From contig NZ_CP094357.1 in NCBI RefSeq assembly GCF_014779555.2, positions 434,001-498,000 of the forward strand: a DNA stretch of 64,000 nucleotides, read 5' to 3'. The notes below the pieces were generated by a model. It was not told the DNA's origin. It saw nothing but the letters and a program-made list of their open reading frames with translations, and ran no database searches. Made by a program: the position numbers and the translations under genes. This stretch comes from Lysobacter capsici (GTDB lineage: Bacteria > Pseudomonadota > Gammaproteobacteria > Xanthomonadales > Xanthomonadaceae). Shown piece by piece: positions 1 to 64,000 of this stretch (positions are counted from its first letter, which is position 1; the number at the start of each line of letters is the position of its first letter).

Positions 1-1
1 C

Positions 2-1240
2 GCCGAATCGATCGCCGACGTGGTGCACAGCATCGACTTCGCGCGTCGCCACGGTTTGCCGGTCAGCGTGCGCGGCAGCGGCCACAGCTACGCCGGCTGT
101 TTCCTGCGCAACACCGGCATCCTGCTGGACTTGTCGGCCTTGTGCGATATCCAGATCGATCCCGACCGACGATCGGCGCAGGTCCAGCCGGGCGTGAGCA
201 GCCGGCAGCTGAGCGCCGCGCTCGCCCGTCACGGCCTGGCCTTTCCGACCGGACACGGCGGCGAGGTCGGCCTGAGCGGGTTCTTGCTCGGCGGCGGGCT
301 CGGCATCAATTTCCGCGCCTGGGGCGGCATGAGCACGTTCAATGTTCGCGCGATCGATCTGGTGACCGCGGACGGCGAGGTGCTGCATGCCGATGCGCAC
401 GAAAACCCCGAACTGCTGTGGGCCGCGCGCGGCGGCGGACCCGGTTTGTTCTTCGTGGTGACCCGCTTCCATCTGGATTGCTGGCCGCTGCCGGGCTGCA
501 TCACCAGCAACACCTATTTGGCGAAGTTCAGCGACCTGCCGCGGTTGCTGGCGCGGATCGAACAGGCGCAGCCCGATCCTTCGTTGCAGGTGATGCTCGC
601 GATCGTGCCGAAGAGCGACGATCGCGCGGCCGAAGAATGCGGCCGGCAGGTGATGTTGAACACGATCGCGTTCGCCGACAGCCCGGCGCATGCGCGGGCG
701 CTGCAGGCCTCGCTGTCGGGGCAGGTGTCCGCCGGATTGATCCGCGCGGTCGAGGTCGACCAGCCGAGTGATTTCGAATCCATCTACCGCCAGGGCGACG
801 CGATGCTGGTGTCCAGGCGCTACCGCACCGACAACATCCTGACCGATCGAGGTGAGGACGCGGTCGCGATACTCGCTGCGCATCTGCCCTCGCAGCCTTC
901 GCCGGCCACATTGCCGCTGTTGATCTGGCGCGGCGCTTCGTCCTGGTCCGATGCGGCCTGGTCGGCATCGGGACGCTGGTTCTTTTCGACTTATGCGCAA
1001 TGGAATGAAGTCGCCGACGACGAGGTCAACCGCGGTTGGCTTAAATCCTTGTACGACGAGCTGGCGACGGTGGCGTCGGGCAGCTACATCAACGAGTTCG
1101 ATCTGGAGGAACGATCAGGCAGCGCACACCGGTGTTACTCCGCCGAGAGCTGGTCGCGCTTGCGCCGGCTGCGCAGGCAGTACGACCCTCACGGCGTGTT
1201 CCATGATGTGTCGATGGACATGTCGGCGGGCGATCGTTAG
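2..1240 (+). CDS. FAD-binding (BBE/PCMH-type) oxidoreductase, 5' partial
   Basis: The reading frame is open from the first bases, so the true start lies left of the window; a GTG at 20 is an internal codon. The visible protein (about 410 residues) has the PCMH FAD-domain core: RGSGHSYAG, whose His is where berberine-bridge enzymes carry the covalent 8-alpha-His-FAD, then FLLGGGLG and a WAARGGGPG stretch. It ends in the BBE C-terminal motif QYDPHGVFHD. The second flavin-linking Cys seen in bicovalent members appears absent: the segment after GGGLG reads MSTFNVRA. Family members oxidise alcohols, sugars or secondary metabolites; the substrate here cannot be inferred. The next gene is convergent. 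Confidence 0.85.
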   Translation, partial: AESIADVVHSIDFARRHGLPVSVRGSGHSYAGCFLRNTGILLDLSALCDIQIDPDRRSAQVQPGVSSRQLSAALARHGLAFPTGHGGEVGLSGFLLGGGLGINFRAWGGMSTFNVRAIDLVTADGEVLHADAHENPELLWAARGGGPGLFFVVTRFHLDCWPLPGCITSNTYLAKFSDLPRLLARIEQAQPDPSLQVMLAIVPKSDDRAAEECGRQVMLNTIAFADSPAHARALQASLSGQVSAGLIRAVEVDQPSDFESIYRQGDAMLVSRRYRTDNILTDRGEDAVAILAAHLPSQPSPATLPLLIWRGASSWSDAAWSASGRWFFSTYAQWNEVADDEVNRGWLKSLYDELATVASGSYINEFDLEERSGSAHRCYSAESWSRLRRLRRQYDPHGVFHDVSMDMSAGDR

Positions 1241-1394
1241 CCGCGAAGCGGCCCGGCGCAGGCCCGTCGGGTCGATGCCGATGAAGGCGCGGCCACGCAG
1301 CCGCGGCGGGCGAAGGATCGCTGCGATCTCGCCGGCGGGATCGTCATCGCGGCTCGGCCGTCGGCTGAGCCGCGGATCGCCGTCGACGGGAGCC

Positions 1395-2918
1395 TCACGC
1401 GGCCGATTGAAGCCCGCGATCGGCGCGCCGATAGCCGATCGCCTCGGTCAGATGCGCGGTGGCGATCGCCTCGCTGCCGGCCAGATCGGCGATGGTGCGG
1501 GCCACGCGCAGGATCCGGTGCATCGAGCGCGCAGACAGTTGCAGGCTTTCGACCGCGCGTTCGAGCAGTTCGTGATCGCGTTCGTGCAGGCGGCAGGTCG
1601 CGCTGGTCTCGGCCTGACTGAGCTGGGCGTTGATGCGGCCGCTGCGCGCTTGCTGCCGTTGCCGCGCCAGCACGACGCGGGCGCGGATGGCCTCGGAGCA
1701 TTCGCCGCCGGGCTGGTCCGGTCGCAGGTGCGAGGGCGGCAGGCGCGGCACCTCGATGTGCAGGTCGATGCGATCGAGCAAGGGACCGGAAATGCGCGCG
1801 CGGTAACGGCGGATGGCATCCCCGGCGCAACGGCAGCGGCCGCTGCTGTCGCCGGCCCAGCCGCAGGGGCAGGGGTTCATCGCCGCGACCAGCTGGAACC
1901 GCGCCGGGAACTCGGCGCTGCGCGCCGCGCGCGACACCGTCACCACGCCCGACTCCAGTGGTTCGCGCAGGACTTCCAATGCGCGCCGTTCCCACTCGGG
2001 CAATTCGTCGAGGAACAGCACGCCCTGATGGGCCAGGGAGATTTCGCCGGGGCGCGGGTCGGCGCCGCCGCCGACCAGGGCGACCGCGCTGGCGGTGTGG
2101 TGCGGCGATCGGAACGGGCGCTCGCGCCAGCGCGCCGGATCGAGTCCGCGCCCGTGCGCGCCGCCGCTGACCGAGGCGATCGCCGCGGTTTCCAGGGCTT
2201 CGGCTTCGCTGGCCTCGGGCAACAGGCCGGGCAGACGCGAGGCCAACAAGGTCTTGCCGCAGCCCGGCGGGCCGATCAGCAGCAGATGGTGGCCGCCGGC
2301 CGCGGCGATTTCGAGCGCGCGCCGCGCCTGCGCCTGGCCGCGCACGTCGAGCATGTCCGGCCCGGCGACGCGCACCACCGGCAAGGCGACGGCTTCGGGC
2401 AAAGACTTTTGCCCGCTGAGCATCGCGCACACTTCCAGCAAGGTGCGGCCGGTGCGCGCCTCGACCCGGCCGGCGAGGGCGGCTTCGGCGCCGTTGCCGG
2501 CCGGCACCACCAGCCGATGCCCGGCATCGGCCGCGGCCAGCGCCGCCGGCAGCACGCCGTCGATCGCGCGCAGTTCGCCGGTGAGGCCGAGTTCGCCGAG
2601 AAACTCGCAACCGTTCAAGGCCTCCAGCGGAATCTGTCCGCTCGCGGCGAGGATGCCGAGCGCGATTGCCAGGTCGTAGCGGCCGCCGTCCTTCGGCAGA
2701 TCGGCCGGAGCCAGATTGACGGTGATGCGCCGCTGCGGGAATTCGAACTGCGCGCACTGGATCGCCGCGCGCACCCGGTCCTTGGCTTCGCGCACCGCCG
2801 CTTCGGGCAGGCCGACGATCGACATGTTCGGCAAACCGCCGGCGAGATGGACCTCGACCCGCACCGCGGGCGCACGGACGCCCGATCGCGCACGGCTATG
2901 CACGAGTGCCAGATTCAT
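1395..2918 (-). CDS. comM: YifB/ComM family Mg-chelatase-like AAA+ ATPase
   Basis: This 507-residue protein matches the usual ComM length. The N-terminal ChlI/Lon-like domain (residues 1-120) contains GLPNMSIVGLPEAAVREAKDR. Walker A is GPPGCGKT at residues 216-223 and Walker B is GVLFLDELPE; the C-terminal part carries the Mg-chelatase lid domain. ComM is known as a hexameric helicase that promotes branch migration of integrating single-stranded DNA during natural transformation, so its presence fits competence-based recombination. The ATG lies just downstream of ubiK (stop at 2929, gap of 10 nt) on the same strand, so the two are probably co-transcribed. Confidence 0.93.
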   Translation of the reverse strand: MNLALVHSRARSGVRAPAVRVEVHLAGGLPNMSIVGLPEAAVREAKDRVRAAIQCAQFEFPQRRITVNLAPADLPKDGGRYDLAIALGILAASGQIPLEALNGCEFLGELGLTGELRAIDGVLPAALAAADAGHRLVVPAGNGAEAALAGRVEARTGRTLLEVCAMLSGQKSLPEAVALPVVRVAGPDMLDVRGQAQARRALEIAAAGGHHLLLIGPPGCGKTLLASRLPGLLPEASEAEALETAAIASVSGGAHGRGLDPARWRERPFRSPHHTASAVALVGGGADPRPGEISLAHQGVLFLDELPEWERRALEVLREPLESGVVTVSRAARSAEFPARFQLVAAMNPCPCGWAGDSSGRCRCAGDAIRRYRARISGPLLDRIDLHIEVPRLPPSHLRPDQPGGECSEAIRARVVLARQRQQARSGRINAQLSQAETSATCRLHERDHELLERAVESLQLSARSMHRILRVARTIADLAGSEAIATAHLTEAIGYRRADRGLQSAA

Positions 2919-2928
2919 GGCGGCCGGG

Positions 2929-3195
2929 TCAGTGCTGGGGCGTGTCGGCGCGATCGAGTTGCGCTTCGAGCTCGGCGACCGCGCGTTGCAGTTCGTCGAG
3001 CTTCTCGCGCGTGCGCAGCAGCACGGCGCGTTGGACTTCGAATTCCTCGCGGGTGACCAGGTCGAGCTTGGACAGCCCGGTCTGCAACACGGACTTGAAG
3101 TTCTGTTGCATTTCCTCGCGGCCTTCGCGCAGGCCCGAGGGCACCAGCGAGCTGAGGCGGCGGGCGAGGTCGTCGATGGTGTTCAGGTCGATCAT
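2929..3195 (-). CDS. ubiK: UbiK family ubiquinone biosynthesis accessory factor
   Basis: The 88-residue protein has the BMFP/YqiC architecture: a short amphipathic N-terminus (MIDLNTIDDLARRLSSLVP) followed by a C-terminal coiled coil with regular heptads (VQRAVLLRTREKLDELQRAV). UbiK trimers with UbiJ assist the aerobic Ubi complex at the lipid phase. A strong Shine-Dalgarno sequence, GAGGAG, sits 8 nt before the ATG. It precedes comM in the same direction. Confidence 0.88.
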   Translation of the reverse strand: MIDLNTIDDLARRLSSLVPSGLREGREEMQQNFKSVLQTGLSKLDLVTREEFEVQRAVLLRTREKLDELQRAVAELEAQLDRADTPQH

Positions 3196-3525
3196 GTAAA
3201 GAAGCTCCTCCGGTGTTGGGGTCAGCTTGACCGCCGGACCGGGACCACGCCGTCGGCTGGGGCCGTGGCGGGCTGTCGGAAAAGTCCGAAGTGGATGACG
3301 CGGTCACTACATCACGCCCTCGACCGGCCCTGCAAGCGCTCGGCTTGCACGCGTTCAGGTCTTCGGACGGCGTTGCATGATCGTCCAACGCCGGACGCGC
3401 AGGCGGTGTGAACGCCGCCGGACGGACGGCACGGCGGCCGCCGCGCCTGAGCCGCCGGCTAGGTCGCGGCGGCGGCGGCGCGCTATCCTGCGCGCGAATC
3501 GAATCGGTGGCGCGGAGACAGACGA
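3196..3525. other. Intergenic region between divergent ubiK and P-II gene
   Basis: This 330-nt stretch separates the leftward ubiK start from the rightward P-II start. It is GC-rich and should contain both promoters. I see no convincing -35/-10 pair, sigma-54 GG-N10-GC element, RNA gene or open frame with a ribosome site beyond the Shine-Dalgarno sequence of ubiK at its left edge. Confidence 0.5.
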
Positions 3526-3864
3526 ATGAAGATGGTCATGGCGGTGATCAAGCCGTTCAAGCTCGACGATGTGCGCGAGGCGCTGGCCGAGGCCGGCGTG
3601 GCCGGCATCACCGCCACCGAGGTCAAGGGCTTCGGCCGCCAGAAGGGGCATACCGAGTTGTATCGCGGCGCCGAGTACGTGGTCGACTTCCTGCCCAAGA
3701 TCAAGCTGGAAGTGGCGATCACCGACGATCAGATCGATACCGTGGTCGAGGCGATCATGAAGGCCGCCGGCACCGGCAAGATCGGCGACGGCAAGATCTT
3801 CGTCTGGGACCTGGAGCGCGCGGTGCGCATTCGCACTGGCGAGTTGGACGGCGACGCGCTTTAA
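3526..3864 (+). CDS. glnK: P-II family nitrogen regulatory protein (GlnK/GlnB)
   Basis: The protein has 112 residues, the exact P-II length. The T-loop sequence YRGAEYVVDFLP carries Tyr51, the site uridylylated by GlnD. GKIGDGKIFV is the C-terminal ATP/2-oxoglutarate signature and the tail is RTGELDGDAL. P-II trimers sense ATP/ADP and 2-oxoglutarate, and control glutamine synthetase adenylylation, NtrB and AmtB. The C-terminus resembles GlnK more than GlnB, but assignment between paralogues is not certain. No amtB follows; the next gene (LysR) is convergent and a palindromic repeat fills the gap. Confidence 0.92.
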   Translation: MKMVMAVIKPFKLDDVREALAEAGVAGITATEVKGFGRQKGHTELYRGAEYVVDFLPKIKLEVAITDDQIDTVVEAIMKAAGTGKIGDGKIFVWDLERAVRIRTGELDGDAL

Positions 3865-3874
3865 GGCGAGAAAA

Positions 3875-3964
3875 GAGTTCACAGGAGTGAGGAACGAGTC
3901 GAGCCGCATGGCTCGAGCGTTGCGCAGCTTTGCCGCTGAACTCGTTCCTCACTCCTGCGCACTC
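3875..3964. repeat. Palindromic repeat (family shared with 17278-17351)
   Basis: The left arm 3875-3899 (GAGTTCACAGGAGTGAGG then AACGAGT) is the reverse complement of 3940-3964 at 23 of 25 positions. A further partial arm copy follows to about 3977. It sits between the convergent P-II and LysR genes and could fold into a long hairpin. No T-tract follows, so a terminator role is uncertain. Nearly the same arms occur at 17278-17302 and 17327-17351, so this is a dispersed family. Confidence 0.75.
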
Positions 3965-3975
3965 GTTCCTCGCTT

Positions 3976-4872
3976 CTAAATTTCTTCGTCGAGCAAGAAC
4001 GCCTGCAACGCCGGCGCGCGCGGGCGATTGCGCAGTTCCAGCCGATACAGCGGGCGGGTCAGGCTCTCGTCGTCGCCCAGCGCGACCGCGCGCACGCGCT
4101 GCATGGTGATCAGGTCGGCGACCACGGTCGCCGGCAGCAGGGCGATGCCGGCGCCGGCGACCACGGCGCGCGCGATCGCTTCGTTGCTGCCGATCTCGAT
4201 CACCCGCGCCGGTTCGATGCCGCGCGCGGCGAACAGCGACTGCGCGACCTGGCGCGTGCCCGAGCCGTGTTCGCGCAGCAGCCAGGTCTGCCGGCTCAGT
4301 TCGGCGATCGAGGCGCGGCGCTTGGCGCCCACGGGGTTGTCGGTCGCGGCGATCAGCCGCAGCGGTTCGCTGCGCCACAAGCTCGCCTCGATGCGCGGGT
4401 CGTCGACCGAGCCTTCGACGAAGCCGACATCGACCGCGCAATCGATCACCGCATGGCGGATCTGTTCGGTGTTGCCGACCACCAGTTCGGTCGCCAGGGT
4501 GGGATGGCGACGCACGAACGGGCCCAGTTGCTGCGGCAGCCAATAGGCGGCGATGGTGGTGCTCGCGCCGATGCGCAGCCGGCCCTGACGCAGTTCGACC
4601 CGGTCGCGCACGTCTTCGACCGCGATCCGCTCCAGGGCGAAGATCGCGCGCGCATGTTCGAACACGGCGCGGCCGTGGTCGGTCAGCTGGATGCCGCGCA
4701 CGGCCTTGCCGTCGCTGCCGGTGCGCTCGATCAGCGGCAGGTCCAGCTGCAGCTCGAGTTCGCGCACCGCCTTGGACACCGCCGACTGGCTGACGAACAG
4801 GCTGTCGGCCGCGCGCGAGAAGCCTTGCTGCTCGACCACGGTCAGGAACACGCGCAGCAGGTGCAGGTTCAT
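3976..4872 (-). CDS. LysR-type transcriptional regulator, divergent from yeiH
   Basis: This 298-residue protein has an N-terminal winged helix (residues 1-60) with the LysR signature FLTVVEQQGFSRAADSLFVSQ then SAVSKAVRELE. A periplasmic-binding-protein-like effector domain follows from about residue 90. It is divergent from the YeiH-type transporter, the arrangement seen for YeiE/YeiH-like pairs, so it most likely regulates that gene. The start is supported by the Shine-Dalgarno sequence GAGGTGAG 7 nt upstream. That ribosome site lies inside the palindrome ATGAG-N5-CTCAT, which suggests possible autoregulation. The effector is unknown. Confidence 0.88.
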   Translation of the reverse strand: MNLHLLRVFLTVVEQQGFSRAADSLFVSQSAVSKAVRELELQLDLPLIERTGSDGKAVRGIQLTDHGRAVFEHARAIFALERIAVEDVRDRVELRQGRLRIGASTTIAAYWLPQQLGPFVRRHPTLATELVVGNTEQIRHAVIDCAVDVGFVEGSVDDPRIEASLWRSEPLRLIAATDNPVGAKRRASIAELSRQTWLLREHGSGTRQVAQSLFAARGIEPARVIEIGSNEAIARAVVAGAGIALLPATVVADLITMQRVRAVALGDDESLTRPLYRLELRNRPRAPALQAFLLDEEI

Positions 4873-4969
4873 GCTATGAGCTCACCTCATGGATAGTTGA
4901 ATTATATGTATTGGACTCCCCGAGTGGGCGGGCCTACCTTGGCGCCGCTTCCTCACCGAGTCCGCCGCC
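4873..4969. promoter_or_regulatory. Divergent lysR/yeiH control region with candidate LysR sites
   Basis: The 97-nt gap is AT-richer than its surroundings (ATAGTTGAATTATATGTAT at about 4892-4910), consistent with promoter elements. The palindrome ATGAG-N5-CTCAT at 4876-4890 overlaps the lysR ribosome site. LysR regulators usually bind T-N11-A sites in such gaps. The exact sites are inferred only. Confidence 0.5.
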
Positions 4970-6043
4970 GTGTCCGCCCTGAATCCGACTTCGTCCGTTC
5001 CCGTCGCCGCCCCGCAGGGTGCTCATCGGAAGCGCGGGTTCTGGCCGGGGCTGGGCCTGGCGGCCGCGATCGCCGCGGTGGCGATGGGGCTGGCCTCGCT
5101 GCCGGCGCTGCAATCCTTCGGTCTGAGCGCCCTGACCCTGGCCATCGTGCTCGGCATCGCGGTCGGCAACACGGTGTTCCCGGCCGTCGCCGCCCAGGCC
5201 GGCCCGGGCGTGGACTTCTGCAAGAGCACGCTGCTGCGCGCCGGCATCGTGCTGTACGGCTTTCGCGTCACCTTTCAGGAAATCGCCGGGGTCGGTTGGG
5301 CCGGGCTGGCGATCGACGTGGTGGTGGTGGCGACGGTGTTCGGTTTGGCGACCTGGATCGGCACGCGCTGGCTGAAGCTGGACCGCGAAACCTCGATGCT
5401 GATCGGCGCCGGCAGCGCGATCTGCGGCGCGGCCGCGGTCATGGCCACCGAACCGGTGGTGCGCGGACAGGCGCATAAGGTGTCGGTCGCGGTCGCCACG
5501 GTGGTGGTGTTCGGGACGCTCGGGATGTTCGTGTACCCGTGGCTGTATCCGTATCTGGGCATGAGCGAGCACGCGTATGGCGTGTATGCCGGCTCGACCA
5601 TCCACGAGGTCGCCCAGGTCGTGGTCGCCGGCCGCGCGATCGGCGAATCGGCCGCTTCGGCGGCGGTGATCGAGAAAATGCTGCGGGTGATGCTGCTGGC
5701 GCCGTTCCTGTTGATCCTGTCCTCGCGCATCGGCGCGAGCGGCGAGGGCGCCGCGGGCAAGGCGAAGATCGTGATCCCGTGGTTCGCGCTGTTGTTCGTG
5801 GTGGTCAGCGGGTTCAATTCGCTGCATCTGCTGCCGGCCGCGTGGAAGAGCGCGATCGTGCAGATCGACACGGTGATGCTGGCGATGGCGATGGCGGCGT
5901 TGGGCTTGCGCACGCATGTCGGCGCGATCAAGCAAGCCGGGGCGAAGCCGATGCTGCTGGCGGCGATCCTGTTCGGGGTGCTGACGATCGGCGGCTACGC
6001 ACTCAATGTCGGCGCGGCGAAGTTGTTCGCCGCCATCGGCTGA
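4970..6043 (+). CDS. yeiH: YeiH-type putative sulfate/anion exporter (UPF0324)
   Basis: The 357-residue integral membrane protein has about ten predicted helices and the UPF0324 motifs: KSTLLRAGIVLYGFRVTFQ, GAGSAICGAAAVMA, and AGSTIHEVAQVVVAG near residue 200. The family is annotated as putative sulfate exporters, with no firmly proven substrate. A GTG start at 4970 is used; its ribosome site is weak. The divergent LysR gene is the probable regulator. A rho-independent terminator follows at 6156-6187. Confidence 0.85.
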   Translation: MSALNPTSSVPVAAPQGAHRKRGFWPGLGLAAAIAAVAMGLASLPALQSFGLSALTLAIVLGIAVGNTVFPAVAAQAGPGVDFCKSTLLRAGIVLYGFRVTFQEIAGVGWAGLAIDVVVVATVFGLATWIGTRWLKLDRETSMLIGAGSAICGAAAVMATEPVVRGQAHKVSVAVATVVVFGTLGMFVYPWLYPYLGMSEHAYGVYAGSTIHEVAQVVVAGRAIGESAASAAVIEKMLRVMLLAPFLLILSSRIGASGEGAAGKAKIVIPWFALLFVVVSGFNSLHLLPAAWKSAIVQIDTVMLAMAMAALGLRTHVGAIKQAGAKPMLLAAILFGVLTIGGYALNVGAAKLFAAIG

Positions 6044-6155
6044 GCTGCACGAGCTCCCGCGTTCGCCGTGGCGCGACGCGCGCCTTCGGCACAACGAGTG
6101 TGCAATGGTCATGAGTACTCGCTCGCGGCCTGCGCCCCTGCCACTGCCGGATCGC

Positions 6156-6187
6156 GAAAAACCCCGCCGATCGCGGGGTTTTTTCTT
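6156..6187 (+). terminator. Rho-independent terminator
   Basis: The hairpin AAAACCCCGC / GCGGGGTTTT with a short CGAT loop is followed by a T-rich run. It lies about 115 nt after the yeiH stop. Confidence 0.85.
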
Positions 6188-6529
6188 GTCTGCCCGGCGC
6201 TTGGGCGATCAACGTCACGATGCGGGCGAGCGCGCGCCCGGTGCACGCCACTGCGATGGGCTGTTGTTGCTCGCATGTCGCCTGCGCATCGCAGCGCCGA
6301 TATGCCGATGTGTGATTCGTATCGCGTTTAAGCGAGGAATGCGCCACTTGCGCGGCCCACCGCGGCCGGGCGCTTGCGTGCAAGCTCAAGGCCGTTCTTC
6401 GCTGCGGCCGAATTCTTCCGCGATCGCGCCATCGCGCGCGGCGACCCACGAGCAGGCGATGAACGCTACCGGGCGACCGCGGTCGTCCGCCATCACTCTT
6501 GATGTCGCAACGCTTACGGGGAGAGTCAC
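6188..6529. other. Intergenic leader of the metalloprotease gene
   Basis: About 340 nt lie between the yeiH terminator and the protease start. Only the ribosome site GGGGAG just before 6530 is convincing. Open frames across it lack coding character. The protease promoter presumably lies here. Confidence 0.4.
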
Positions 6530-7810
6530 ATGCACAAGGCAATCTTGGCACTATCCATCGCGGGTCTGGTCACCGCCACCGTCAACATCGCCGGCGCGCA
6601 ATCGGCCGCGGTGCCGGAACTGTTTCAGGCCCAGCCCTCGAAGGCCGCGGCGCCCGCGAACGTCAGCGCCATGGTGCGCGGCAAGACCGCGCTATGGGCC
6701 GCGTCGGTGTCGATCGATCGCCAGGCCCTGGTCGGCGCGCAGCGCGAATTGATGCTGAGCATGCCGGAGGGCGCGCGTCTGCACATGCGTCTGGCGAAGT
6801 CCTATCGCACCGCCAACGGCGATACGGTCTGGTCGGGCGCCGACCGCCTGCTTCCCGGCGGCCAGCTCAAGCTCGGCGGCCAACCGCCGTCCACGGCGCT
6901 GTTCGTCGTGCGCGGCGAGCGCGTCACCGGGCAGATCGTCGCCGCCACCGGCGAGGTGTACGAGGTCCTGACCTCGGAGGACGGCGCGCGGCAGTACCTG
7001 GTCAAGCGCGATCCTGCGAGTCTGGAGGGTGGGGACGATACGCCCGCGCAGGTCGATCTGGCGCCGCAAACCGATCGCGGCCCCGCGCTCGCCGCGCGTC
7101 CGGCGGCGGGCGCGCTGCTCGCCGATTCGATCGTCCGCGTGCTGCAGGTCTACACGCCGGAAGCCGTGGCCGAACTGGGCGGGCAGAATTCGGCGAACGA
7201 TCGCGCCGCGTTCTTCATCGCCCAATCCAATACCGCGTTCACCAACAACGCGCTGGCGCTGCGGTTCGAAAGCGCCGGAGTCCGCTTCACCACCCAGGCG
7301 CAATCGACCGACAGTTCCGACACCCTGCTGTCGCGCATCCGCGGCACCACCGACGGCTGGTACGACGCCTACTCGACCACCGAGCGCAACAGCACGGCCG
7401 CCGACCTGGTGACCCTGGTGGTACGCGACGGCCTGGTGAGCAGCAGCGGCGGACTGCTGTGCGGGCAGGCGTATTCGATCGGCGCGACCGCGGCCAACGG
7501 CTTCTTCGTGCAGAACCATTCCTGCAGCACGTTCACCTTCGTGCATGAGGCGGCCCATCTGTTCGGCGCGCGTCACGACAACGATCCGAACACCACGCCG
7601 TTCTCGTTCGGTCACGGTTACGTCAACAGCGCCGGCAATTTCCGCACGATCATGGCGGTGAACTCGAATCCGCAGCCGCGCATCGGCTACTTCTCGACGA
7701 TCGACCAGAGCTACGTGTCCGGCGGCGTGAGCCGGCCGCTGGGCACCAGCACCCGCGACAACGAGCGGGTCATGCGCGAGCGCGCGGCGGCGGTCGCGGC
7801 GTTCCGCTGA
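6530..7810 (+). CDS. Secreted zinc metalloprotease (metzincin, reprolysin-like/M72-like)
   Basis: The 426-residue protein begins with a Sec signal peptide (MHKAILALSIAGLVTATVNIAGA, cleavage predicted after about residue 23). A propeptide-like region follows to about residue 200. The catalytic domain carries the extended metzincin zinc motif HEAAHLFGARH at residues 339-349 (H339, E340, H343, H349) and a Met-turn at RTIMAV (M375). The layout resembles peptidyl-Asp metallopeptidases (M72) and other reprolysin-like bacterial enzymes. It is probably an exported protein-degrading enzyme, as expected in a predatory or lytic Lysobacter. A GGGGAG ribosome site supports the start. Exact cleavage specificity cannot be read. 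Confidence 0.88.
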   Translation: MHKAILALSIAGLVTATVNIAGAQSAAVPELFQAQPSKAAAPANVSAMVRGKTALWAASVSIDRQALVGAQRELMLSMPEGARLHMRLAKSYRTANGDTVWSGADRLLPGGQLKLGGQPPSTALFVVRGERVTGQIVAATGEVYEVLTSEDGARQYLVKRDPASLEGGDDTPAQVDLAPQTDRGPALAARPAAGALLADSIVRVLQVYTPEAVAELGGQNSANDRAAFFIAQSNTAFTNNALALRFESAGVRFTTQAQSTDSSDTLLSRIRGTTDGWYDAYSTTERNSTAADLVTLVVRDGLVSSSGGLLCGQAYSIGATAANGFFVQNHSCSTFTFVHEAAHLFGARHDNDPNTTPFSFGHGYVNSAGNFRTIMAVNSNPQPRIGYFSTIDQSYVSGGVSRPLGTSTRDNERVMRERAAAVAAFR

Positions 7811-7884
7811 CGGCGGCGCGGTTGCGGCGGCCGAGGGGCGTTGCCCCGAGGCCGCCAACTCGCGCGGTCGTTCGGATTCTCCCT

Positions 7885-7967
7885 GTAGGAGCTGCGCAAG
7901 CTGCGACCGCGAAACGGCGCTTGCGTCGTAGCTGCGGTTTCGCGGTCGCAGCTTACGCAGCTCCTAC
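7885..7967. repeat. REP pair (BIME), GTAG type
   Basis: GTAGGAGCTGCGCAAGCTGC at 7885 is mirrored by its complement ending in CTCCTAC at 7967, with about 20 nt between the two REP units. It lies in the gap between the protease and convergent speE. Confidence 0.85.
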
Positions 7968-7979
7968 CGTCGTACTACG

Positions 7980-8009
7980 AAAAAGCCCCGCGAGTGCGGG
8001 GCTTTTTTT
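7980..8009. terminator. Bidirectional terminator between protease and speE
   Basis: The stem AAAAGCCCCGC / GCGGGGCTTTT has loop GAGT and a T-run on the + side and an A-run on the other. It lies 21 nt from the speE stop, so it can serve both convergent genes. Confidence 0.85.
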
Positions 8010-8029
8010 CGGCGAAGATCGCGGACGGT

Positions 8030-8884
8030 TTATTCGCCCAACGCCTGCGCCACGAACGCCGGCGTCGACAACGCGCCGTGGTGGATGCCTGCGTTGTAGT
8101 ACTTGCTGTCGAAGGTCTTGGCCTTGGCGTCGGCTTCGCGGAATTCGAAACCGCCGGCGCTCTTGCGCGCCAGAGTGCAGCTCCACCAGCCGGTCGGGTA
8201 GCACGGCTGCGGGAACGGCAGGGTCTTGAACGACTGGAAGCCGGCCTTGCCCATCTCGGTGCGCATTTCCTGGATCAGCTTGAGCAGCATCAACGGCGAC
8301 TCGGACTGCTGGACCAGGATGCCGTCCTCGCGCAACGCGCGGAAGCAGCTTTCGTAGAAGGCCTTGTTGAACAGGCCCTCGGCCGGGCCGACCGGATCGG
8401 TCGAGTCGACGATGATGATGTCGACGCTGCCGGCCGGGCGGTTGGCCATGTAGGCGATGCCGTCGTCGAACAACAGCTGCGCGCGCGCGTCGCCGTTGCG
8501 GTCGCACAATTCCGGGAACCACTTCTCGGCCATGCGCGTGACCTGCTCGTCGATGTCGCACTGCACCGCCTCGACCACGCCGTCGTGCTTGAGCACTTCG
8601 CGCAGGGTGCCGCAGTCGCCGCCGCCGATGATGACCACGTTCTTGGGCGCGGCATGGGTGAACAGCGCCGGGTGCGACATCATCTCGTGATAGAGGAAGT
8701 TGTCGCGGGTGGTCAGCATGACCGCGCCGTCGATCAGCATCAGATTGCCCCAGTCGGTCGTCTCGAAGATCTCGATCTTCTGGAACGGCGACTGCACTTC
8801 ATCGAGCTTGCGGGTGATCCGATAGCCGATGGACGAGCCGGTCGGCTCGAAGTTTTCGTAATGCCACTTCGGTTCGGTAGTCAT
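8030..8884 (-). CDS. speE: Spermidine synthase (polyamine aminopropyltransferase)
   Basis: From the start MTTEPKWHYENFEP the protein has 284 residues, close to the family's usual length; the frame stays open upstream but that extension looks non-coding. Motifs include the SAM-type fold GGGDCGTLREVLKH, the catalytic DSTDPVGPAEGLF loop and QSESPLM. SpeE transfers an aminopropyl group from decarboxylated S-adenosylmethionine to putrescine. It is divergent from arginine decarboxylase speA, so this 3-kb block covers two steps of polyamine synthesis. No agmatine-processing gene is in the window. Confidence 0.95.
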   Translation of the reverse strand: MTTEPKWHYENFEPTGSSIGYRITRKLDEVQSPFQKIEIFETTDWGNLMLIDGAVMLTTRDNFLYHEMMSHPALFTHAAPKNVVIIGGGDCGTLREVLKHDGVVEAVQCDIDEQVTRMAEKWFPELCDRNGDARAQLLFDDGIAYMANRPAGSVDIIIVDSTDPVGPAEGLFNKAFYESCFRALREDGILVQQSESPLMLLKLIQEMRTEMGKAGFQSFKTLPFPQPCYPTGWWSCTLARKSAGGFEFREADAKAKTFDSKYYNAGIHHGALSTPAFVAQALGE

Positions 8885-9165
8885 GCGCTTGCTTCCTGGG
8901 CTGGGGCGGGAATCGCGGGGCTGCGTCCGATCGCGGCGGCGGCGGGCCCGATCGCCGGGCCGGAGCCGGGCACGATCCGGGCTTGGGGCGCGGATTGTAG
9001 CGAACCTGCATGAACGTACGTCGCGAACGGCCCGCCCGGCCGCGGATTTTGCCGACTTGGCCGCCAGCGTCGCGCGCTTGGCCAAGTCGAGCCGGATCGA
9101 AGGCCCCCTCGCCGGACGCGGCCTGTAGAATGCGGCTTCCCCATGGTTTTCTGGAAAGCCCGCCG

Positions 9166-11055
9166 ATGTCCGACTGGTCGCTCGATCAGGCCCGCAAGAC
9201 CTATTCGATCCCGCATTGGTCCGAGGGTTACTTCGACATCGACGGCGCCGGCCGCATCGTGGTCAAGCCGCGCGGCGAGCGCGGCCCGACCGTGGCCCTG
9301 CCCGAAGTCGTCGACGCCGCGCGCGCGCAGGGCGCCAAGCTGCCGATGCTGGTGCGCTTTCCCGACATCCTCGGCGATCGCCTCGGCGCGCTGCAGGGCG
9401 CCTTCGCCCAGGCCATGCGCGACTGGGATTACGCCGGCGGCTACACCGCGGTGTATCCGATCAAGGTCAATCAGCATCACGGCGTGGCCGGCACCCTGGC
9501 CTCGCACGCCGGCGAAGGCTTCGGCCTGGAAGCGGGCAGCAAGCCCGAGTTGATGGCGGTGCTGGCGCTGAGCCGGCCGGGCGGGCTGATCGTCTGCAAC
9601 GGCTACAAGGACCGCGAGTACATCCGCCTGGCCCTGATCGGCCGCAAGCTCGGCATGGAAACCTACATCGTCGTCGAGAAGCCGTCCGAGCTGCAGCTGG
9701 TGTTCGAGGAAGCCAAGGCGCTCGGGGTGAAGCCGGGCCTGGGCGTGCGCATGCGGCTGGCGTCGCTGGGCGCCGGCAAGTGGCAGAACAGCGGCGGCGA
9801 CAAGGCCAAGTTCGGCCTGAGCCCGCGTCAGGTGCTGGACTTGTGGAAGCAGCTGCGCGACAGCGGCCTGCATGATTGCCTGGGCCTGCTGCATTTCCAT
9901 ATGGGCTCGCAGATCTCCAACGTGCGCGACATCGCCAACGGCATGCGCGAGGCCACCCGTTACTTCATCGAGCTGTCCAAGCTCGGCGCCAACGTGCGCT
10001 ACATGGACGTCGGCGGCGGCCTGGGCATCGATTACGAAGGCACCCGTTCGCGCAGCTATTGCTCGATCAACTACGGCGTCAATCAGTACGCGTCGAACAT
10101 CGTCCAGCCCTTGGCCGAGGCCTGTCAGGAATACGGCCTGACCCCGCCGCGCATCGTCACCGAATGCGGCCGCGCGATGACCGCGCATCATGCGGTGCTG
10201 GTCGCCAACGTCTCGGAAATCGAGGAAGCGCCCGAAGGCCGGGTGCCGCCGTCGCACGACGACGAGCCGGCGGTGATCCGTCATCTGCGCGAGATCCACG
10301 ACGAACTCGACCTGCGCCCGGCGGTGGAACTGTTCCACGAGGCCCAGCACCATCACGGCGAAGGCTTGTCGCTGTACGCGCTCGGCCAGATCGACCTGAC
10401 CCACCGCGCGCGCATCGACGATCTGTTCTACGCGATCGCGCATGCGGTGCGCGCGCGCCTGGACGTCGGCGAAAAGAGCCATCGCGATCTGCTCGACGAA
10501 CTCAACGAGCGCCTGGTCGACAAGTACTTCGTCAATTTCAGCGTGTTCGAGTCGATGCCGGACGTGTGGGCGATCGATCAGGTGTTCCCGATCGCGCCGA
10601 TCGAGCGCCTGAACGAAAGGCCGGACCGGCGCGGCGTGATCGCCGACCTGACCTGCGATTCGGACGGCAAGGTCGATACCTACGTCGAGAACGAAGGCCT
10701 GGACAGCTCGCTGCCGCTGCATGCCCTCAAGCCGGGCGAAAGCTATCGGCTGGGCTTCTTCCTGGTCGGCGCGTATCAGGAAATCCTCGGCGACATCCAC
10801 AACCTGTTCGGCGACACCGACGCGGTGGAAGTGCGGGTCGACGGCGACGGTTATCGTCTGGCGCAGCAGCGCCGCGGCGATACCACCGACGTCATGCTCG
10901 ACTACGTCGGCTACAAGCTGGCCGACCTGCGCGCGGCGTATCGCGACAAGGTCGCCGCGGCGAATCTGCCGGCCGACGAAGCCGCGCGGTTGGACGAGGC
11001 GTTGGAGACCGGCTTGACCGGTTACACCTATCTCAGCGACGCGCCCTTGGCTTGA
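9166..11055 (+). CDS. speA: Biosynthetic arginine decarboxylase
   Basis: From ATG 9166 (ribosome site GGAAAG about 8 nt upstream) the protein has 629 residues, typical of SpeA. The pyridoxal-phosphate lysine lies in YPIKVNQHHG (Lys100), and the alanine-racemase-like barrel includes LHFHMGSQISNVRD and MDVGGGLGIDYEG. The C-terminal beta domain has TCDSDGKVD. The enzyme makes agmatine from arginine. An in-frame extension upstream exists but lacks a ribosome site. The divergent neighbour is speE, and a YciI-like gene follows 17 nt downstream. Confidence 0.95.
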   Translation: MSDWSLDQARKTYSIPHWSEGYFDIDGAGRIVVKPRGERGPTVALPEVVDAARAQGAKLPMLVRFPDILGDRLGALQGAFAQAMRDWDYAGGYTAVYPIKVNQHHGVAGTLASHAGEGFGLEAGSKPELMAVLALSRPGGLIVCNGYKDREYIRLALIGRKLGMETYIVVEKPSELQLVFEEAKALGVKPGLGVRMRLASLGAGKWQNSGGDKAKFGLSPRQVLDLWKQLRDSGLHDCLGLLHFHMGSQISNVRDIANGMREATRYFIELSKLGANVRYMDVGGGLGIDYEGTRSRSYCSINYGVNQYASNIVQPLAEACQEYGLTPPRIVTECGRAMTAHHAVLVANVSEIEEAPEGRVPPSHDDEPAVIRHLREIHDELDLRPAVELFHEAQHHHGEGLSLYALGQIDLTHRARIDDLFYAIAHAVRARLDVGEKSHRDLLDELNERLVDKYFVNFSVFESMPDVWAIDQVFPIAPIERLNERPDRRGVIADLTCDSDGKVDTYVENEGLDSSLPLHALKPGESYRLGFFLVGAYQEILGDIHNLFGDTDAVEVRVDGDGYRLAQQRRGDTTDVMLDYVGYKLADLRAAYRDKVAAANLPADEAARLDEALETGLTGYTYLSDAPLA

Positions 11056-11072
11056 GCTGGGAAACGGGACTT

Positions 11073-11324
11073 ATGAATCGTTACTTGGTCTTGGCCATGC
11101 GCCTGCCGCAGTTCGACAGCGAGCAGATCGGCCCGCACCGCGACTTCCTCGACGCCCTGCGCGAGCAGGGCCGGCTGGAGCTGGCCGGCGGCTTTTCCGA
11201 CAAGAGCGGCGGCGCCTATGTGCTGCGCGCGGTCGACCTGGAAGAGGCCCGCGCGCTGGCGTTCGGCGACCCGCTGCACATCACGGGTTCGTCGCGGGTC
11301 GACGTGTACGAATGGCTGACCTGA
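11073..11324 (+). CDS. YciI family protein
   Basis: The 83-residue protein has the ferredoxin-like YciI fold: it opens with YLVLAMRLPQFD, carries PHRDFLDALREQGRLELAGGF with the conserved His, and ends FGDPLHITGSSRVDVYEWL. The family is a dimeric alpha-beta barrel with a conserved His-Asp pair and mostly unknown function. It starts 17 nt after speA and may be co-transcribed. Confidence 0.82.
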   Translation: MNRYLVLAMRLPQFDSEQIGPHRDFLDALREQGRLELAGGFSDKSGGAYVLRAVDLEEARALAFGDPLHITGSSRVDVYEWLT

Positions 11325-11538
11325 ACGGCCGTCGCGTCGGCTTCACCGCGCCGATGCTTGCGCGTTCAGGTCGATAGGGGTCGCGGTTGCGTATACGTGG
11401 ACGGGTTCGCGTGTACGCGTATGAGATCGGTCGCAGCAACCAGGCGCTGCCGCATGGCACGATGGCCGGGCTAATCGCTCGGTCGTGCCGAATCATGATT
11501 TTTGCAACATCAAGCGCCCGAACGGGCAGAAGGTCGAA

Positions 11539-12423
11539 ATGAAAGTAGGGGTGATCGGTCTGGGAGCCATGGGCGCGCCGATGGCGCGTTACGTGCATGG
11601 CAAGGGCGTGTTGACCGCGGTGGGCAACCGCACGCAGTCCAAGGCCGACGCGTTGGCGTCGGAGCTGGACGTGCGCGCGGCGCGTTCGCCGGCGAATTTC
11701 GCCGATTGCGACCTGGTGATCTTGTGCGTGTCGCTGGACGCGGACGTGTTGGAAAACGTCGCCGCCCTGGCCGAAGTGCTCAAGCCCGGCGCGATCGTGG
11801 TCGACCACTCCACCGTCTCGCTGGAAACCGCGCGCCGTTCGGCGGCGATGCTGGCCACGCACAACATCGGTTTCCTCGACGCGCCGGTGTCCGGCGGCGC
11901 CGAGGGCGCGCGCAACGGCAAGTTGTCGATCATGGTCGGCGGCGACGAAGCGCAGCTCGAGCGCGTGCGCGAGGTTCTCGACAGCTACGCCGCGCGCATC
12001 ACCCACATGGGCGGTACCGGCGCCGGTCAGGCGACCAAGGCGATCAACCAGATCCTGGTCGCCGGCATCAACGAAGCGGTGTGCGAAGGTCTGGCGCTGG
12101 GCGAAAAGCTCGGCCTGGAACCCGAGCGCCTGCTGCCGACGCTGATGGCCGGCGCGGCCAGCAACTGGTTCCTCGACAAGCGCGGCGCGACCATGCTGCG
12201 CGACGATTTCGCGCCGGGCTTCAAATGCCAGCACATGCTCAAGGACTTGCGCATCGTCCAGGGCATCGCGCGCGACAGCGGCATCCGCACCAACACCATC
12301 GACCAGGCCGCGGCGGATTACGCCGAACTGATCGAGCGCGGGCATGGCGAATCGGATACCTCGGCGCTGATCGCGCTCAAGCGCGCGCGCGCGGTGGTGG
12401 AGTCCGACGCCGAACAGGCGTGA
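11539..12423 (+). CDS. NAD(P)-dependent beta-hydroxyacid dehydrogenase (MmsB/GarR-like)
   Basis: The 294-residue protein has the N-terminal Rossmann motif GVIGLGAMGAPMARY and the family signature FLDAPVSGGAEGARNGKLSI. The catalytic Lys region is GAGQATKAINQILVAG. Members reduce or oxidise 3-hydroxyisobutyrate, tartronate semialdehyde or related short acids; the substrate is not clear. I chose ATG 11539 because the Rossmann strand begins at its second residue; an in-frame GTG-type extension from 11485 is less likely. No operon partner is visible. Confidence 0.9.
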   Translation: MKVGVIGLGAMGAPMARYVHGKGVLTAVGNRTQSKADALASELDVRAARSPANFADCDLVILCVSLDADVLENVAALAEVLKPGAIVVDHSTVSLETARRSAAMLATHNIGFLDAPVSGGAEGARNGKLSIMVGGDEAQLERVREVLDSYAARITHMGGTGAGQATKAINQILVAGINEAVCEGLALGEKLGLEPERLLPTLMAGAASNWFLDKRGATMLRDDFAPGFKCQHMLKDLRIVQGIARDSGIRTNTIDQAAADYAELIERGHGESDTSALIALKRARAVVESDAEQA

Positions 12424-12596
12424 GGGTCGGCGCGCTTTGCGCGCGCCGGTTTCATCGGCTCTGATCGACGCGGCCGGGTCGCAACGACCGGGCTCTGGAT
12501 CCCCGCCTTCGCGGGGATGACGGTCTTGGGGATTAGTCGTCTATTTGTCGTCAGCGCGGTGCTTGCATCGCGATGCCTTGCTGCGCGCATCATTTT
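12424..12596. other. Intergenic with short palindromes
   Basis: A GC-rich palindrome (GGCGCGC TTT GCGCGCGCC) follows the dehydrogenase stop at about 12430-12450. A hairpin ATCCCCGCCTTCGCGGGGAT lies at about 12499-12518. The second resembles a small dispersed palindrome rather than a terminator, since no T-run follows. No gene is seen. Confidence 0.45.
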
Positions 12597-12742
12597 CGCT
12601 TGCCGCTTGCCGCTTGCCGCTTGCCGCTTGCCGCTTGCCGCTTGCCGCTTGCCGCTTGCCGCTTGCCGCTTGCCGCTTGCCGCTTGCCGCTTGCCGCTTG
12701 CCGCTTGCCGCTTGCCGCTTGCCGCTTGCCGCTTGCCGCTTG
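12597..12742. repeat. 7-bp tandem repeat (CGCTTGC), about 21 copies
   Basis: Twenty perfect copies of CGCTTGC plus six bases run without interruption from 12597 to 12742. As 7 is not a multiple of 3, any reading frame crossing it cycles through the same heptapeptide (for example LAACRLP on + or ASGKRQA on -), which creates spurious open frames on both strands. The array looks like a slippage-prone variable-number repeat. Confidence 0.97.
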
Positions 12743-12793
12743 AATTGCTGTTGCTGTTGAAGTTTGGCTTGAGCCTGAAGCCGCGCAGTTCAT

Positions 12794-13340
12794 CCAGCGC
12801 TGCGAAGCCACTAACTCGCGTTAGCAAAAGCACACCCGTAGGGCGGCGCACATGGATGTGCGCCGTGCGCCACCGGGACAGGATGTCCCGTGTGGCGCAT
12901 GCCTGCGAATGCTCCGCACGCGCGGGCCCTTGATTCAAAGAAAAGCATTTTTCTTTGGTTACCTTTCTTTTGTTGCTTTAGACAAAAGAAAGTGACCCGC
13001 CGCTTCAGCGGCGGAACGCTTTTGATCCTGCTTGCAGCTTCAAAGGCGTCAAAGCTTTAAAGGCCTCAAAGCTTTGAAGCTCTAGAGCTTTTGAAGCCAA
13101 AGGCAAGATCAACAGCTTTCGTCCGCAAGCGGCCGAGTTACTTTCTTTTGTCAAAAGCGACAAAAGAAAGGTAACCAAAGAAAAACGCTTTTCTTTGAAT
13201 CAAGGGCCCGCGCGTGCGTTGCCGACGCGGGCATGCGCCACACGAGACATCCTGTCTCGGTGGCGCACGGCGCACATCCATGTGCGCCGCCCTACGGGTG
13301 TCCTGTTGCTAACGCGAGTTACAAGCCTCGCAGCGCTGGA
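12794..13340. repeat. 547-bp long imperfect inverted-repeat element
   Basis: The left arm (about 12794-13005) and right arm (about 13135-13340) are near reverse complements. Landmarks, left to right, are CCAGCGCTGCGA, ACTCGCGTTAGC, the GGCGGCGCACATGGATGTGC palindrome, GGACAGGATGTCCCG, CGGGCCCTTGATTCAAAGAA and GGTTACCTTTCTTTTG. The same order is mirrored on the right. A 130-nt loop with small inverted repeats (CTTTAAAGG, GCTTCAAAGG) separates them. No transposase is encoded. I infer a non-autonomous or structural repeat. Confidence 0.85.
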
Positions 13341-13380
13341 AGCGAAACCTGACCTCGAACGAAAGCCACATGGCCTACCT

Positions 13381-13474
13381 GTAGGAGCGGCGCGAGCCGC
13401 GACCGCGTCATTACGACAACCTCGAAACCTGCGTCGTAGCCGTAATTCGCGGTCGCGGCTCGCGCCGCTCCTAC
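13381..13474. repeat. REP pair (BIME), GTAG type
   Basis: GTAGGAGCGGCGCGAGCCGC starts at 13381 and its complement ends CTCCTAC at 13474. The units bracket about 40 nt. It directly follows the long inverted repeat. Confidence 0.85.
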
Positions 13475-13579
13475 AGGGGCTACGACGGGCCAGATGCCAG
13501 GGGCGGATGGTTGGATGCGTTAATTAGAATCTACGAATGCCGCGTAAACGCGGGCATGCGCCACACAGGACGTCATAGC

Positions 13580-13609
13580 AAATCGCCCCGCACAGTGCGG
13601 GGCGATTTC
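13580..13609 (-). terminator. Probable terminator for the membrane protein gene
   Basis: The stem AATCGCCCCGC / GCGGGGCGATT with loop ACAGT lies about 147 nt downstream of the leftward gene ending at 13756. The hairpin is strong but the T-run is short. Confidence 0.55.
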
Positions 13610-13755
13610 GTTGCTTGCGATGGCCAATCGAGCCTTGTTTTAGCGCTTACGGCGGAAGGGCACCAGGTGGTCGCAACGGGCCAGAAGCGCCGATCTGCCG
13701 CAGCTCAAGAAATTCGAAATTCCGATCCGTGCAGGCCCCTGCAGAAAGCCGCCGA

Positions 13756-14169
13756 TCAGCGAACAGCAAACCCCTTGCCTCGCCGCATGATCCGCTCCCC
13801 CAGCAACGCCCCGCCAAACGCCGCCGTCAGGCTCAACACGATCGCCAGCGCGTTGTAGCGCAACGCGCCCGCCATCGTGCGCATCGGCAACGGACTGTCG
13901 GGCATCGCCATCGACACGATCGTGAACAAGGTCAGGCTCCACATCGCCACCATCAGCAGCAGCGCGACCCAACGAAAATGCGCGTGACGCGCGATCGCGC
14001 CGCCGATGCCCATCGCGATCAGGGCGGCGAATACGTCGATCAGGGGGATCGCTCCCAGGCCGGTCTGGATCGCCTGGCGCGAATCCAGGCCGAGGTATTT
14101 GGTGAAGATGCCGAACAGCAACAACATGCCCGCCGCGCTCAGGCAGCCCAGAAGAATGCGCTTGTCCAT
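13756..14169 (-). CDS. Small four-helix membrane protein of unknown function
   Basis: The 137-residue protein has four hydrophobic segments, at about 5-22, 40-60, 66-88 and 104-124, linked by short loops, and a basic C-terminus (ERIMRRGKGFAVR). A GGGGAA ribosome site precedes the ATG. I do not recognise a family. The coding pattern (GC at third positions and clean helices) makes it more credible than the overlapping frames. It stands alone between repeat-rich stretches. Confidence 0.65.
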   Translation of the reverse strand: MDKRILLGCLSAAGMLLLFGIFTKYLGLDSRQAIQTGLGAIPLIDVFAALIAMGIGGAIARHAHFRWVALLLMVAMWSLTLFTIVSMAMPDSPLPMRTMAGALRYNALAIVLSLTAAFGGALLGERIMRRGKGFAVR

Positions 14170-14571
14170 CCGTTCCCCAACGACTTCATTAGCCGCCGCA
14201 GTCTACTTCGCCGCGCGCGCGACGCAGGGTGACCGGCGTCGCGCTGTCGCCGCCGACCCGACCGGAAGGCAGCCCTGAGCCGACGCGCGGTTGCGCGCAA
14301 TCGGGCGTATGGGTTGCGTTCCCGGCGGCGATCGTGGGTGTCGAATCGCCGATTTTCGAGGCCGCTGCTCGCCGGGCACGCGCGAGGTGGATGAACGCGC
14401 AAGCGCGGTATTTACGTGCTTGTCGAACGGGCACATTGCTGGACGCGCGCTCGGCGAAGAATCAAGCCACGACGATGGCTGCCATCGCGTCCGCATCGCG
14501 TTTCCAGGCCCTTCGCGCGGCGTCGGACAGGACGCCATCGCGCGACCGCGATCGCCTCGGATCGCCAGGCA
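14170..14571. other. Intergenic, no gene seen
   Basis: About 400 nt lie between the divergent ends of the small membrane protein gene and the SPOR gene terminator. Several open frames overlap on both strands, but none has a ribosome site, recognisable protein character or similarity I can name. Confidence 0.5.
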
Positions 14572-14606
14572 ACAAAAAAAACGCCGGGCACATGGCCCGG
14601 CGTTTT
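14572..14606 (-). terminator. Rho-independent terminator of the argS-SPOR operon
   Basis: The stem AACGCCGGGC / GCCCGGCGTT is preceded on the + strand by an eight-A run, which is a T-run in the direction of transcription. It lies about 30 nt after the SPOR gene stop. Confidence 0.9.
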
Positions 14607-14635
14607 GATGACATCCGAACGCCGCGCGCGGCGGC

Positions 14636-15532
14636 TTACTGAACCTTGATCGCCATGCCCGGCAAGCCGCTGTCGGCGAGCTTGCGCTTGGCGTCGGCGA
14701 GATCGCCGGCGGTGCCGTACGGCCCCATGCGCACGCGGTACACCGTCTTGCCGCTGATCTGCGCCGATTCGACCCGCGCGCCCAGGCCGAGCATCGCGAT
14801 CTTGGCCTTCATTTCCTCGGCCTGACCCGAGGCCTGGAACGCGCCGGCCTGGAGCAGATAACGGGTGTTGTCGTTCGCCGCGGCGGCCGCGGCCGGGCCC
14901 TGGGTCGCGGCGACGGTCGGCGGCTTCGGGGTCACGCTGGCCGGCGGGGTCGCGCTGGCGACCTGAGCCGGCGCCGGGGCCGGTTGCGACGGCGGCGGGG
15001 CGATGGTGTCGACCGGCTTGGGCAGGCTGACGGTGGTCGGCGCGGCGGCGGCCGGAGCCGCCGCGGCCGTGCTGGCAGCGGGCGCGGCGGCCACGGCGGC
15101 CGGCTGCGGATTCCTGCGCTGCTGCGCGGCGCGGCGCTGCTCCTCGGCGGCCTCGGTGGCGGCGAGTTCGGCGTCGCTCATCTCGACTTCCTTGCCCGGC
15201 AACAGGGTGTAGAAGTCGTAGCCGGGGCCTTCCTTGTCGCCCTTGTCGGACTTGCCGCTCTTGCCGTCGGTCCTGGACGCGGGCCTGGCGGCGGCGGTGT
15301 TGCCTTCGGGCGCGACCGATTCTTCGTCGGCGGTGACCGCGGCGGGCTGCGCGTCGGGATTGGGCTGCGGGCGGAAGAAGCCGTCGCCGCCGTCGGCCTT
15401 GAGGAACTTCGGGGCGACCAGGATCACCACCACGCCCAGCAACAGGCCGAGCACGCCCCAGGCCCAGCCGGGCAGGCTCTCGTTGTTCTGGTTGTTGCGC
15501 TTGGCCTGCGATTTGCCGCGTCGTGCTGCCAC
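14636..15532 (-). CDS. SPOR domain-containing inner-membrane protein
   Basis: This 298-residue type II membrane protein has a basic N-terminus (MAARRGKSQAKRN) and one helix at about 22-42 (WAWGVLGLLLGVVVILVAP). A long Ala/Pro-rich periplasmic linker follows to about 220. The C-terminal SPOR domain begins YLLQAGAFQASGQAEEMKAK and ends near VYRVRMGPYG. SPOR domains bind denuded glycan strands and bring proteins to the division septum. The layout resembles FtsN or DedD-like proteins; the pairing with argS immediately upstream is common in gammaproteobacteria and favours an FtsN-like role. Its start directly abuts the argS stop. Confidence 0.88.
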   Translation of the reverse strand: MAARRGKSQAKRNNQNNESLPGWAWGVLGLLLGVVVILVAPKFLKADGGDGFFRPQPNPDAQPAAVTADEESVAPEGNTAAARPASRTDGKSGKSDKGDKEGPGYDFYTLLPGKEVEMSDAELAATEAAEEQRRAAQQRRNPQPAAVAAAPAASTAAAAPAAAAPTTVSLPKPVDTIAPPPSQPAPAPAQVASATPPASVTPKPPTVAATQGPAAAAAANDNTRYLLQAGAFQASGQAEEMKAKIAMLGLGARVESAQISGKTVYRVRMGPYGTAGDLADAKRKLADSGLPGMAIKVQ

Positions 15533-17221
15533 TTACATCACCTCCGGGGCGTTGATCCCCAATAGCGCCAGACCGTTCGCGAGCACCTGGCGGGTCGCCA
15601 TCGCCAGCACCAGGCGCGCGTGGCGCTGGTTGGCGTCGTCGACCAGGAACTGGTGATCGTTGTAATACGTCTGGAAGGTCTGCGCCAACTCGAGCAGGAA
15701 ACCGGCGATCTGGTGCGGTTCCAGGTCGCGTCCGGCCACCGCCACCACGTCCGGGTAGCGCAGCAGGGTCACGATCAGCTCGTGCGCGGCGTCGTCGTTC
15801 AGGTCCAGCGCCTGGGCCAGGCCGTGCGCCGGGTCGTAGGACAGGCCGCGCTCGGCCAACTGGCGCATCAGGCCGCACATGCGCGCATGCGAGACCTGCA
15901 CGTAATAGACCGGATTGTCGAGAGACTGCGAGCGCGCCAGGTCGATGTCGAAGGTCAGCTGCGAATCGGGCTTGCGCGCGACCAGGAACCAGCGCACCGC
16001 GTCGCGGCCGGCTTCGTCGATCAGGTCGCGCAGGGTCAGGTAGCTGCCGGCGCGCTTGGACAGCTTCACTTCCTCGCCGCCGCGCATCACCGTGACCATC
16101 TGGTGCAGCACGTACTCGGGCCAGCCTTGCGGGATGCCGACATCCAGGGCCTGCAGGCCGGCGCGCACGCGCGCGAGCGAACCGTGGTGATCCGAACCCA
16201 GCTCGGTGATCGCGCGCTCGTAGCCGCGCTGCCACTTGCTCAGGTGATAGGCGACATCGGGCACGAAGTAGGTATAGGTGCCGTCGGACTTGCGCATCAC
16301 CCGATCTTTGTCGTCGCCGAAATCGGTGCTGCGCAGCCACAGCGCGCCGCCTTCCTCGTAGGTGTGGCCGTGGGCGACCAGTTCGCGCACGGTTTCCTCG
16401 ACCTTGTCCTGCTCGTACAGCGAGCTTTCCAGGAAGTAGACGTCGAAGCTGACGCCGTAGGCGGCCAGGTCGGCGTTCTGCTCGCGGCGCAGGTAGGCCA
16501 CGGCGAACTGGCGGATCGCATCGAGGTCGTCGATGTCGCCCTTGCCGGTGACGGAATGATTTTCGAATTCGACCGTGGCGCCGTCGAGGTAGGCGCGGGC
16601 GACGTCGCCGATGTAATCGCCGTTGTAGGCGTTTTCCGGCCAGCCCTCGTCGCCCGGCGCGAGGCCGCGCGCGCGCAGCTGGGTGGAGATCGCCAGATTG
16701 TTGATCTGCACGCCGGCGTCGTTGTAGTAGAACTCGCGCGTGACGTCCCAGCCGTTGGCGTCGAGCACGCGCGCGATGCAGTCGCCGATCACCGCCGCGC
16801 GGCCGTGGCCGACGTGCAGCGGGCCGGTCGGATTGGCCGACACGTACTCGACCCCGGCGCGATGGCCGGCGCCGCCGGTGTTGCGGCCGTAGTTGGCGCC
16901 CTGCGCGAACACCTCGCCGATCTGGCGGCGCCAGGCGGCTTCGTCGACGTGGAAGTTGATGAAGCCCGGGCCGGCGATCTCGACCTGGGCGATGTCGGTG
17001 TTGGCCGGCAACGCGTCGAGCAGCTTCTGCGCCATCTCGCGCGGGTTGCTGCGCGCCGGCTTGGCCAGCAGCATCGCGGCGTTGGTCGAGAAATCGCCCT
17101 GGGCGCGGCTCTTGGGACGCTCGATCACGAAATCGGGCGTGGACAGGTCGGCCGGCAGGGTGCCGGCGGCGCGCAGGGCGTCGATGGCCTGCGCGACGAG
17201 CGCATGGAGAGTGGCTTTCAC
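15533..17221 (-). CDS. argS: Arginyl-tRNA synthetase
   Basis: The 562-residue protein is a class I synthetase. The HIGH motif appears as HVGH at residues 136-139 in [15 protein letters not shown]. The KMSKS equivalent is [12 protein letters not shown], and the anticodon-binding helical domain ends with [11 protein letters not shown]. It charges tRNA-Arg. It is followed without a gap by the SPOR gene. Confidence 0.97.
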
Positions 17222-17277
17222 AGGGGGACTTCGCGATTCGCAGGGTGCTACGGGACCCGGGATTTTAGAGCAGAACT

Positions 17278-17351
17278 GAGTTCACAGGAGTGAGGAGCGA
17301 GTAAAGGCGACGCGACCGCGGCTTTTACTGGTTCCTCACTCCCGCGAACTC
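17278..17351. repeat. Palindromic repeat (same family as 3875-3964)
   Basis: The left arm 17278-17302 (GAGTTCACAGGAGTGAGG then AGCGAGT) pairs with 17327-17351. It differs from the copy at 3875 by only a few bases. It lies in the gap between argS and the downstream end of radC. Confidence 0.75.
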
Positions 17352-17362
17352 GTTTCTGGCCT

Positions 17363-18037
17363 TCACACCCAGCCGCGCGCGGCCATCGACACCGGCGGGC
17401 CGTCGCCGACCACGAAATGATCGAGCAGGCGGATGTCGATCAGGGCCAGGGCCTGCTTGAGCCGGATCGTCACGTTGCGGTCGTCCTGGCTGGGTTCGGC
17501 GTTGCCGCTGGGGTGGTTGTGGCCGACGATCACCGCCGCGGCATTGCGCTGCAGGGCGCGGCGCGCGACCTCGCGCGGGTGGACCTCGGCGCCGTTGATG
17601 GTGCCGTGGAACAGTTCCTCGAAGCCGATCACGTTGTGGCGGCTGTTGAGGTAGAGCACCGCGAACACTTCCTGCGGGCGGCCGCGCAGGTGCTGGGCGA
17701 AGTAGCGCCCGGCCGAATCGGGGTCGGTCAGCGCGGCGCCGCGCTCCAGGTCGGCGCGCAGGCAGCGCGCGGCCAGTTCCAGCGCGGATTTGAGCGTGCA
17801 GGCGCGGGCCGAGCCGATCCCGCGCATGCGCATCAGCTTGGCCGGCGGTTGTTCCAGCAGGTCGCGCAGCGGGCCGTGCTCGGTCAGCAGCTGGCGCGCG
17901 GTGCCGACCGCGTCGAAGCCGCGCACGCCCGAGCCGAGGATCAGCGCCAGCAGTTCGGCATCCGACAGCGAGCCGGCGCCGTGGGCGAGGAGTTTTTCGC
18001 GCGGCCGTTCCGCGCTGGGCCATTCGTGGATTCTCAT
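17363..18037 (-). CDS. radC: RadC family JAMM-domain protein
   Basis: From MRIHEWPSAERPRE the protein has 224 residues, a normal RadC length; an ATG five codons upstream is possible. The N-terminal helix-hairpin-helix region has LMRMRGIGSARACTLKSALE. The C-terminal MPN/JAMM zinc site is GHNHPSGNAEPSQDD. The old DNA-repair label is not well supported and the biochemical role is unresolved. It is divergent from coaC, as in many proteobacteria. Confidence 0.93.
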   Translation of the reverse strand: MRIHEWPSAERPREKLLAHGAGSLSDAELLALILGSGVRGFDAVGTARQLLTEHGPLRDLLEQPPAKLMRMRGIGSARACTLKSALELAARCLRADLERGAALTDPDSAGRYFAQHLRGRPQEVFAVLYLNSRHNVIGFEELFHGTINGAEVHPREVARRALQRNAAAVIVGHNHPSGNAEPSQDDRNVTIRLKQALALIDIRLLDHFVVGDGPPVSMAARGWV

Positions 18038-18250
18038 GGCGGCATCGTGCAAGCCCGGCCGCGGCGGCCGGCATCGGGGCGGACAGGGCCATCGGGTAAG
18101 CTAGAGCCCCGAGCGGGTGTAGGGATTTGCCGGCCGCCGTCGCGAGCGCATCACGCGCCGCGCCGGACCGTGCCGGCGTAACCCGCGCACCCCGCGACGA
18201 GAAGCACCAGGCAAGCACCCGAGCAAGCACCCGAGAAGTACCGGCCGACC

Positions 18251-18829
18251 ATGGCGCCCGATCCCATCCCGCACGATCCCAACCCGCCGCTGCGCGACCA
18301 GCGCATCCTGCTGTGCGTCTGCGGCGGCATCGCCGCGTACAAGGCCGCCGATCTGGTCCGGCGCCTGCAGGACGCCGGCGCGCAGGTGCGCGTGGCGATG
18401 ACCGAAAACGCGACCCGCTTCGTCGGCACCGCGACCTTCCAGGCCTTGTCCGGCCATCCGGTGCGGACTTCGCTGTGGGACGACGCGGCCGAACTGGCGA
18501 TGGGCCATATCGAACTGGCGCGCTGGGCGCAGCGGATCGTGATCGCGCCGGCCACCGCCGACATGATCGCCAAGCTCGCCCACGGCTTCGCCGACGACCT
18601 GATCAGCACCCTGTGCCTGGCCTCCGAGGCCCCGGTGACGGTCGCCCCGGCGATGAACCACCGCATGTGGGGCCACCCGGCCACCCAAGCCAACGTCGCC
18701 ACCCTGCGCAGCCGCGGCGTGAACTTCCTCGGCCCGGCCGAAGGCCGCATGGCCGAACCCGAATCCGGCCCGGGACGGCTGCTGGAACCGCACGAAATCG
18801 TAGCCGCGCTCGCCGGAGCGCCGGCATGA
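18251..18829 (+). CDS. coaC: Phosphopantothenoylcysteine decarboxylase (CoaC part, separate gene)
   Basis: The 192-residue flavoprotein covers the N-terminal half of the usual bifunctional CoaBC. Visible motifs are [19 protein letters not shown], catalytic His86 in [11 protein letters not shown], and PAMNHRMW at 133-140. The substrate-clamp loop reads [17 protein letters not shown] (161-177). There Glu169 takes the place of the Cys found in the ACG motif of E. coli CoaBC. The gene stops at TGA 18827-18829 and overlaps the coaB ATG by four bases (ATGA). It makes 4'-phosphopantetheine from phosphopantothenoylcysteine using FMN. Confidence 0.9.
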
Positions 18830-19482
18830 GCGCGGCCAGCCTGTCCGGCCGCCGGATCGTGGTCAGCGCCGGCCCGACCTTCGAAGACATCGATCCGGTG
18901 CGTTTCATCGGCAATCGCAGCAGCGGCAAGATGGGCTTCGCGATCGCCGAAGCCGCCGCGCGCCGCGGCGCGAAGGTCGTTCTGGTCGCCGGCCCGGTGT
19001 CGCTGGCCACCCCGGCCGATGTGGAACGCATCGACGTGCGTTCGGCGCGTCAGATGCGCGAGGCGGTGATCGCCGCCTTGCCGGCCGACGCCTACATCGG
19101 CGCGGCCGCGGTCGCCGACTACGCGCCGGCCGTGATCGCGCCGGGCAAGATCAAGAAGAAAGACGAGCAGCTCACTCTGGAGCTGGTGCGCACCCCCGAC
19201 ATTCTGGCCGAGGTCGCCGTGCACGAACGCCGCCCGACCGTGGTGGTCGGTTTCGCCGCCGAGACCCACGACGTCGAGTTCTACGCGCGCGGCAAGCTGG
19301 AAAAGAAGCGGGTCGACATGATCGCCGCCAACCGCGTCGGCGTCGCCGGCAGCGGTTTCGAGAGCGACGACAACGCGCTGACCGTGTACTGGGCCGACGG
19401 CGCGCTTGCGCTGGGCCCGGCGCCCAAGACCCAGTTGGCCGATCAACTGCTCGATCTGATCCTCACCCGTTGGCCGGCCTGA
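18826..19482 (+). CDS. coaB: Phosphopantothenate-cysteine ligase (CoaB part, separate gene)
   Basis: The 218-residue protein covers the C-terminal half of Coa[44 protein letters not shown] and the [20 protein letters not shown] region. It joins cysteine to 4'-phosphopantothenate. It is one frame behind coaC and begins at ATG 18826 inside the coaC stop; GGAG at 18815-18818 is a good ribosome site with 7-nt spacing. Translational coupling is likely. No domain residues appear lost at the junction, so both parts should fold. Confidence 0.9.
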
Positions 19483-19513
19483 GCGACGTGCACTCACCTA
19501 AACGCAGGCGGCC

Positions 19514-19795
19514 ATGACGATTTTCAGCACCACCGACAACGTGCTCGACGCGGTCCATGCGGTCCTGCGCGACGGCTACGCCGCGGTGCACGGGCTCAAG
19601 GGCCCGGCCAAGACCTATTGCCACCGGCTGGTGCGCGCGCTCGACCGGCACGATCAGGTGCTGCCGGCGATCGGCTTTGAGAGCGTGCCGAACCGGGGCT
19701 CGGTCTATCTGGTGTACGACATGAACCGGTTTTCCGCCGGCGAAGCCGAACTGCGGCAATTGGTGGTGGCGCAGGACCTCGCCTCGCCACGCTGA
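19514..19795 (+). CDS. Small hypothetical protein between coaB and dut
   Basis: The 93-residue protein lies 31 nt after coaB and before dut on the same strand. It is mixed alpha/beta with no signal or membrane segment and contains a [17 protein letters not shown] helix and a YLVYDMNRF strand. I do not recognise a family. A modest ribosome site (AGGCGG) and its position inside the operon support it as a real gene. Confidence 0.6.
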
Positions 19796-19898
19796 GCCGG
19801 CGCGGCGATCGGCCGATGACGGTCGCGCGTGGACGCTCGCGCCGATCCGCTCACGGCCGGCTCGTTTCTCTATTTTTTCGTTCGGACGCTTCGACCTG

Positions 19899-20357
19899 AT
19901 GAACCACAGCCTGCAACTCAAACTCCTCGACAGCCGCTACGGCGGCGAATGGCCGCTGCCGGCCTACGCCACCGAAGCCAGCGCCGGGCTGGACCTGCGC
20001 GCGGCGCTCGATCAGTCGCTGGCGCTGCATCCGGGCGACGCGGCCTTGGTGCCGTCGGGGCTGGCGATCCATCTCGGCGACCCGAGCCTGTGCGCGGTGA
20101 TCCTGCCGCGCTCGGGCCTGGGCCACAAACACGGCATCGTGCTCGGCAACGGCACCGGCCTGATCGACGCCGACTACCAGGGCCCGCTGCTGATCAGCCT
20201 GTGGAATCGCGGCCGCGAGACGTTCACGATCCAGCCCGGCGATCGCATCGCCCAGTTGGTGGTGTTGCCGATCGTGCGCGCGAGCTTGCAGGTGGTCGAT
20301 CAATTCGAAGCCAGTCATCGCGGCGACGGCGGTTTCGGACACACCGGTCTGCGTTGA
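19899..20357 (+). CDS. dut: dUTP diphosphatase
   Basis: The 152-residue trimeric dUTPase has the five motifs in order: [49 protein letters not shown] and the C-terminal [10 protein letters not shown] arm. It hydrolyses dUTP to dUMP, preventing uracil incorporation and feeding thymidylate synthesis. Its place after coaBC is the conserved order. Confidence 0.97.
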
Positions 20358-20573
20358 TGGCGTAATCGAAGTGACCCTGGCACGCATCGTGCTAGGTAAT
20401 CTCCGGGAATCCACGCGCACCGCCGCGGGCGGTCGCCACGCACAATCCGCGCGGCGAGGCGCAGTCGACGAAATCGCGGGCGTCTTACAGTGCAGACTGG
20501 GCGCCGCGGATCGGGTCGGCTTGATGGCAAGCGTCGGCGAGACACGTATCGAATTGGGGAAGGGGCTCTGGCA

Positions 20574-22889
20574 ATGGTGGATATCAAGTTAGAAAAGCCG
20601 CAGGTATCGGCGGCGCAACTCAAGCCGGTGCTGTTGCCCCTGGCCGTGCTGTGCGCGCTGCTGGCGCTGTGGCTGGGCTGGGCCGGTGTGCAGCAGCACC
20701 TGGATTCCTCGCGCCGCAGCGACCTCAGCCGCGTCCGCGACACCGCCGTCGCCGCCGCGCACGATGCGCTCGGGGTCGAACACAAGCGCCTGCGCGACCG
20801 CCTCGACGCGGCCGAGACCCAGGCCGCCCTGCAGGCCGGCGACTACCCGGCCGCGGCCGCGGCGCTGACCAAGAACTGGCCCGGCGCCAAGGCCGTGGTG
20901 GTGCTGCCGATCGATCTGGCCAGCGATTACGCGCAACTGCCCAAGGGTGGCTACGGCCGGCTCGGGGCGATGGAAGCGGCGATCGTCGCCGACAAGCCGA
21001 TGGCGGCGATCGTGCGCGAAGGCGGCAAGCCGGTGCTGGCGCTGGCCGCGCCGGCGCGCGTGGGCGAGCAGCTGGTCGCGGTGGCCTATGTGCAACTGCC
21101 GCTGCAGCGCATCAGCGACGGCATCGAGAAGGCCGACGTCGACGGCAGCAGTTACCTGGCCCTGCGTCAGGGCGGTTTCAGCGTGATCGAGCGCGGCGAC
21201 ACCGCGCTGGGCAACGGCGCCGAAGCGATGGCGGCGAAGATTCCCGGCAGCGATCTGCGCGTGGCCGCGGCGGTGCCGGACATCGCCGGCGGCCCGCTCG
21301 GCCTGGGCGCGTTGCCGTGCTTCATCGCCGCGGTGGTGCTGGCCTTGCTCGCGTTCGTGCTGATCCGGGTGCGTCAGCGCCTGGGCCGCGCGGCCGCGCC
21401 GGTCGAGGATGAAGGCCCGGTTCAGACGCTGGCTGAAACCATGAGCGCCTCACCGCTGGATCTGTTGGCAGGAAACGTGACTGAAAACTCCACCGCTGCG
21501 CCCCGCGCAGTCTCCATCGACGGCGGCATCTTCCGCGCCTACGACATTCGCGGCGTGGTCGGGCAGAGCCTCGACCCGGGCATCGCCGAACTCATCGGCC
21601 ACTCGATCGGCTCGGTCATGCACGACCAGGGCCTGACCGAGATCGTGGTCGGCCGCGACGGCCGTCTGTCGGGTCCGGCCATGATCGAGGGCCTGATCGC
21701 CGGCCTGCGCAAGGCCGGCCGCAACGTGGTCGACATCGGCATGGCGCCGACCCCGGTGATCTACTTCGGCGCGTACCACCTGCGCGCGGGCTCGTGCGTG
21801 TCGGTGACCGGCAGCCACAACCCGCCGGACTACAACGGCTTCAAGGTCGTGGTCGGCGGCGAAACCCTGTCGGGCGCGGCCATCACCGACCTGTTCCAGC
21901 GCATCGTCGGCGGCCGCCTGCACACCGCGGCCGAGCCGGGCACGCTGACCCAGCGCGACATTTCCGAAGACTACGTCCAGCGCATCGCCTCCGACATCCA
22001 GATCGACCGCCCGCTCAAGGTCGTGGTCGACGCCGGCAACGGCGTGGCCGGCGACATCGGTCCGCGCGTGCTGGCCGCGATCGGCGCCGAGGTCACCCCG
22101 CTGTATTGCGAAATCGACGGCGAATTCCCCAACCATCACCCCGATCCGAGCGAACCGCACAACCTGGTCGACCTGATCAAGATGGTCGCGCGCCTGGACG
22201 CCGACCTGGGCGTGGCCTTCGACGGCGACGGCGACCGCCTGGGCGTGATCACCCGCGACGGTCAGAACATCTTCCCCGACCGTCTGCTGATGCTGTTCGC
22301 CGCCGACGTGCTCGAGCGCAACCCGGGCGCGATGATCATCTACGACGTGAAGTGCACCGGCCGCCTGCCGGGGCACATCCTGCGCCACGGCGGCAGCCCG
22401 CTGATGTGGAAGACCGGGCATTCGCTGATCAAGGCCAAGATGCGCGAGACCGACGCCGAACTGGCCGGCGAGATGAGCGGCCACTTCTTCTTCAAGGAGC
22501 GCTGGTACGGCTTCGACGACGGCATCTATTCGGCCGCGCGCCTGCTCGAAATCCTCGCCGCCCAGCCGCAGACCGCGACCGAAACGCTCAACGCACTGCC
22601 CAACGGCATCTCGACCCCGGAGATCAAGGTCGACGCCCCCGACGGCGACCCGCACAGCTTCGTCGAGCGCTTCCGCAACGAGGCTTCGTTCGAAGGCGCG
22701 CGCCTGTCGACCATCGACGGCCTGCGCGTGGATTACCCGGACGGCTGGGGCCTGGTGCGCGCCTCCAACACCACCCCGATCCTGGTCATGCGCTTCGACG
22801 CCGACAGCCACGAAGCGATGGCGCGCATCCAGGACGCGTTCCGCGCCCAGTTGCACGCGATCAAGCCGGATTTGAAGTTGCCGTTCTGA
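20574..22889 (+). CDS. algC: Phosphomannomutase/phosphoglucomutase (AlgC type) with membrane N-terminal domain
   Basis: From ATG 20574 (GGGGAAGGGG about 10 nt upstream) the protein has 771 residues. The N-terminal 310 residues form a membrane-anchored sensor-like module: a helix at about 20-38, an extracytoplasmic domain, and a second helix at about 241-262. The catalytic mutase follows from FRAYDIRGVVGQ. The phosphoserine is in VTGSHNPPDYNGF, the metal loop is DGDGDRLG, and the sugar loop is GEMSGHFFF. It converts mannose- and glucose-6-phosphates to 1-phosphates for exopolysaccharide and LPS precursors. Long N-terminally extended forms occur in xanthomonads and pseudomonads. A terminator follows. 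Confidence 0.93.
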   Translation: MVDIKLEKPQVSAAQLKPVLLPLAVLCALLALWLGWAGVQQHLDSSRRSDLSRVRDTAVAAAHDALGVEHKRLRDRLDAAETQAALQAGDYPAAAAALTKNWPGAKAVVVLPIDLASDYAQLPKGGYGRLGAMEAAIVADKPMAAIVREGGKPVLALAAPARVGEQLVAVAYVQLPLQRISDGIEKADVDGSSYLALRQGGFSVIERGDTALGNGAEAMAAKIPGSDLRVAAAVPDIAGGPLGLGALPCFIAAVVLALLAFVLIRVRQRLGRAAAPVEDEGPVQTLAETMSASPLDLLAGNVTENSTAAPRAVSIDGGIFRAYDIRGVVGQSLDPGIAELIGHSIGSVMHDQGLTEIVVGRDGRLSGPAMIEGLIAGLRKAGRNVVDIGMAPTPVIYFGAYHLRAGSCVSVTGSHNPPDYNGFKVVVGGETLSGAAITDLFQRIVGGRLHTAAEPGTLTQRDISEDYVQRIASDIQIDRPLKVVVDAGNGVAGDIGPRVLAAIGAEVTPLYCEIDGEFPNHHPDPSEPHNLVDLIKMVARLDADLGVAFDGDGDRLGVITRDGQNIFPDRLLMLFAADVLERNPGAMIIYDVKCTGRLPGHILRHGGSPLMWKTGHSLIKAKMRETDAELAGEMSGHFFFKERWYGFDDGIYSAARLLEILAAQPQTATETLNALPNGISTPEIKVDAPDGDPHSFVERFRNEASFEGARLSTIDGLRVDYPDGWGLVRASNTTPILVMRFDADSHEAMARIQDAFRAQLHAIKPDLKLPF

Positions 22890-22913
22890 GTGCGGCCGAA
22901 TCGTGCGGAAAAC

Positions 22914-22943
22914 AAAACGCCGCGGCTTTGAGCCGCGGCGTTT
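22914..22943 (+). terminator. Rho-independent terminator after algC
   Basis: The stem AAAACGCCGCGGCT / AGCCGCGGCGTTTT with loop TTG lies 25 nt after the stop. Confidence 0.92.
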
Positions 22944-23055
22944 TGCGTCATGGAGCTTGGAGCGCCGTTGATTCGGGAGCGATCGGGCTCCCAATGATGC
23001 GTCTGGTGATGACTAGCGCGGCTCTTGAATTAGCGTCGCCAGTGAGCTCCCGACT

Positions 23056-23582
23056 GTAGGAGCTGCGCAAGCTGCGACCGCGACAGATCGATACCGGCGC
23101 CGCGATCGATACCTTGCGTGGTCGCGGCTCGCGCAGATCCTTCAGGGTGGCCGTGGCATACCTCGCTGTAAGAGCTGCGTAAGCTGCGACCACGGCCCAT
23201 CGATACCCGCGCCGCTCTCGGCACCTTGCGCGGTCGCGGCTCACGCAGCTCCAGGGGGCTGTGGCGTACCCCGCTGTAGGAGCTGCGTAAGCTGCGACCG
23301 CGACAGATCGATACCCGCGCCGCTCTCGGCACCTTGCGCGGTCGCGGCTTACGCAGCTCCAGGGTGGCCGTGGCGTACCCGCTGTAGGAGCTGCGCAAGC
23401 TGCGACCACGACCCATCGATACCCGCGCCGCTCTCGGCACCTTGCGCGGTCGCGGCTCACGCCGCTCCTACAGGGCTTGGCCGTGGCTGACCCGCTGTAG
23501 GTGCTGAGTAAGCTGCGATCACGACATCTCGATATCCACGCCACTCTCGTCAGCTTGCGCGGTCGCGCCTCGCGCAACCCCG
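23056..23582. repeat. Array of five REP/BIME units, period 108-113 bp
   Basis: GTAGGAGCTGCG-type heads begin at 23056, 23168, 23276, 23384 and 23497. Each is followed about 65 nt later by the complementary tail (GCGGTCGCGGCT...CTCC). The units share the internal text ATCGATACCCGCGCCGCTCT, best conserved in the third and fourth. The fifth is degraded. Open frames across it are by-products of the repeats. It is flanked by the terminators of algC and the next gene. Confidence 0.92.
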
Positions 23583-23612
23583 CAGTGGAGCGCGGGAGTT
23601 CAACCGATGCGG

Positions 23613-23643
23613 AAACAAAAACGCCGCGGTGATCCGCGGCGTT
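23613..23643 (-). terminator. Terminator of the DUF4124-like gene
   Basis: The stem AACGCCGCGG / CCGCGGCGTT with loop TGAT has an A-run to its left, which is the T-run for leftward transcription. It lies about 60 nt past the stop at 23702. Confidence 0.85.
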
Positions 23644-23701
23644 GCGTGTTCTTTTCTTTACCTGCGGCCTGGAACAGGTCGCGGCCTGCCCGGATCGGCG
23701 A

Positions 23702-24352
23702 TCAACCGCCGCCCGGCGCCCGCGATTTCAGCGCGTGATAGCGCTCCAGCGCCGCGGTCAGGTCCTGGTCGGCCAGGCTGCGTTCGAGCACCTGCTGCTT
23801 GAGCACGTCCTGCTGGTGCAGCAGTTCGTCGTGTTGGCCGCGGATGTTCTCGGCCAGGGTCTTGCCGACCGGCTTGCCGCTGAGCTCGGCTTCGCCGGCC
23901 TTGCGCAGCAGGCTCAGCAGGGCCTGGCGGCGGCCCGCGATGCCGAATTGCGAGGCCTTGACGGTCTCGTCCAGCAGCACGATGCGCTCCTGGAAGGAAT
24001 TGCGCAGGTCCTGCTCGGTGGCATAGGACTCGGCCATGGCGCGGTCACGGCGCTTGCTCGCTTCGACCGCCAAGGCGGCGCTGCGGGCTTCGCGCGCGGC
24101 CTGTTCGGCCGCGGCGCGTTCTTCGCCGGTCAGGGCCCGGTCGACGCGCGCGGTCGCCATGCCGCTCTTGGCGCTGATCTCGGTGCGCGCGCTGTCGACC
24201 GCGTGGGCGGGCAGGGCGTCGCCGCAGACCTTGCGGCCGTCTTCGTTCCAGCAGTACAGCTTCTTGCCGCTCGTTTTCGGGTCGGCAGCCGCGCTCGCGG
24301 TGGCAAGCGCGAGCAGCAGCGCGCCGGCGATCAGGGACTGGGTTGCGTTCAT
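23702..24352 (-). CDS. Periplasmic DUF4124-like coiled-coil protein
   Basis: From MNATQSLIAGALLLA the protein has 216 residues with a Sec signal peptide cleaved near ASAAA-DP (about residue 23). A short DUF4124-like segment follows (KKLYCWNEDGRKVCGDALP), then a long charged helical region rich in Ala, Glu and Arg. DUF4124 proteins are exported and of unknown function. An in-frame extension to 24445 exists, but the signal peptide fixes the start at 24352. The next gene upstream, pyrE, ends 146 nt away. Confidence 0.75.
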   Translation of the reverse strand: MNATQSLIAGALLLALATASAAADPKTSGKKLYCWNEDGRKVCGDALPAHAVDSARTEISAKSGMATARVDRALTGEERAAAEQAAREARSAALAVEASKRRDRAMAESYATEQDLRNSFQERIVLLDETVKASQFGIAGRRQALLSLLRKAGEAELSGKPVGKTLAENIRGQHDELLHQQDVLKQQVLERSLADQDLTAALERYHALKSRAPGGG

Positions 24353-24498
24353 GTCGCGGTTCCGCCTTCGAATGCTGCGATCTGTCGACCAAGCATCAAG
24401 CAAGAGTCGGGCCATGATCGGGTTTTCGAACGTGACCTGCATCACGGTTCGTCGCGCCCAACGCGCTGGCCGGCCCGCCGGCCCCGCCTCGGCGCCGA

Positions 24499-25155
24499 TC
24501 AGTCGCCGCGTCCGTACGCCGCGCGGTAGGCCAGCAGGCGCTCGCGCTGGCCGGAGAACTCGGCGCTGTCGCCGGTGAAACCGAGCAGGTCGTCGAGGCT
24601 GGCGATCGCGATCACCGGCAGCGCGTGTTCGATTGCGACAGTTTCTGCCGCCGAGCGTCGGGATTGTGCAGGGTCCACGGCTTCCTGCCGGTCCAGCGCG
24701 ATGACGATGCCGGCCACGGTGCCGCCGGCTTCGCGGATCAGCCCGAGCGCCTCGCGGATCGCGGTGCCGGCGGTGATCACGTCGTCGACGATCAGCACCC
24801 GGCGCCCGGCCAGCGGCGCGCCGATCAGCATGCCGCCCTCGCCATGGCTCTTGGCTTCCTTGCGGTTGAACGCCAGCGGCAGGTCGCGGCCGCGGCGCGC
24901 GTACTCGCAGCCCAGCGCGGTCGCCAGCGGAATGCCCTTGTAGGCCGGACCGAACAGCAGGTCGAAGTCCAGGCCATGGGCGTCGATCGCGTCGGCGTAA
25001 CAGCTGGCCAAGCCCGCCAGCGCGGCGCCGGAATCGAAGCGCCCGGCGTTGAAGAAGTACGGGCTGACCCGCCCGGACTTGAGGGTGAATTCGCCGAAGC
25101 GCAGGGCGTCGGCCTGCAGGGCGAGCTGGAGAAAGCGGGTGCGATGGTCGGTCAT
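24499..25155 (-). CDS. pyrE: Orotate phosphoribosyltransferase
   Basis: The 218-residue protein has the PRPP-binding motif RRVLIVDDVITAGTAIREAL and the flexible loop NRKEAKSHGEGG. The N-terminus reads GEFTLKSGRVSPYFFNAG. It makes OMP from orotate and PRPP in pyrimidine synthesis. The ATG overlaps the stop of the upstream acetyltransferase gene (ATGA), so the two are translationally coupled. Confidence 0.96.
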   Translation of the reverse strand: MTDHRTRFLQLALQADALRFGEFTLKSGRVSPYFFNAGRFDSGAALAGLASCYADAIDAHGLDFDLLFGPAYKGIPLATALGCEYARRGRDLPLAFNRKEAKSHGEGGMLIGAPLAGRRVLIVDDVITAGTAIREALGLIREAGGTVAGIVIALDRQEAVDPAQSRRSAAETVAIEHALPVIAIASLDDLLGFTGDSAEFSGQRERLLAYRAAYGRGD

Positions 25156-25715
25156 GGGGTCGGGGCAGTGGGGGAAGAAGGGGCGGCGGGCGCCAGGCGC
25201 AGCAGCATCAGGTGCTGCGGACCGGCCGAGCCGCCGTGGTACAGCTCGCCGGTGTCGAAGAAACCGGCCTTGAGGTAGACGCCATAGGCCGCGCGGTTGC
25301 GCACGTTCACCGTCAGCGCCAGCAGCCGGCGCTCGGGATAGCGGCGGCGCAGGTCGTCGGCGCAGGCGCGCATCGCCGCGGTGCCGTAGCCGCGGCCTTG
25401 CTCGCGCTGGTCGATGACGTAGGCGCGCAGGCCCACGCTGGGTTCGCCGAGTGGCCGGCCGGCGATCGCGCTGACGCTGAAGTCCAGGCGGTAGAAGCCG
25501 ACCACGCGCTCGTCGGCGAGCACCGCCATGGCTTCGCTGTTGCGGTCCAGGCGGGTCTGTTCGAGGTTGTAGGCGGTCTGGCCGACGTATTGCAGCTGCT
25601 CGGGCGCGACCTGCAGCGCGCGCACCGCGGGCGCCAGCATCGGCGAGACCACGCACACGCTCACGCGCGCCAGGGCTGGGCTGGAAACGTCGGTCGCCAC
25701 GGTCATGCCGGGCAT
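25152..25715 (-). CDS. GNAT family N-acetyltransferase
   Basis: The 187-residue protein carries the acetyl-CoA motif QREQGRGYGTAAMRA and the C-terminal NVRNRAAYGVYLKAGF. The substrate is unknown. An alternative ATG three codons in (25706) is equally possible. It overlaps pyrE by four bases and is divergent from xth. Confidence 0.88.
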   Translation of the reverse strand: MPGMTVATDVSSPALARVSVCVVSPMLAPAVRALQVAPEQLQYVGQTAYNLEQTRLDRNSEAMAVLADERVVGFYRLDFSVSAIAGRPLGEPSVGLRAYVIDQREQGRGYGTAAMRACADDLRRRYPERRLLALTVNVRNRAAYGVYLKAGFFDTGELYHGGSAGPQHLMLLRLAPAAPSSPTAPTP

Positions 25716-25771
25716 GATACCCGCGCCCGGCCGTTGCTATGATCGTGCGCACTTCGTGCCCCGGAGCGCGC

Positions 25772-26545
25772 ATGCGCATCATCAGTTTCAACGCCAACGG
25801 CCTGCGTTCGGCGGCGACCAAAGGTTTCTTCGACTGGTTCAAGACCCAGAACGCCGACGTGCTGTGCGTGCAGGAGACCAAGGCCCAGGAGCATCAGCTC
25901 ACCGGCCCGGCCTTCCTGCCCGACGGCTACCGCGCGTTCTTCCGCGACGCGATCACCAAGAAGGGCTACAGCGGCGTGGCGATCTACGCCAAGCGCGAGC
26001 CCGACGAGGTGCGCACCGCGCTGGGCTGGGCGCCGTTCGACGACGAAGGCCGCTACATCGAAGCGCGCTTCGGCAATCTGAGCGTGGTCTCGTTCTACAT
26101 CCCGTCCGGGTCCTCGGGCGAACTGCGCCAGGGCTTCAAGTTCGAGGTCATGGACTGGCTCAAGCCCATCCTGGACGAGTGGTTAGCCAGCGGCCGCGAC
26201 TACGTGCTGTGCGGCGACTGGAACATCGTGCGCAGCCGCCTGGACATCAAGAACTGGACCAGCAACCAGAAGAATTCCGGTTGCCTGCCGCCCGAGCGCG
26301 ACTGGCTCAACGGCATGTGCGCCGAAGACAGCGGCTGGGTCGACACCTATCGCGCGCTGCATCCCGACCGCCAGGACTACACCTGGTGGAGCAACCGCGG
26401 CGCCGCGCGCGCCAACGACGTGGGTTGGCGCATCGACTACCAGCTCGCCACCCCGGGTCTGCGCGACAAGCTGCGCGCCTGCTCGATCCTGAAAGACCCG
26501 CGTTTCTCCGATCACGCGCCGTTCTGCGTCGATTATGACGTCTGA
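25772..26545 (+). CDS. xth: Exodeoxyribonuclease III (AP endonuclease family)
   Basis: The 257-residue exonuclease-endonuclease-phosphatase-fold enzyme has the motifs IISFNANGLRSA, LCVQETKAQ (metal-binding Glu), GYSGVAIY, CGDWNIV and SDHAPFCVDY (catalytic His-Asp). It repairs abasic sites and 3'-blocked ends. The AmpG-like gene begins 11 nt before its stop. Confidence 0.95.
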   Translation: MRIISFNANGLRSAATKGFFDWFKTQNADVLCVQETKAQEHQLTGPAFLPDGYRAFFRDAITKKGYSGVAIYAKREPDEVRTALGWAPFDDEGRYIEARFGNLSVVSFYIPSGSSGELRQGFKFEVMDWLKPILDEWLASGRDYVLCGDWNIVRSRLDIKNWTSNQKNSGCLPPERDWLNGMCAEDSGWVDTYRALHPDRQDYTWWSNRGAARANDVGWRIDYQLATPGLRDKLRACSILKDPRFSDHAPFCVDYDV

Positions 26546-27974
26546 ATCCGGTCGGGCCGGGGCGTCGGCGGATCCGTCGGCGCCTTCGCCGACACCGCCG
26601 CCGCCGCGTTCGACGGGCTGGCGGCGGGTGTTGAGCAATCTGCGCCAGCCCAAGGTGCTGGTGATGCTGCTGCTCGGCTTCAGCTCGGGCATCCCGATCT
26701 ACCTGGTCGGCAACACGCTCGGCTACTGGATGCGCGAGAACGGCGTCGAGCTGTCGACGATCGGCTTCTTGTCCTGGGTCGGACTGGCGTACTCGCTGAA
26801 ATTCCTGTGGGCGCCGCTGATCGACAAGCTCGACGCGCCCGTGTTCGGCCGCTGGCTGGGAAGGCGGCGCGGCTGGATGCTGTTGTCGCAGGGTGTCGCG
26901 GCGGCGGCGCTGGTCGCCATGGCGATGATCGAGCCGCGCCAGGGCCAGTTGCTCTTGGGCGGCTTCGTGCTCGACCAGTTGGCGGTGTTCGGCGTGCTGG
27001 CGCTGGTGGTGGCGTTCGCGTCGTCGACCCAGGACATCGTGATCGACGCCTGGCGCATCGAGAGCGCGGACAGCCCGGAGCAGCAGGGACTGCTGACCTC
27101 GACGGCCACGCTGGGCTATCGCGCCGCGCTGTTGGTCACCGATTCGCTGATCCTGATTCTCGCCGCGCATGCCGGCTGGGCGTTGTCGTACGACGTGATG
27201 GCCGCGCTGATGGGCGTGGGCGTGCTGGCGACGCTGATGGCGCGCGAACCGGCCGCCAGCGTGCTCGCCGCGGCCACCCCGCATCCGGCGCTGTTCACTC
27301 CGCGCGGCCTGTTCGATGCGCTGGTCGGCCCGTTCCTGGCGTTCTTCCGCGAGCACGGCCGCTGGGCCCTGCTGATGCTGCTGACCATCAGCCTGTACCG
27401 GTTGCCGGATTTCCTGATGGGGCCGATGGCCAACCCGTTCTACGCCGATCTGGCCATGGACAAGGAATTGGTCGGTCAGGTGCGCGGCTCGTTCGGCCTG
27501 ATCGCGACCATCGCCGGCGTGGCCGCGGCCGGCCTGAGCGCGGTCCGCTTCGGCTTCATCCCGACCCTGATCGCCGGTGCCGTGCTCGGCCCGGGCTCCA
27601 ACCTCGCCTTCGCCTACCTCGCCCTGCACGGCAACGACACCGGCGTGTTCACCGCGGCGATGGTGATCGACAACTTCTGCAACGGTTACACCGGCGTGGC
27701 CCTGGTCGGCTACATGTCCAGCTTGACCAACATCGGCTACACCGCCACCCAGTACGCGCTGCTCAGCTCGTTCTACGCATTGCTGGGCAAGGTGCTCAAA
27801 GGCTTGTCGGGCGTGGCGGTCGAACATCTGGCGATCGACCGCAGTCTGCTGGAGGCGTATTCGCTGTTCTTCGTTGGCACCGCTGTCCTCGGTATTCCGG
27901 CACTTTTGTTGTGCATCGTGCTGGCGATACGGCGCCCGCCGACGATCGAGTCGCGGGTCGCGCCGGCGGCGTGA
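26535..27974 (+). CDS. ampG: AmpG-like MFS muropeptide permease
   Basis: The 479-residue transporter has twelve or more predicted helices. Near the first helices it has the AmpG signature MLLLGFSSGIPIYLVGNTL then GYWMREN, followed by LKFLWAPLIDKLDAP. The first 30 residues are a Pro/Ser-rich cytoplasmic tail. AmpG imports GlcNAc-anhydroMurNAc-peptides for wall recycling, which fits anmK about 600 nt downstream. The start overlaps xth. Some AmpG paralogues in this group have other substrates, so the exact role is inferred. Confidence 0.88.
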   Translation: MTSESGRAGASADPSAPSPTPPPPRSTGWRRVLSNLRQPKVLVMLLLGFSSGIPIYLVGNTLGYWMRENGVELSTIGFLSWVGLAYSLKFLWAPLIDKLDAPVFGRWLGRRRGWMLLSQGVAAAALVAMAMIEPRQGQLLLGGFVLDQLAVFGVLALVVAFASSTQDIVIDAWRIESADSPEQQGLLTSTATLGYRAALLVTDSLILILAAHAGWALSYDVMAALMGVGVLATLMAREPAASVLAAATPHPALFTPRGLFDALVGPFLAFFREHGRWALLMLLTISLYRLPDFLMGPMANPFYADLAMDKELVGQVRGSFGLIATIAGVAAAGLSAVRFGFIPTLIAGAVLGPGSNLAFAYLALHGNDTGVFTAAMVIDNFCNGYTGVALVGYMSSLTNIGYTATQYALLSSFYALLGKVLKGLSGVAVEHLAIDRSLLEAYSLFFVGTAVLGIPALLLCIVLAIRRPPTIESRVAPAA

Positions 27975-28072
27975 ATCGCGTCCGGGCACCCCATCGGTGC
28001 CCCGGCGTTCAAGCAAAGTCGTGTTCCTGAACGCGATTCGGCCAACTTCGTGTTGCTAACGACACGCGAACG

Positions 28073-28432
28073 GTGGCAACTTGCCCGACAGTGACCGATA
28101 TCATCCTGCACAACCTCGATGCCATCCTGGCCGACCGCCTGCGTCGGGTCGCGGAGGCGCGCGGCTGGAGTCTGCAGCGCACCGCCCTGCATCTGATCGA
28201 AAGCGGGCTGTTCGTGGTTGAGGCCGAGATGGTCGGGCGCTTCAACGACCACGACGCCGACGCGCTGCAGGAAGCGATCGCGGCGCTGCAGGAAATCCCC
28301 AGCGATCCGGGCTTCTCGCTGATCGGCCGCGCCGAACCGCAGGAGGCGCCGAAACCGCGCAGCGCCGGCCCGGACCTGAGCGGCCTGGAACTGCTGGAAG
28401 AATTCCGCCCCCGCACCCCCGATTCGGCCTGA
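28073..28432 (+). CDS. Ribbon-helix-helix-like small protein (FitA-like)
   Basis: The 119-residue protein uses GTG 28073 or, more likely, GTG 28091 (giving MTDIILHNLDAILADR). The first 45 residues match the pattern of a FitA/Arc-type ribbon-helix-helix domain: a short strand, then helix ADRLRRVAEARGWS and helix LQRTALHLIESGLF. The acidic C-terminal half (EEFRPRTPDSA end) is variable. FitA homologues are usually antitoxins to PIN toxins, but no PIN gene is adjacent, so a stand-alone regulator is more likely. Confidence 0.7.
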   Translation: MATCPTVTDIILHNLDAILADRLRRVAEARGWSLQRTALHLIESGLFVVEAEMVGRFNDHDADALQEAIAALQEIPSDPGFSLIGRAEPQEAPKPRSAGPDLSGLELLEEFRPRTPDSA

Positions 28433-28474
28433 CTCACCGCGGCGCAAGCCCCGTCGCCGCATCGATGGCTCCCT

Positions 28475-28504
28475 GTAGGAGCGGCGCAAGCCGCGACCGC
28501 GCAA
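28475..28504. repeat. Single REP unit, GTAG type
   Basis: GTAGGAGCGGCGCAAGCCGC followed by GACCGCGC, without a partner nearby. It lies between the small RHH gene and the convergent anmK. Confidence 0.8.
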
Positions 28505-28580
28505 CCGCGCATACGACGAAAACCCAATTCCCGGCATAGACCGCAAACGCTCGCGGCCTTTCGCCGCCATCCGCCGTGCT

Positions 28581-29759
28581 TCAACCCGCCGGATGCACCG
28601 TCCCCAACACCCGCGACCCGCGCGCCCCGGTCACGCTCGGCAGATTCCCCGGCAACCCCGCCAAGGTCTGTCGCGCCAGCCAGGCAAAGCCCATCGCCTC
28701 GACGAAATCCGGGTCCAGCCCGTACCGCTCGGTCGATTCCACCGTCACCCCCGGCAAGCGCGCCGCCAGCCGCGCCAGCAGCGCGTTGTTGCGCACCCCG
28801 CCGCCGCAGGCCAGCACCCGCGTGGTCGCCGGCTGATGCGCGCGCAGCGCGTCGGCGATGCTGATCGCGCTGAGTTCGAGCAAGGTCGCCTGCACGTCCT
28901 GCGGCCGCTCGCCGCCGCTCAGGCGCGCGTCGACCCAGTCCAGATGGAACTGCTCGCGGCCGGTGCTCTTGGGCGGCGGCAGGGCGAACCAGGGCTCATC
29001 TAACAACCGCGCCAGCAACGACGGATCGACCTCGCCCTGAGCCGCGAACGCGCCGTCGGCGTCGTAGGGCCGGCCCAGATGGCGCAGCGCCCAGGCGTCC
29101 ATCAGGCAATTGGCCGGTCCGGTGTCGAACCCGCGCACCTCGCCGCGCGCCGGCAACAAGGTGAAATTGGCGATGCCGCCGAGATTCAGCGCGGCGCGGT
29201 CCTCGTCGGGCGAATGCAGCAGCGCGGCATGGAAGGCCGGCATCAGCGGCGCGCCGTGGCCGCCGGCGGCGACATCGCGGCGGCGGAAATCGGCGGCCGT
29301 GGCGATGCCGGTGCGTTCGGCGATCACCGCGCCGTCGCCGATCTGCCAGGTGAAAGGATGCTGGCCGTCGAACCGCGCCCCCGCCGGGCGATGGCGCACG
29401 GTCTGTCCGTGCGAACCGATCGCCGCGACCGCGCGCGGGTCCACCCCGGCTTCGTCGATCAGCGCCAGCGCGGCCTGGGCGAAGGCTTGCGCGATCTGGA
29501 TATCGAGCGTGCCCAGCTCCTCCAGCGAGCGCGCATCGCCGCCCTGGCCGAGCGCGACCAGGCGTTCGCGCAGCGCGTCCTGCCACGGATAGGTGCGGCC
29601 GAGGACCAATGCGCAGCGCGTCGGCGCCGCGCCGTGTTCGAACCGCACCAGCGCGGCATCGATGCCGTCGGCGCTGGTGCCGGAGATCAGTCCAAGATAA
29701 AGGCCTGAAGCCGGTTCACCCGCGCCAGTGCCCGCCGGGATCGAAGAGTTGTCAGCCAC
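28581..29759 (-). CDS. anmK: Anhydro-N-acetylmuramic acid kinase
   Basis: The 392-residue ASKHA-fold kinase has [19 protein letters not shown] (phosphate loop), [38 protein letters not shown] and the adenine-binding [14 protein letters not shown]. It converts 1,6-anhydroMurNAc to MurNAc-6-phosphate, completing muropeptide recycling with the nearby AmpG-like permease. The start is GTG (29757-29759). The start region is tandemly duplicated immediately upstream. Confidence 0.94.
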
Positions 29760-29848
29760 GAAGCAGTTTCCTAAGGCCTGAAGCCGGCTCCCTCGCGCCA
29801 GCAGCCGCGGGGATCGAAGAGTTATCAGCCACGACGCAGTTTCCTAAA
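29701..29848 (-). repeat. Tandem duplication (73-bp period) of the anmK start region
   Basis: The segment carrying the anmK GTG and its first 18 or so codons (29701-29774) is repeated at 29775-29848 with a few substitutions. The second copy keeps a GTG start (29830-29832). Its 26-codon frame ends at TGA 29752-29754, overlapping the anmK start, and so forms a possible upstream leader frame. Confidence 0.85.
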
Positions 29849-29877
29849 GCCAATCGATCGATCGCTGGATACTAACT

Positions 29878-29960
29878 GTAGGAGCGGCGTGAGCCGCGAC
29901 CGCGACATCGCGCTTGCATCGAATGTGCGATGTCGCGGTCGCGGCTCACGCCGCTCCTAC
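29878..29960. repeat. REP pair (BIME), GTAG type
   Basis: GTAGGAGCGGCGTGAGCCGC at 29878 is mirrored by its complement ending CTCCTAC at 29960. An inner palindrome (ACATCGC...GCGATGT) lies between them. Confidence 0.88.
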
Positions 29961-29994
29961 AAGGGGAAACCCACATCCAATCGCGTCCCCCAAA

Positions 29995-30025
29995 AAGCGA
30001 AAAGGCCTCCGAAGAGGCCTTTCGC
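29995..30025 (-). terminator. Terminator of the M23 peptidase gene
   Basis: The stem AAAGGCCTC / GAGGCCTTT with a tetraloop (UUCG in the transcript) is followed in the leftward direction by CGCTTTTTG. It lies about 25 nt after the stop. Confidence 0.88.
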
Positions 30026-30048
30026 ATATGCCGACATTCGCCCCGGAC

Positions 30049-31530
30049 TTACGCCCTGCGCGACTTGGCCACCTTCTTCGCCACCTGCTTGATCGACGGC
30101 GTCGCCTGCTGGGCCGGCGCGGGCGCCGGCGCCGGACTGGCGTCGGCATAGATCACGTTCTCGACCTGGCGGATGCGCGCCAGCGCCACGCTGGTCTGGC
30201 TGCGGAACTGCGCCAGCGCCACGCCGCTGAGCGGCTCCGGCGGCGGCATGGTCACCGACAGCGGATTGCGATGCACGCCGTTGACGCGGAATTCGTAATG
30301 CAGATGCGGACCGGTCGCCAGACCCGAGCTGCCGACATAGCCGATCACCGTGCCCTGGGCGATGCGCTGCCCCGGCTTGACCTTGCTGAAGTTCGACATG
30401 TGGCCGTACAGCGTGGTGTAGCCGCGGCCGTGATCGAGGATCACCGCGCGGCCGTAGCCGCCCTTCCAGCCGATGAACTGCACGCGCGCGTCGCCCGCGG
30501 CCATGATCGGCGTGCCGGTGCCGGCGGCGTAGTCCACGCCCTTGTGCATGCGGATGTTGCCGAGCACCGGATGCCGGCGCGAGCCGAAACCCGAGGTCAG
30601 CCGCGCGTACGCGATCGGCATGCGGATGAAGCTCTTCTTCAGCGGTCGGCCGTCGCCGGTGAAGTACTCGGGCTTGCCGCCGCGATCGAAACGGAAACCC
30701 GTGTGCAGCTTGCCTTCGCTGGTGAAGGTCGCGGCCAGGATCGGACCGGTGCTGAGCAGTTCGCCCTCGCGCCAGGTCTGTTCGACCACCACGCTGAAAC
30801 GGTCGTCGCTGCCGACGTCTTCGTTGAAGTCGATGTCGTACTTGAAGATGTCGTCGGTCAGGGTGTTGATGTTGGCCGCGGTCAGGCCGACCTTGCGCGC
30901 CGAACGGAACAGGGATTTGCCGACCTTGCCGCTGAGCACCACGGTGCGGGTTTCGGTCGGACGCGCGATCACCTTCTGGGTGATCTTGTCGCCGGTGAGG
31001 CTCAGCTCGATCCGGTGGCTGTCGTCCTTGTCGTAACGGAAGGTACGCAGCGCGCCGTTGACCGGCATGTCGAAGCCGAGCTCGGTGCCGGGCTTCATCC
31101 GCATCAGCGCTTCCTTCGCGCCGGGCTGCTCGAGAATCTGGCGCATGGTCGAGGACGGAATGTCCATGTCCTTGAACACCGAGCCCAGGGTCTGGCCGCG
31201 GTTGACCCGGACCAACTGCCAGCTGTCGCCGGTTTCGCCTTTAAGGCGCGCCAGGGTCAGCGGTGGCAACGCCAGCGCCAGCGACTGACGCGGCTCGTGC
31301 GCGCGCACCGAGGCGGTGGACTGGCTGAAACCGGGAACGATCGCGGCGACCATCATGCCGAGGGTGGCGAACAGGCCGGCCTGCACCCACTGCCGGCCCG
31401 ACCAGCGACCGTTGAACCCATCGGAGATATGACGCGCCAACACCGGTCGTTTCAACGCGGCTTCACGCAAGGCTTTCAGTCGTTCGCGTCGTTCGGCGAC
31501 CACACTGGAAGCCTGCTCGGGTACTGTCAT
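30049..31530 (-). CDS. M23 family murein DD-endopeptidase with LysM/OapA-like N-terminal domain
   Basis: From ATG 31530 the protein has 493 residues; the open frame running further upstream lies antisense to tyrS and is not coding. One membrane anchor lies at about 50-72. A Csd3/OapA-like domain (GETGDSWQLVRVNRGQTLGS) follows, then an inter-domain region. The C-terminal LytM domain has zinc ligands H329 and D333 in HKGVDYAAGTGTP and H409/H411 in GPHLHYEFRV. All catalytic residues are present, so it should cut peptidoglycan cross-links, as MepM does. It is divergent from tyrS, a conserved arrangement, and a terminator follows. Confidence 0.92.
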   Translation of the reverse strand: MTVPEQASSVVAERRERLKALREAALKRPVLARHISDGFNGRWSGRQWVQAGLFATLGMMVAAIVPGFSQSTASVRAHEPRQSLALALPPLTLARLKGETGDSWQLVRVNRGQTLGSVFKDMDIPSSTMRQILEQPGAKEALMRMKPGTELGFDMPVNGALRTFRYDKDDSHRIELSLTGDKITQKVIARPTETRTVVLSGKVGKSLFRSARKVGLTAANINTLTDDIFKYDIDFNEDVGSDDRFSVVVEQTWREGELLSTGPILAATFTSEGKLHTGFRFDRGGKPEYFTGDGRPLKKSFIRMPIAYARLTSGFGSRRHPVLGNIRMHKGVDYAAGTGTPIMAAGDARVQFIGWKGGYGRAVILDHGRGYTTLYGHMSNFSKVKPGQRIAQGTVIGYVGSSGLATGPHLHYEFRVNGVHRNPLSVTMPPPEPLSGVALAQFRSQTSVALARIRQVENVIYADASPAPAPAPAQQATPSIKQVAKKVAKSRRA

Positions 31531-31725
31531 GGATGGATCCCTCGTGTCGAGGTGTGAAGGCCGCGTAGCGGCGTTACCATAGACACGCGAGCAGTACGCG
31601 TCAAACCCTTGAGCTGAATAGGGTTTTTCACTACCGTCGGGTGCCAATTCGTTTAACCCACACTTAACCTGAATTCGTGACGGCGTTAACAAAATCCGTT
31701 CGCGACCGTCCTTGAGTCCAGCCCT

Positions 31726-32949
31726 TTGAACAGCGTGCCTCCCACCACCCAAGAAGCCCTCGACCTGATCGCCCGCGGCGCCGACGAAATCCTCAAGCGC
31801 GAGGAGCTCGAAGCCCGGCTCAAGCTCGGTCGCCCGCTGCGGATCAAGGCAGGGTTCGACCCGACCGCGCCGGACCTGCACATCGGCCACACCGTCTTGT
31901 TGAACAAGATGCGGCAGTTCCAGGACCTGGGCCATCAGGTGATCTTCCTGATCGGCGACTTCACCGGAATGATCGGCGACCCGACCGGCAAGAACGTCAC
32001 CCGCAAGCCGCTGACCCGCGAGGACGTGCTCGCCAACGCCGAGACCTACGCCGAGCAGGTGTTCAAGGTGCTCGACAAGGAGCGCACCGAGGTCCGCTTC
32101 AATTCCGAGTGGTTCGGCAAGATGTCGGCCGCCGACATGATCCGCCTGGCCGGTCAGCACACCGTGGCGCGCATGCTCGAACGCGACGACTTCGCCAAGC
32201 GCTACGCCGGCCAGCAGTCGATCGCGATCCACGAATTCCTGTATCCGCTGGTGCAGGGCTACGACTCGGTGGCGCTCAAGTGCGACGTCGAACTCGGCGG
32301 CACCGACCAGAAGTTCAACCTGCTGATGGGCCGCGGCCTGCAGGAGCACCATGGCCAGCCGGCGCAGATCGTGCTGACCATGCCGCTGCTGGAGGGCCTG
32401 GACGGCGTCAACAAGATGTCCAAGTCGCTGGGCAACTACATCGGCATCAACGAGCCGCCGATCGACATCGTCACCAAGACCATGAAGATCGACGACGTAT
32501 TGATGTGGCGCTGGATCGATCTGCTGAGCTTCGAGATCGGTATCGCCGAAGCGGCGAGCCTCAAGGCCCAGATCGAGGCCGGCCAGCTCAACCCGCGCGA
32601 CCTCAAGCTGCGCCTGGCGCGCGAGCTGGCCGCGCGCTTCCACGGCGAGCAGGCGGCCGAAACCGCGGTCGCCGGCTGGAATGCGGCCGTGCGCGGCGAG
32701 GGCGATATCGCTTCATTGCCGCTGACCGACGTGGCGGTGCCGGCCGAGGGGTTGCGGATCGCGGCCTTGCTGGTGGCCGCGGGCCTGACCCCCAGCAATG
32801 CCGAAGGCAACCGCAAGCTCAAGGAGCGGGCGGTCAAGGTCGACGGCAACGTCGTGGAAGACCCGCAGCAGGTGTTCGGCCCGGGCTTCGAGGGCGTACT
32901 GGCGGTGGGCAAGCGCAATTTCGCCCGGGTGCGTCTGGTGGCTGCCTGA
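31726..32949 (+). CDS. tyrS: Tyrosyl-tRNA synthetase
   Basis: The protein has 407 residues from TTG 31726, or 404 from GTG 31735; neither has a clear ribosome site. The class I HIGH motif is at residues 52-55 ([10 protein letters not shown]) and KMSKS at 230-234 ([14 protein letters not shown]). The specificity region is [15 protein letters not shown], and a C-terminal S4 RNA-binding domain starts near 345. It charges tRNA-Tyr and is divergent from the M23 gene. Confidence 0.96.
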
Positions 32950-33240
32950 GCGCGGGCCCGAGTCCTGGCCTGGGCCATAACCTGATTCCCGGCGAAAACC
33001 GGGCTGCCGCCTCGGCAGGCGCACCTAAGGCTGCCGAGACACTAATTAGCCACACGGGCACTTATAAGACAGCGCCCTGCTTGTCTCCCTCTCCCGCCCG
33101 CGGGAGAGGGCCGGGGTGAGGGCCCCGCCAAGCCGCGAACCCGCCGACAGCCCCGTCGCGCATAGCTTTTGATGCAGGGCAAAAAATTCCCTGTTCATTT
33201 TTCCCGAAACCCCTTCCCAACCCCCATTCAGATCTGCATA
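32950..33240. other. Intergenic between tyrS and rrn promoters
   Basis: A GC palindrome CCCTCTCCCGC / GCGGGAGAGGG lies at about 33087-33110; it resembles a dispersed small repeat. The right end (CATAATGCGCGGCC at 33237-33250) has the same discriminator as the functional rrn promoters but lacks a TTGACG box, so it may be a dead promoter copy. No gene is seen. Confidence 0.5.
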
Positions 33241-33307
33241 ATGCGCGGCCCCGCTGACCGGTTGATTGGTTGACGGGGACGCGCAAAAGCAGCGGTTTCG
33301 ACAGGTG

Positions 33308-33335
33308 TTGACGGTCTGAAACATTGCTGTAAGAT
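33308..33335 (+). promoter_or_regulatory. rrn promoter 1
   Basis: TTGACG (33308-33313), 16-nt spacer, TAAGAT (33330-33335), then the GC-rich discriminator GCGCGGCC typical of growth-rate-controlled promoters. Confidence 0.85.
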
Positions 33336-33399
33336 GCGCGGCCCGCCGACCGGTTTGTAGGTTGGCGAGACGCGCGGAAAGCGGCGGTTTCGACAAGTG

Positions 33400-33427
33400 T
33401 TGACGAGTCGAAAACATGCTGTAAGAT
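33400..33427 (+). promoter_or_regulatory. rrn promoter 2
   Basis: TTGACG (33400-33405), 16-nt spacer, TAAGAT (33422-33427), with the same GCGCGGCC discriminator as promoter 1. Confidence 0.85.
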
Positions 33428-33508
33428 GCGCGGCCCGGTGAGGTGGAATGCTTCGGAAACGAAGGGTTTCGGCGAGTTGGGAAGCAGCAAGAAGTTCGCG
33501 GACAGGTG

Positions 33509-33536
33509 TTGACGTTCACGAAAACTGCTGTATAGT
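33509..33536 (+). promoter_or_regulatory. rrn promoter 3 (proximal)
   Basis: TTGACG (33509-33514), 16-nt spacer, TATAGT (33531-33536). This is the best -10 of the three and is preceded by the shared text GACAGGTG. Confidence 0.87.
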
Positions 33537-33597
33537 GTGCGGCTCCCTCGGGCACTTCGGTGACGAGACGGAACAAGGCGCTGAGGCCGGTTCCTAA

Positions 33598-33611
33598 AGA
33601 TCTTTGACAGT
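33598..33611 (+). promoter_or_regulatory. BoxA-like antitermination site in rrn leader
   Basis: AGATCTTTGACAGT is close to TGTTCTTTGAAAAA at 35698-35711 in the 16S-23S spacer. Both sit where Nus-factor boxA sites are expected; the identification rests on position and mutual similarity. Confidence 0.5.
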
Positions 33612-33615
33612 GTGC

Positions 33616-33640
33616 GCAGGTGACTTGTGCGGGCGTCTGG
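33616..33640 (+). other. Left arm of the 16S processing stem
   Basis: This 25-nt arm (GCAGGTGACTTGTGCGGGCG then TCTGG) pairs with 35358-35382 with one G-U and one mismatch, enclosing 16S rRNA. It is the expected RNase III target. Confidence 0.8.
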
Positions 33641-33784
33641 CGGGTGGATAGTTGTCCATCTTGCAGACGTTCGTAACAGAGTCCAACGATTTAAGAAGCA
33701 TGCAAATGCAATTGAGTAATTGGCCTGGAACGAAGTCTGCACTCAAAGCATTGATGAAGGCCGCAAGGCTGGAATCGAAACATT

Positions 33785-35329
<1,545 letters not shown>

Positions 35330-35357
35330 AGAGACATAAAGACAGCCAATTGCCTGT

Positions 35358-35382
35358 CCAGACGTCCGCACAAGTGACCTGC
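35358..35382 (+). other. Right arm of the 16S processing stem
   Basis: Complement of 33616-33640 (CCAGACGTCCGCACAAGTGA then CCTGC). See the left arm. Confidence 0.8.
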
Positions 35383-35434
35383 ATTCAGAGTTCCCGATCG
35401 CCACAGGGCGATTGAGGAGTCGTCCCGTTTCGAT

Positions 35435-35510
35435 GGGGCTTTAGCTCAGCTGGGAGAGCACCTGCTTTGCAAGCAGGGGGTCGTCGGTTCGATCCCGACA
35501 AGCTCCACCA
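35435..35510 (+). tRNA. tRNA-Ala (TGC anticodon)
   Basis: A 76-nt cloverleaf with acceptor GGGGCTT / AAGCTCC, D-arm AGCTCAGCTGGGAGAGC, anticodon loop CTTTGCAAG (TGC), T-arm GGTTCGATCC and encoded CCA. It lies in the 16S-23S spacer. Confidence 0.97.
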
Positions 35511-35529
35511 CCTAGCCAGTAGCAGTTTT

Positions 35530-35606
35530 GGGTCTGTAGCTCAGGTGGTTAGAGCGCGCCCCTGATAAGGGCGAGGCCGGTGGTTCGAGTCCTCCCAGAC
35601 CCACCA
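35530..35606 (+). tRNA. tRNA-Ile (GAT anticodon)
   Basis: A 77-nt cloverleaf with acceptor GGGTCTG / CAGACCC, anticodon loop CTGATAA (GAT), T-loop GGTTCGAGTCC and encoded CCA. Ala precedes Ile, the order seen in Xanthomonadaceae and opposite to that in enterobacteria. Confidence 0.97.
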
Positions 35607-35697
35607 CCCTGGTGAAGAGTTAAGGCAAACGACAAGACTTCTGAATTGCGCACACACATAAAGATTTGAAACTGGAAAGGCGCTGAAGCCTTTCAAG

Positions 35698-35711
35698 TGT
35701 TCTTTGAAAAA
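35698..35711 (+). promoter_or_regulatory. BoxA-like site in 16S-23S spacer
   Basis: TGTTCTTTGAAAAA is similar to the leader site at 33598. It is the expected position for rrn antitermination before 23S. Confidence 0.5.
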
Positions 35712-35852
35712 CTGGAATGTAGCGAGCGTTTTGAGACGGAATGTCCATGACGTGTCGTGAGGCTAAGGCGAGTGTCGAAAGACACTTTATTAATTGAGTC
35801 GTTATATTCGAGTCCGGGCTTTGTACCCCTGGACCCGTGTAATTCCGAGGCA

Positions 35853-35866
35853 ACTTGGGGTTATAT

Positions 35867-35873
<7 letters not shown>
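35853..35873 (+). other. Left arm of the 23S processing stem
   Basis: ACTTGGGGTTATATGGTCAA-G pairs with 38725-38745 at 20 of 21 positions and overlaps the mature 23S ends, as in other bacteria. Confidence 0.85.
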
Positions 35874-38724
<2,851 letters not shown>

Positions 38725-38731
<7 letters not shown>

Positions 38732-38745
38732 TATAACCTCAAGTT
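38725..38745 (+). other. Right arm of the 23S processing stem
   Basis: CTTGACCATATAACCTCAAG-T, complementary to 35853-35873. Confidence 0.85.
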
Positions 38746-38901
38746 GCCTTGGCTTCATTGACACGTTAAGACGTTCCATCCAAAATACTGTTCGCTACAT
38801 TCCAACTTATTCGCCGACAACGGGGTCCATTCCGTTGAAAGCACACCCACGTGAGCGTGAGCGCAACTTCAATCCACCGAAGCCTGCGACCCTCCACCCT
38901 C

Positions 38902-39018
38902 TCCCTGGTGATAATAGCTGTGTGGCACCACCCGATCCCATCCCGAACTCGGAAGTGAAACGCACATGCGCCGATGGTAGTGTGGCCTAAGCCATGCAAG
39001 AGTAGGTCATCGCCAGGG
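38902..39018 (+). rRNA. rrf: 5S ribosomal RNA
   Basis: About 115-117 nt. The terminal stem is CCCTGGTG / CGCCAGGG. The core CCCGATCCCATCCCGAACTC and GAAACGCACATGCGCCGATG are typical of gammaproteobacterial 5S. Ends follow the terminal helix. Confidence 0.95.
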
Positions 39019-39026
39019 GCTTTACC

Positions 39027-39062
39027 CTAAAACGCCGCAACCACTGGTTGCGGCGTTTTTCT
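39027..39062 (+). terminator. rrn operon terminator
   Basis: The stem AAAACGCCGCAACCA / TGGTTGCGGCGTTTTT is followed by TC and T-rich sequence, 9 nt after 5S. Confidence 0.93.
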
Positions 39063-39672
39063 TTGCGCCAAACAAAAGCATGCCAGGCCCGCGGCTGGAT
39101 TGCGAAGTTAATGCGCTGATAATCGATCGACGTGTCGTTCGGATAATCGATGCCGCCACGGCCCCGACCTGTAGGAGCGGCGCGAGCCGCGACCTGAATA
39201 CCCACATCCGACGTAAGCGGGGCCTGCGGTCGCCGTTTGCGAAACGCCTACTGCGAGCGGATGCCGGAACGACGCAGACGGCCAGCTGCGCAATACATCC
39301 GCTTGGACAGATAACCGGTGTGCGACCACCGGGACGGCTTTGCCGAGACTGGCGATTTCCGGCTCGCATCAAATGCGCGGTCGCGCGGTCGCGGCGTGCG
39401 ACGCGCCTACTAGGGCTACCGAGGCTGCGCGCCCATTGGCGCGTGGCGCTGATCAGGTCTGGCGGACAACCGATATCTGCTCGCTGGCGCCAAAAAATCT
39501 ATGCGGAAAACAAGTTGCCGCATGATCTCTGGCAAGGCCTGGACCGGTCGCCGCCGCGTTGACAACGGGCCGGCCACCGCCGGAACGGCGCAATCGATGC
39601 GATAGCGCGCTGACAAAATCCAGGCGATGTCCGGTCACCAGTCCGGATCAGGCCAGTGAGCAAGGAATAGCC
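39063..39672. other. Non-coding accessory stretch with REP remnants
   Basis: About 610 nt with no credible gene. A half REP (GTAGGAGCGGCGCGAGCCGC) lies at 39171-39194. A strongly degraded REP tail (GCGCGGTCGCGCGGTCGCGG ... CGCGCCTAC) lies at about 39368-39412. The open frames crossing it lack ribosome sites and protein character. Confidence 0.5.
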
Positions 39673-39830
39673 ATGGAAGATATCTCGTTGCAAAGGCGCA
39701 TGCCCCTGACGTTTCTGGAGGCATGCATGTTCACCCTCATCATCGGTCTGTGTCCGGCGGCATCGGCCCGGGCCGCGGAAGCGCAGCCACTGGTGACCTT
39801 GGCTCCCACGGGCGATTCCCAGCTTGTGTC
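39673..39830 (+). pseudogene. 5' fragment of a secreted-protein gene, cut by a REP remnant
   Basis: AAGGAA lies 7 nt before ATG 39673. The encoded start has an Arg-containing n-region, a hydrophobic core (FLEACMFTLIIGLCPAA) and an ARAAEA signal-peptidase-like site, then AQPLVTLAPTG. From about 39830 the sequence becomes a degenerate REP (TCGAATGTGAGGCAACGCGG), and the frame continues through it as nonsense to 40089. I read this as the preserved 5' end of a lost secreted-protein gene. The parent family is unknown. Confidence 0.5.
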
Positions 39831-39915
39831 GAATGTGAGGCAACGCGGTCGCGGCTTACGTCGAATGTGTAGTGGCCCAGTCGCGGCTTGTGGCCGAAGG
39901 AAATCCAGTAGGACG
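39823..39915. repeat. Degenerate REP remnant with GAAATCCAGT tail, copy A
   Basis: TCGAATGTG...CGCGGTCGCGGCTTACG occurs twice in a row and ends AAGGAAATCCAGTAGGACGC. The same ending follows a similar remnant at 42418-42478. Confidence 0.6.
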
Positions 39916-40146
39916 CCGATCCCATCGGGGATGTCGGGCATGCGTATGAATTTGGGTTGCGACGGTGATCGCGCCACCTGGGACGGTCCTGATAGATACG
40001 CGTCGTTAAATCATGAAGTTCCCGACTTCGATAAATGCCACCTGACGTCTGGACGAGCGTTCCCCATTCTCAATGTCGGCAACACATAACGGCGACAATG
40101 CGTCGGGGCGAATGATCTCGCACGGCCACGGACAGGACGAATTTGT
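39916..40146. other. Upstream region of the beta-helix gene
   Basis: About 230 nt of moderate GC. The only signal I would credit is GGACAGGA upstream of ATG 40147, a possible ribosome site. The promoter is not identified. Confidence 0.4.
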
Positions 40147-41790
40147 ATGAAAAGACGAAAGTTCATAACAGCGCCGTTGGCCATGACGGCTGCGGCTGCT
40201 GCTGCTGCATTGAGCAGTGGGAGCTCGGTAGCGCAACAAACGGTGCTTATCGATGCCAACGACGTGGGCTATTCGCCCACGGACGGTAGCGTCACGCCGC
40301 GCTCGGTCCAGGGGCGTTTGCGCGAGATGCTCAGCGTTAAGGACTTCGGAGCGATCGGGGACGGCACCACCGACGATTCGGCAGCTTTCGCCCAAGCCGC
40401 AACTACGACTGGACAAGTCTATGTGCCGGAAGGCGACTACACCGTTGCAATAGCACCGGCCTTGGGAAAGTTCTTCGGCCCTGGGCGGGTCAAGGTCGGC
40501 TCGACGCGTGTATATGTCCATCCCTTGCCTGGTCCGGTCAATGCGATCTACGCGGACGTCTTTGGACTGGGGTCGAACGAAGGCGTGGATTCATCCGCGG
40601 CACTGCAAGCGGCGGTGGACTATGCCAACGATCGCGCCATCGCGCTGGAGTTGCCGGCGGGCCGCAGGATTCGCGTGGACTCCACGGTTGTGGTCAAGCT
40701 TGGCGCGGCAGCGGTAGGAGACCCGCCTCGCAGATTCCTGTTGAAGGGCAACAACTGCGAAATCATGGCTAATGTGGCTGGCCCGGCACTGCGCTTGCAA
40801 CCGCAATGCCCGGTCGGCGGCACGCCGGGTTTGGAAGTGGGCTATTTCCAGATCGATAACCTACGTTTCAACGGCTATTTCGCCAGCCAAAACGGCCTGA
40901 TCGGTCGCAGCGCGATTCAGATCGGCGAAGTCGGCAAAAAGTTCGCCGGTTTCCAGAAGTGCCAACTACGGGACGTGTTCGCTCTGGGCTTCAATACGCC
41001 GACGATAAGACTCGTTGGTGCGTTGACGCGGATGATAAATTTCGATCGAGTTGTGGTCAACGACGGTGGTCTGGAGATCGCGACCCACGAAAACAATTCG
41101 TTCATCGGAGACTTGGATTTCAACAATTGCCAGTTCGGTGGCACCGTGACCAATCCACCACTCAAGATCGAATCCGCAGCAACCGGGGCAGCCAGTGAGA
41201 TCCGCGGCATTCGCTTCTTTGGCACGATCTTCTATGGTTCGGGTACGTTGATCTACGCGCACAAGAATGGTCGAATCGGCGATCTATGGTTCAACTCGAT
41301 TCAGTGGGAAGGCAGCAGCAATCCAGTGGGCGCCCATGCCCTGTGGATTGTGGTAGACGACACGGCCGACTTGTTCCAAATATTCATCGACAACCCTTAT
41401 GTTGTCGGATTTAACGGCAATGCGATGCTGTTCGAGCGTTTCGGAGCAGCTCGGGTCAAGGCTGTCTCGGTGCGCGGCGCGAAGATTAACGAGATCATGA
41501 CCGCGCAATACCGGCCTATCGTGTTGACCCAATTCGACGATACTTCGATCCTGGATTGCGATTTCTTCGGCCAGATCGCCGCGGATTCCTGCGTCTCGGT
41601 TTACAACGCCAAGAACGTGATTATCAGCCGTTGCCGCTCGATGCCCAATATCGCAACCCCGTACTTCACCGAGATCAGCGGGACCTCCGATCGTGTGCTG
41701 GTAGCGAACAACATCGCTGATACACGGGTGAGCTTCATCGCGAATTCGGCTGCGGGCAGCGTCGTCAGCGACAACAACATCAACTTCTGA
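40147..41790 (+). CDS. Tat-exported right-handed beta-helix protein (pectate-lyase-3/tailspike-like)
   Basis: The 547-residue protein begins KRRKFITAPLAMTAAAAAAA, a twin-arginine-type signal with a cleavage candidate after SSVAQ. It is followed by RSVQGRLREMLSVKDFGAIG then DGTTDDSAAF, the pectate-lyase-3 opening common in phage tailspikes and tail fibres. Asn-rich strand turns (NNCQFGG, NNIADT, SDNNINF) indicate many parallel beta-helix coils. Such proteins bind or cleave polysaccharide; catalytic residues cannot be assigned. The local sequence is less GC-biased than neighbouring housekeeping genes, which suggests transfer. It stands alone among decayed fragments. Confidence 0.8.
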   Translation: MKRRKFITAPLAMTAAAAAAALSSGSSVAQQTVLIDANDVGYSPTDGSVTPRSVQGRLREMLSVKDFGAIGDGTTDDSAAFAQAATTTGQVYVPEGDYTVAIAPALGKFFGPGRVKVGSTRVYVHPLPGPVNAIYADVFGLGSNEGVDSSAALQAAVDYANDRAIALELPAGRRIRVDSTVVVKLGAAAVGDPPRRFLLKGNNCEIMANVAGPALRLQPQCPVGGTPGLEVGYFQIDNLRFNGYFASQNGLIGRSAIQIGEVGKKFAGFQKCQLRDVFALGFNTPTIRLVGALTRMINFDRVVVNDGGLEIATHENNSFIGDLDFNNCQFGGTVTNPPLKIESAATGAASEIRGIRFFGTIFYGSGTLIYAHKNGRIGDLWFNSIQWEGSSNPVGAHALWIVVDDTADLFQIFIDNPYVVGFNGNAMLFERFGAARVKAVSVRGAKINEIMTAQYRPIVLTQFDDTSILDCDFFGQIAADSCVSVYNAKNVIISRCRSMPNIATPYFTEISGTSDRVLVANNIADTRVSFIANSAAGSVVSDNNINF

Positions 41791-41803
41791 CGCAGTTCCA
41801 TGC

Positions 41804-42163
41804 GTGGAGGTTACGACCGGTGGCGTCTTGTCCACCTTCGGTGAATCGATTGATGGAGTGATCGTAAGTGCTCGGCAACCCGATGGGAGTTGTCGCCGGC
41901 GACGCGGCCGTGTGGTGTACCGAGGCGAGGACAGCCACATCTTCGAACGGGTCGACTGGAGCGGCCAATGGCTGCTCAACGATTTGAGCGCCACCCGCGG
42001 CACGTTGAAAGCGAACGCCGGTCCGATGGGCTTCGTCGACGCGAATGGAGCGGCGTGAATCGTGTACCGCGGCGACGAGTACATGCAGCCGCAGGCGAGC
42101 GACGACAATATGCTGCATGAATTGTTCTACAGCGGCGGTCAGTGGTTGCATCGCGACCTGTAA
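41804..42163 (+). pseudogene. Broken lectin-like repeat gene (VYRG...HI.E repeat family)
   Basis: Two tandem repeats of the type VVYRGEDSHIFERVDWSGQW-LLNDLSA and IVYRGDEYMQP...LHELFYSGGQW-LHRDL are encoded, typical of secreted PLL-like lectin or propeller domains. The frame is interrupted by TGA at 42056-42058, in the position where the repeat pattern expects Arg (CGA). It continues in the same frame to TAA 42161-42163. Upstream, GNPMGVVAGDA at 41874-41906 is in another frame, implying a frameshift near 41905. The gene therefore has at least two lesions and no intact 5' end. It lies 14 nt after the beta-helix gene. Confidence 0.7.
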
Positions 42164-42361
42164 GCGCGGTGCGAAACGCGGGGCGGGCGCGGATCCATGC
42201 GGTGCGGCGCCCGGATTTGCGATCGCGACGATTCACCGACTATGGCTGGATGCAGCGAGCGCGCAGCGCGGTTGCCCCCATCCTTGGTCGCGCATTGCGA
42301 CCCGCGCGGCCCGGCGATTGAGCCCGGGCCGGCCGATCCGAGATCGCAAGGAGAGATTCAG
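42164..42361. other. Gap, no gene seen
   Basis: About 200 nt between the lectin pseudogene and the next fragment. It ends with the strong ribosome site AAGGAGAG at 42348-42355. Confidence 0.4.
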
Positions 42362-42730
42362 ATGAAGTTCACAACCATCGGCAAGTTCAGCAGCAAGTCC
42401 GATTCCGCCGTCAATTTCGGGCTTGCGTCGAATGTGGGTTACGCGGTCGCGGCTTATGGCTTAAGGAAATCCAGTGGGACGCCGCTACTACGCGGTTGTC
42501 GAGCCTGCGCATTGATTGTGGTTGCGGTGGTGATCGCGCGGGTGGCGAATAAACCGCGTCCAGGCGCCAACCTCCCGCCGGGAACGCGAACCATGACGGA
42601 TTGGCCTCAGCCGTGGTCGACTGATCACTGCCGCGGTAATTGCGAATCGAAGTGGCGGGCGGGTTACCGCCGGGTCGTGCAAGCGATCGCGAACATCGCG
42701 CAGCAGTCGTTCGCATCTCAGGTGACGTGA
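42362..42730 (+). pseudogene. Gene 5' fragment with strong ribosome site, disrupted by a REP remnant
   Basis: AAGGAGAG at 42348-42355 precedes ATG 42362, which begins MKFTTIGKFSSKSDSAVNF. At about 42418 the sequence becomes a degenerate REP (TCGAATGTGGGTTACGCGGT) and the frame runs on to 42730 as compositionally odd protein, overlapping the 3' end of the convergent kinase gene by 13 nt. The most economical reading is a real translation start whose gene body was replaced. A genuine 122-residue protein cannot be excluded. Confidence 0.4.
42418..42478. repeat. Degenerate REP remnant with GAAATCCAGT tail, copy B
   Basis: GCGTCGAATGTGGGTTACGC then GGTCGCGGCTTATG, ending AAGGAAATCCAGTGGGACGC. It is parallel to copy A at 39823-39915. 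Confidence 0.6.
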
Positions 42731-44034
42731 TCACCCCGCGGCGCCAGACCGAGTTCGACCCGCGTGTCTCCATCCTCAGCCTGGATCCGCAGGCCGATCC
42801 GATAGCGTTCGCACAGGCGGCGCACGATCGCCAGGCCGAGTCCGAGGCCGGCGCTGCCTTCGCGGCGCTGAAACGGTCGGTGCAGGGTCGCGAGCAAATC
42901 CGGTTCGATCGCGTGCCCGCTGTTGACGATGTTGAAGCTTGCGCGGTCTCGGCTTTGCGTATGCTCGATCCAGATACGCACCACGCCGGCTTCGGTGTGC
43001 GCGAAGGCGTTGCCGATCAGGTTCGACAACAGGATGTGCAATACCGATTCGGGCAGCACGCTGCGGATGTCGGGCGGCACCTGGACATCGAGTTCGATCG
43101 GTTTTCCTTCCAGCAGCACCGCCTGATCCAGGATGACCCGCTCCAGCAATGGCAGCACGGCAACGGGATCGCCCGTTCGAGCCGACTCTTGCGACTCGCG
43201 GGCCAGACTCAGCAGCGTGCCGACGGTCTGCTCAAGCTGCGATGCCGACTGGCGCAGATGCATCAGATGCTGGCGTCCGGCCGGCGACAGCCCGGGTTCG
43301 TCGAGCAGGCGCTCGCTGGTGCTGACGATCACCGCGAGCGGCGTGCGCAGTTCATGACTGGCGTCGCGAGTGAATTCCTGCTCGCGCTCGATGAAGGTGC
43401 GGATGCGGTCGATCAGCTCGGCGACGCCTTGCGCGACCAGGCCGACTTCGTCGTCGGCGCGCTCGGGTATCGGCAGCACCGGCAGATGCTGCGGCGTGAT
43501 TGAGCCGACCTGCGCGGCCAGTCGCGCCAGCGGCGCCGCGGTCCGTCGCGCCAGCCAGTAAGCGATCAACAGCGCCAACGCGAACACCGCGACCGCCGAC
43601 CAGGCCAGTAATTGCAGGATGCGGTCGCGCATCGGCCGGACCACCAACTGCTGGCTGACTTCGGCGACCAGCCATGCGTTCGCGGCGGGGGCGGAAGCCT
43701 GCAGGGTCTTGAGGTGGTAATGACGGCCATCGCGCCCGGCGTATTCATGACGCCAGGGTTCGTCCTGATAAGGCGAACGCAAGTCGTCGGGGAACTGCGC
43801 TACGCTGGTGTACACCTTCATGTACGGGCTGCGCGGTGTCTCCCAGCGGCCATCGTGCCGACGCGCGCGCATCAGGGCCGCGGCTTCCTGTCGCAACGCG
43901 GCGTCGAAGAAGGCGTCTTCGGTCGCATACATGAACACCATCGCGTACAGGCCGAACACGCCGGCGACGAGCACGGCGAATCCGCCGAAGGCGATCATCA
44001 GGCGATTGCGCATGCGCCGGCGCGGTCGTTTCAT
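42718..44034 (-). CDS. Sensor histidine kinase
   Basis: From ATG 44034 the protein has 438 residues. Membrane helices lie at about 13-35 and 143-165 and flank a periplasmic sensor of about 105 residues. A HAMP domain follows (LARRTAAPLARLAAQVGSI). The phospho-acceptor box is FTRDASHELRTPLAVIVST, and the ATPase has N-box NLIGNAFAHTEAG and G-box GLGLGLAIVRRL. The signal sensed is unknown. The start overlaps the response-regulator stop as ATGA, so the pair is coupled. Confidence 0.93.
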   Translation of the reverse strand: MKRPRRRMRNRLMIAFGGFAVLVAGVFGLYAMVFMYATEDAFFDAALRQEAAALMRARRHDGRWETPRSPYMKVYTSVAQFPDDLRSPYQDEPWRHEYAGRDGRHYHLKTLQASAPAANAWLVAEVSQQLVVRPMRDRILQLLAWSAVAVFALALLIAYWLARRTAAPLARLAAQVGSITPQHLPVLPIPERADDEVGLVAQGVAELIDRIRTFIEREQEFTRDASHELRTPLAVIVSTSERLLDEPGLSPAGRQHLMHLRQSASQLEQTVGTLLSLARESQESARTGDPVAVLPLLERVILDQAVLLEGKPIELDVQVPPDIRSVLPESVLHILLSNLIGNAFAHTEAGVVRIWIEHTQSRDRASFNIVNSGHAIEPDLLATLHRPFQRREGSAGLGLGLAIVRRLCERYRIGLRIQAEDGDTRVELGLAPRGDHVT

Positions 44035-44717
44035 GGGCGCTCGCGCAGCTTGAAACCGACGCCGTGCACGGTGTGCAGCATCGGCCACGCGAAGGGTTTA
44101 TCGAGCGCTTGCCGCAGCAGGTACAGATGCGAACGCAGCGGATCGGACTGCGGCACGTCATCGCCCCACAAGCGCTGCATGAGTTCGCTGCGGGTGAGGG
44201 TGCGGGGCCAGGCTTCGGCAAGAATCAGCAGGATGCGGTACGCGGTGTGGTGCAACTCGAGCGTCGCGCCATCGCGCTGTGCGCTGTTGCTGCGGCGATC
44301 GATGCTGAGCGGACCGATCCGCAGCAGATGGTGCTCGCCGCCGCGATGACGCTGCGACAGCGCGAGGCAGCGGGCGAGCAATTCCTCGCCCGCGAACGGC
44401 TTGACCAGGTAATCGTCGGCGCCGGCCTCGAAGCCCTTGAGTTTATCGGCGAGGGTGTCGCGGGCGGTGAGCATCAGCACCGGGATGCGGCGGTCGGCGC
44501 GCTCGCGCAACTGCGCGCATACGCGAAGGCCGTCCAGGCCGGGTAAGTTGAGATCCAGCACCAATACGTCGGGTGGATCGTCCAGCGCCAGGCGCAGACC
44601 GGTGCGGCCATCGGCGGCGAAGTCCGCCCGATGGCCGTGCGACTCGAACATCGCCGCCATCGCCGTGCGCAGCGGCAGATGATCTTCGACCACGAGGATG
44701 CGCAGACGCTCCACCAT
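44031..44717 (-). CDS. OmpR/PhoB-family response regulator
   Basis: The 228-residue protein has a receiver domain with acidic pair ED (11-12), phospho-acceptor Asp55 in LVLDLNLPG and the conserved Lys in DDYLVKPF. The C-terminal winged helix has LTRSELMQRLWGDD and SHLYLLRQALDKP. It lies 6 nt after the DJ-1-like gene and overlaps the kinase, so all three form one operon. Confidence 0.94.
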   Translation of the reverse strand: MVERLRILVVEDHLPLRTAMAAMFESHGHRADFAADGRTGLRLALDDPPDVLVLDLNLPGLDGLRVCAQLRERADRRIPVLMLTARDTLADKLKGFEAGADDYLVKPFAGEELLARCLALSQRHRGGEHHLLRIGPLSIDRRSNSAQRDGATLELHHTAYRILLILAEAWPRTLTRSELMQRLWGDDVPQSDPLRSHLYLLRQALDKPFAWPMLHTVHGVGFKLRERP

Positions 44718-44723
44718 CGACGC

Positions 44724-45839
44724 TCAGCTTCCGATGCGCTGCAACAGTTGTTTAGCTTCGGCCATGTTGGGATGGCTTTCCAGTACTTCGCCGGTCAGCG
44801 ATCGCGCGCGTTCGCGATCGCCCAGCCGCAGGTGCGCCTCGGCCATGCCCAGGCGCAGTTGCGGTTCGGGCATGTACGGCGCGGCCAGCTGCATGATCGC
44901 CAGCGCGTCGCGGGTGGCGGCCAGGTCCTGTGTGGCCTGCGATTGGTAGTAGCCGAGCAGGCCGATCAGTTGCACGTGATAGGTATCGCGATCGTCGGCC
45001 AGGGCCTGGCGCACGGCCGCGGATTCGCCGTTTAATGCGCGCTGCACCAAGGTCATGGTGCGTTCGTCGCGCCAGGGCGTGCGCGCCTTGGGCTGACGGC
45101 CGAGCGCGCTGACGATGGCTTCGGCGACCGCGGGTGTCGAGTACGGGTTCTGCCCGGTGATCAGGCGGCCGTCGACGACCAGCTTAGGCATCATCAACGC
45201 CGCTTCCTGCCATTGCGCGCCACGCGCCTTGAGCGCGTCTTCGAGCTGGAAGCGGTATTGCTTCGCCCAACGCTTGCCGAACACGGCTTCCTCTTCGTTG
45301 CTGAAACCGGTCATGCGCTTGCCGTCGACCAGCCATGCGCCGTTGCCGAGCCGCACATCGACCAGCGCGGCCGGGCCGTGACACACCGCCGCGACCACGC
45401 CGCCGCGTTGGTAGATGTCCGCCACCACGCGCTGCAAGGCCTGGTCGGCGGGCAGATCGAACATCGCGCCCTTGCCGCCGACCACGTAGACCGCGGCATA
45501 GTCGGCGGCCTTGAGCTCGCCGGTCTTGCGCGTGGCCGCGAGCTGCGCGGTCGCGCCGGCATCGGCGAGCAGGCTCGCGTTGAACGCTTCGGTCGCGTCG
45601 TATTTGTCGGCTTCGACGCGGCCGCCGTTCGGGCTGGCGACGTCGATGGCATAGCCGTTGTCGCGGAAGATCAGATAGGCCTGGGCGAATTCGTCCATCT
45701 CGAAGCCGGGCTGGGTCTTGCCCTGGTCGCGGCCTTCGCCGCTGACCACGATCAGGATCTTGTCGGCGGCCATCGCGGGCACGGCGGCGAGCAGCAACGA
45801 CAAGGCGAGGACGGCGCGGCGAATACGGTGTGGGGTCAT
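44724..45839 (-). CDS. Exported DJ-1/PfpI-domain protein with TPR-like C-terminus
   Basis: From ATG 45839 the protein has 371 residues with a Sec signal peptide (MTPHRIRRAVLALSLLLAAV, cleavage after AMA). Residues 25-250 form a DJ-1/PfpI (type 1 glutamine-amidotransferase-like) domain with the nucleophile elbow AAVCHGPAALVDV and VVGGKGAMFDLP, similar to Hsp31-type proteins. The C-terminal 110 residues are helical with a TPR-like repeat (PQLRLGMAEAHLRLGDRERA). The periplasmic location and TPR tail are unusual for DJ-1 proteins. It is first in the operon with the two-component genes. Confidence 0.85.
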   Translation of the reverse strand: MTPHRIRRAVLALSLLLAAVPAMAADKILIVVSGEGRDQGKTQPGFEMDEFAQAYLIFRDNGYAIDVASPNGGRVEADKYDATEAFNASLLADAGATAQLAATRKTGELKAADYAAVYVVGGKGAMFDLPADQALQRVVADIYQRGGVVAAVCHGPAALVDVRLGNGAWLVDGKRMTGFSNEEEAVFGKRWAKQYRFQLEDALKARGAQWQEAALMMPKLVVDGRLITGQNPYSTPAVAEAIVSALGRQPKARTPWRDERTMTLVQRALNGESAAVRQALADDRDTYHVQLIGLLGYYQSQATQDLAATRDALAIMQLAAPYMPEPQLRLGMAEAHLRLGDRERARSLTGEVLESHPNMAEAKQLLQRIGS

Positions 45840-45930
45840 GGAGGCGATCTCGGCGAGAGGGAGCCTCAGTCTCGGCACGGGCTGTGAATCAAACTTCAAA
45901 TACCGCGCAGCCGCGCCGACCCCGATGCGA

Positions 45931-46665
45931 TCAACCGGTCTTGCGGAACGTCACCACCAGCACATCGCGATGCGCTTCGCGTTGCGGATCCTGCGGCGTC
46001 ACCGCGGTGACGCCATGGAACACGCGCGCATCGTCGACCAGGGCGGCGTCGAGCGGCGCGGTCAGGGTGAAACTGCCCAGTTCGGTGCCGTCGGCGGTGT
46101 GGATGGTGGTGGTGCCGCTGAGGATGTTGTGGCGGTCGATCAACAGCACCAGCACATAGTCGACGCCGTCGCGATGCACGCCTTCGGGCGTGGGCTGGCC
46201 GTCTTCGTCGCCGCGCGCTTCGATGCGGAACTGGTGCAGCTCGATATGCCAGGCCTGCGTCTGCGGCGCGAGCGTGGAAAAGAAATCGCGGCAGAACCCG
46301 AGCACGGTGGTGAGACTGGCGCCGCCGGCGATGGCGTCGTGGACCGGTTCGAACCAGCGTTCGATGTCGCCTTGCAGGGCGTTGTAGTTGAGGCTTTGGT
46401 AATGCGGCTGATGCGGCTGGCGCTCGATCGCGCCGTCGCGGCCGGCGCGGAACACCGCATGCCGGCGGCGGCGGTGGCGGCCGACGCTGGCCAGGTACTG
46501 ATCGGGCGCCAGGTCGTTCCAACTGTCGGCGAACGCCGGCCAATCCTGTAGCGAGCCGTGCTGCAGCAGATGGCCGCGCATGGTCTCGCCGTCGACGAAG
46601 CAAAAGCCGTCGCCGCGCAGGGATTGGGCGAAGTCGTCGTGATCGGTGCGCGGGGCGGGGGACAT
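45931..46665 (-). CDS. 2OG-Fe dioxygenase family protein
   Basis: The 244-residue protein has the iron-binding HxD motif in GVHRDGVDYVLVLLIDR and a distal His in ARVFHGVTAVTP, followed by an Arg-containing end (REAHRDVLVVTFRK). It resembles the family that includes bacterial L-isoleucine 4-dioxygenase, so an amino-acid hydroxylase is plausible; the substrate is not known. It lies 91 nt upstream of the DJ-1-like gene, on the same strand. Confidence 0.8.
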   Translation of the reverse strand: MSPAPRTDHDDFAQSLRGDGFCFVDGETMRGHLLQHGSLQDWPAFADSWNDLAPDQYLASVGRHRRRRHAVFRAGRDGAIERQPHQPHYQSLNYNALQGDIERWFEPVHDAIAGGASLTTVLGFCRDFFSTLAPQTQAWHIELHQFRIEARGDEDGQPTPEGVHRDGVDYVLVLLIDRHNILSGTTTIHTADGTELGSFTLTAPLDAALVDDARVFHGVTAVTPQDPQREAHRDVLVVTFRKTG

Positions 46666-46760
46666 TCGCAACTCTTCGGGACAGCGGGGATGCGGCGGAG
46701 GACGTGGCGAACGCGATCTGCGTTCGCGAAGGACGGATGCGAACGACGTGCGCGAAAGAC

Positions 46761-47222
46761 TCAGCTGGGCAGGCCGGCCTGCGCGGAGCCGTCGAGCAGA
46801 CGCAGCACCACCTGCGCGCTGGCGTCTTCGGACGCCGCCAGCGCGGCCAGGACCAGCAAGGCCAGCACGCAGCCGAAGCCCAGCACCCAGGCCAGACTGC
46901 GCAGCCTGGGCTGGCGCGCCACATAGAACACGCCGTGCAGTACCCGGAAGACGATGAAGGCCATTGCCAGGCCGACGATCCAGTCGGTGGCCACGCCGGT
47001 CATCTGCGCGCCGATCACGCCGGCCGCGAACGGGGCGAAGGCTTCGAAGGCGTTGAGATGGGCGGCGTAGGCGGCATTGCAACGCGGGTTGTCCTGGCGG
47101 GTCTGCCAGCCGCGCGGGTCGCGGTTGTCGTAGCGCTTGCCGCTGGCCTTGGCGACGGCGACCCACAGGTACGGCAACAGCGCGGCGATCAGCACGCACC
47201 AGTAGGCGATGGACATGGACAT
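46761..47222 (-). CDS. MAPEG family membrane protein
   Basis: From ATG 47222 (ribosome site GAAGGAA five bases upstream) the protein has 153 residues. Four helices are evident. The MAPEG pattern includes YDNRDPRGWQ, NAAYAAHLNAFEAFAPFAAG and FRVLHGVFYVA. Bacterial members are of unclear function, with some glutathione-dependent. An ATG at 47240 is an alternative start. Confidence 0.85.
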   Translation of the reverse strand: MSMSIAYWCVLIAALLPYLWVAVAKASGKRYDNRDPRGWQTRQDNPRCNAAYAAHLNAFEAFAPFAAGVIGAQMTGVATDWIVGLAMAFIVFRVLHGVFYVARQPRLRSLAWVLGFGCVLALLVLAALAASEDASAQVVLRLLDGSAQAGLPS

Positions 47223-47269
47223 GCGTGTTCCTTCAGGCATACCGCGAGCCGCGGCTGCTAAAGCCTAGC

Positions 47270-47300
47270 GGAAAAAACCACGGCGCCCTTGGGCGCCGTC
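47270..47300 (-). terminator. Terminator of the M28 peptidase gene
   Basis: The stem ACGGCGCC / GGCGCCGT is followed leftward by GGTTTTTTCC. It lies about 60 nt past the stop at 47360. Confidence 0.88.
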
Positions 47301-47359
47301 GTCGGATCGCTGTGCGGCAAGGGTCGGCCCGTCGGGCCGGCCCTGCGCGCGGGCGCGGC

Positions 47360-49138
<1,779 letters not shown>

Positions 49139-49318
49139 GGTCGAGACCTCCAGGAGCGGCGCACGGGCCGGGGGTGGGGGAGGTCCATTCTAGGTGCTGC
49201 GGTTTGGCGGTGTTGTCCCGATCGGTTCGCCCGCCGAGCGGTCGGGCGCAATGCGAACGCCCCGCCCGGATCGCCGCGGCGGTGGCCGTGGCGACTCGGA
49301 CGGGGCGCGGGTGCGGCT

Positions 49319-49984
49319 TTACTCGGCCGGCGGGGTCGCGGTGTTGAACGCGATCGCGGTGGCGCCGCGGATCGGGCCGGTCTTGGCGGTGCTGTGGACG
49401 TACAGCTTCACTTCGCGCTCGAACACCAGCGCGCCGTCGACGCGCGCGTTCGGTCCGATGATCACGCGCGGGTCGCGCTGCTTGAGCAACTGGATGCCGT
49501 TGGGCTTGGTGTAGCGAATGCCGCCGCTGACGTGCGAGTCCACGCCGACGGTGAGGTCGCCGTTGACCGTCTCGATGCCGCCGGTGACGTCGGTGTCGAC
49601 CAGGCCGATCGCGCCGTTGACGGTTTCCAGGTCGCCGCGCACGGTGCCGCCGCGATCGACGAAGATGCTGCCGTTGACGGTTTCGATGCCGCCGTTCGCG
49701 GTCAGGTTGGTGCCGGCGCGGATGCTGCCGTTGACCGTTTCCAGGCCGCCGGTCTGGCTGCTGTTGCCGACGTTGATGCTGCCGTTGACCGTCTCGGCCT
49801 TGCCGACGCGGGCGCTGTCGCCGATCTTGATGCTGCCGTTGACGGTGTCCAGGTCGCCCTGGCGCTGGCTGGCTTCGACGTTGATGCTGCCGTTGACCTT
49901 GCTGATGCCCTCGTCGGCGAACGCCAGCGGCGAGGACAGGGCGATCAGGACCGACAGGCTGAGAGTGAGGCGGGTGCGCGTCAT
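49319..49984 (-). CDS. Exported ETVNGSI-repeat (beta-solenoid-like) protein
   Basis: From ATG 49984 the protein has 221 residues with a signal peptide cut near PLAFA-DE. The body is six or seven tandem units of about 18-20 residues with the core D/ETVNGSI (SKVNGSINV, DTVNGSIKIG, AETVNGSINVG, LETVNGSIRAG, IETVNGSIFVD, LETVNGAIGLV, IETVNGDLTVG). A C-terminal domain (VIIGPNARVDGALVFEREVK) resembles bactofilin or DUF4097-like solenoids. It is probably periplasmic or envelope-associated; the function is unknown. Confidence 0.78.
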   Translation of the reverse strand: MTRTRLTLSLSVLIALSSPLAFADEGISKVNGSINVEASQRQGDLDTVNGSIKIGDSARVGKAETVNGSINVGNSSQTGGLETVNGSIRAGTNLTANGGIETVNGSIFVDRGGTVRGDLETVNGAIGLVDTDVTGGIETVNGDLTVGVDSHVSGGIRYTKPNGIQLLKQRDPRVIIGPNARVDGALVFEREVKLYVHSTAKTGPIRGATAIAFNTATPPAE

Positions 49985-50224
49985 GGCGTGTTCCGTTGTC
50001 TGGTGGGCAAAGTCTGTGATGCGGCGAGCGTGCGATCGGTTTAAGCCGAATGCGTATTTCGTGATGTCGGTGGACACGGAGCGTGCCGGGCCAAGCACTA
50101 TCAAGCACTTGCGGAGGCAGCTTCGAACCCGTCGCCGCGTTCCCCGGGGCTTCATCGTCCGCTTCGCTACAATCGCAGAATCCGCCTGCGGCGGCCCCTG
50201 CCCCTGGTCATAGGAATCCCCCAC

Positions 50225-51760
50225 GTGTCAGCGAATGCCCGACCCAAGCCCGTAGTGCTGTTGATCCTCGACGGTTGGGGCCATCGCGACGACCCCGCCG
50301 ACAACGCCCTGGCCCAGGCCACCTTGCCGAACTGGCATGCGCTGCTGGCCTCGCAGGCCCACACCCTGATCCACACCGAAGGCCGCCATGTCGGCCTGCC
50401 GGACGGGCAGATGGGCAATTCCGAGGTCGGCCACATGAACCTCGGCGCCGGCCGCATCGTCTACCAGGACCTGACCCGGGTCGATGCGGCGATCGAGGAC
50501 GGCAGCTTCTACGCCAACGAGGAACTGCGCGCGGCCTGCGCGACGGCGAAGTCGTCGAACGGCACCTTGCACGTCATGGGCCTGCTCTCGCCCGGCGGCG
50601 TCCACAGCCATGAGAAGCACATCTTCGCGATGCTCGAACTCGCCCAGCGCGAAGGCGTGGCGCGGGTCGCGGTGCATGCGTTCCTGGACGGCCGCGACAT
50701 GCCGCCCAAGTCGGCCGCGCCGAGCCTGCAGCGCCTGCAAGAGGTGTGCGACCGTCTCGGCAACGCGCATATCGCCTCGATCAGCGGCCGCTACTACGCG
50801 ATGGACCGCGACAAGCGCTGGGATCGCCAGTTGCGCGCCTGGAACGCGATGGTCGAAGCCGACAGCCCCGAGCACGCGCCAACCGCGCTGGCCGGGCTCG
50901 AAGCGGCGTATGCGCGCGGCGAAACCGACGAATTCGTCGCCCCGACCGTGATCGACGGCGCCACCGCGATGGCCGACGGCGACGCGGTGGTGTTCATGAA
51001 TTTCCGCGCCGACCGCGCGCGCCAGCTGAGCGCGGCTTTCGTCGATCCGAACTTCGACGGCTACGCAGCGCGCCGGCCGAAGCTGTCGCGTTTCGTCTGC
51101 CTGACCGAATACGACGCGCGCCTGCCGGCGCCGGTCGCGTTCGGCCCCGACGATCTGCACAACACCCTGGGCGAATTGCTGGCCGCCAACGACCTGACCC
51201 AACTGCGCATCGCCGAGACCGAGAAATACGCGCACGTCACCTTCTTCTTCAGCGGCGGGCGCGAAGATCCGTATCAGGGCGAAAGTCGCATCCTGGTGCC
51301 GAGCCCGAAGGTCGCGACCTACGACCTGCAGCCGGAGATGAGCTGCCCGGAAGTCACCGCCAAGCTGGTCGAAGCGATTCACTCGGGCACGATCGACGTT
51401 GCGATCTGCAACATCGCCAACCCCGACATGGTCGGCCACACCGGCGACCTGCAGGCCGCGATCCTCGCCGCGCAGGCGGTCGACAAGGCGATCGGCGCGA
51501 TCGCCGCCGCGGTGCAGGAGGTCGGCGGCGCGCTGCTGATCACCGCCGATCACGGCAACCTGGAAATGATGCGCGACCCGAGCACCGGCCAGCCGCATAC
51601 CGCGCACACCGTCGGTCCGGTGCCGCTGGTCTATCTCGGCCCGCGCAAGGCCACCCTGCGCAGCGGCGGCGCCTTGCGCGATGTCGCGCCGACCATTCTC
51701 GACCTGCTCGGCCTCGCCCAGCCGGTCGAGATGACCGGCACGAGCCTGCTGGCGCGCTGA
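50225..51760 (+). CDS. gpmI: 2,3-bisphosphoglycerate-independent phosphoglycerate mutase
   Basis: The 511-residue alkaline-phosphatase-superfamily enzyme begins at GTG 50225. Catalytic Ser66 lies in [16 protein letters not shown], and metal sites are at [20 protein letters not shown] and TADHGNLE. It interconverts 3- and 2-phosphoglycerate in glycolysis. Its stop overlaps the envC start (TGATG), and gpmI-envC-ctpA is a conserved proteobacterial block. Confidence 0.97.
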
Positions 51761-53028
51761 TGGCGAGCGCGCGCGGGTGGTGGCTGGCCAGCGTGGCGGC
51801 GTGCTCGCTGGCGATGAGCCTGGGCGCCCACGCGGCCGCGCAGAGCAACAGCCGCGACGCCGAGCGCAAGCTCGAGAAGATCAAGACCGAACTCAAGTCG
51901 GTCGCGGCCGAACGGCGCAAGCTGGAAGGCCAGCGCGGCGACGCCTCGCAGCAATTGCGTCAGGCCGACGAACAGGTCGGCCATTCCAACCGGGCCCTGC
52001 GCGACACCGAAACCCGGCTCGCGCGCGAACAGGCCGCGCTGAAGGATCTGCAGGGCAAGCGCGACGCGCTCAACGCGAGCCTGGGCTCCAAGCGCGACGA
52101 GTTGTCCCGGCTGGTGCGCGCCGCGTACGCGCAAGGCAACGATGCGCCGCTGAAACTGCTGCTGTCGCAGGACAAGGTCGCCGACAGCAGCCGCATCCTG
52201 ACCTATCACGGTTATGTGCAGCGCGACCGCGCGCGCCGTATCGCCGAACTGAGCGCGCAGCTGCGCGAACTCGATGCGCTCGAGCGTCAGATCGTCGAGC
52301 GCCGCGCCAGCCTCGACAGCACCCGCAAGCAGCAGCGCAACCAGCTCGGCCAGCTCGAAAAAGACCGCAAGACCCGCGCCGCGCTGGTCGCCCAGATCAA
52401 CGAAAAATACGAAGACCGCAGCACCCGCGAACGCGAACTCGGCCGCGATGCGAAGGGCCTGGAGCAGTTGCTGGCCAAGTTGCGCGCGGCCGCCGCGCGC
52501 GCCGAAGCGCAGCGTCGCGCCGCCGCCAAGGCCAAGGCCGAACGCGAGGCCCGCGAGGCGCGCGCCGCCGCCGCGGCGGCCAAGGCGCAAGGCAAGCCCG
52601 CGCCGGTGCGCAAACCGCCGGTGCAGGTCGCCAGCGCGCCCGCGCCGCAGGTCGGCGGCCTGGGCTGGCCGGTGTCGGGCGCCTTGCTGGCCGGCTTCGG
52701 CGGCACCATGCCCGACGGCCGCAGCAGCGAAGGCCTGCTGATCGGCGCGCCGGCCGGCGCCACGGTCAAGGCGGTCGCCGACGGCACCGTGGTCTATTCG
52801 GAATGGATGACCGGTTACGGCCTGTTGCTGATCGTCGATCACGGCAACGGCTACATGAGCCTGTACGCGAACAACGACGCCCTGCTCAAGGACGCCGGCG
52901 CGACGGTCAAGAAAGGCGACGCGGTCGCCACGGTCGGCAGTTCCGGCGGCCACGGCCGGCCGGCGCTGTATTTCGAACTGCGCCGCGGCGGCCAGCCGGT
53001 CAATCCGAATACCTGGCTGCGGCGTTGA
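51760..53028 (+). CDS. envC: Murein hydrolase activator EnvC
   Basis: The 422-residue protein has a signal peptide (to about residue 26) and a long N-terminal coiled coil (27-290) rich in Arg, Glu and Ala. A C-terminal LytM domain begins near 300. The zinc ligands are absent: the HxxxD site is replaced by SSEGLLIGAP, and HxH reads ALYFEL. As in E. coli EnvC, the domain is therefore non-catalytic and should activate septal amidases. It is translationally coupled to gpmI. Confidence 0.94.
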   Translation: MASARGWWLASVAACSLAMSLGAHAAAQSNSRDAERKLEKIKTELKSVAAERRKLEGQRGDASQQLRQADEQVGHSNRALRDTETRLAREQAALKDLQGKRDALNASLGSKRDELSRLVRAAYAQGNDAPLKLLLSQDKVADSSRILTYHGYVQRDRARRIAELSAQLRELDALERQIVERRASLDSTRKQQRNQLGQLEKDRKTRAALVAQINEKYEDRSTRERELGRDAKGLEQLLAKLRAAAARAEAQRRAAAKAKAEREAREARAAAAAAKAQGKPAPVRKPPVQVASAPAPQVGGLGWPVSGALLAGFGGTMPDGRSSEGLLIGAPAGATVKAVADGTVVYSEWMTGYGLLLIVDHGNGYMSLYANNDALLKDAGATVKKGDAVATVGSSGGHGRPALYFELRRGGQPVNPNTWLRR

Positions 53029-53413
53029 ACGGTGACGCCGCGCAGGTAATGGCCGGGGCGAAACGGGCCGGATCGACGCGGAGTTAGGTCGAAGCGAGCT
53101 GGATTGAAGCGCGCCGGGTCGATGCCAAGCGCCGGTCCGAGCGTTGCTGGCGTTCTTCGTGGCGGCGCGTCAGTCCCGACGCTGTCCGCTCCGGTCGCCT
53201 GACAGCGGGCTTGCTTGAACCCAACGCGTCGGGGCCGAAGCCGGTTCCACGCAACCGTCGAGGCGCGCGAACAAGTCAAAAACCGCGACCCGCCGACGAT
53301 TTAACAAAAGCTTGCAAGCACGCGGCTTAACGTGCGCAGATAATCGATCGAACCCGGATCGCCTCGCGCGGTCCTATCGCTACCTGATTCGTACCCGTTC
53401 CGGAGCGCCGTGC
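53029..53413. other. Intergenic before the S41 protease gene
   Basis: About 385 nt with no credible gene. The AT-richer ACGATTTAACAAAAGCTTGC (about 53293-53312) may be part of the ctpA promoter. Imperfect short repeats of GATCGAAG/GGTCGA type occur at 53060-53125. Confidence 0.45.
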
Positions 53414-54940
53414 ATGTCCCTGCGTCACCCCCTGCGTAGTCTGCTACCGCTCGCCCTGGCGCTGGGCGCCGCTCCGCTGGCGTTCGCGCAGCAGGCGCCG
53501 ACCACGCCGCCGGCCGCGCCCCAGAGCGCGCCCCAGTCCGCACCGTCGACGGCGCCGGCCACCCCGCCAGCCGAGACCAAACCGGCCGACACCAAGCCCG
53601 CCCCCAAGCCGGCCGATACCGGCCCGACCGACGACACCGACAGCCCGCCCCAGCCGGTGCCGCCCGCGCGCGCGCCGGCCGCCAAGGCCAAGCCCGGCAA
53701 GGACGGCGACGGCGTCGACTCCAAGGTGCCGATCGAGGAAATCCGCCGCTACGTCGCGGTCTACAACGCGGTCAAGCAGGCGTATGTGGAACCGGTCGAC
53801 GACGCCAAGCTCATGCACGCGGCGATCCGCGGCCTGTTGCTCGATCTCGATCCGCATAGCGTGTATCTGGACAAGGTCGCGGCCGAAGACTTCGACGAAC
53901 AATCGCGCGGCAACTACGACGGCATCGGCGTGGAACTGCAGCGCCAGCCCGACGGCACCTTGAAAGTCATCTCGCCGATCGACGACACGCCGGCGACGCG
54001 CGCCGGGATCAAGGCCGGCGACCTGATCATCGCCATCGACGGCAAGCCGTTCAAGGTCGACGAAGGCGACAGTTCCAGCACGCTGCGCGGCGCGCCCGGC
54101 AGCAAGGTGGTGTTGACCATCGTGCGCGAAGGCCGCGACAAACCCTTCGACCTGACCGTCGCGCGCGAAACCATCCGCGTCACCAGCGTCAAGAGCCGCC
54201 TGCTCGAACCGGGCTACGCCTATCTGCGCATCAGCGCGTTCCAGGCCGACACCGCCGCGGATTTCGAAACCCAACTGGAAAAGTTGAAGACCCAGTCCGG
54301 CGGCAAGCTGCGCGGCCTGGTCATGGACCTGCGCAGCAATCCCGGCGGTCTGCTGACCTCGGCGGTGCAGATCGCCGACGACCTGCTCGACAGCGGCAAG
54401 ATCGTCAGCACCCGCGGCCGCATCGCGATCAGCGACGCCGAGTTCAGCGCGACCCCGGGCGATCGCCTCGACGGCGCGCCGCTGGTGGTCCTGGTCGACG
54501 CCGGTTCGGCCAGCGCCTCGGAAGTGCTGGCCGGCGCCTTGCGCGACAACGGCCGCGCGCGCGTGGTCGGCAGCCGCACCTTCGGCAAGGGCTCGGTGCA
54601 GACCGTGCTGCCGCTCGACAACGGCGATTCGGTCAAGCTCACCACCGCGCGTTACTACACGCCCAGCGGCAAATCGATCCAGGCGCTGGGCATCGTGCCC
54701 GACGTGGTGCTGCGCGCGCCGAAGGCGTCCGATGCCGACGGCCGCCCGAGCTACACCGAAGCGACCCTGCCCGGGCATCTGCACGGCGACGAAGAGGACA
54801 CGCCCGGCACCAACGCCGGCGAAGTGCTCGAAGGCGACGCGCCGATCGCCTCGGCCCTGGCCGAACTGAAGAAACCCGCGGGCGCGAAAACGCCGACGGC
54901 GGTCAGCAAGGCGGCGACGCCGGGCGCGAGCAAGCGCTGA
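53414..54940 (+). CDS. ctpA: S41 family C-terminal processing peptidase with PDZ domain
   Basis: From ATG 53414 the protein has 508 residues with a signal peptide (cut near AFA-QQ). A Pro/Ala/Thr-rich linker of about 85 residues follows. A PDZ domain (about 175-255; NYDGIGVELQRQPDG) precedes the S41 core. The catalytic Ser lies in VDAGSASASEVLAGAL (residues 361-376) and the Lys in GSRTFGKGSVQTVLP. It cleaves periplasmic proteins and is often linked to regulation of wall hydrolases. A terminator follows. Confidence 0.94.
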   Translation: MSLRHPLRSLLPLALALGAAPLAFAQQAPTTPPAAPQSAPQSAPSTAPATPPAETKPADTKPAPKPADTGPTDDTDSPPQPVPPARAPAAKAKPGKDGDGVDSKVPIEEIRRYVAVYNAVKQAYVEPVDDAKLMHAAIRGLLLDLDPHSVYLDKVAAEDFDEQSRGNYDGIGVELQRQPDGTLKVISPIDDTPATRAGIKAGDLIIAIDGKPFKVDEGDSSSTLRGAPGSKVVLTIVREGRDKPFDLTVARETIRVTSVKSRLLEPGYAYLRISAFQADTAADFETQLEKLKTQSGGKLRGLVMDLRSNPGGLLTSAVQIADDLLDSGKIVSTRGRIAISDAEFSATPGDRLDGAPLVVLVDAGSASASEVLAGALRDNGRARVVGSRTFGKGSVQTVLPLDNGDSVKLTTARYYTPSGKSIQALGIVPDVVLRAPKASDADGRPSYTEATLPGHLHGDEEDTPGTNAGEVLEGDAPIASALAELKKPAGAKTPTAVSKAATPGASKR

Positions 54941-54973
54941 TCGATGCGCTGACTTTTTCCATTGCAGTCGGCA

Positions 54974-55012
54974 AACGAACACCCGGCCCAGGCCGGGTGT
55001 TCGCTTTTATGG
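54974..55012. terminator. Terminator after ctpA
   Basis: The stem CGAACACCCGGCC / GGCCGGGTGTTCG is followed by CTTTTAT. It lies about 35 nt after the stop. Confidence 0.88.
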
Positions 55013-55279
55013 TCTGGTGCGGAGCGCCGCATGATCGATGATGTCGCTTCGATCGCTTCGATCGCTTCGATCGCTTCGATCGCGTCAATTGCGTTGACCG
55101 CGTTGATCGCGTCGGACGGATCGGCCGATGCGAGGTCGCGAGACGTTTGCGTGCGGGGCTTCAGCGCCGACGCCTTTCGATCGGTCCGCCGAAATCGTGT
55201 CGGTGAGCCGAACGCATCGACGCTGAAGCCGCTCTCGCAATGGAGATGGGTGTCTTCAGGCCGAACCGCGCGGCGCGCT
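55013..55279. other. Intergenic with 9-bp tandem repeats
   Basis: This stretch separates ctpA from the convergent hypothetical gene. Four perfect copies of TCGCTTCGA (55044-55079) are followed by four diverged copies to 55115. Frames crossing it encode IAS or EAI repeats and are not credible genes. Confidence 0.7.
55044..55115. repeat. 9-bp tandem repeat, eight copies (four perfect)
   Basis: TCGCTTCGA is repeated at 55044, 55053, 55062 and 55071, then TCGCGTCAA, TTGCGTTGA, CCGCGTTGA and TCGCGTCGG. The decay is graded from left to right. Confidence 0.9.
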
Positions 55280-55921
55280 TCAGTCGATCGGCGCAAAGAA
55301 CGCGCGGATCAGCCGGTAATGCTCGTCGTCGGGATCGTCGCGAAAACGCCGATGATCGCGATAACTCAGGTGCTCGCCGGACAAGCCGCGGCGCGCCATC
55401 ACCGCGCGCGCGGCGGCTTCGAAGTCTTCGTCGTCGTGCCGATGCCAGAACCGCACCTCCTGCTGCGCGAACTCGATCTCCAGCGCGATCCGGAACGGCA
55501 GCTCGCGGCCGAATGCCTCGTCCCAGTTCGCCTCGGCCAGGCCGTGCCAATCCAACGCGAAACGGTGGCCGCGGCGCGCGCCCAGGCGCAGTTGCGAGCG
55601 CGGCAGCGACAGGTGCGAGCACAGGTACAAGGTCGGCAGGCTGTTGCCTTCGTCGTCGTCGCTTTCCAGATCGAACGCGTAACCGCTGTGTTCGAGCTTG
55701 CGCCAGTCGTCGATGCGCAGCGGCATCGCTTCGTCGTAGAAGTGCGGGCTCAGGTCCTGGCTGAATTCGCCATCGCCGAAGCGCATCGCCATGCCGCGCA
55801 CCTCGATCGACCAGCAGATCTCGCCGCTCGCATCGTCGTACAGCCGGCCCTCCACCCGCGCGCGCTCGACCGCGAAGCGCCGGTCCTTGAGTTCGATCGT
55901 ATCGGTGGGAGTACCGGTCAT
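55280..55921 (-). CDS. Hypothetical protein, cytoplasmic, acidic
   Basis: The 213-residue protein has no signal or membrane segment, many acidic and aromatic residues, and motifs such as GRLYDDASGEICWSIEVRG and RFWHRHDDEDFEAAARAVMA. I do not recognise a family; the first 130 residues look beta-rich. A GGAG site precedes the ATG. It lies upstream of and in the same direction as nothing obvious, 41 nt from the DUF1820 gene's stop. Confidence 0.7.
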   Translation of the reverse strand: MTGTPTDTIELKDRRFAVERARVEGRLYDDASGEICWSIEVRGMAMRFGDGEFSQDLSPHFYDEAMPLRIDDWRKLEHSGYAFDLESDDDEGNSLPTLYLCSHLSLPRSQLRLGARRGHRFALDWHGLAEANWDEAFGRELPFRIALEIEFAQQEVRFWHRHDDEDFEAAARAVMARRGLSGEHLSYRDHRRFRDDPDDEHYRLIRAFFAPID

Positions 55922-55962
55922 CGCGTGCTGCTCCGCGTTTCGCCGGCCCTCAGTCTAGTCAA

Positions 55963-56280
55963 TCAGCGCGGCTTGGCCGGAAACGGAAACGGGGTGACGA
56001 CTTTCTCGCCGGTGGCCGCGTCGCGGATCGCCGACTGGCCTTTGCGCTCGACTTCCTCGATCCGCACGATGCTCTGCATCGGCAGGTGCAACACTTTGGT
56101 ATTGCCGAACTCGTCGCGCAGGCGTTCCTCGGTCGGATCGACGACCAGGCCTTCATGCACGTCGAACACCAGGTCGCTGACCTCGGTGAACCCCCACAGC
56201 GACCCCGAACCGATCTTGCGCGCGTACAGCTCGTAGATCTTGCCGGCGTTGAGGAAGGTGACTTTGTAGAGGGTGGGCAT
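55963..56280 (-). CDS. DUF1820 family protein
   Basis: The 105-residue protein starts MPTLYKVTFLNAGKIYELYA and contains GSLWGFTEVSDLVFD, VVDPTEERLRDEF and HLPMQSIVRIEEVERKG, all typical of DUF1820, a small conserved gammaproteobacterial family of unknown function. ATG 56280 is the natural start. An in-frame extension enters the upstream inverted repeat. Confidence 0.88.
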   Translation of the reverse strand: MPTLYKVTFLNAGKIYELYARKIGSGSLWGFTEVSDLVFDVHEGLVVDPTEERLRDEFGNTKVLHLPMQSIVRIEEVERKGQSAIRDAATGEKVVTPFPFPAKPR

Positions 56281-56289
56281 TGGCGGGGC

Positions 56290-56423
56290 GGGAATCGGGA
56301 ATGGGGAGTCGGGAATCGTGAAAGCGGCAATGTCGCGATCTGAAAACAGCGTTGGGGCTTGCGGGGTCAACTCAAGAGCGTCGGGCGGCTTTTACCATTC
56401 CCGACTCCCCATTCCCGATTCCC
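56290..56423. repeat. Inverted repeat with 27-bp arms (GGGAATC-rich)
   Basis: 56290-56316 (GGGAATCGGGAATGGGGAGT then CGGGAAT) is the exact reverse complement of 56397-56423. Arms of this GGGAAT type are widespread in Xanthomonadaceae intergenic regions. It lies between the DUF1820 and rhomboid genes, which run in the same direction. Confidence 0.88.
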
Positions 56424-56428
56424 GGCTC

Positions 56429-57124
56429 TCAATACCCGCGCTTGCGCCGCAACCGCCGGGCGATGCCGGCGCGGGCGATCAGCGCGAACGCGCCGCCGAA
56501 CGCGAAGCCGGCCAGATGCGCCGACCACGCCACCGCGCCGAAGGCCGGGCCGATGAAGGTGAACACCACCTGCAACGCCGCCCACACGCCGATCAGCAGC
56601 GGCGCGGGCACTTTGACGAACTGCAGGAACAGGCCCAGCGGCACCACCACGCCGAGCTTGGCGCTCGGGAACAGCGCCAGGTACGCGCCGATCAGCGCCG
56701 AGACCGCGCCGCTGGCGCCGATGATCAAGCGGTCCGGGGTGCCGATCGCGATCACCGCGGCCAGGTTGGCGACCGCGCCGCCGAACAGGAACAGCGCCAG
56801 CAGCCGCCACGGCCCCATCGCGCGCTCGGCCGGCAGGCCGAAAATCAGCAGGAACACCAGGTTGCCGAGCAGATGGGCCCAGTCGGCGTGCAGAAACAGT
56901 GCGCTGAACAGGCGCAGCAGGCTGCCGTCGCGCACCGCGTCCCACCAGGCCAGCGGGCTGGACAGGCCGCCCGACAACGCGCCCCACTCGAGCATCAGCC
57001 GGCGCTGCTCCGGGTCCGGCAGGACCACCGCCGAGACGATGAAGCACAGCCAGAGCAAGGCGAACAGCAGCGGAGTGGCCCAGCGCAGCCGGGTACGCTC
57101 GCGTGTGGGAATGGTGACGAACAC
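56429..57124 (-). CDS. Rhomboid-family intramembrane serine protease
   Basis: The 231-residue protein has six or seven helices. The catalytic Ser is in LIIGASGAVSALIGAY and the His in AWSAHLAGFAFGGAFAL. LHADWAHLLGNLVFLLIFG is the conserved L1/TM2 segment with the HxxxN motif. A basic C-terminus (RRLRRKRGY) follows. It cleaves membrane proteins within the bilayer; substrates are unknown. Confidence 0.93.
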   Translation of the reverse strand: MFVTIPTRERTRLRWATPLLFALLWLCFIVSAVVLPDPEQRRLMLEWGALSGGLSSPLAWWDAVRDGSLLRLFSALFLHADWAHLLGNLVFLLIFGLPAERAMGPWRLLALFLFGGAVANLAAVIAIGTPDRLIIGASGAVSALIGAYLALFPSAKLGVVVPLGLFLQFVKVPAPLLIGVWAALQVVFTFIGPAFGAVAWSAHLAGFAFGGAFALIARAGIARRLRRKRGY

Positions 57125-57249
57125 GCGTTCAGCTCCGCCGGCCGGGGATGCCGACAGTTACCCCATTAAGGCACGAAAGATAGGTAAGTGGTTGCGTGGC
57201 TTGGCTTTGCGACATCGGTACGGACAGCTTTGCGGTCTTGGGCGTATTG

Positions 57250-57279
57250 TTAGCGTTCGGTTAATAGCCGCGCTATAGT
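57250..57279 (+). promoter_or_regulatory. Candidate promoter of the FadL-type porin gene
   Basis: TTAGCG (57250-57255), 18-nt spacer, TATAGT (57274-57279), about 110 nt before the ATG. The region is locally AT-rich. Confidence 0.55.
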
Positions 57280-57389
57280 GCATACGGCGTCGTACGTCGG
57301 GAGGGGTTTCCGGCGGCATGGAGCCCGCGACCGCGGGTCCGCGCACACGGCCGAGAAAGACTAAAAATACTCCAACGGAGACTACACGC

Positions 57390-58757
57390 ATGCAACCCTC
57401 ACACCGTTACACCCGCCTGACCGCGATCGCGCTCGGCATCGCTGGCGTCATCAGCTTCGGTTCGGCCGGCGCTTCCGGTTTCCAGATTCGCGAGAACAGC
57501 GTCAAGAACCAGGGCCGTGCCTTCGCCGGCAGCGCCGTTGCCAAGGACGACGCGTCGGTCGTGTCGAACAACCCGGCGGCGATGGTCAACCTGGACAGCA
57601 CCACCGTCCGCACCGACGTCACCGTGATCGACCTGACCGCGAAGTTCCGCGGCGGCGGCACCTCGGCGGCGGGCACCCCGCTCACCGGCGGCAACGGCGG
57701 CGACCCCGGCGACGCGCAGCCCGTACCGGCGCTGGCCATCGTCGTGCCGCTGTCGGGCGCGTTCGACAAGGTCACCCTCGGCGCCAGCGTCAGCGCGCCG
57801 TTCGGCCTGAAGACCGAATACGACCGCGACTGGGTCGGCCGTTACCACGCGGTCGAATCCGACGTCAAAACCATCGACCTGACCCTGTCGGCCGCGGTGG
57901 CTCTGACCGATCGCTTCTCGGTCGGTTTCGGCGTCGTTTATGAGCGCGCCGAAGTCACCCTGACCAGCGCCGCCGATCTGGGCTCGCTGATCTGCGCCGG
58001 CAACCCGGCTTGCCGTTCGCCGGCTTCGCCGTTCGGTCCGCAGCGCAACGACGGCCTCGTCGACGTGACCGGCGACGACAACGGCCTGGGCTGGCTGGTC
58101 GGCTTCCAGTTCAAGCCGACCGACAAGCTGTCGATCGGCTACTCGCACCGCTCCGAGATCGACCACGACATCTCCGGCACGGTCGACTTCACCGTTCCGG
58201 CCGCTGTCGCTGGCGCCGCGGCCGGCAATCCGGTCCTGGCCGCGCGCATCGCCGACGGTCCGGGCGGCGCCAAGCTGACCACGCCGAGCGTGGACACGCT
58301 GAGCGTTTCCTACGCGTTCACCGACAACTTCCGCATGATGGCCGACGTCCAGGCGACCGATTGGCATTCGCTGCGCGAAGTCGACATCCGTCGCCACAAC
58401 GCGCTCAACAGCCAGGTCTCGTTCGAAGACTTCGAATGGGAAGACACGATGATGTACGCGCTCGGCGCCGAGTTCGACCTCAACGATGCCTTCACCCTGC
58501 GTGCCGGCGCGGCTTACGACGAAACCCCGACCAACGACCGCACGCGCACCCCGCGTCTGCCCGACAACGACCGCATGCTGTACTCGGTGGGCCTGACCTG
58601 GAACGCCAGCGAGCATCTCAGCGTCGACGCCGCCTACACCCGCATCGAGATCGACAGCCCCAGCATCGATGTCCGGAACAGCACCGGCGCGCACTTGGTC
58701 GGCAAGTTCAAGGGCCACGCCGATCTGTTCGGCATCGCCGCTCAGTACAAGTTCTGA
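57390..58757 (+). CDS. FadL/OmpP1/TodX family outer-membrane transporter
   Basis: From ATG 57390 (AACGGAG upstream) the protein has 455 residues with a signal peptide cut near SAGASG. The N-terminal hatch has SGFQIRENSVKNQGRAFAGS and the conserved NPA motif in VVSNNPAAMVNL. Fourteen-strand barrel features and a terminal Phe (QYKF) follow, as needed for BAM recognition. It takes up long-chain fatty acids or other hydrophobic compounds. A terminator follows directly. Confidence 0.94.
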   Translation: MQPSHRYTRLTAIALGIAGVISFGSAGASGFQIRENSVKNQGRAFAGSAVAKDDASVVSNNPAAMVNLDSTTVRTDVTVIDLTAKFRGGGTSAAGTPLTGGNGGDPGDAQPVPALAIVVPLSGAFDKVTLGASVSAPFGLKTEYDRDWVGRYHAVESDVKTIDLTLSAAVALTDRFSVGFGVVYERAEVTLTSAADLGSLICAGNPACRSPASPFGPQRNDGLVDVTGDDNGLGWLVGFQFKPTDKLSIGYSHRSEIDHDISGTVDFTVPAAVAGAAAGNPVLAARIADGPGGAKLTTPSVDTLSVSYAFTDNFRMMADVQATDWHSLREVDIRRHNALNSQVSFEDFEWEDTMMYALGAEFDLNDAFTLRAGAAYDETPTNDRTRTPRLPDNDRMLYSVGLTWNASEHLSVDAAYTRIEIDSPSIDVRNSTGAHLVGKFKGHADLFGIAAQYKF

Positions 58758-58778
58758 TCCAACGCTTTATCGCTTGAC

Positions 58779-58808
58779 GAAAAACCCCGCCTCGGCGGGG
58801 TTTTTCTT
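58779..58808. terminator. Terminator between fadL-type gene and the flc-like operon
   Basis: AAAAACCCCGCC / GGCGGGGTTTTT with loop TC. It lies 22 nt after the porin stop and 37 nt beyond the convergent methyltransferase stop, so it can serve both directions. Confidence 0.92.
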
Positions 58809-58845
58809 TGTCCGCGACCGGCCGGGCGATGGCCGTCGCTTCGAC

Positions 58846-59919
58846 TCAGGGCCGCAGTTCGAACAAGGCCGGCAGCGGCGGCCGATCGGAAGGCACCTTG
58901 CGCACGCGGCTGAAGCCGGCTTTCGCGGCCATGTCGCGGGCGCGGGTCTCGCCCATGAACGCGCCGAGCCCGGCGCCACCGTGCGACAGCGAACAGGTCA
59001 TGCAGTACAGCGTGCTCTGCGGATACATCACCCGGCCGAACAGATTCATGTTCTCGTGCAGTTCCTCGGACAGGTTGAGCTCGACCATGAGGTAGGTGCC
59101 GTCCTCGGCGGTCGAGCTGCGCAGGTCCGTCATCATCTGCTGCGGATCGGCGGCGTCGTGGATCACCACGAAGGTGGTCACGAAATCGAACTTCTTGCCC
59201 AGCAGCGCATCGGAATCGGCGACCTCGAAGCGCACCCGATCGCCGAGCCCCGCGGCATGCGCGTTGGCGCGCGCGCGTTCGATCGAGGGAAGGTGGAAGT
59301 CGCAGCCCAGGACGGTGGCCTTCGGAAACGCCTGGGCCATGGTGATCGCGGCCAGACCGCTGCCGCATCCGAAATCGAGCACGCTGCCGCCGGCTTCGAG
59401 CTTTTCCTTGACTCCGGTCAGCGACGGGATCCAGTGCTGGACGAGAAAGTGCTTGTACCAGGGCATGGTCATGCGCTCCATGCCTTGCCAGGTTTCGACC
59501 GGGTAGGCCTCTTCCGGCGCGCCGCCGCCGTGGCGGAAGGCCTCGATGATCCGCGGCGCCATCGACACGAACGGCACGCTCAGCTGGATGATGCCGCCGG
59601 CGAAGTAGGGCGAGTCCTCGTCGGCCAGCACCGGGACGAACTCGTCGGGCAGGCGATAACGCTTGCTGTGGCGGTCGTAGGTCACGTAGTCGCCGGTCGC
59701 CATGCTGCCGAGCCATTCGCGCAGATAACGCGCGTTGAGTCCGGTGTGGCGGGTCAGTTCCTCCAGCGTCACCGCGCCGGTCTGGGCCAGGGCCTTGAAC
59801 AGGCCCAATTGGTCGCCGATATAAAGCATGGCGCCGCGCAGCGTGTTGCCGTAATCCTCCATGATGCGCGCGGAAAACTGCTGGACCTTGGCCGGATCGG
59901 CTTCGATGCTCACTGACAT
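58846..59919 (-). CDS. SAM-dependent methyltransferase of a fluopsin-like pathway
   Basis: From MSVSIEADPAKVQQFSARI the protein has 357 residues. An N-terminal winged-helix/dimerisation domain (20-110; GLFKALAQTGAVTLEELTRH) precedes a class I Rossmann domain with SAM motif SVLDFGCGSGLAAITMA and acidic motif [16 protein letters not shown] ribosome site supports the start. It is last in a leftward operon with two lyases and a haem-oxygenase-like iron enzyme, the enzyme set of fluopsin C synthesis, where a methyltransferase supplies the N-methyl group of the thiohydroxamate. That role is inferred from context; the domain alone says only small-molecule methyltransferase. Confidence 0.85.
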   Translation of the reverse strand: MSVSIEADPAKVQQFSARIMEDYGNTLRGAMLYIGDQLGLFKALAQTGAVTLEELTRHTGLNARYLREWLGSMATGDYVTYDRHSKRYRLPDEFVPVLADEDSPYFAGGIIQLSVPFVSMAPRIIEAFRHGGGAPEEAYPVETWQGMERMTMPWYKHFLVQHWIPSLTGVKEKLEAGGSVLDFGCGSGLAAITMAQAFPKATVLGCDFHLPSIERARANAHAAGLGDRVRFEVADSDALLGKKFDFVTTFVVIHDAADPQQMMTDLRSSTAEDGTYLMVELNLSEELHENMNLFGRVMYPQSTLYCMTCSLSHGGAGLGAFMGETRARDMAAKAGFSRVRKVPSDRPPLPALFELRP

Positions 59920-60005
59920 TCCTTTCTCCCGATGAGTGGTGCGGCGGCTTGTGATTGGCGCTGGTGATCGCGGCTGATGAATTCGCGCCTGGTGAATCGG
60001 ATGCC

Positions 60006-61463
60006 TCAGAAACGACGGTTGCCGACCTGGGTCAGTACGTCGTCGACGATGGTTTCGGCCATGCCAAGATGGGTCCTGGGTTCGAACAGGCGCGCGAGCT
60101 TTCCCCCGTCCACGGCGGCGAGCACCCTGGGATCGCACTCGACCGCCTCGCGGATCGACACCCGATCGCGCTGACAGGCCTGGGTGAGTTCGAAGATGAT
60201 TTCGTAGGCGCTGCTTTTGCCGAGCGTCTTCGCCATCTCGAACACGAACGCTTCCATGCAGATCGCATCGCCGTAGGCGTGCGCGTTGCGGTCCATCGCC
60301 GCGTCGTTGACGGTGAGCTTGCCGATCGTGTCGCTGAGCAAGGCCAGCGCGGTCAGCGCGTAATGGGAGACATCGGCGACCGCGCACCACTCCAGACGGG
60401 TTCCGCGGTAGTCGCGTTCGTGCTCGAGGATCATCGCGTCCAGCGCGAGCACGACCTGCGCCTTGGCCAGGCGGGCCATCACCACCACCTGCTCGCAACC
60501 TTCCGGATTGCGCTTGTGCGGCATCGTGCTGCTGCCGATCTGCTGGTCCGACCAGCCCACTTCGACCTCGGCGATCTCCCAGCGATTCAAGGTGCGGATC
60601 TCGTCGGCCACCCGCGCCAGCGACGCGGTCATCATCGCCAGCGCGCTGACGAATTCGGCGACGCGGTCGCGCGCCACGTGCCAGCCAGCGTGCGGCACGC
60701 CGAGACACAGCCGGCGCGCGAACACGTTCAGCAGCGCCATGGCGTCGGGGCCGAACGCGGCCATCGTGCCGACCCCGCCGAACAGCTGCACCACGAGCAC
60801 GCGCTGGCGCGCCTGGCCGAGGCGATCGCGATGACGCAACAACTCGTCGATCCAGCCGGCCACTTTCAGACCGAAGGTGGTGGGCAAGGCCGGTATCGAA
60901 TGGGTCCGGGCGACCATCAGCGAGCCGCGGTGCGCATTCGCCAGCGCCGCGAGCTGCGCGATCAATGCATCGAGCGCGACGTCGACGCTGTCGAGCACGT
61001 CGCGCATCTCCAGCGACTGCGCGGTGTCCTGGATGTCCTGGGTGGTCGCGCCGTAGTGAACGTACTCGCGCGCGCTCGGACTGCAGTTGTCCTGCAACGC
61101 GCGCAGCAGCGGCATCAGCGAGTGCCCGGTCTTGCTCACGCCGTCGGCGATCTGGTCCAGATTCATCGCCGACAATTTCGCGCTGCGCTGGATTTCCAGC
61201 GCGGCCTGCAGCGGGATCATATGGACTTCCGCCTGCGCCATCGCCAGCACCGATTCGACGTCGAGCCAGCGCTGCAGCCGACATCGGCCGCAGAAGATCG
61301 CCCGGCTCGCGGCGCCGGCGTAGCCGCCACCATGCACCTTCGAATCCAGAATGTGGCTGTGTTCGTGCCGGCAGTCGTCGACCAGCGCCGGCTCGCTCAC
61401 CGAACAGCTTCGGCGCGCGGCGAACGCAGGATGCGGCGTCACGTTCAAGGTCTGTGGTTCCAT
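60006..61463 (-). CDS. Aspartase/fumarase-superfamily lyase, fluopsin-like pathway (lyase 1)
   Basis: The 485-residue protein is of the adenylosuccinate-lyase type. Conserved regions are HYGATTQDIQDTAQS (C2 region), ARTHSIPALPTTFG and the superfamily signature GSSTMPHKRNP at 310-320 with the catalytic loop Ser. It has an N-terminal extension of about 40 residues compared with lyase 2, with clustered Cys/His (DDCRHEHSH, FCGRCRLQ). In fluopsin C synthesis, lyases add and later remove fumarate on the cysteine-derived thiol; one such step is the inferred role. It is not housekeeping PurB, given the context and the paired paralogue. A GGAGGGT ribosome site lies upstream of ATG 61463. Confidence 0.85.
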   Translation of the reverse strand: MEPQTLNVTPHPAFAARRSCSVSEPALVDDCRHEHSHILDSKVHGGGYAGAASRAIFCGRCRLQRWLDVESVLAMAQAEVHMIPLQAALEIQRSAKLSAMNLDQIADGVSKTGHSLMPLLRALQDNCSPSAREYVHYGATTQDIQDTAQSLEMRDVLDSVDVALDALIAQLAALANAHRGSLMVARTHSIPALPTTFGLKVAGWIDELLRHRDRLGQARQRVLVVQLFGGVGTMAAFGPDAMALLNVFARRLCLGVPHAGWHVARDRVAEFVSALAMMTASLARVADEIRTLNRWEIAEVEVGWSDQQIGSSTMPHKRNPEGCEQVVVMARLAKAQVVLALDAMILEHERDYRGTRLEWCAVADVSHYALTALALLSDTIGKLTVNDAAMDRNAHAYGDAICMEAFVFEMAKTLGKSSAYEIIFELTQACQRDRVSIREAVECDPRVLAAVDGGKLARLFEPRTHLGMAETIVDDVLTQVGNRRF

Positions 61464-61521
61464 CGCATACCCTCCATCCAAGAATGGGCTGACTGGAAAC
61501 TCTTCGGGTGATGTCGCCCGC

Positions 61522-62892
61522 TCAGGATCGGCCGCGCGGCTGGCCGGTCGCGTAGCATGCGACCCGGTCGACCATCTCCACGGCCAGTCCCGCATAGGTG
61601 ACCGGATCGAGCAGATCTTCGAGCGCCTGAGGCGTGAAGCTGCCGCGCAGGCGCTCGTCCTTGAGCAAGGCGTCGCGGAACGGAACATCTTGCCGGCGAG
61701 CCTCCATGGATATTTCATGCACCAGTTCGTGCGCGGTCTGCTTGCCGAATCGACCGCCCAGCGCGAGCATCACCCGCTCGGACAGAATCAACCCGCCGAG
61801 CAGATCGAGGTTGTCGCGCATGCGCTGCTCGCGTACGTCCAGGCCAGTCGCCAACATTTCGTCCATGCGCGCGAGCAGCGCGCCGGTGTAGACGAACAGT
61901 TCGGGCAACGCGGCCCATTCGATCCGCCAGGCCGTGCCGTCGCGTTCGTGCAGGTGGAACGCGGCATCGGTGAGCGCGACCATCTGCGCCCGGATCAGGC
62001 GCGACAGCGCGCTGATCAGATCCGCGGTCGACGGGTTCTGCTTGTGCGGCATGGTGCTGCTGCCGATCTTGCCCGGCGCGTTGCCTTCGCGGACCTCGTC
62101 GACTTCGGTTCGCTGCAGGTGATAAATCTCGTTGGCGATCCGCCCGAACGTGACCGCGCACTGGACCAGCAGCCCGCCGACTTCCAGGATCCGATCGCGC
62201 ACCGAATGCCAGCTGGTGCGCGGAGCGCCGAGCCCGAGGCTGGCCAAGGTGCGCCGCTGGATCTCGAATCCCTGCGCGCCGAACGAGGCCATGGTGCCGA
62301 CCGCGCCGGTGAGGTTGCCCACCATCACCCGCGCGCGCGCCTCGTCGAAGCGTTGCAGATGCCGGTCGATCTCGTCGACCCAGACCGCGACCTTGTAGCC
62401 GAAGGTGGTGGGCAGCGCGTGCTGGCCGTGAGTGCGCGCGACCATCGGCGTGCGCCGGTGCTTGCGCGCCAATGCGAGCAAGTGAGCCTGGATCGAACGC
62501 AGCCGCGCCAGCGCGAGCTCCCACGCTTCGGCGATCTGCAGCACCAGCCCGGTGTCGAGGATGTCCTGGGTGGTCACGCCGTAGTGAACGTATTCGCCCC
62601 AGCCGTCCTGACAGCGTTCGGCCAGCGCCCAGATCGTCGGAATCAGAATGTGCCCGGTTTCGCGGCTCTCCCGGCCCAGCCGCTCCAGATCGAACAGCTC
62701 CACATGAGTACGGCGCGCGATTTCCTGCGCCGCTTCATGCGGGATCAGGCCCATCTGCGCCTGGGTCAGCGCGAGCGCGCGTTCGACGTCGAGCCACTTC
62801 TGCACCTGATTGCCATCGCAGAAGATCGCCGCGAACTCGGGATCGGAGTAGACGCCCCCGTAAATGCGCGATTCGGTCACGTGGCTCGGCAT
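61522..62892 (-). CDS. Aspartase/fumarase-superfamily lyase, fluopsin-like pathway (lyase 2)
   Basis: The 456-residue protein contains RIYGGVYSDPEFAAIFCDG, HYGVTTQDILDTGLVLQ, ARTHGQHALPTTFG and GSSTMPHKQNP at 277-287. It is clearly paralogous to lyase 1 (shared order and spacing of motifs) but closer to the standard superfamily form. Its start overlaps the stop of the upstream iron-enzyme gene by 16 nt, indicating translational coupling. The likely partner substrate is an S-succinyl-cysteine-type intermediate, by analogy with fluopsin C synthesis. Confidence 0.86.
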   Translation of the reverse strand: MPSHVTESRIYGGVYSDPEFAAIFCDGNQVQKWLDVERALALTQAQMGLIPHEAAQEIARRTHVELFDLERLGRESRETGHILIPTIWALAERCQDGWGEYVHYGVTTQDILDTGLVLQIAEAWELALARLRSIQAHLLALARKHRRTPMVARTHGQHALPTTFGYKVAVWVDEIDRHLQRFDEARARVMVGNLTGAVGTMASFGAQGFEIQRRTLASLGLGAPRTSWHSVRDRILEVGGLLVQCAVTFGRIANEIYHLQRTEVDEVREGNAPGKIGSSTMPHKQNPSTADLISALSRLIRAQMVALTDAAFHLHERDGTAWRIEWAALPELFVYTGALLARMDEMLATGLDVREQRMRDNLDLLGGLILSERVMLALGGRFGKQTAHELVHEISMEARRQDVPFRDALLKDERLRGSFTPQALEDLLDPVTYAGLAVEMVDRVACYATGQPRGRS

Positions 62893-63935
62893 GATCGCTG
62901 ATCCGCCTGGTTGGCTGGCCGCTTGGCTGCCGGGCTGAAGGACGGCCCCGTCACGTCCTGCATTTCCGCCCAGACCGCGTCGTAGTACGCACGCTCGACC
63001 CGGAAATGCTGCGCGAGCGAGGTCAGGAACGATTTCTGGAACGCCGGATCGGGAATGCGCCGCGCGATCAGCTGCCACTCGCGCTTGGCGCGCGGCGGCA
63101 CCAGGCTGACGTGGATCTTGTAGTACTCGGCGGCGTCTTCGCTGAGGCCGGCCTGGAGCAGCGCGTTGTAGAGCTTTTCGTGATTGCCCGGGACGACGAT
63201 TTCGGTGATGTAGAACACCGCCAGGCCCCAACCCACGTCCGGATTGCGGAAGCTGCGCACGCGGTTGTTCAAGTACGCGATTTCCTCGGGCATCGTGCTG
63301 ACGGCTTGGAAGTCGGCTTCCAGATCGACGGCATCGAGCAGCTTGGCCAACAGTCGCGGATGCGAGCGGACCTCGTCCTCCTCGCCGAGTTCTCCGTGCA
63401 GGTAGCGGCCGAGCGCCGCGGCGTCGTCCACGTCGACCAGGTTCACCAGCAGGTCCGCGGCTTCGCGGTACAGGCGGAAGGTGCGGAACCATTGCCGCCG
63501 CAGGAACACCCGCAGCTGCGCGGGCGAGGCGCAGCCTTCGAAGATGTACTGCGACATGGGGTGCTTCTCGCGCGAGCGCGACGACACCTCCTGTTCTATC
63601 CGCGCCAGGAACTCGGCTTCCGACAAGGCCGTGGGCACGTCCGCGGCGGGAATGAAACGTTCCTCGACCCGATACGCCCAGTTGCACAGCCAGCGGCGCG
63701 CGAGCGCGGTGGCGGTGTCGTCGCTCAACGACAGGATGTACAGCAGCGTCTGGTACTCGGTCTGGCTGTCGGTATGGCCGTTGAGCGCGCTTTCGGCGAG
63801 CTCGGACAAGGTCTTGGCCGCGGTTTCCAGATGGGCGAACGAGGCGCCCGGTTCCAGCGCGCGGGCGAGAATGCGCGCGCGGTTGGTCTGAAGGGCTTCG
63901 AGCTGTGGCAGGGAATGATTGCGGGTGTTCGACAT
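62877..63935 (-). CDS. Haem-oxygenase-like iron-dependent oxidase (HDO) of a fluopsin-like pathway
   Basis: The 352-residue all-helical protein has an N-terminal domain of about 115 residues and a C-terminal HDO domain. Candidate metal ligands are Glu182 and His192 (GELGEEDEVRSH), Glu245 (FYITEIVVPGNHEK) and His275 (YYKIHVSLVPPR). HDO enzymes use a non-haem di-iron site for N-oxidation, decarboxylation or C-C cleavage. Fluopsin C synthesis uses two iron-dependent enzymes of this kind. Residues expected as the last two ligands (H-x3-D-x2-H) are Val279 and Arg282 here. AAAGGAG precedes the ATG. It overlaps lyase 2. Confidence 0.85.
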   Translation of the reverse strand: MSNTRNHSLPQLEALQTNRARILARALEPGASFAHLETAAKTLSELAESALNGHTDSQTEYQTLLYILSLSDDTATALARRWLCNWAYRVEERFIPAADVPTALSEAEFLARIEQEVSSRSREKHPMSQYIFEGCASPAQLRVFLRRQWFRTFRLYREAADLLVNLVDVDDAAALGRYLHGELGEEDEVRSHPRLLAKLLDAVDLEADFQAVSTMPEEIAYLNNRVRSFRNPDVGWGLAVFYITEIVVPGNHEKLYNALLQAGLSEDAAEYYKIHVSLVPPRAKREWQLIARRIPDPAFQKSFLTSLAQHFRVERAYYDAVWAEMQDVTGPSFSPAAKRPANQADQRSCRAT

Positions 63936-63970
63936 GCGCGCTCCTTTGCAGGCACGGTGAGGAATCGGGC

Positions 63971-64000
63971 TTAGTGGATGTGCTGTCCCTGCATCTGTCG
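63971..64000 (-). CDS. C-terminal end of a further operon gene (partial)
   Basis: On the minus strand the last codons before the right edge read RQMQGQHIH followed by TAA (63971-63973), 35 nt upstream of the HDO start. Spacing fits an operon neighbour, and the second iron enzyme of the pathway would be the expected occupant. Nine residues are too few to identify it. Confidence 0.35.
   Translation of the reverse strand, partial: RQMQGQHIH

Follow-up and report, generated by a model that had tools for sequence, protein, structure and literature searches.

Gene content of the locus

The window, a 64,000-nucleotide stretch of the Lysobacter capsici genome, ends in one leftward operon in which two HDO enzymes, two lyases of the aspartase/fumarase superfamily and one SAM-dependent methyltransferase are encoded together at one locus. 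Four of the five enzyme genes lie inside the window (58846-63935) and the fifth, flcE, crosses its right edge; features beyond the edge are given in continued window numbering. Start codons were chosen by comparison with relatives, and the names FlcB and FlcC were assigned to the two lyases by gene order only. The features, with identities to the Pseudomonas aeruginosa PA7 proteins, are as follows.

65911-65932 (continued numbering), outside the window: merR operator, found by pattern search
65465-65863 (continued numbering), outside the window, upstream of flcE: merR, MerR-family regulator
65208-65468 (continued numbering), outside the window, upstream of flcE: yhs, YHS domain
63971-64990 (continued numbering; L006:5972-6991), minus strand: flcE, full gene, 339 aa; Pfam HOASN and Haem_oxygenas_2; 76% identity over 313 aa
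63971..64000, minus strand: flcE 3' end, first HDO enzyme, only its last 30 bases within the window
62877..63935, minus strand: flcD, HDO enzyme; Pfam HOASN and Haem_oxygenas_2; 72% identity
61522..62892, minus strand: flcC-position lyase, aspartase/fumarase superfamily, GSSTMPHKQNP; Pfam Lyase_1 and ADSL_C; 75% identity
60006..61463, minus strand: flcB-position lyase, aspartase/fumarase superfamily, GSSTMPHKRNP; Pfam Lyase_1 and ADSL_C; 74% identity
58846..59919, minus strand: flcA, SAM-dependent methyltransferase; Pfam methyltransferase domains; 83% identity over 357 aa

The flcC-position lyase gene and flcD overlap by 16 bases, and the remaining intergenic gaps within flcE-D-C-B-A are 35, 58 and 86 bases. 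An earlier note on this DNA had described a leftward operon of an HDO enzyme, two lyases with these same motifs and a methyltransferase, with coupled or tight starts and stops and a further gene entering at the right edge; this description was borne out, all genes being on the minus strand and the entering gene having its stop at 63971. The note had also placed four of five enzymes in the window and the fifth just outside, in a Lysobacter-type genome. Extension to the right did yield a second HDO enzyme directly beyond the edge, the 339-aa FlcE, and the genus is Lysobacter.

The enzymes match the fluopsin C set of P. aeruginosa

The P. aeruginosa fluopsin C cluster is flcABCDE, which we take to be PA3515-PA3519. 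Alignment with the PA7 set, as the earlier note had advised, gave 72-83% identity for all five proteins in identical order, and the order flcE-D-C-B-A is constant in all 12 loci compared (eight from Lysobacter and four from Pseudomonas). FlcD matches the solved P. aeruginosa FlcD, which in that species removes the carbon of the oxime, at E = 9e-155 (PDB 3bjd) and 7e-154 (8w1q), the former value being the reason that chance is rejected as its source. It retains the diagnostic mononuclear iron motif, E-H-E-H-V-R. Counted with a +1 numbering offset, which was derived from motif spacing, the named residues of motif and substrate pocket are conserved at 15 of 15 positions. The two clusters are thus alike in enzymes, order, iron motif and pocket residues, and differ in genus and in the operon head, which is merR-yhs with its own operator in Lysobacter and a CueR-like box in Pseudomonas; nor does Lysobacter flc adjoin the RND pump, copA and copZ-like genes that flank it in the Pseudomonas loci. 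By homology, the Lysobacter operon looks like the complete fluopsin C set, flcEDCBA, as had been proposed. The enzymes are of a known kind, and their regulatory wiring is a new variation.

A MerR-family regulator and a YHS domain precede flcE

The flc cluster was found in eight of the 20 Lysobacter genomes searched, and in all eight a perfect operator stands at a gene for a MerR-family regulator, followed by a small YHS domain and then by flcE. Each flc-bearing genome has a single copy of this operator, and its reversed control pattern occurs nowhere in the 20 genomes. The one copy in the L. capsici genome lies before merR-yhs-flc, and the window itself holds none at up to two mismatches. The earlier suggestion to look upstream for a copper-responsive promoter was therefore rewarded with a putative copper-type regulatory site, of a different type than in Pseudomonas. 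There, a CueR-like box lies immediately ahead of flcE in all four flc loci, as judged by eye with chance matches uncounted. The Lysobacter arrangement resembles the CueR control of PA3515-3519 in that a MerR-family metal regulator acts, or is predicted to act, at a promoter before flc; however, P. aeruginosa CueR works from a different chromosomal location and on another operator, whereas the Lysobacter regulator gene lies within the cassette.

The merR and yhs genes overlap by 4 bases, and in five of the eight flc-bearing genomes regulator and YHS domain are fused in frame as one protein. The YHS domain is a copper-type metal-binding module. Between yhs and flcE there are 216-414 bases without a gene, which contain a conserved leader stretch. 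A putative leader hairpin was also noted there. No Rfam family was hit, up to E 1, in two 3 kb loci (L045 and L054) that have the merR operator at their centre.

Operator and regulator are shared with copper-efflux operons

In five genomes lacking flc, the same operator heads a merR gene and a YHS-bearing copper ATPase, and in related genomes the YHS domain forms the N-terminus of the copper-efflux ATPase. Outside the genus the operator was found at 45 places. Among the 21 of these that were inspected, this MerR is present at 19, and at 18 also the start of a YHS-CopA. The merR-copA operons of the Lysobacteraceae, which encode a YHS-type P1B copper ATPase, share with the flc loci the operator, a MerR that is orthologous (63-66% identical within the genus), the 4-base overlap with the next gene and a YHS domain at the same place, but the flc loci have flcEDCBA instead of the ATPase body, and in 5/8 MerR and the YHS domain are one polypeptide. 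Since the same operator and MerR head both kinds of operon, flc occupies the place that the ATPase body would have, behind what looks like a borrowed copper-efflux switch. Among the copA-linked MerRs, the flc MerRs form one clade (100/98). A canonical-type CopA is present in 15 of the 20 Lysobacter genomes. A direct replacement of copA by flc at a single locus was considered and rejected, as merR-copA and merR-yhs-flc have different flanks among the matches listed in a noisy tblastx synteny table.

The cassette of ~7 kb occupies two different chromosomal sites, each of which is empty in genomes without the cassette there. These empty sites were established by blastn comparisons, in one of which one of four genomes (G217) matched the left flank only and was uninformative. 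Two occupied sites, each empty elsewhere, argue that the cassette moved as a unit. As to the vehicle, spread by plasmid was set aside since a plasmid collection held no FlcD match at E 1e-5, and terminal repeats were set aside since the cassette ends share no 9-base word at the L. capsici locus and no 10-base word at L044. Inspection of the ORF lists by eye brought up no transposase.

Alternative interpretations

The most durable alternative, which we nevertheless consider doubtful, is that the yhs ORF is a decaying, functionless remnant. It corresponds to a small part of a longer gene, and its dN/dS is 0.35-0.52 between clades, while within clade A it is 0.18-0.28 and within clade B 0.20-0.90, with the maximum in one close pair. 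Yet yhs is open and recognisable to Pfam in both clades tested (PF04945, cutoff 30.3 bits: 34.9 bits in L. capsici and 41.4 bits in the fused protein of G157), its cysteines (CC..C, DPxCGM and FCSAxC) are retained in 8/8, and the fusions to MerR are in frame. Selection on yhs appears mostly purifying, in a gene too short for a firm statement. A comparable known system is the Mycobacterium phlei adenylyl cyclase, whose C-terminal YHS domain is argued to sense copper (PMC4626032). In both cases a signalling protein carries the YHS domain at its C-terminal side; unlike in M. phlei, the Lysobacter domain is joined to a DNA-binding regulator, and its role is putative.

Rather unlikely is a regulator that senses another metal (silver, gold, mercury or zinc), or that controls only itself and yhs, with the flc promoter in the gap. 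The regulator passes no metal equivalog cutoff, scoring 118.1 bits against 147.4 for NCBIfam CueR (TIGR02044), which is why it was not filed as CueR, and 120 bits against 150.85 for MerR; in the PDB it matches 4ua1 best and CueR next, and 216-414 bases with a conserved leader stretch precede flcE. On the other hand, its relatives stand in front of a copper ATPase, the yhs-flcE region of L006 showed neither a sigma-70-type promoter nor a minus-strand terminator, and the third cysteine of divalent sensors is replaced. In alignments to CueR (1q05) and to the mercuric resistance regulator (5crl), the metal loop CPGHGAVERC has two Cys, and Met stands at the position of CueR Ser77, where 5crl has Cys. 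Two loop Cys without a Cys at that position mark a monovalent-metal MerR sensor, the meaning of the position being taken from PMC7911910, and by this measure the regulator probably works like CueR.

Still less probable is that these are true Flc orthologues with a different end product or use, such as another thiohydroxamate or a ligand that mainly traps copper rather than acting as an antibiotic. The evidence is from sequence, and no export or self-protection genes were recognised by eye beside the Lysobacter operon, whereas an efflux pump adjoins Pseudomonas flc; against this, all five enzymes are 72-83% identical to their counterparts and the FlcD pocket residues are kept.

That the lyases are housekeeping purine/arginine enzymes and the operon is not flc can be dismissed: although NCBIfam scores put both above the threshold for a subfamily of adenylosuccinate lyases, and the one at the flcC position above that for purB too, they are 74-75% identical to the same-order PA7 lyases but only 23-36% identical to the other three members of the superfamily identified in the host genome, and the FlcD-specific motif, FlcD match and gene order contradict it, so the earlier reading of them as Flc lyases stands. 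In the lyase tree, where the housekeeping enzymes are represented by three rows with very long branches, FlcB forms a single group (98/99) and FlcC one side with low support (37/75).

Discussion

We consider it likely, at roughly 80%, that the locus is a complete fluopsin C operon, flcEDCBA, switched by copper through a MerR regulator, with the switch derived from a merR-copA operon and the whole moved as a cassette. By homology, FlcB would couple cysteine and fumarate, FlcE would decarboxylate and hydroxylate the product to an oxime, FlcD would remove one carbon, FlcC would liberate fumarate and the thiohydroxamate, and FlcA would N-methylate the latter, two ligands then binding one copper ion. 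Excess cytoplasmic Cu(I) would bind the MerR-family regulator at the operon head, which would turn on a single promoter driving merR-yhs-flcEDCBA. The regulator, its operator and the YHS domain would derive from the copper-efflux operon, with flc replacing the ATPase body, and the cassette would have been transferred as a unit between chromosomal sites. We infer both fluopsin production and its copper induction in Lysobacter. Counting against this overall reading are the 216-414 bases between yhs and flcE, the missed equivalog cutoffs, the differing flanks of merR-copA and merR-yhs-flc, and the distinction of FlcB from FlcC by gene order only.

More tentatively, and with the odds somewhat against it, flc may have captured the sensor and promoter of an efflux ATPase operon, together with the N-terminal metal domain of the ATPase, as a mobile copper-to-antibiotic module, such that excess copper is both turned into an antibiotic and exported by another CopA. 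The freed YHS domain might then carry copper to fluopsin assembly or, where fused to MerR, as a second copper sensor in a new type of regulator.

The literature searched, which the founding 2021 fluopsin paper lay outside, gave no paper joining fluopsin and Lysobacter, or Lysobacter with copper, antibiotic and thiohydroxamate. With this locus, a copper-antibiotic pathway that is rare would be known from a soil-dwelling genus as well, with eight genomes as places to seek the compound. As the same enzymes appear to be wired to copper in two ways in two genera, the idea of fluopsin as both copper defence and weapon becomes testable, and the fused MerR-YHS and the stand-alone YHS protein offer tangible material for work on copper delivery to ligand and promoter. 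With a five-enzyme set behind a copper-efflux switch, excess copper might become a weapon.

Gene content and identity of the flc enzymes

The window covers bases 434001-498000 of the 6.24 Mb L. capsici chromosome. The earlier note had predicted that the fifth enzyme of a fluopsin C operon lies just beyond its right end, and the gene fetched from the genome is indeed a second HDO enzyme, which completes the following arrangement.

58846-59919, - strand, methyltransferase (flcA)
60006-61463, - strand, lyase (flcB position)
61522-62892, - strand, second lyase (flcC position)
62877-63935, - strand, HDO enzyme (flcD)
63971 (stop) to beyond the window, - strand, second HDO enzyme, 339 aa (flcE)

All five proteins aligned with their P. 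aeruginosa counterparts, sharing 76% (FlcE), 72% (FlcD), 75% (FlcC), 74% (FlcB), and 83% (FlcA) identity with those of strain PA7 in an identical gene order, by which alone FlcB and FlcC are distinguished. The order in P. aeruginosa presumably follows the E-D-C-B-A naming. The HDO enzyme within the window matched the solved P. aeruginosa FlcD (3bjd, E = 9e-155; 8w1q, E = 7e-154; 72% identity). PMC11363339 sets out the fluopsin C pathway, gives the FlcD motif as E-H-E-H-V-R, with a strong prediction in 1 of 150 surveyed groups, and describes mutagenesis of nine pocket residues. All 15 of these motif and pocket residues are kept in the window enzyme, using a +1 numbering offset inferred from the motif. 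Both lyases, whose reactions are given in PMC13411527, are adenylosuccinate lyase-like in NCBIfam and exceed the cutoff of one such subfamily, while one also exceeds the purB cutoff. Consequently, flc clusters may hide under a purine enzyme name in automatic annotation. By sequence identity, the lyases nonetheless go with Flc rather than with housekeeping enzymes, at 74-75% to PA7 vs 23-36% to three further members of the superfamily identified in the L. capsici genome. The enzyme set belongs to a known pathway, of which it is a new member.

FlcD and FlcE were both present in 8 of 20 genomes searched within the genus Lysobacter, and two further genomes gave weak HDO matches only. Among broader samples, which possibly overlap, 10 of 247 family genomes had a match at E ≤ 0.001 (strong in only four, all Lysobacter), two other genomes of the phylum sample (n = 398) had weak matches, and none in the class sample (n = 369) reached E 1e-40 apart from L. 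capsici itself. A search of named genomes for two peptide patterns of FlcD, an approach that could miss remoter relatives, identified four Pseudomonas (including PA7) and Lysobacter sp. Root690; plasmid records yielded no match. In trees, Lysobacter FlcE forms one clade (100/99) and Lysobacter FlcD falls on one side with weak support (53/23).

A MerR-type head precedes flcE in Lysobacter

A copper-type regulatory site had been sought upstream of flc, and one was found: a MerR-family gene and an operator of the copA type, unlike the CueR-like box of Pseudomonas. The merR gene lies 5' of flcE on the same strand in all eight Lysobacter flc loci, each with TTGACYCTGGACYATGGTCCAG in the merR promoter; no such gene was found in the four Pseudomonas loci. 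Allowing ≤2 mismatches, the operator occurs once in each of the eight flc-positive genomes, and a reversed control pattern occurs in 0/20 genomes. A YHS domain (Pfam PF04945), which scored above cutoff in both cases tested, separates merR from flcE. Three genomes, including L. capsici, encode this domain as a protein of its own (85-86 aa), its ATG overlapping the merR stop by 4 bases, and in the remaining five it is in frame with merR, creating a single MerR-YHS protein of 212-217 aa. Since an ATG after a purine-rich stretch persists at the join, YHS could also be made separately there. The yhs stop and flcE ATG are 216-414 bases apart. Neither a sigma-70-type promoter nor a - strand terminator was found in this gap in L. 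capsici, and a single transcript probably extends from the operator through flc. The flcE leader (L006:6992-7110 in the L. capsici locus and the same place in the seven others) keeps an inverted repeat, GGCGCG...CGCGCC, amid divergent sequence, with one pair altered in locus L043 and another in L044; it is a possible RNA element. In two fused-regulator genomes (loci L029 and L042), the longer gap is largely filled by degenerate short repeats.

The same operator is also present in five flc-negative Lysobacter genomes. The gene behind it there is an orthologous merR (63-66% identity), which overlaps a copper ATPase gene (787-793 aa) by 4 bases, the ATPase N-terminus being the YHS domain. The one such YHS-CopA tested exceeded the cutoffs of both a copper-translocating model (569 vs 397 bits) and a cadmium-family model (394 vs 313.5). 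With ≤1 mismatch, the operator was detected in 47/247 family genomes; outside Lysobacter it occurs at 45 places, of which 21 were examined, revealing MerR at 19, a YHS-CopA start at 18, and neither nearby at two. Some YHS-CopA of other genera in the family (loci L087, L100, L101, and L102) carry two or three tandem YHS domains behind the same operator, so YHS number is already variable in this operon type. When one ATPase (from genome G217) was used as a query against the eight flc loci, only its first ~74 residues matched, plus a few short matches with E > 1. All eight flc regulators form one clade (100/98) among copA-linked MerRs, with four CueR-like genes apart, and their closest neighbor is a MerR from another genus (83/86). 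From this tree, the operon head was perhaps put together outside Lysobacter and brought in with flc. All eight flc-positive genomes encode an additional CopA (46-47% identity among the matches listed), which adjoins a CueR-like gene in L. capsici. This type is present in 15/20 genomes, and the five merR-YHS-copA genomes have no CopA other than YHS-CopA at E 1e-60.

We take P. aeruginosa PA3515-3519 to be flcA-E. These genes are reported to be under CueR (PMC7922089, PMC12833586). By eye, a CueR-like box lies immediately 5' of flcE in 4/4 Pseudomonas loci. Pseudomonas flc sits in a copper-stress island (loci L023-L026, ~1-9000), beside RND pump and copZ-like genes (4/4; named by eye) and copA (3/4). 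Given this setting and the merR-copA-type head in Lysobacter, copper wiring of flc seems common to both genera, through different parts.

Aligned to CueR, the Lysobacter regulator carries Met in place of Ser77, a position occupied by Cys in the mercuric regulator 5crl, and retains two loop cysteines; it passed no cutoff of the metal-specific NCBIfam models. Cys at this position broadens the CueR and GolS response to divalent metals (PMC7911910), and in light of that effect the Met would favor sensing of a monovalent metal. A C-terminal YHS domain of a mycobacterial adenylyl cyclase has been argued to be a copper sensor (PMC4626032). Fused MerR-YHS would follow a similar plan in a transcription regulator, with YHS as a possible copper sensor.

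The flc cassette occupies two sites that are empty in other genomes

In L. capsici, the insertion edges are at 58817 and 66282 (window numbering, continued to the right). The same site is empty in flc-negative G641 and G642, where the flanks are 109 and 187 bases apart, and in G241, which carries flc elsewhere (64 bases); the right flank was not found in G217. A MOSC/YiiM-type gene (L006:8057-8980), divergent from and adjoining merR, is part of the insertion flank, because in G641, G241, and G642 its DNA is found right beside the empty site. The clade that includes G241 and G644 instead has its cassette upstream of a gene pair that we take to be zapB/zapA-like, and this second site is empty in L. 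capsici (flanks 194 bases apart), G641 (167), and G217 (99). The two cassettes are homologous from the flcA end to the merR promoter (58842-65938), broken in the yhs-flcE gap. No terminal repeats were found at the cassette ends, and operon G+C (66.1%) equals that of its surroundings (66.2-67.0%).

What is novel in Lysobacter is the arrangement, with its head of probable copper-efflux origin, its YHS piece, the fusion of MerR to YHS in five genomes, and two insertion sites that are empty elsewhere. Lysobacter flc would be expected to respond to copper and to yield fluopsin C, a product that would fit a predatory lifestyle.
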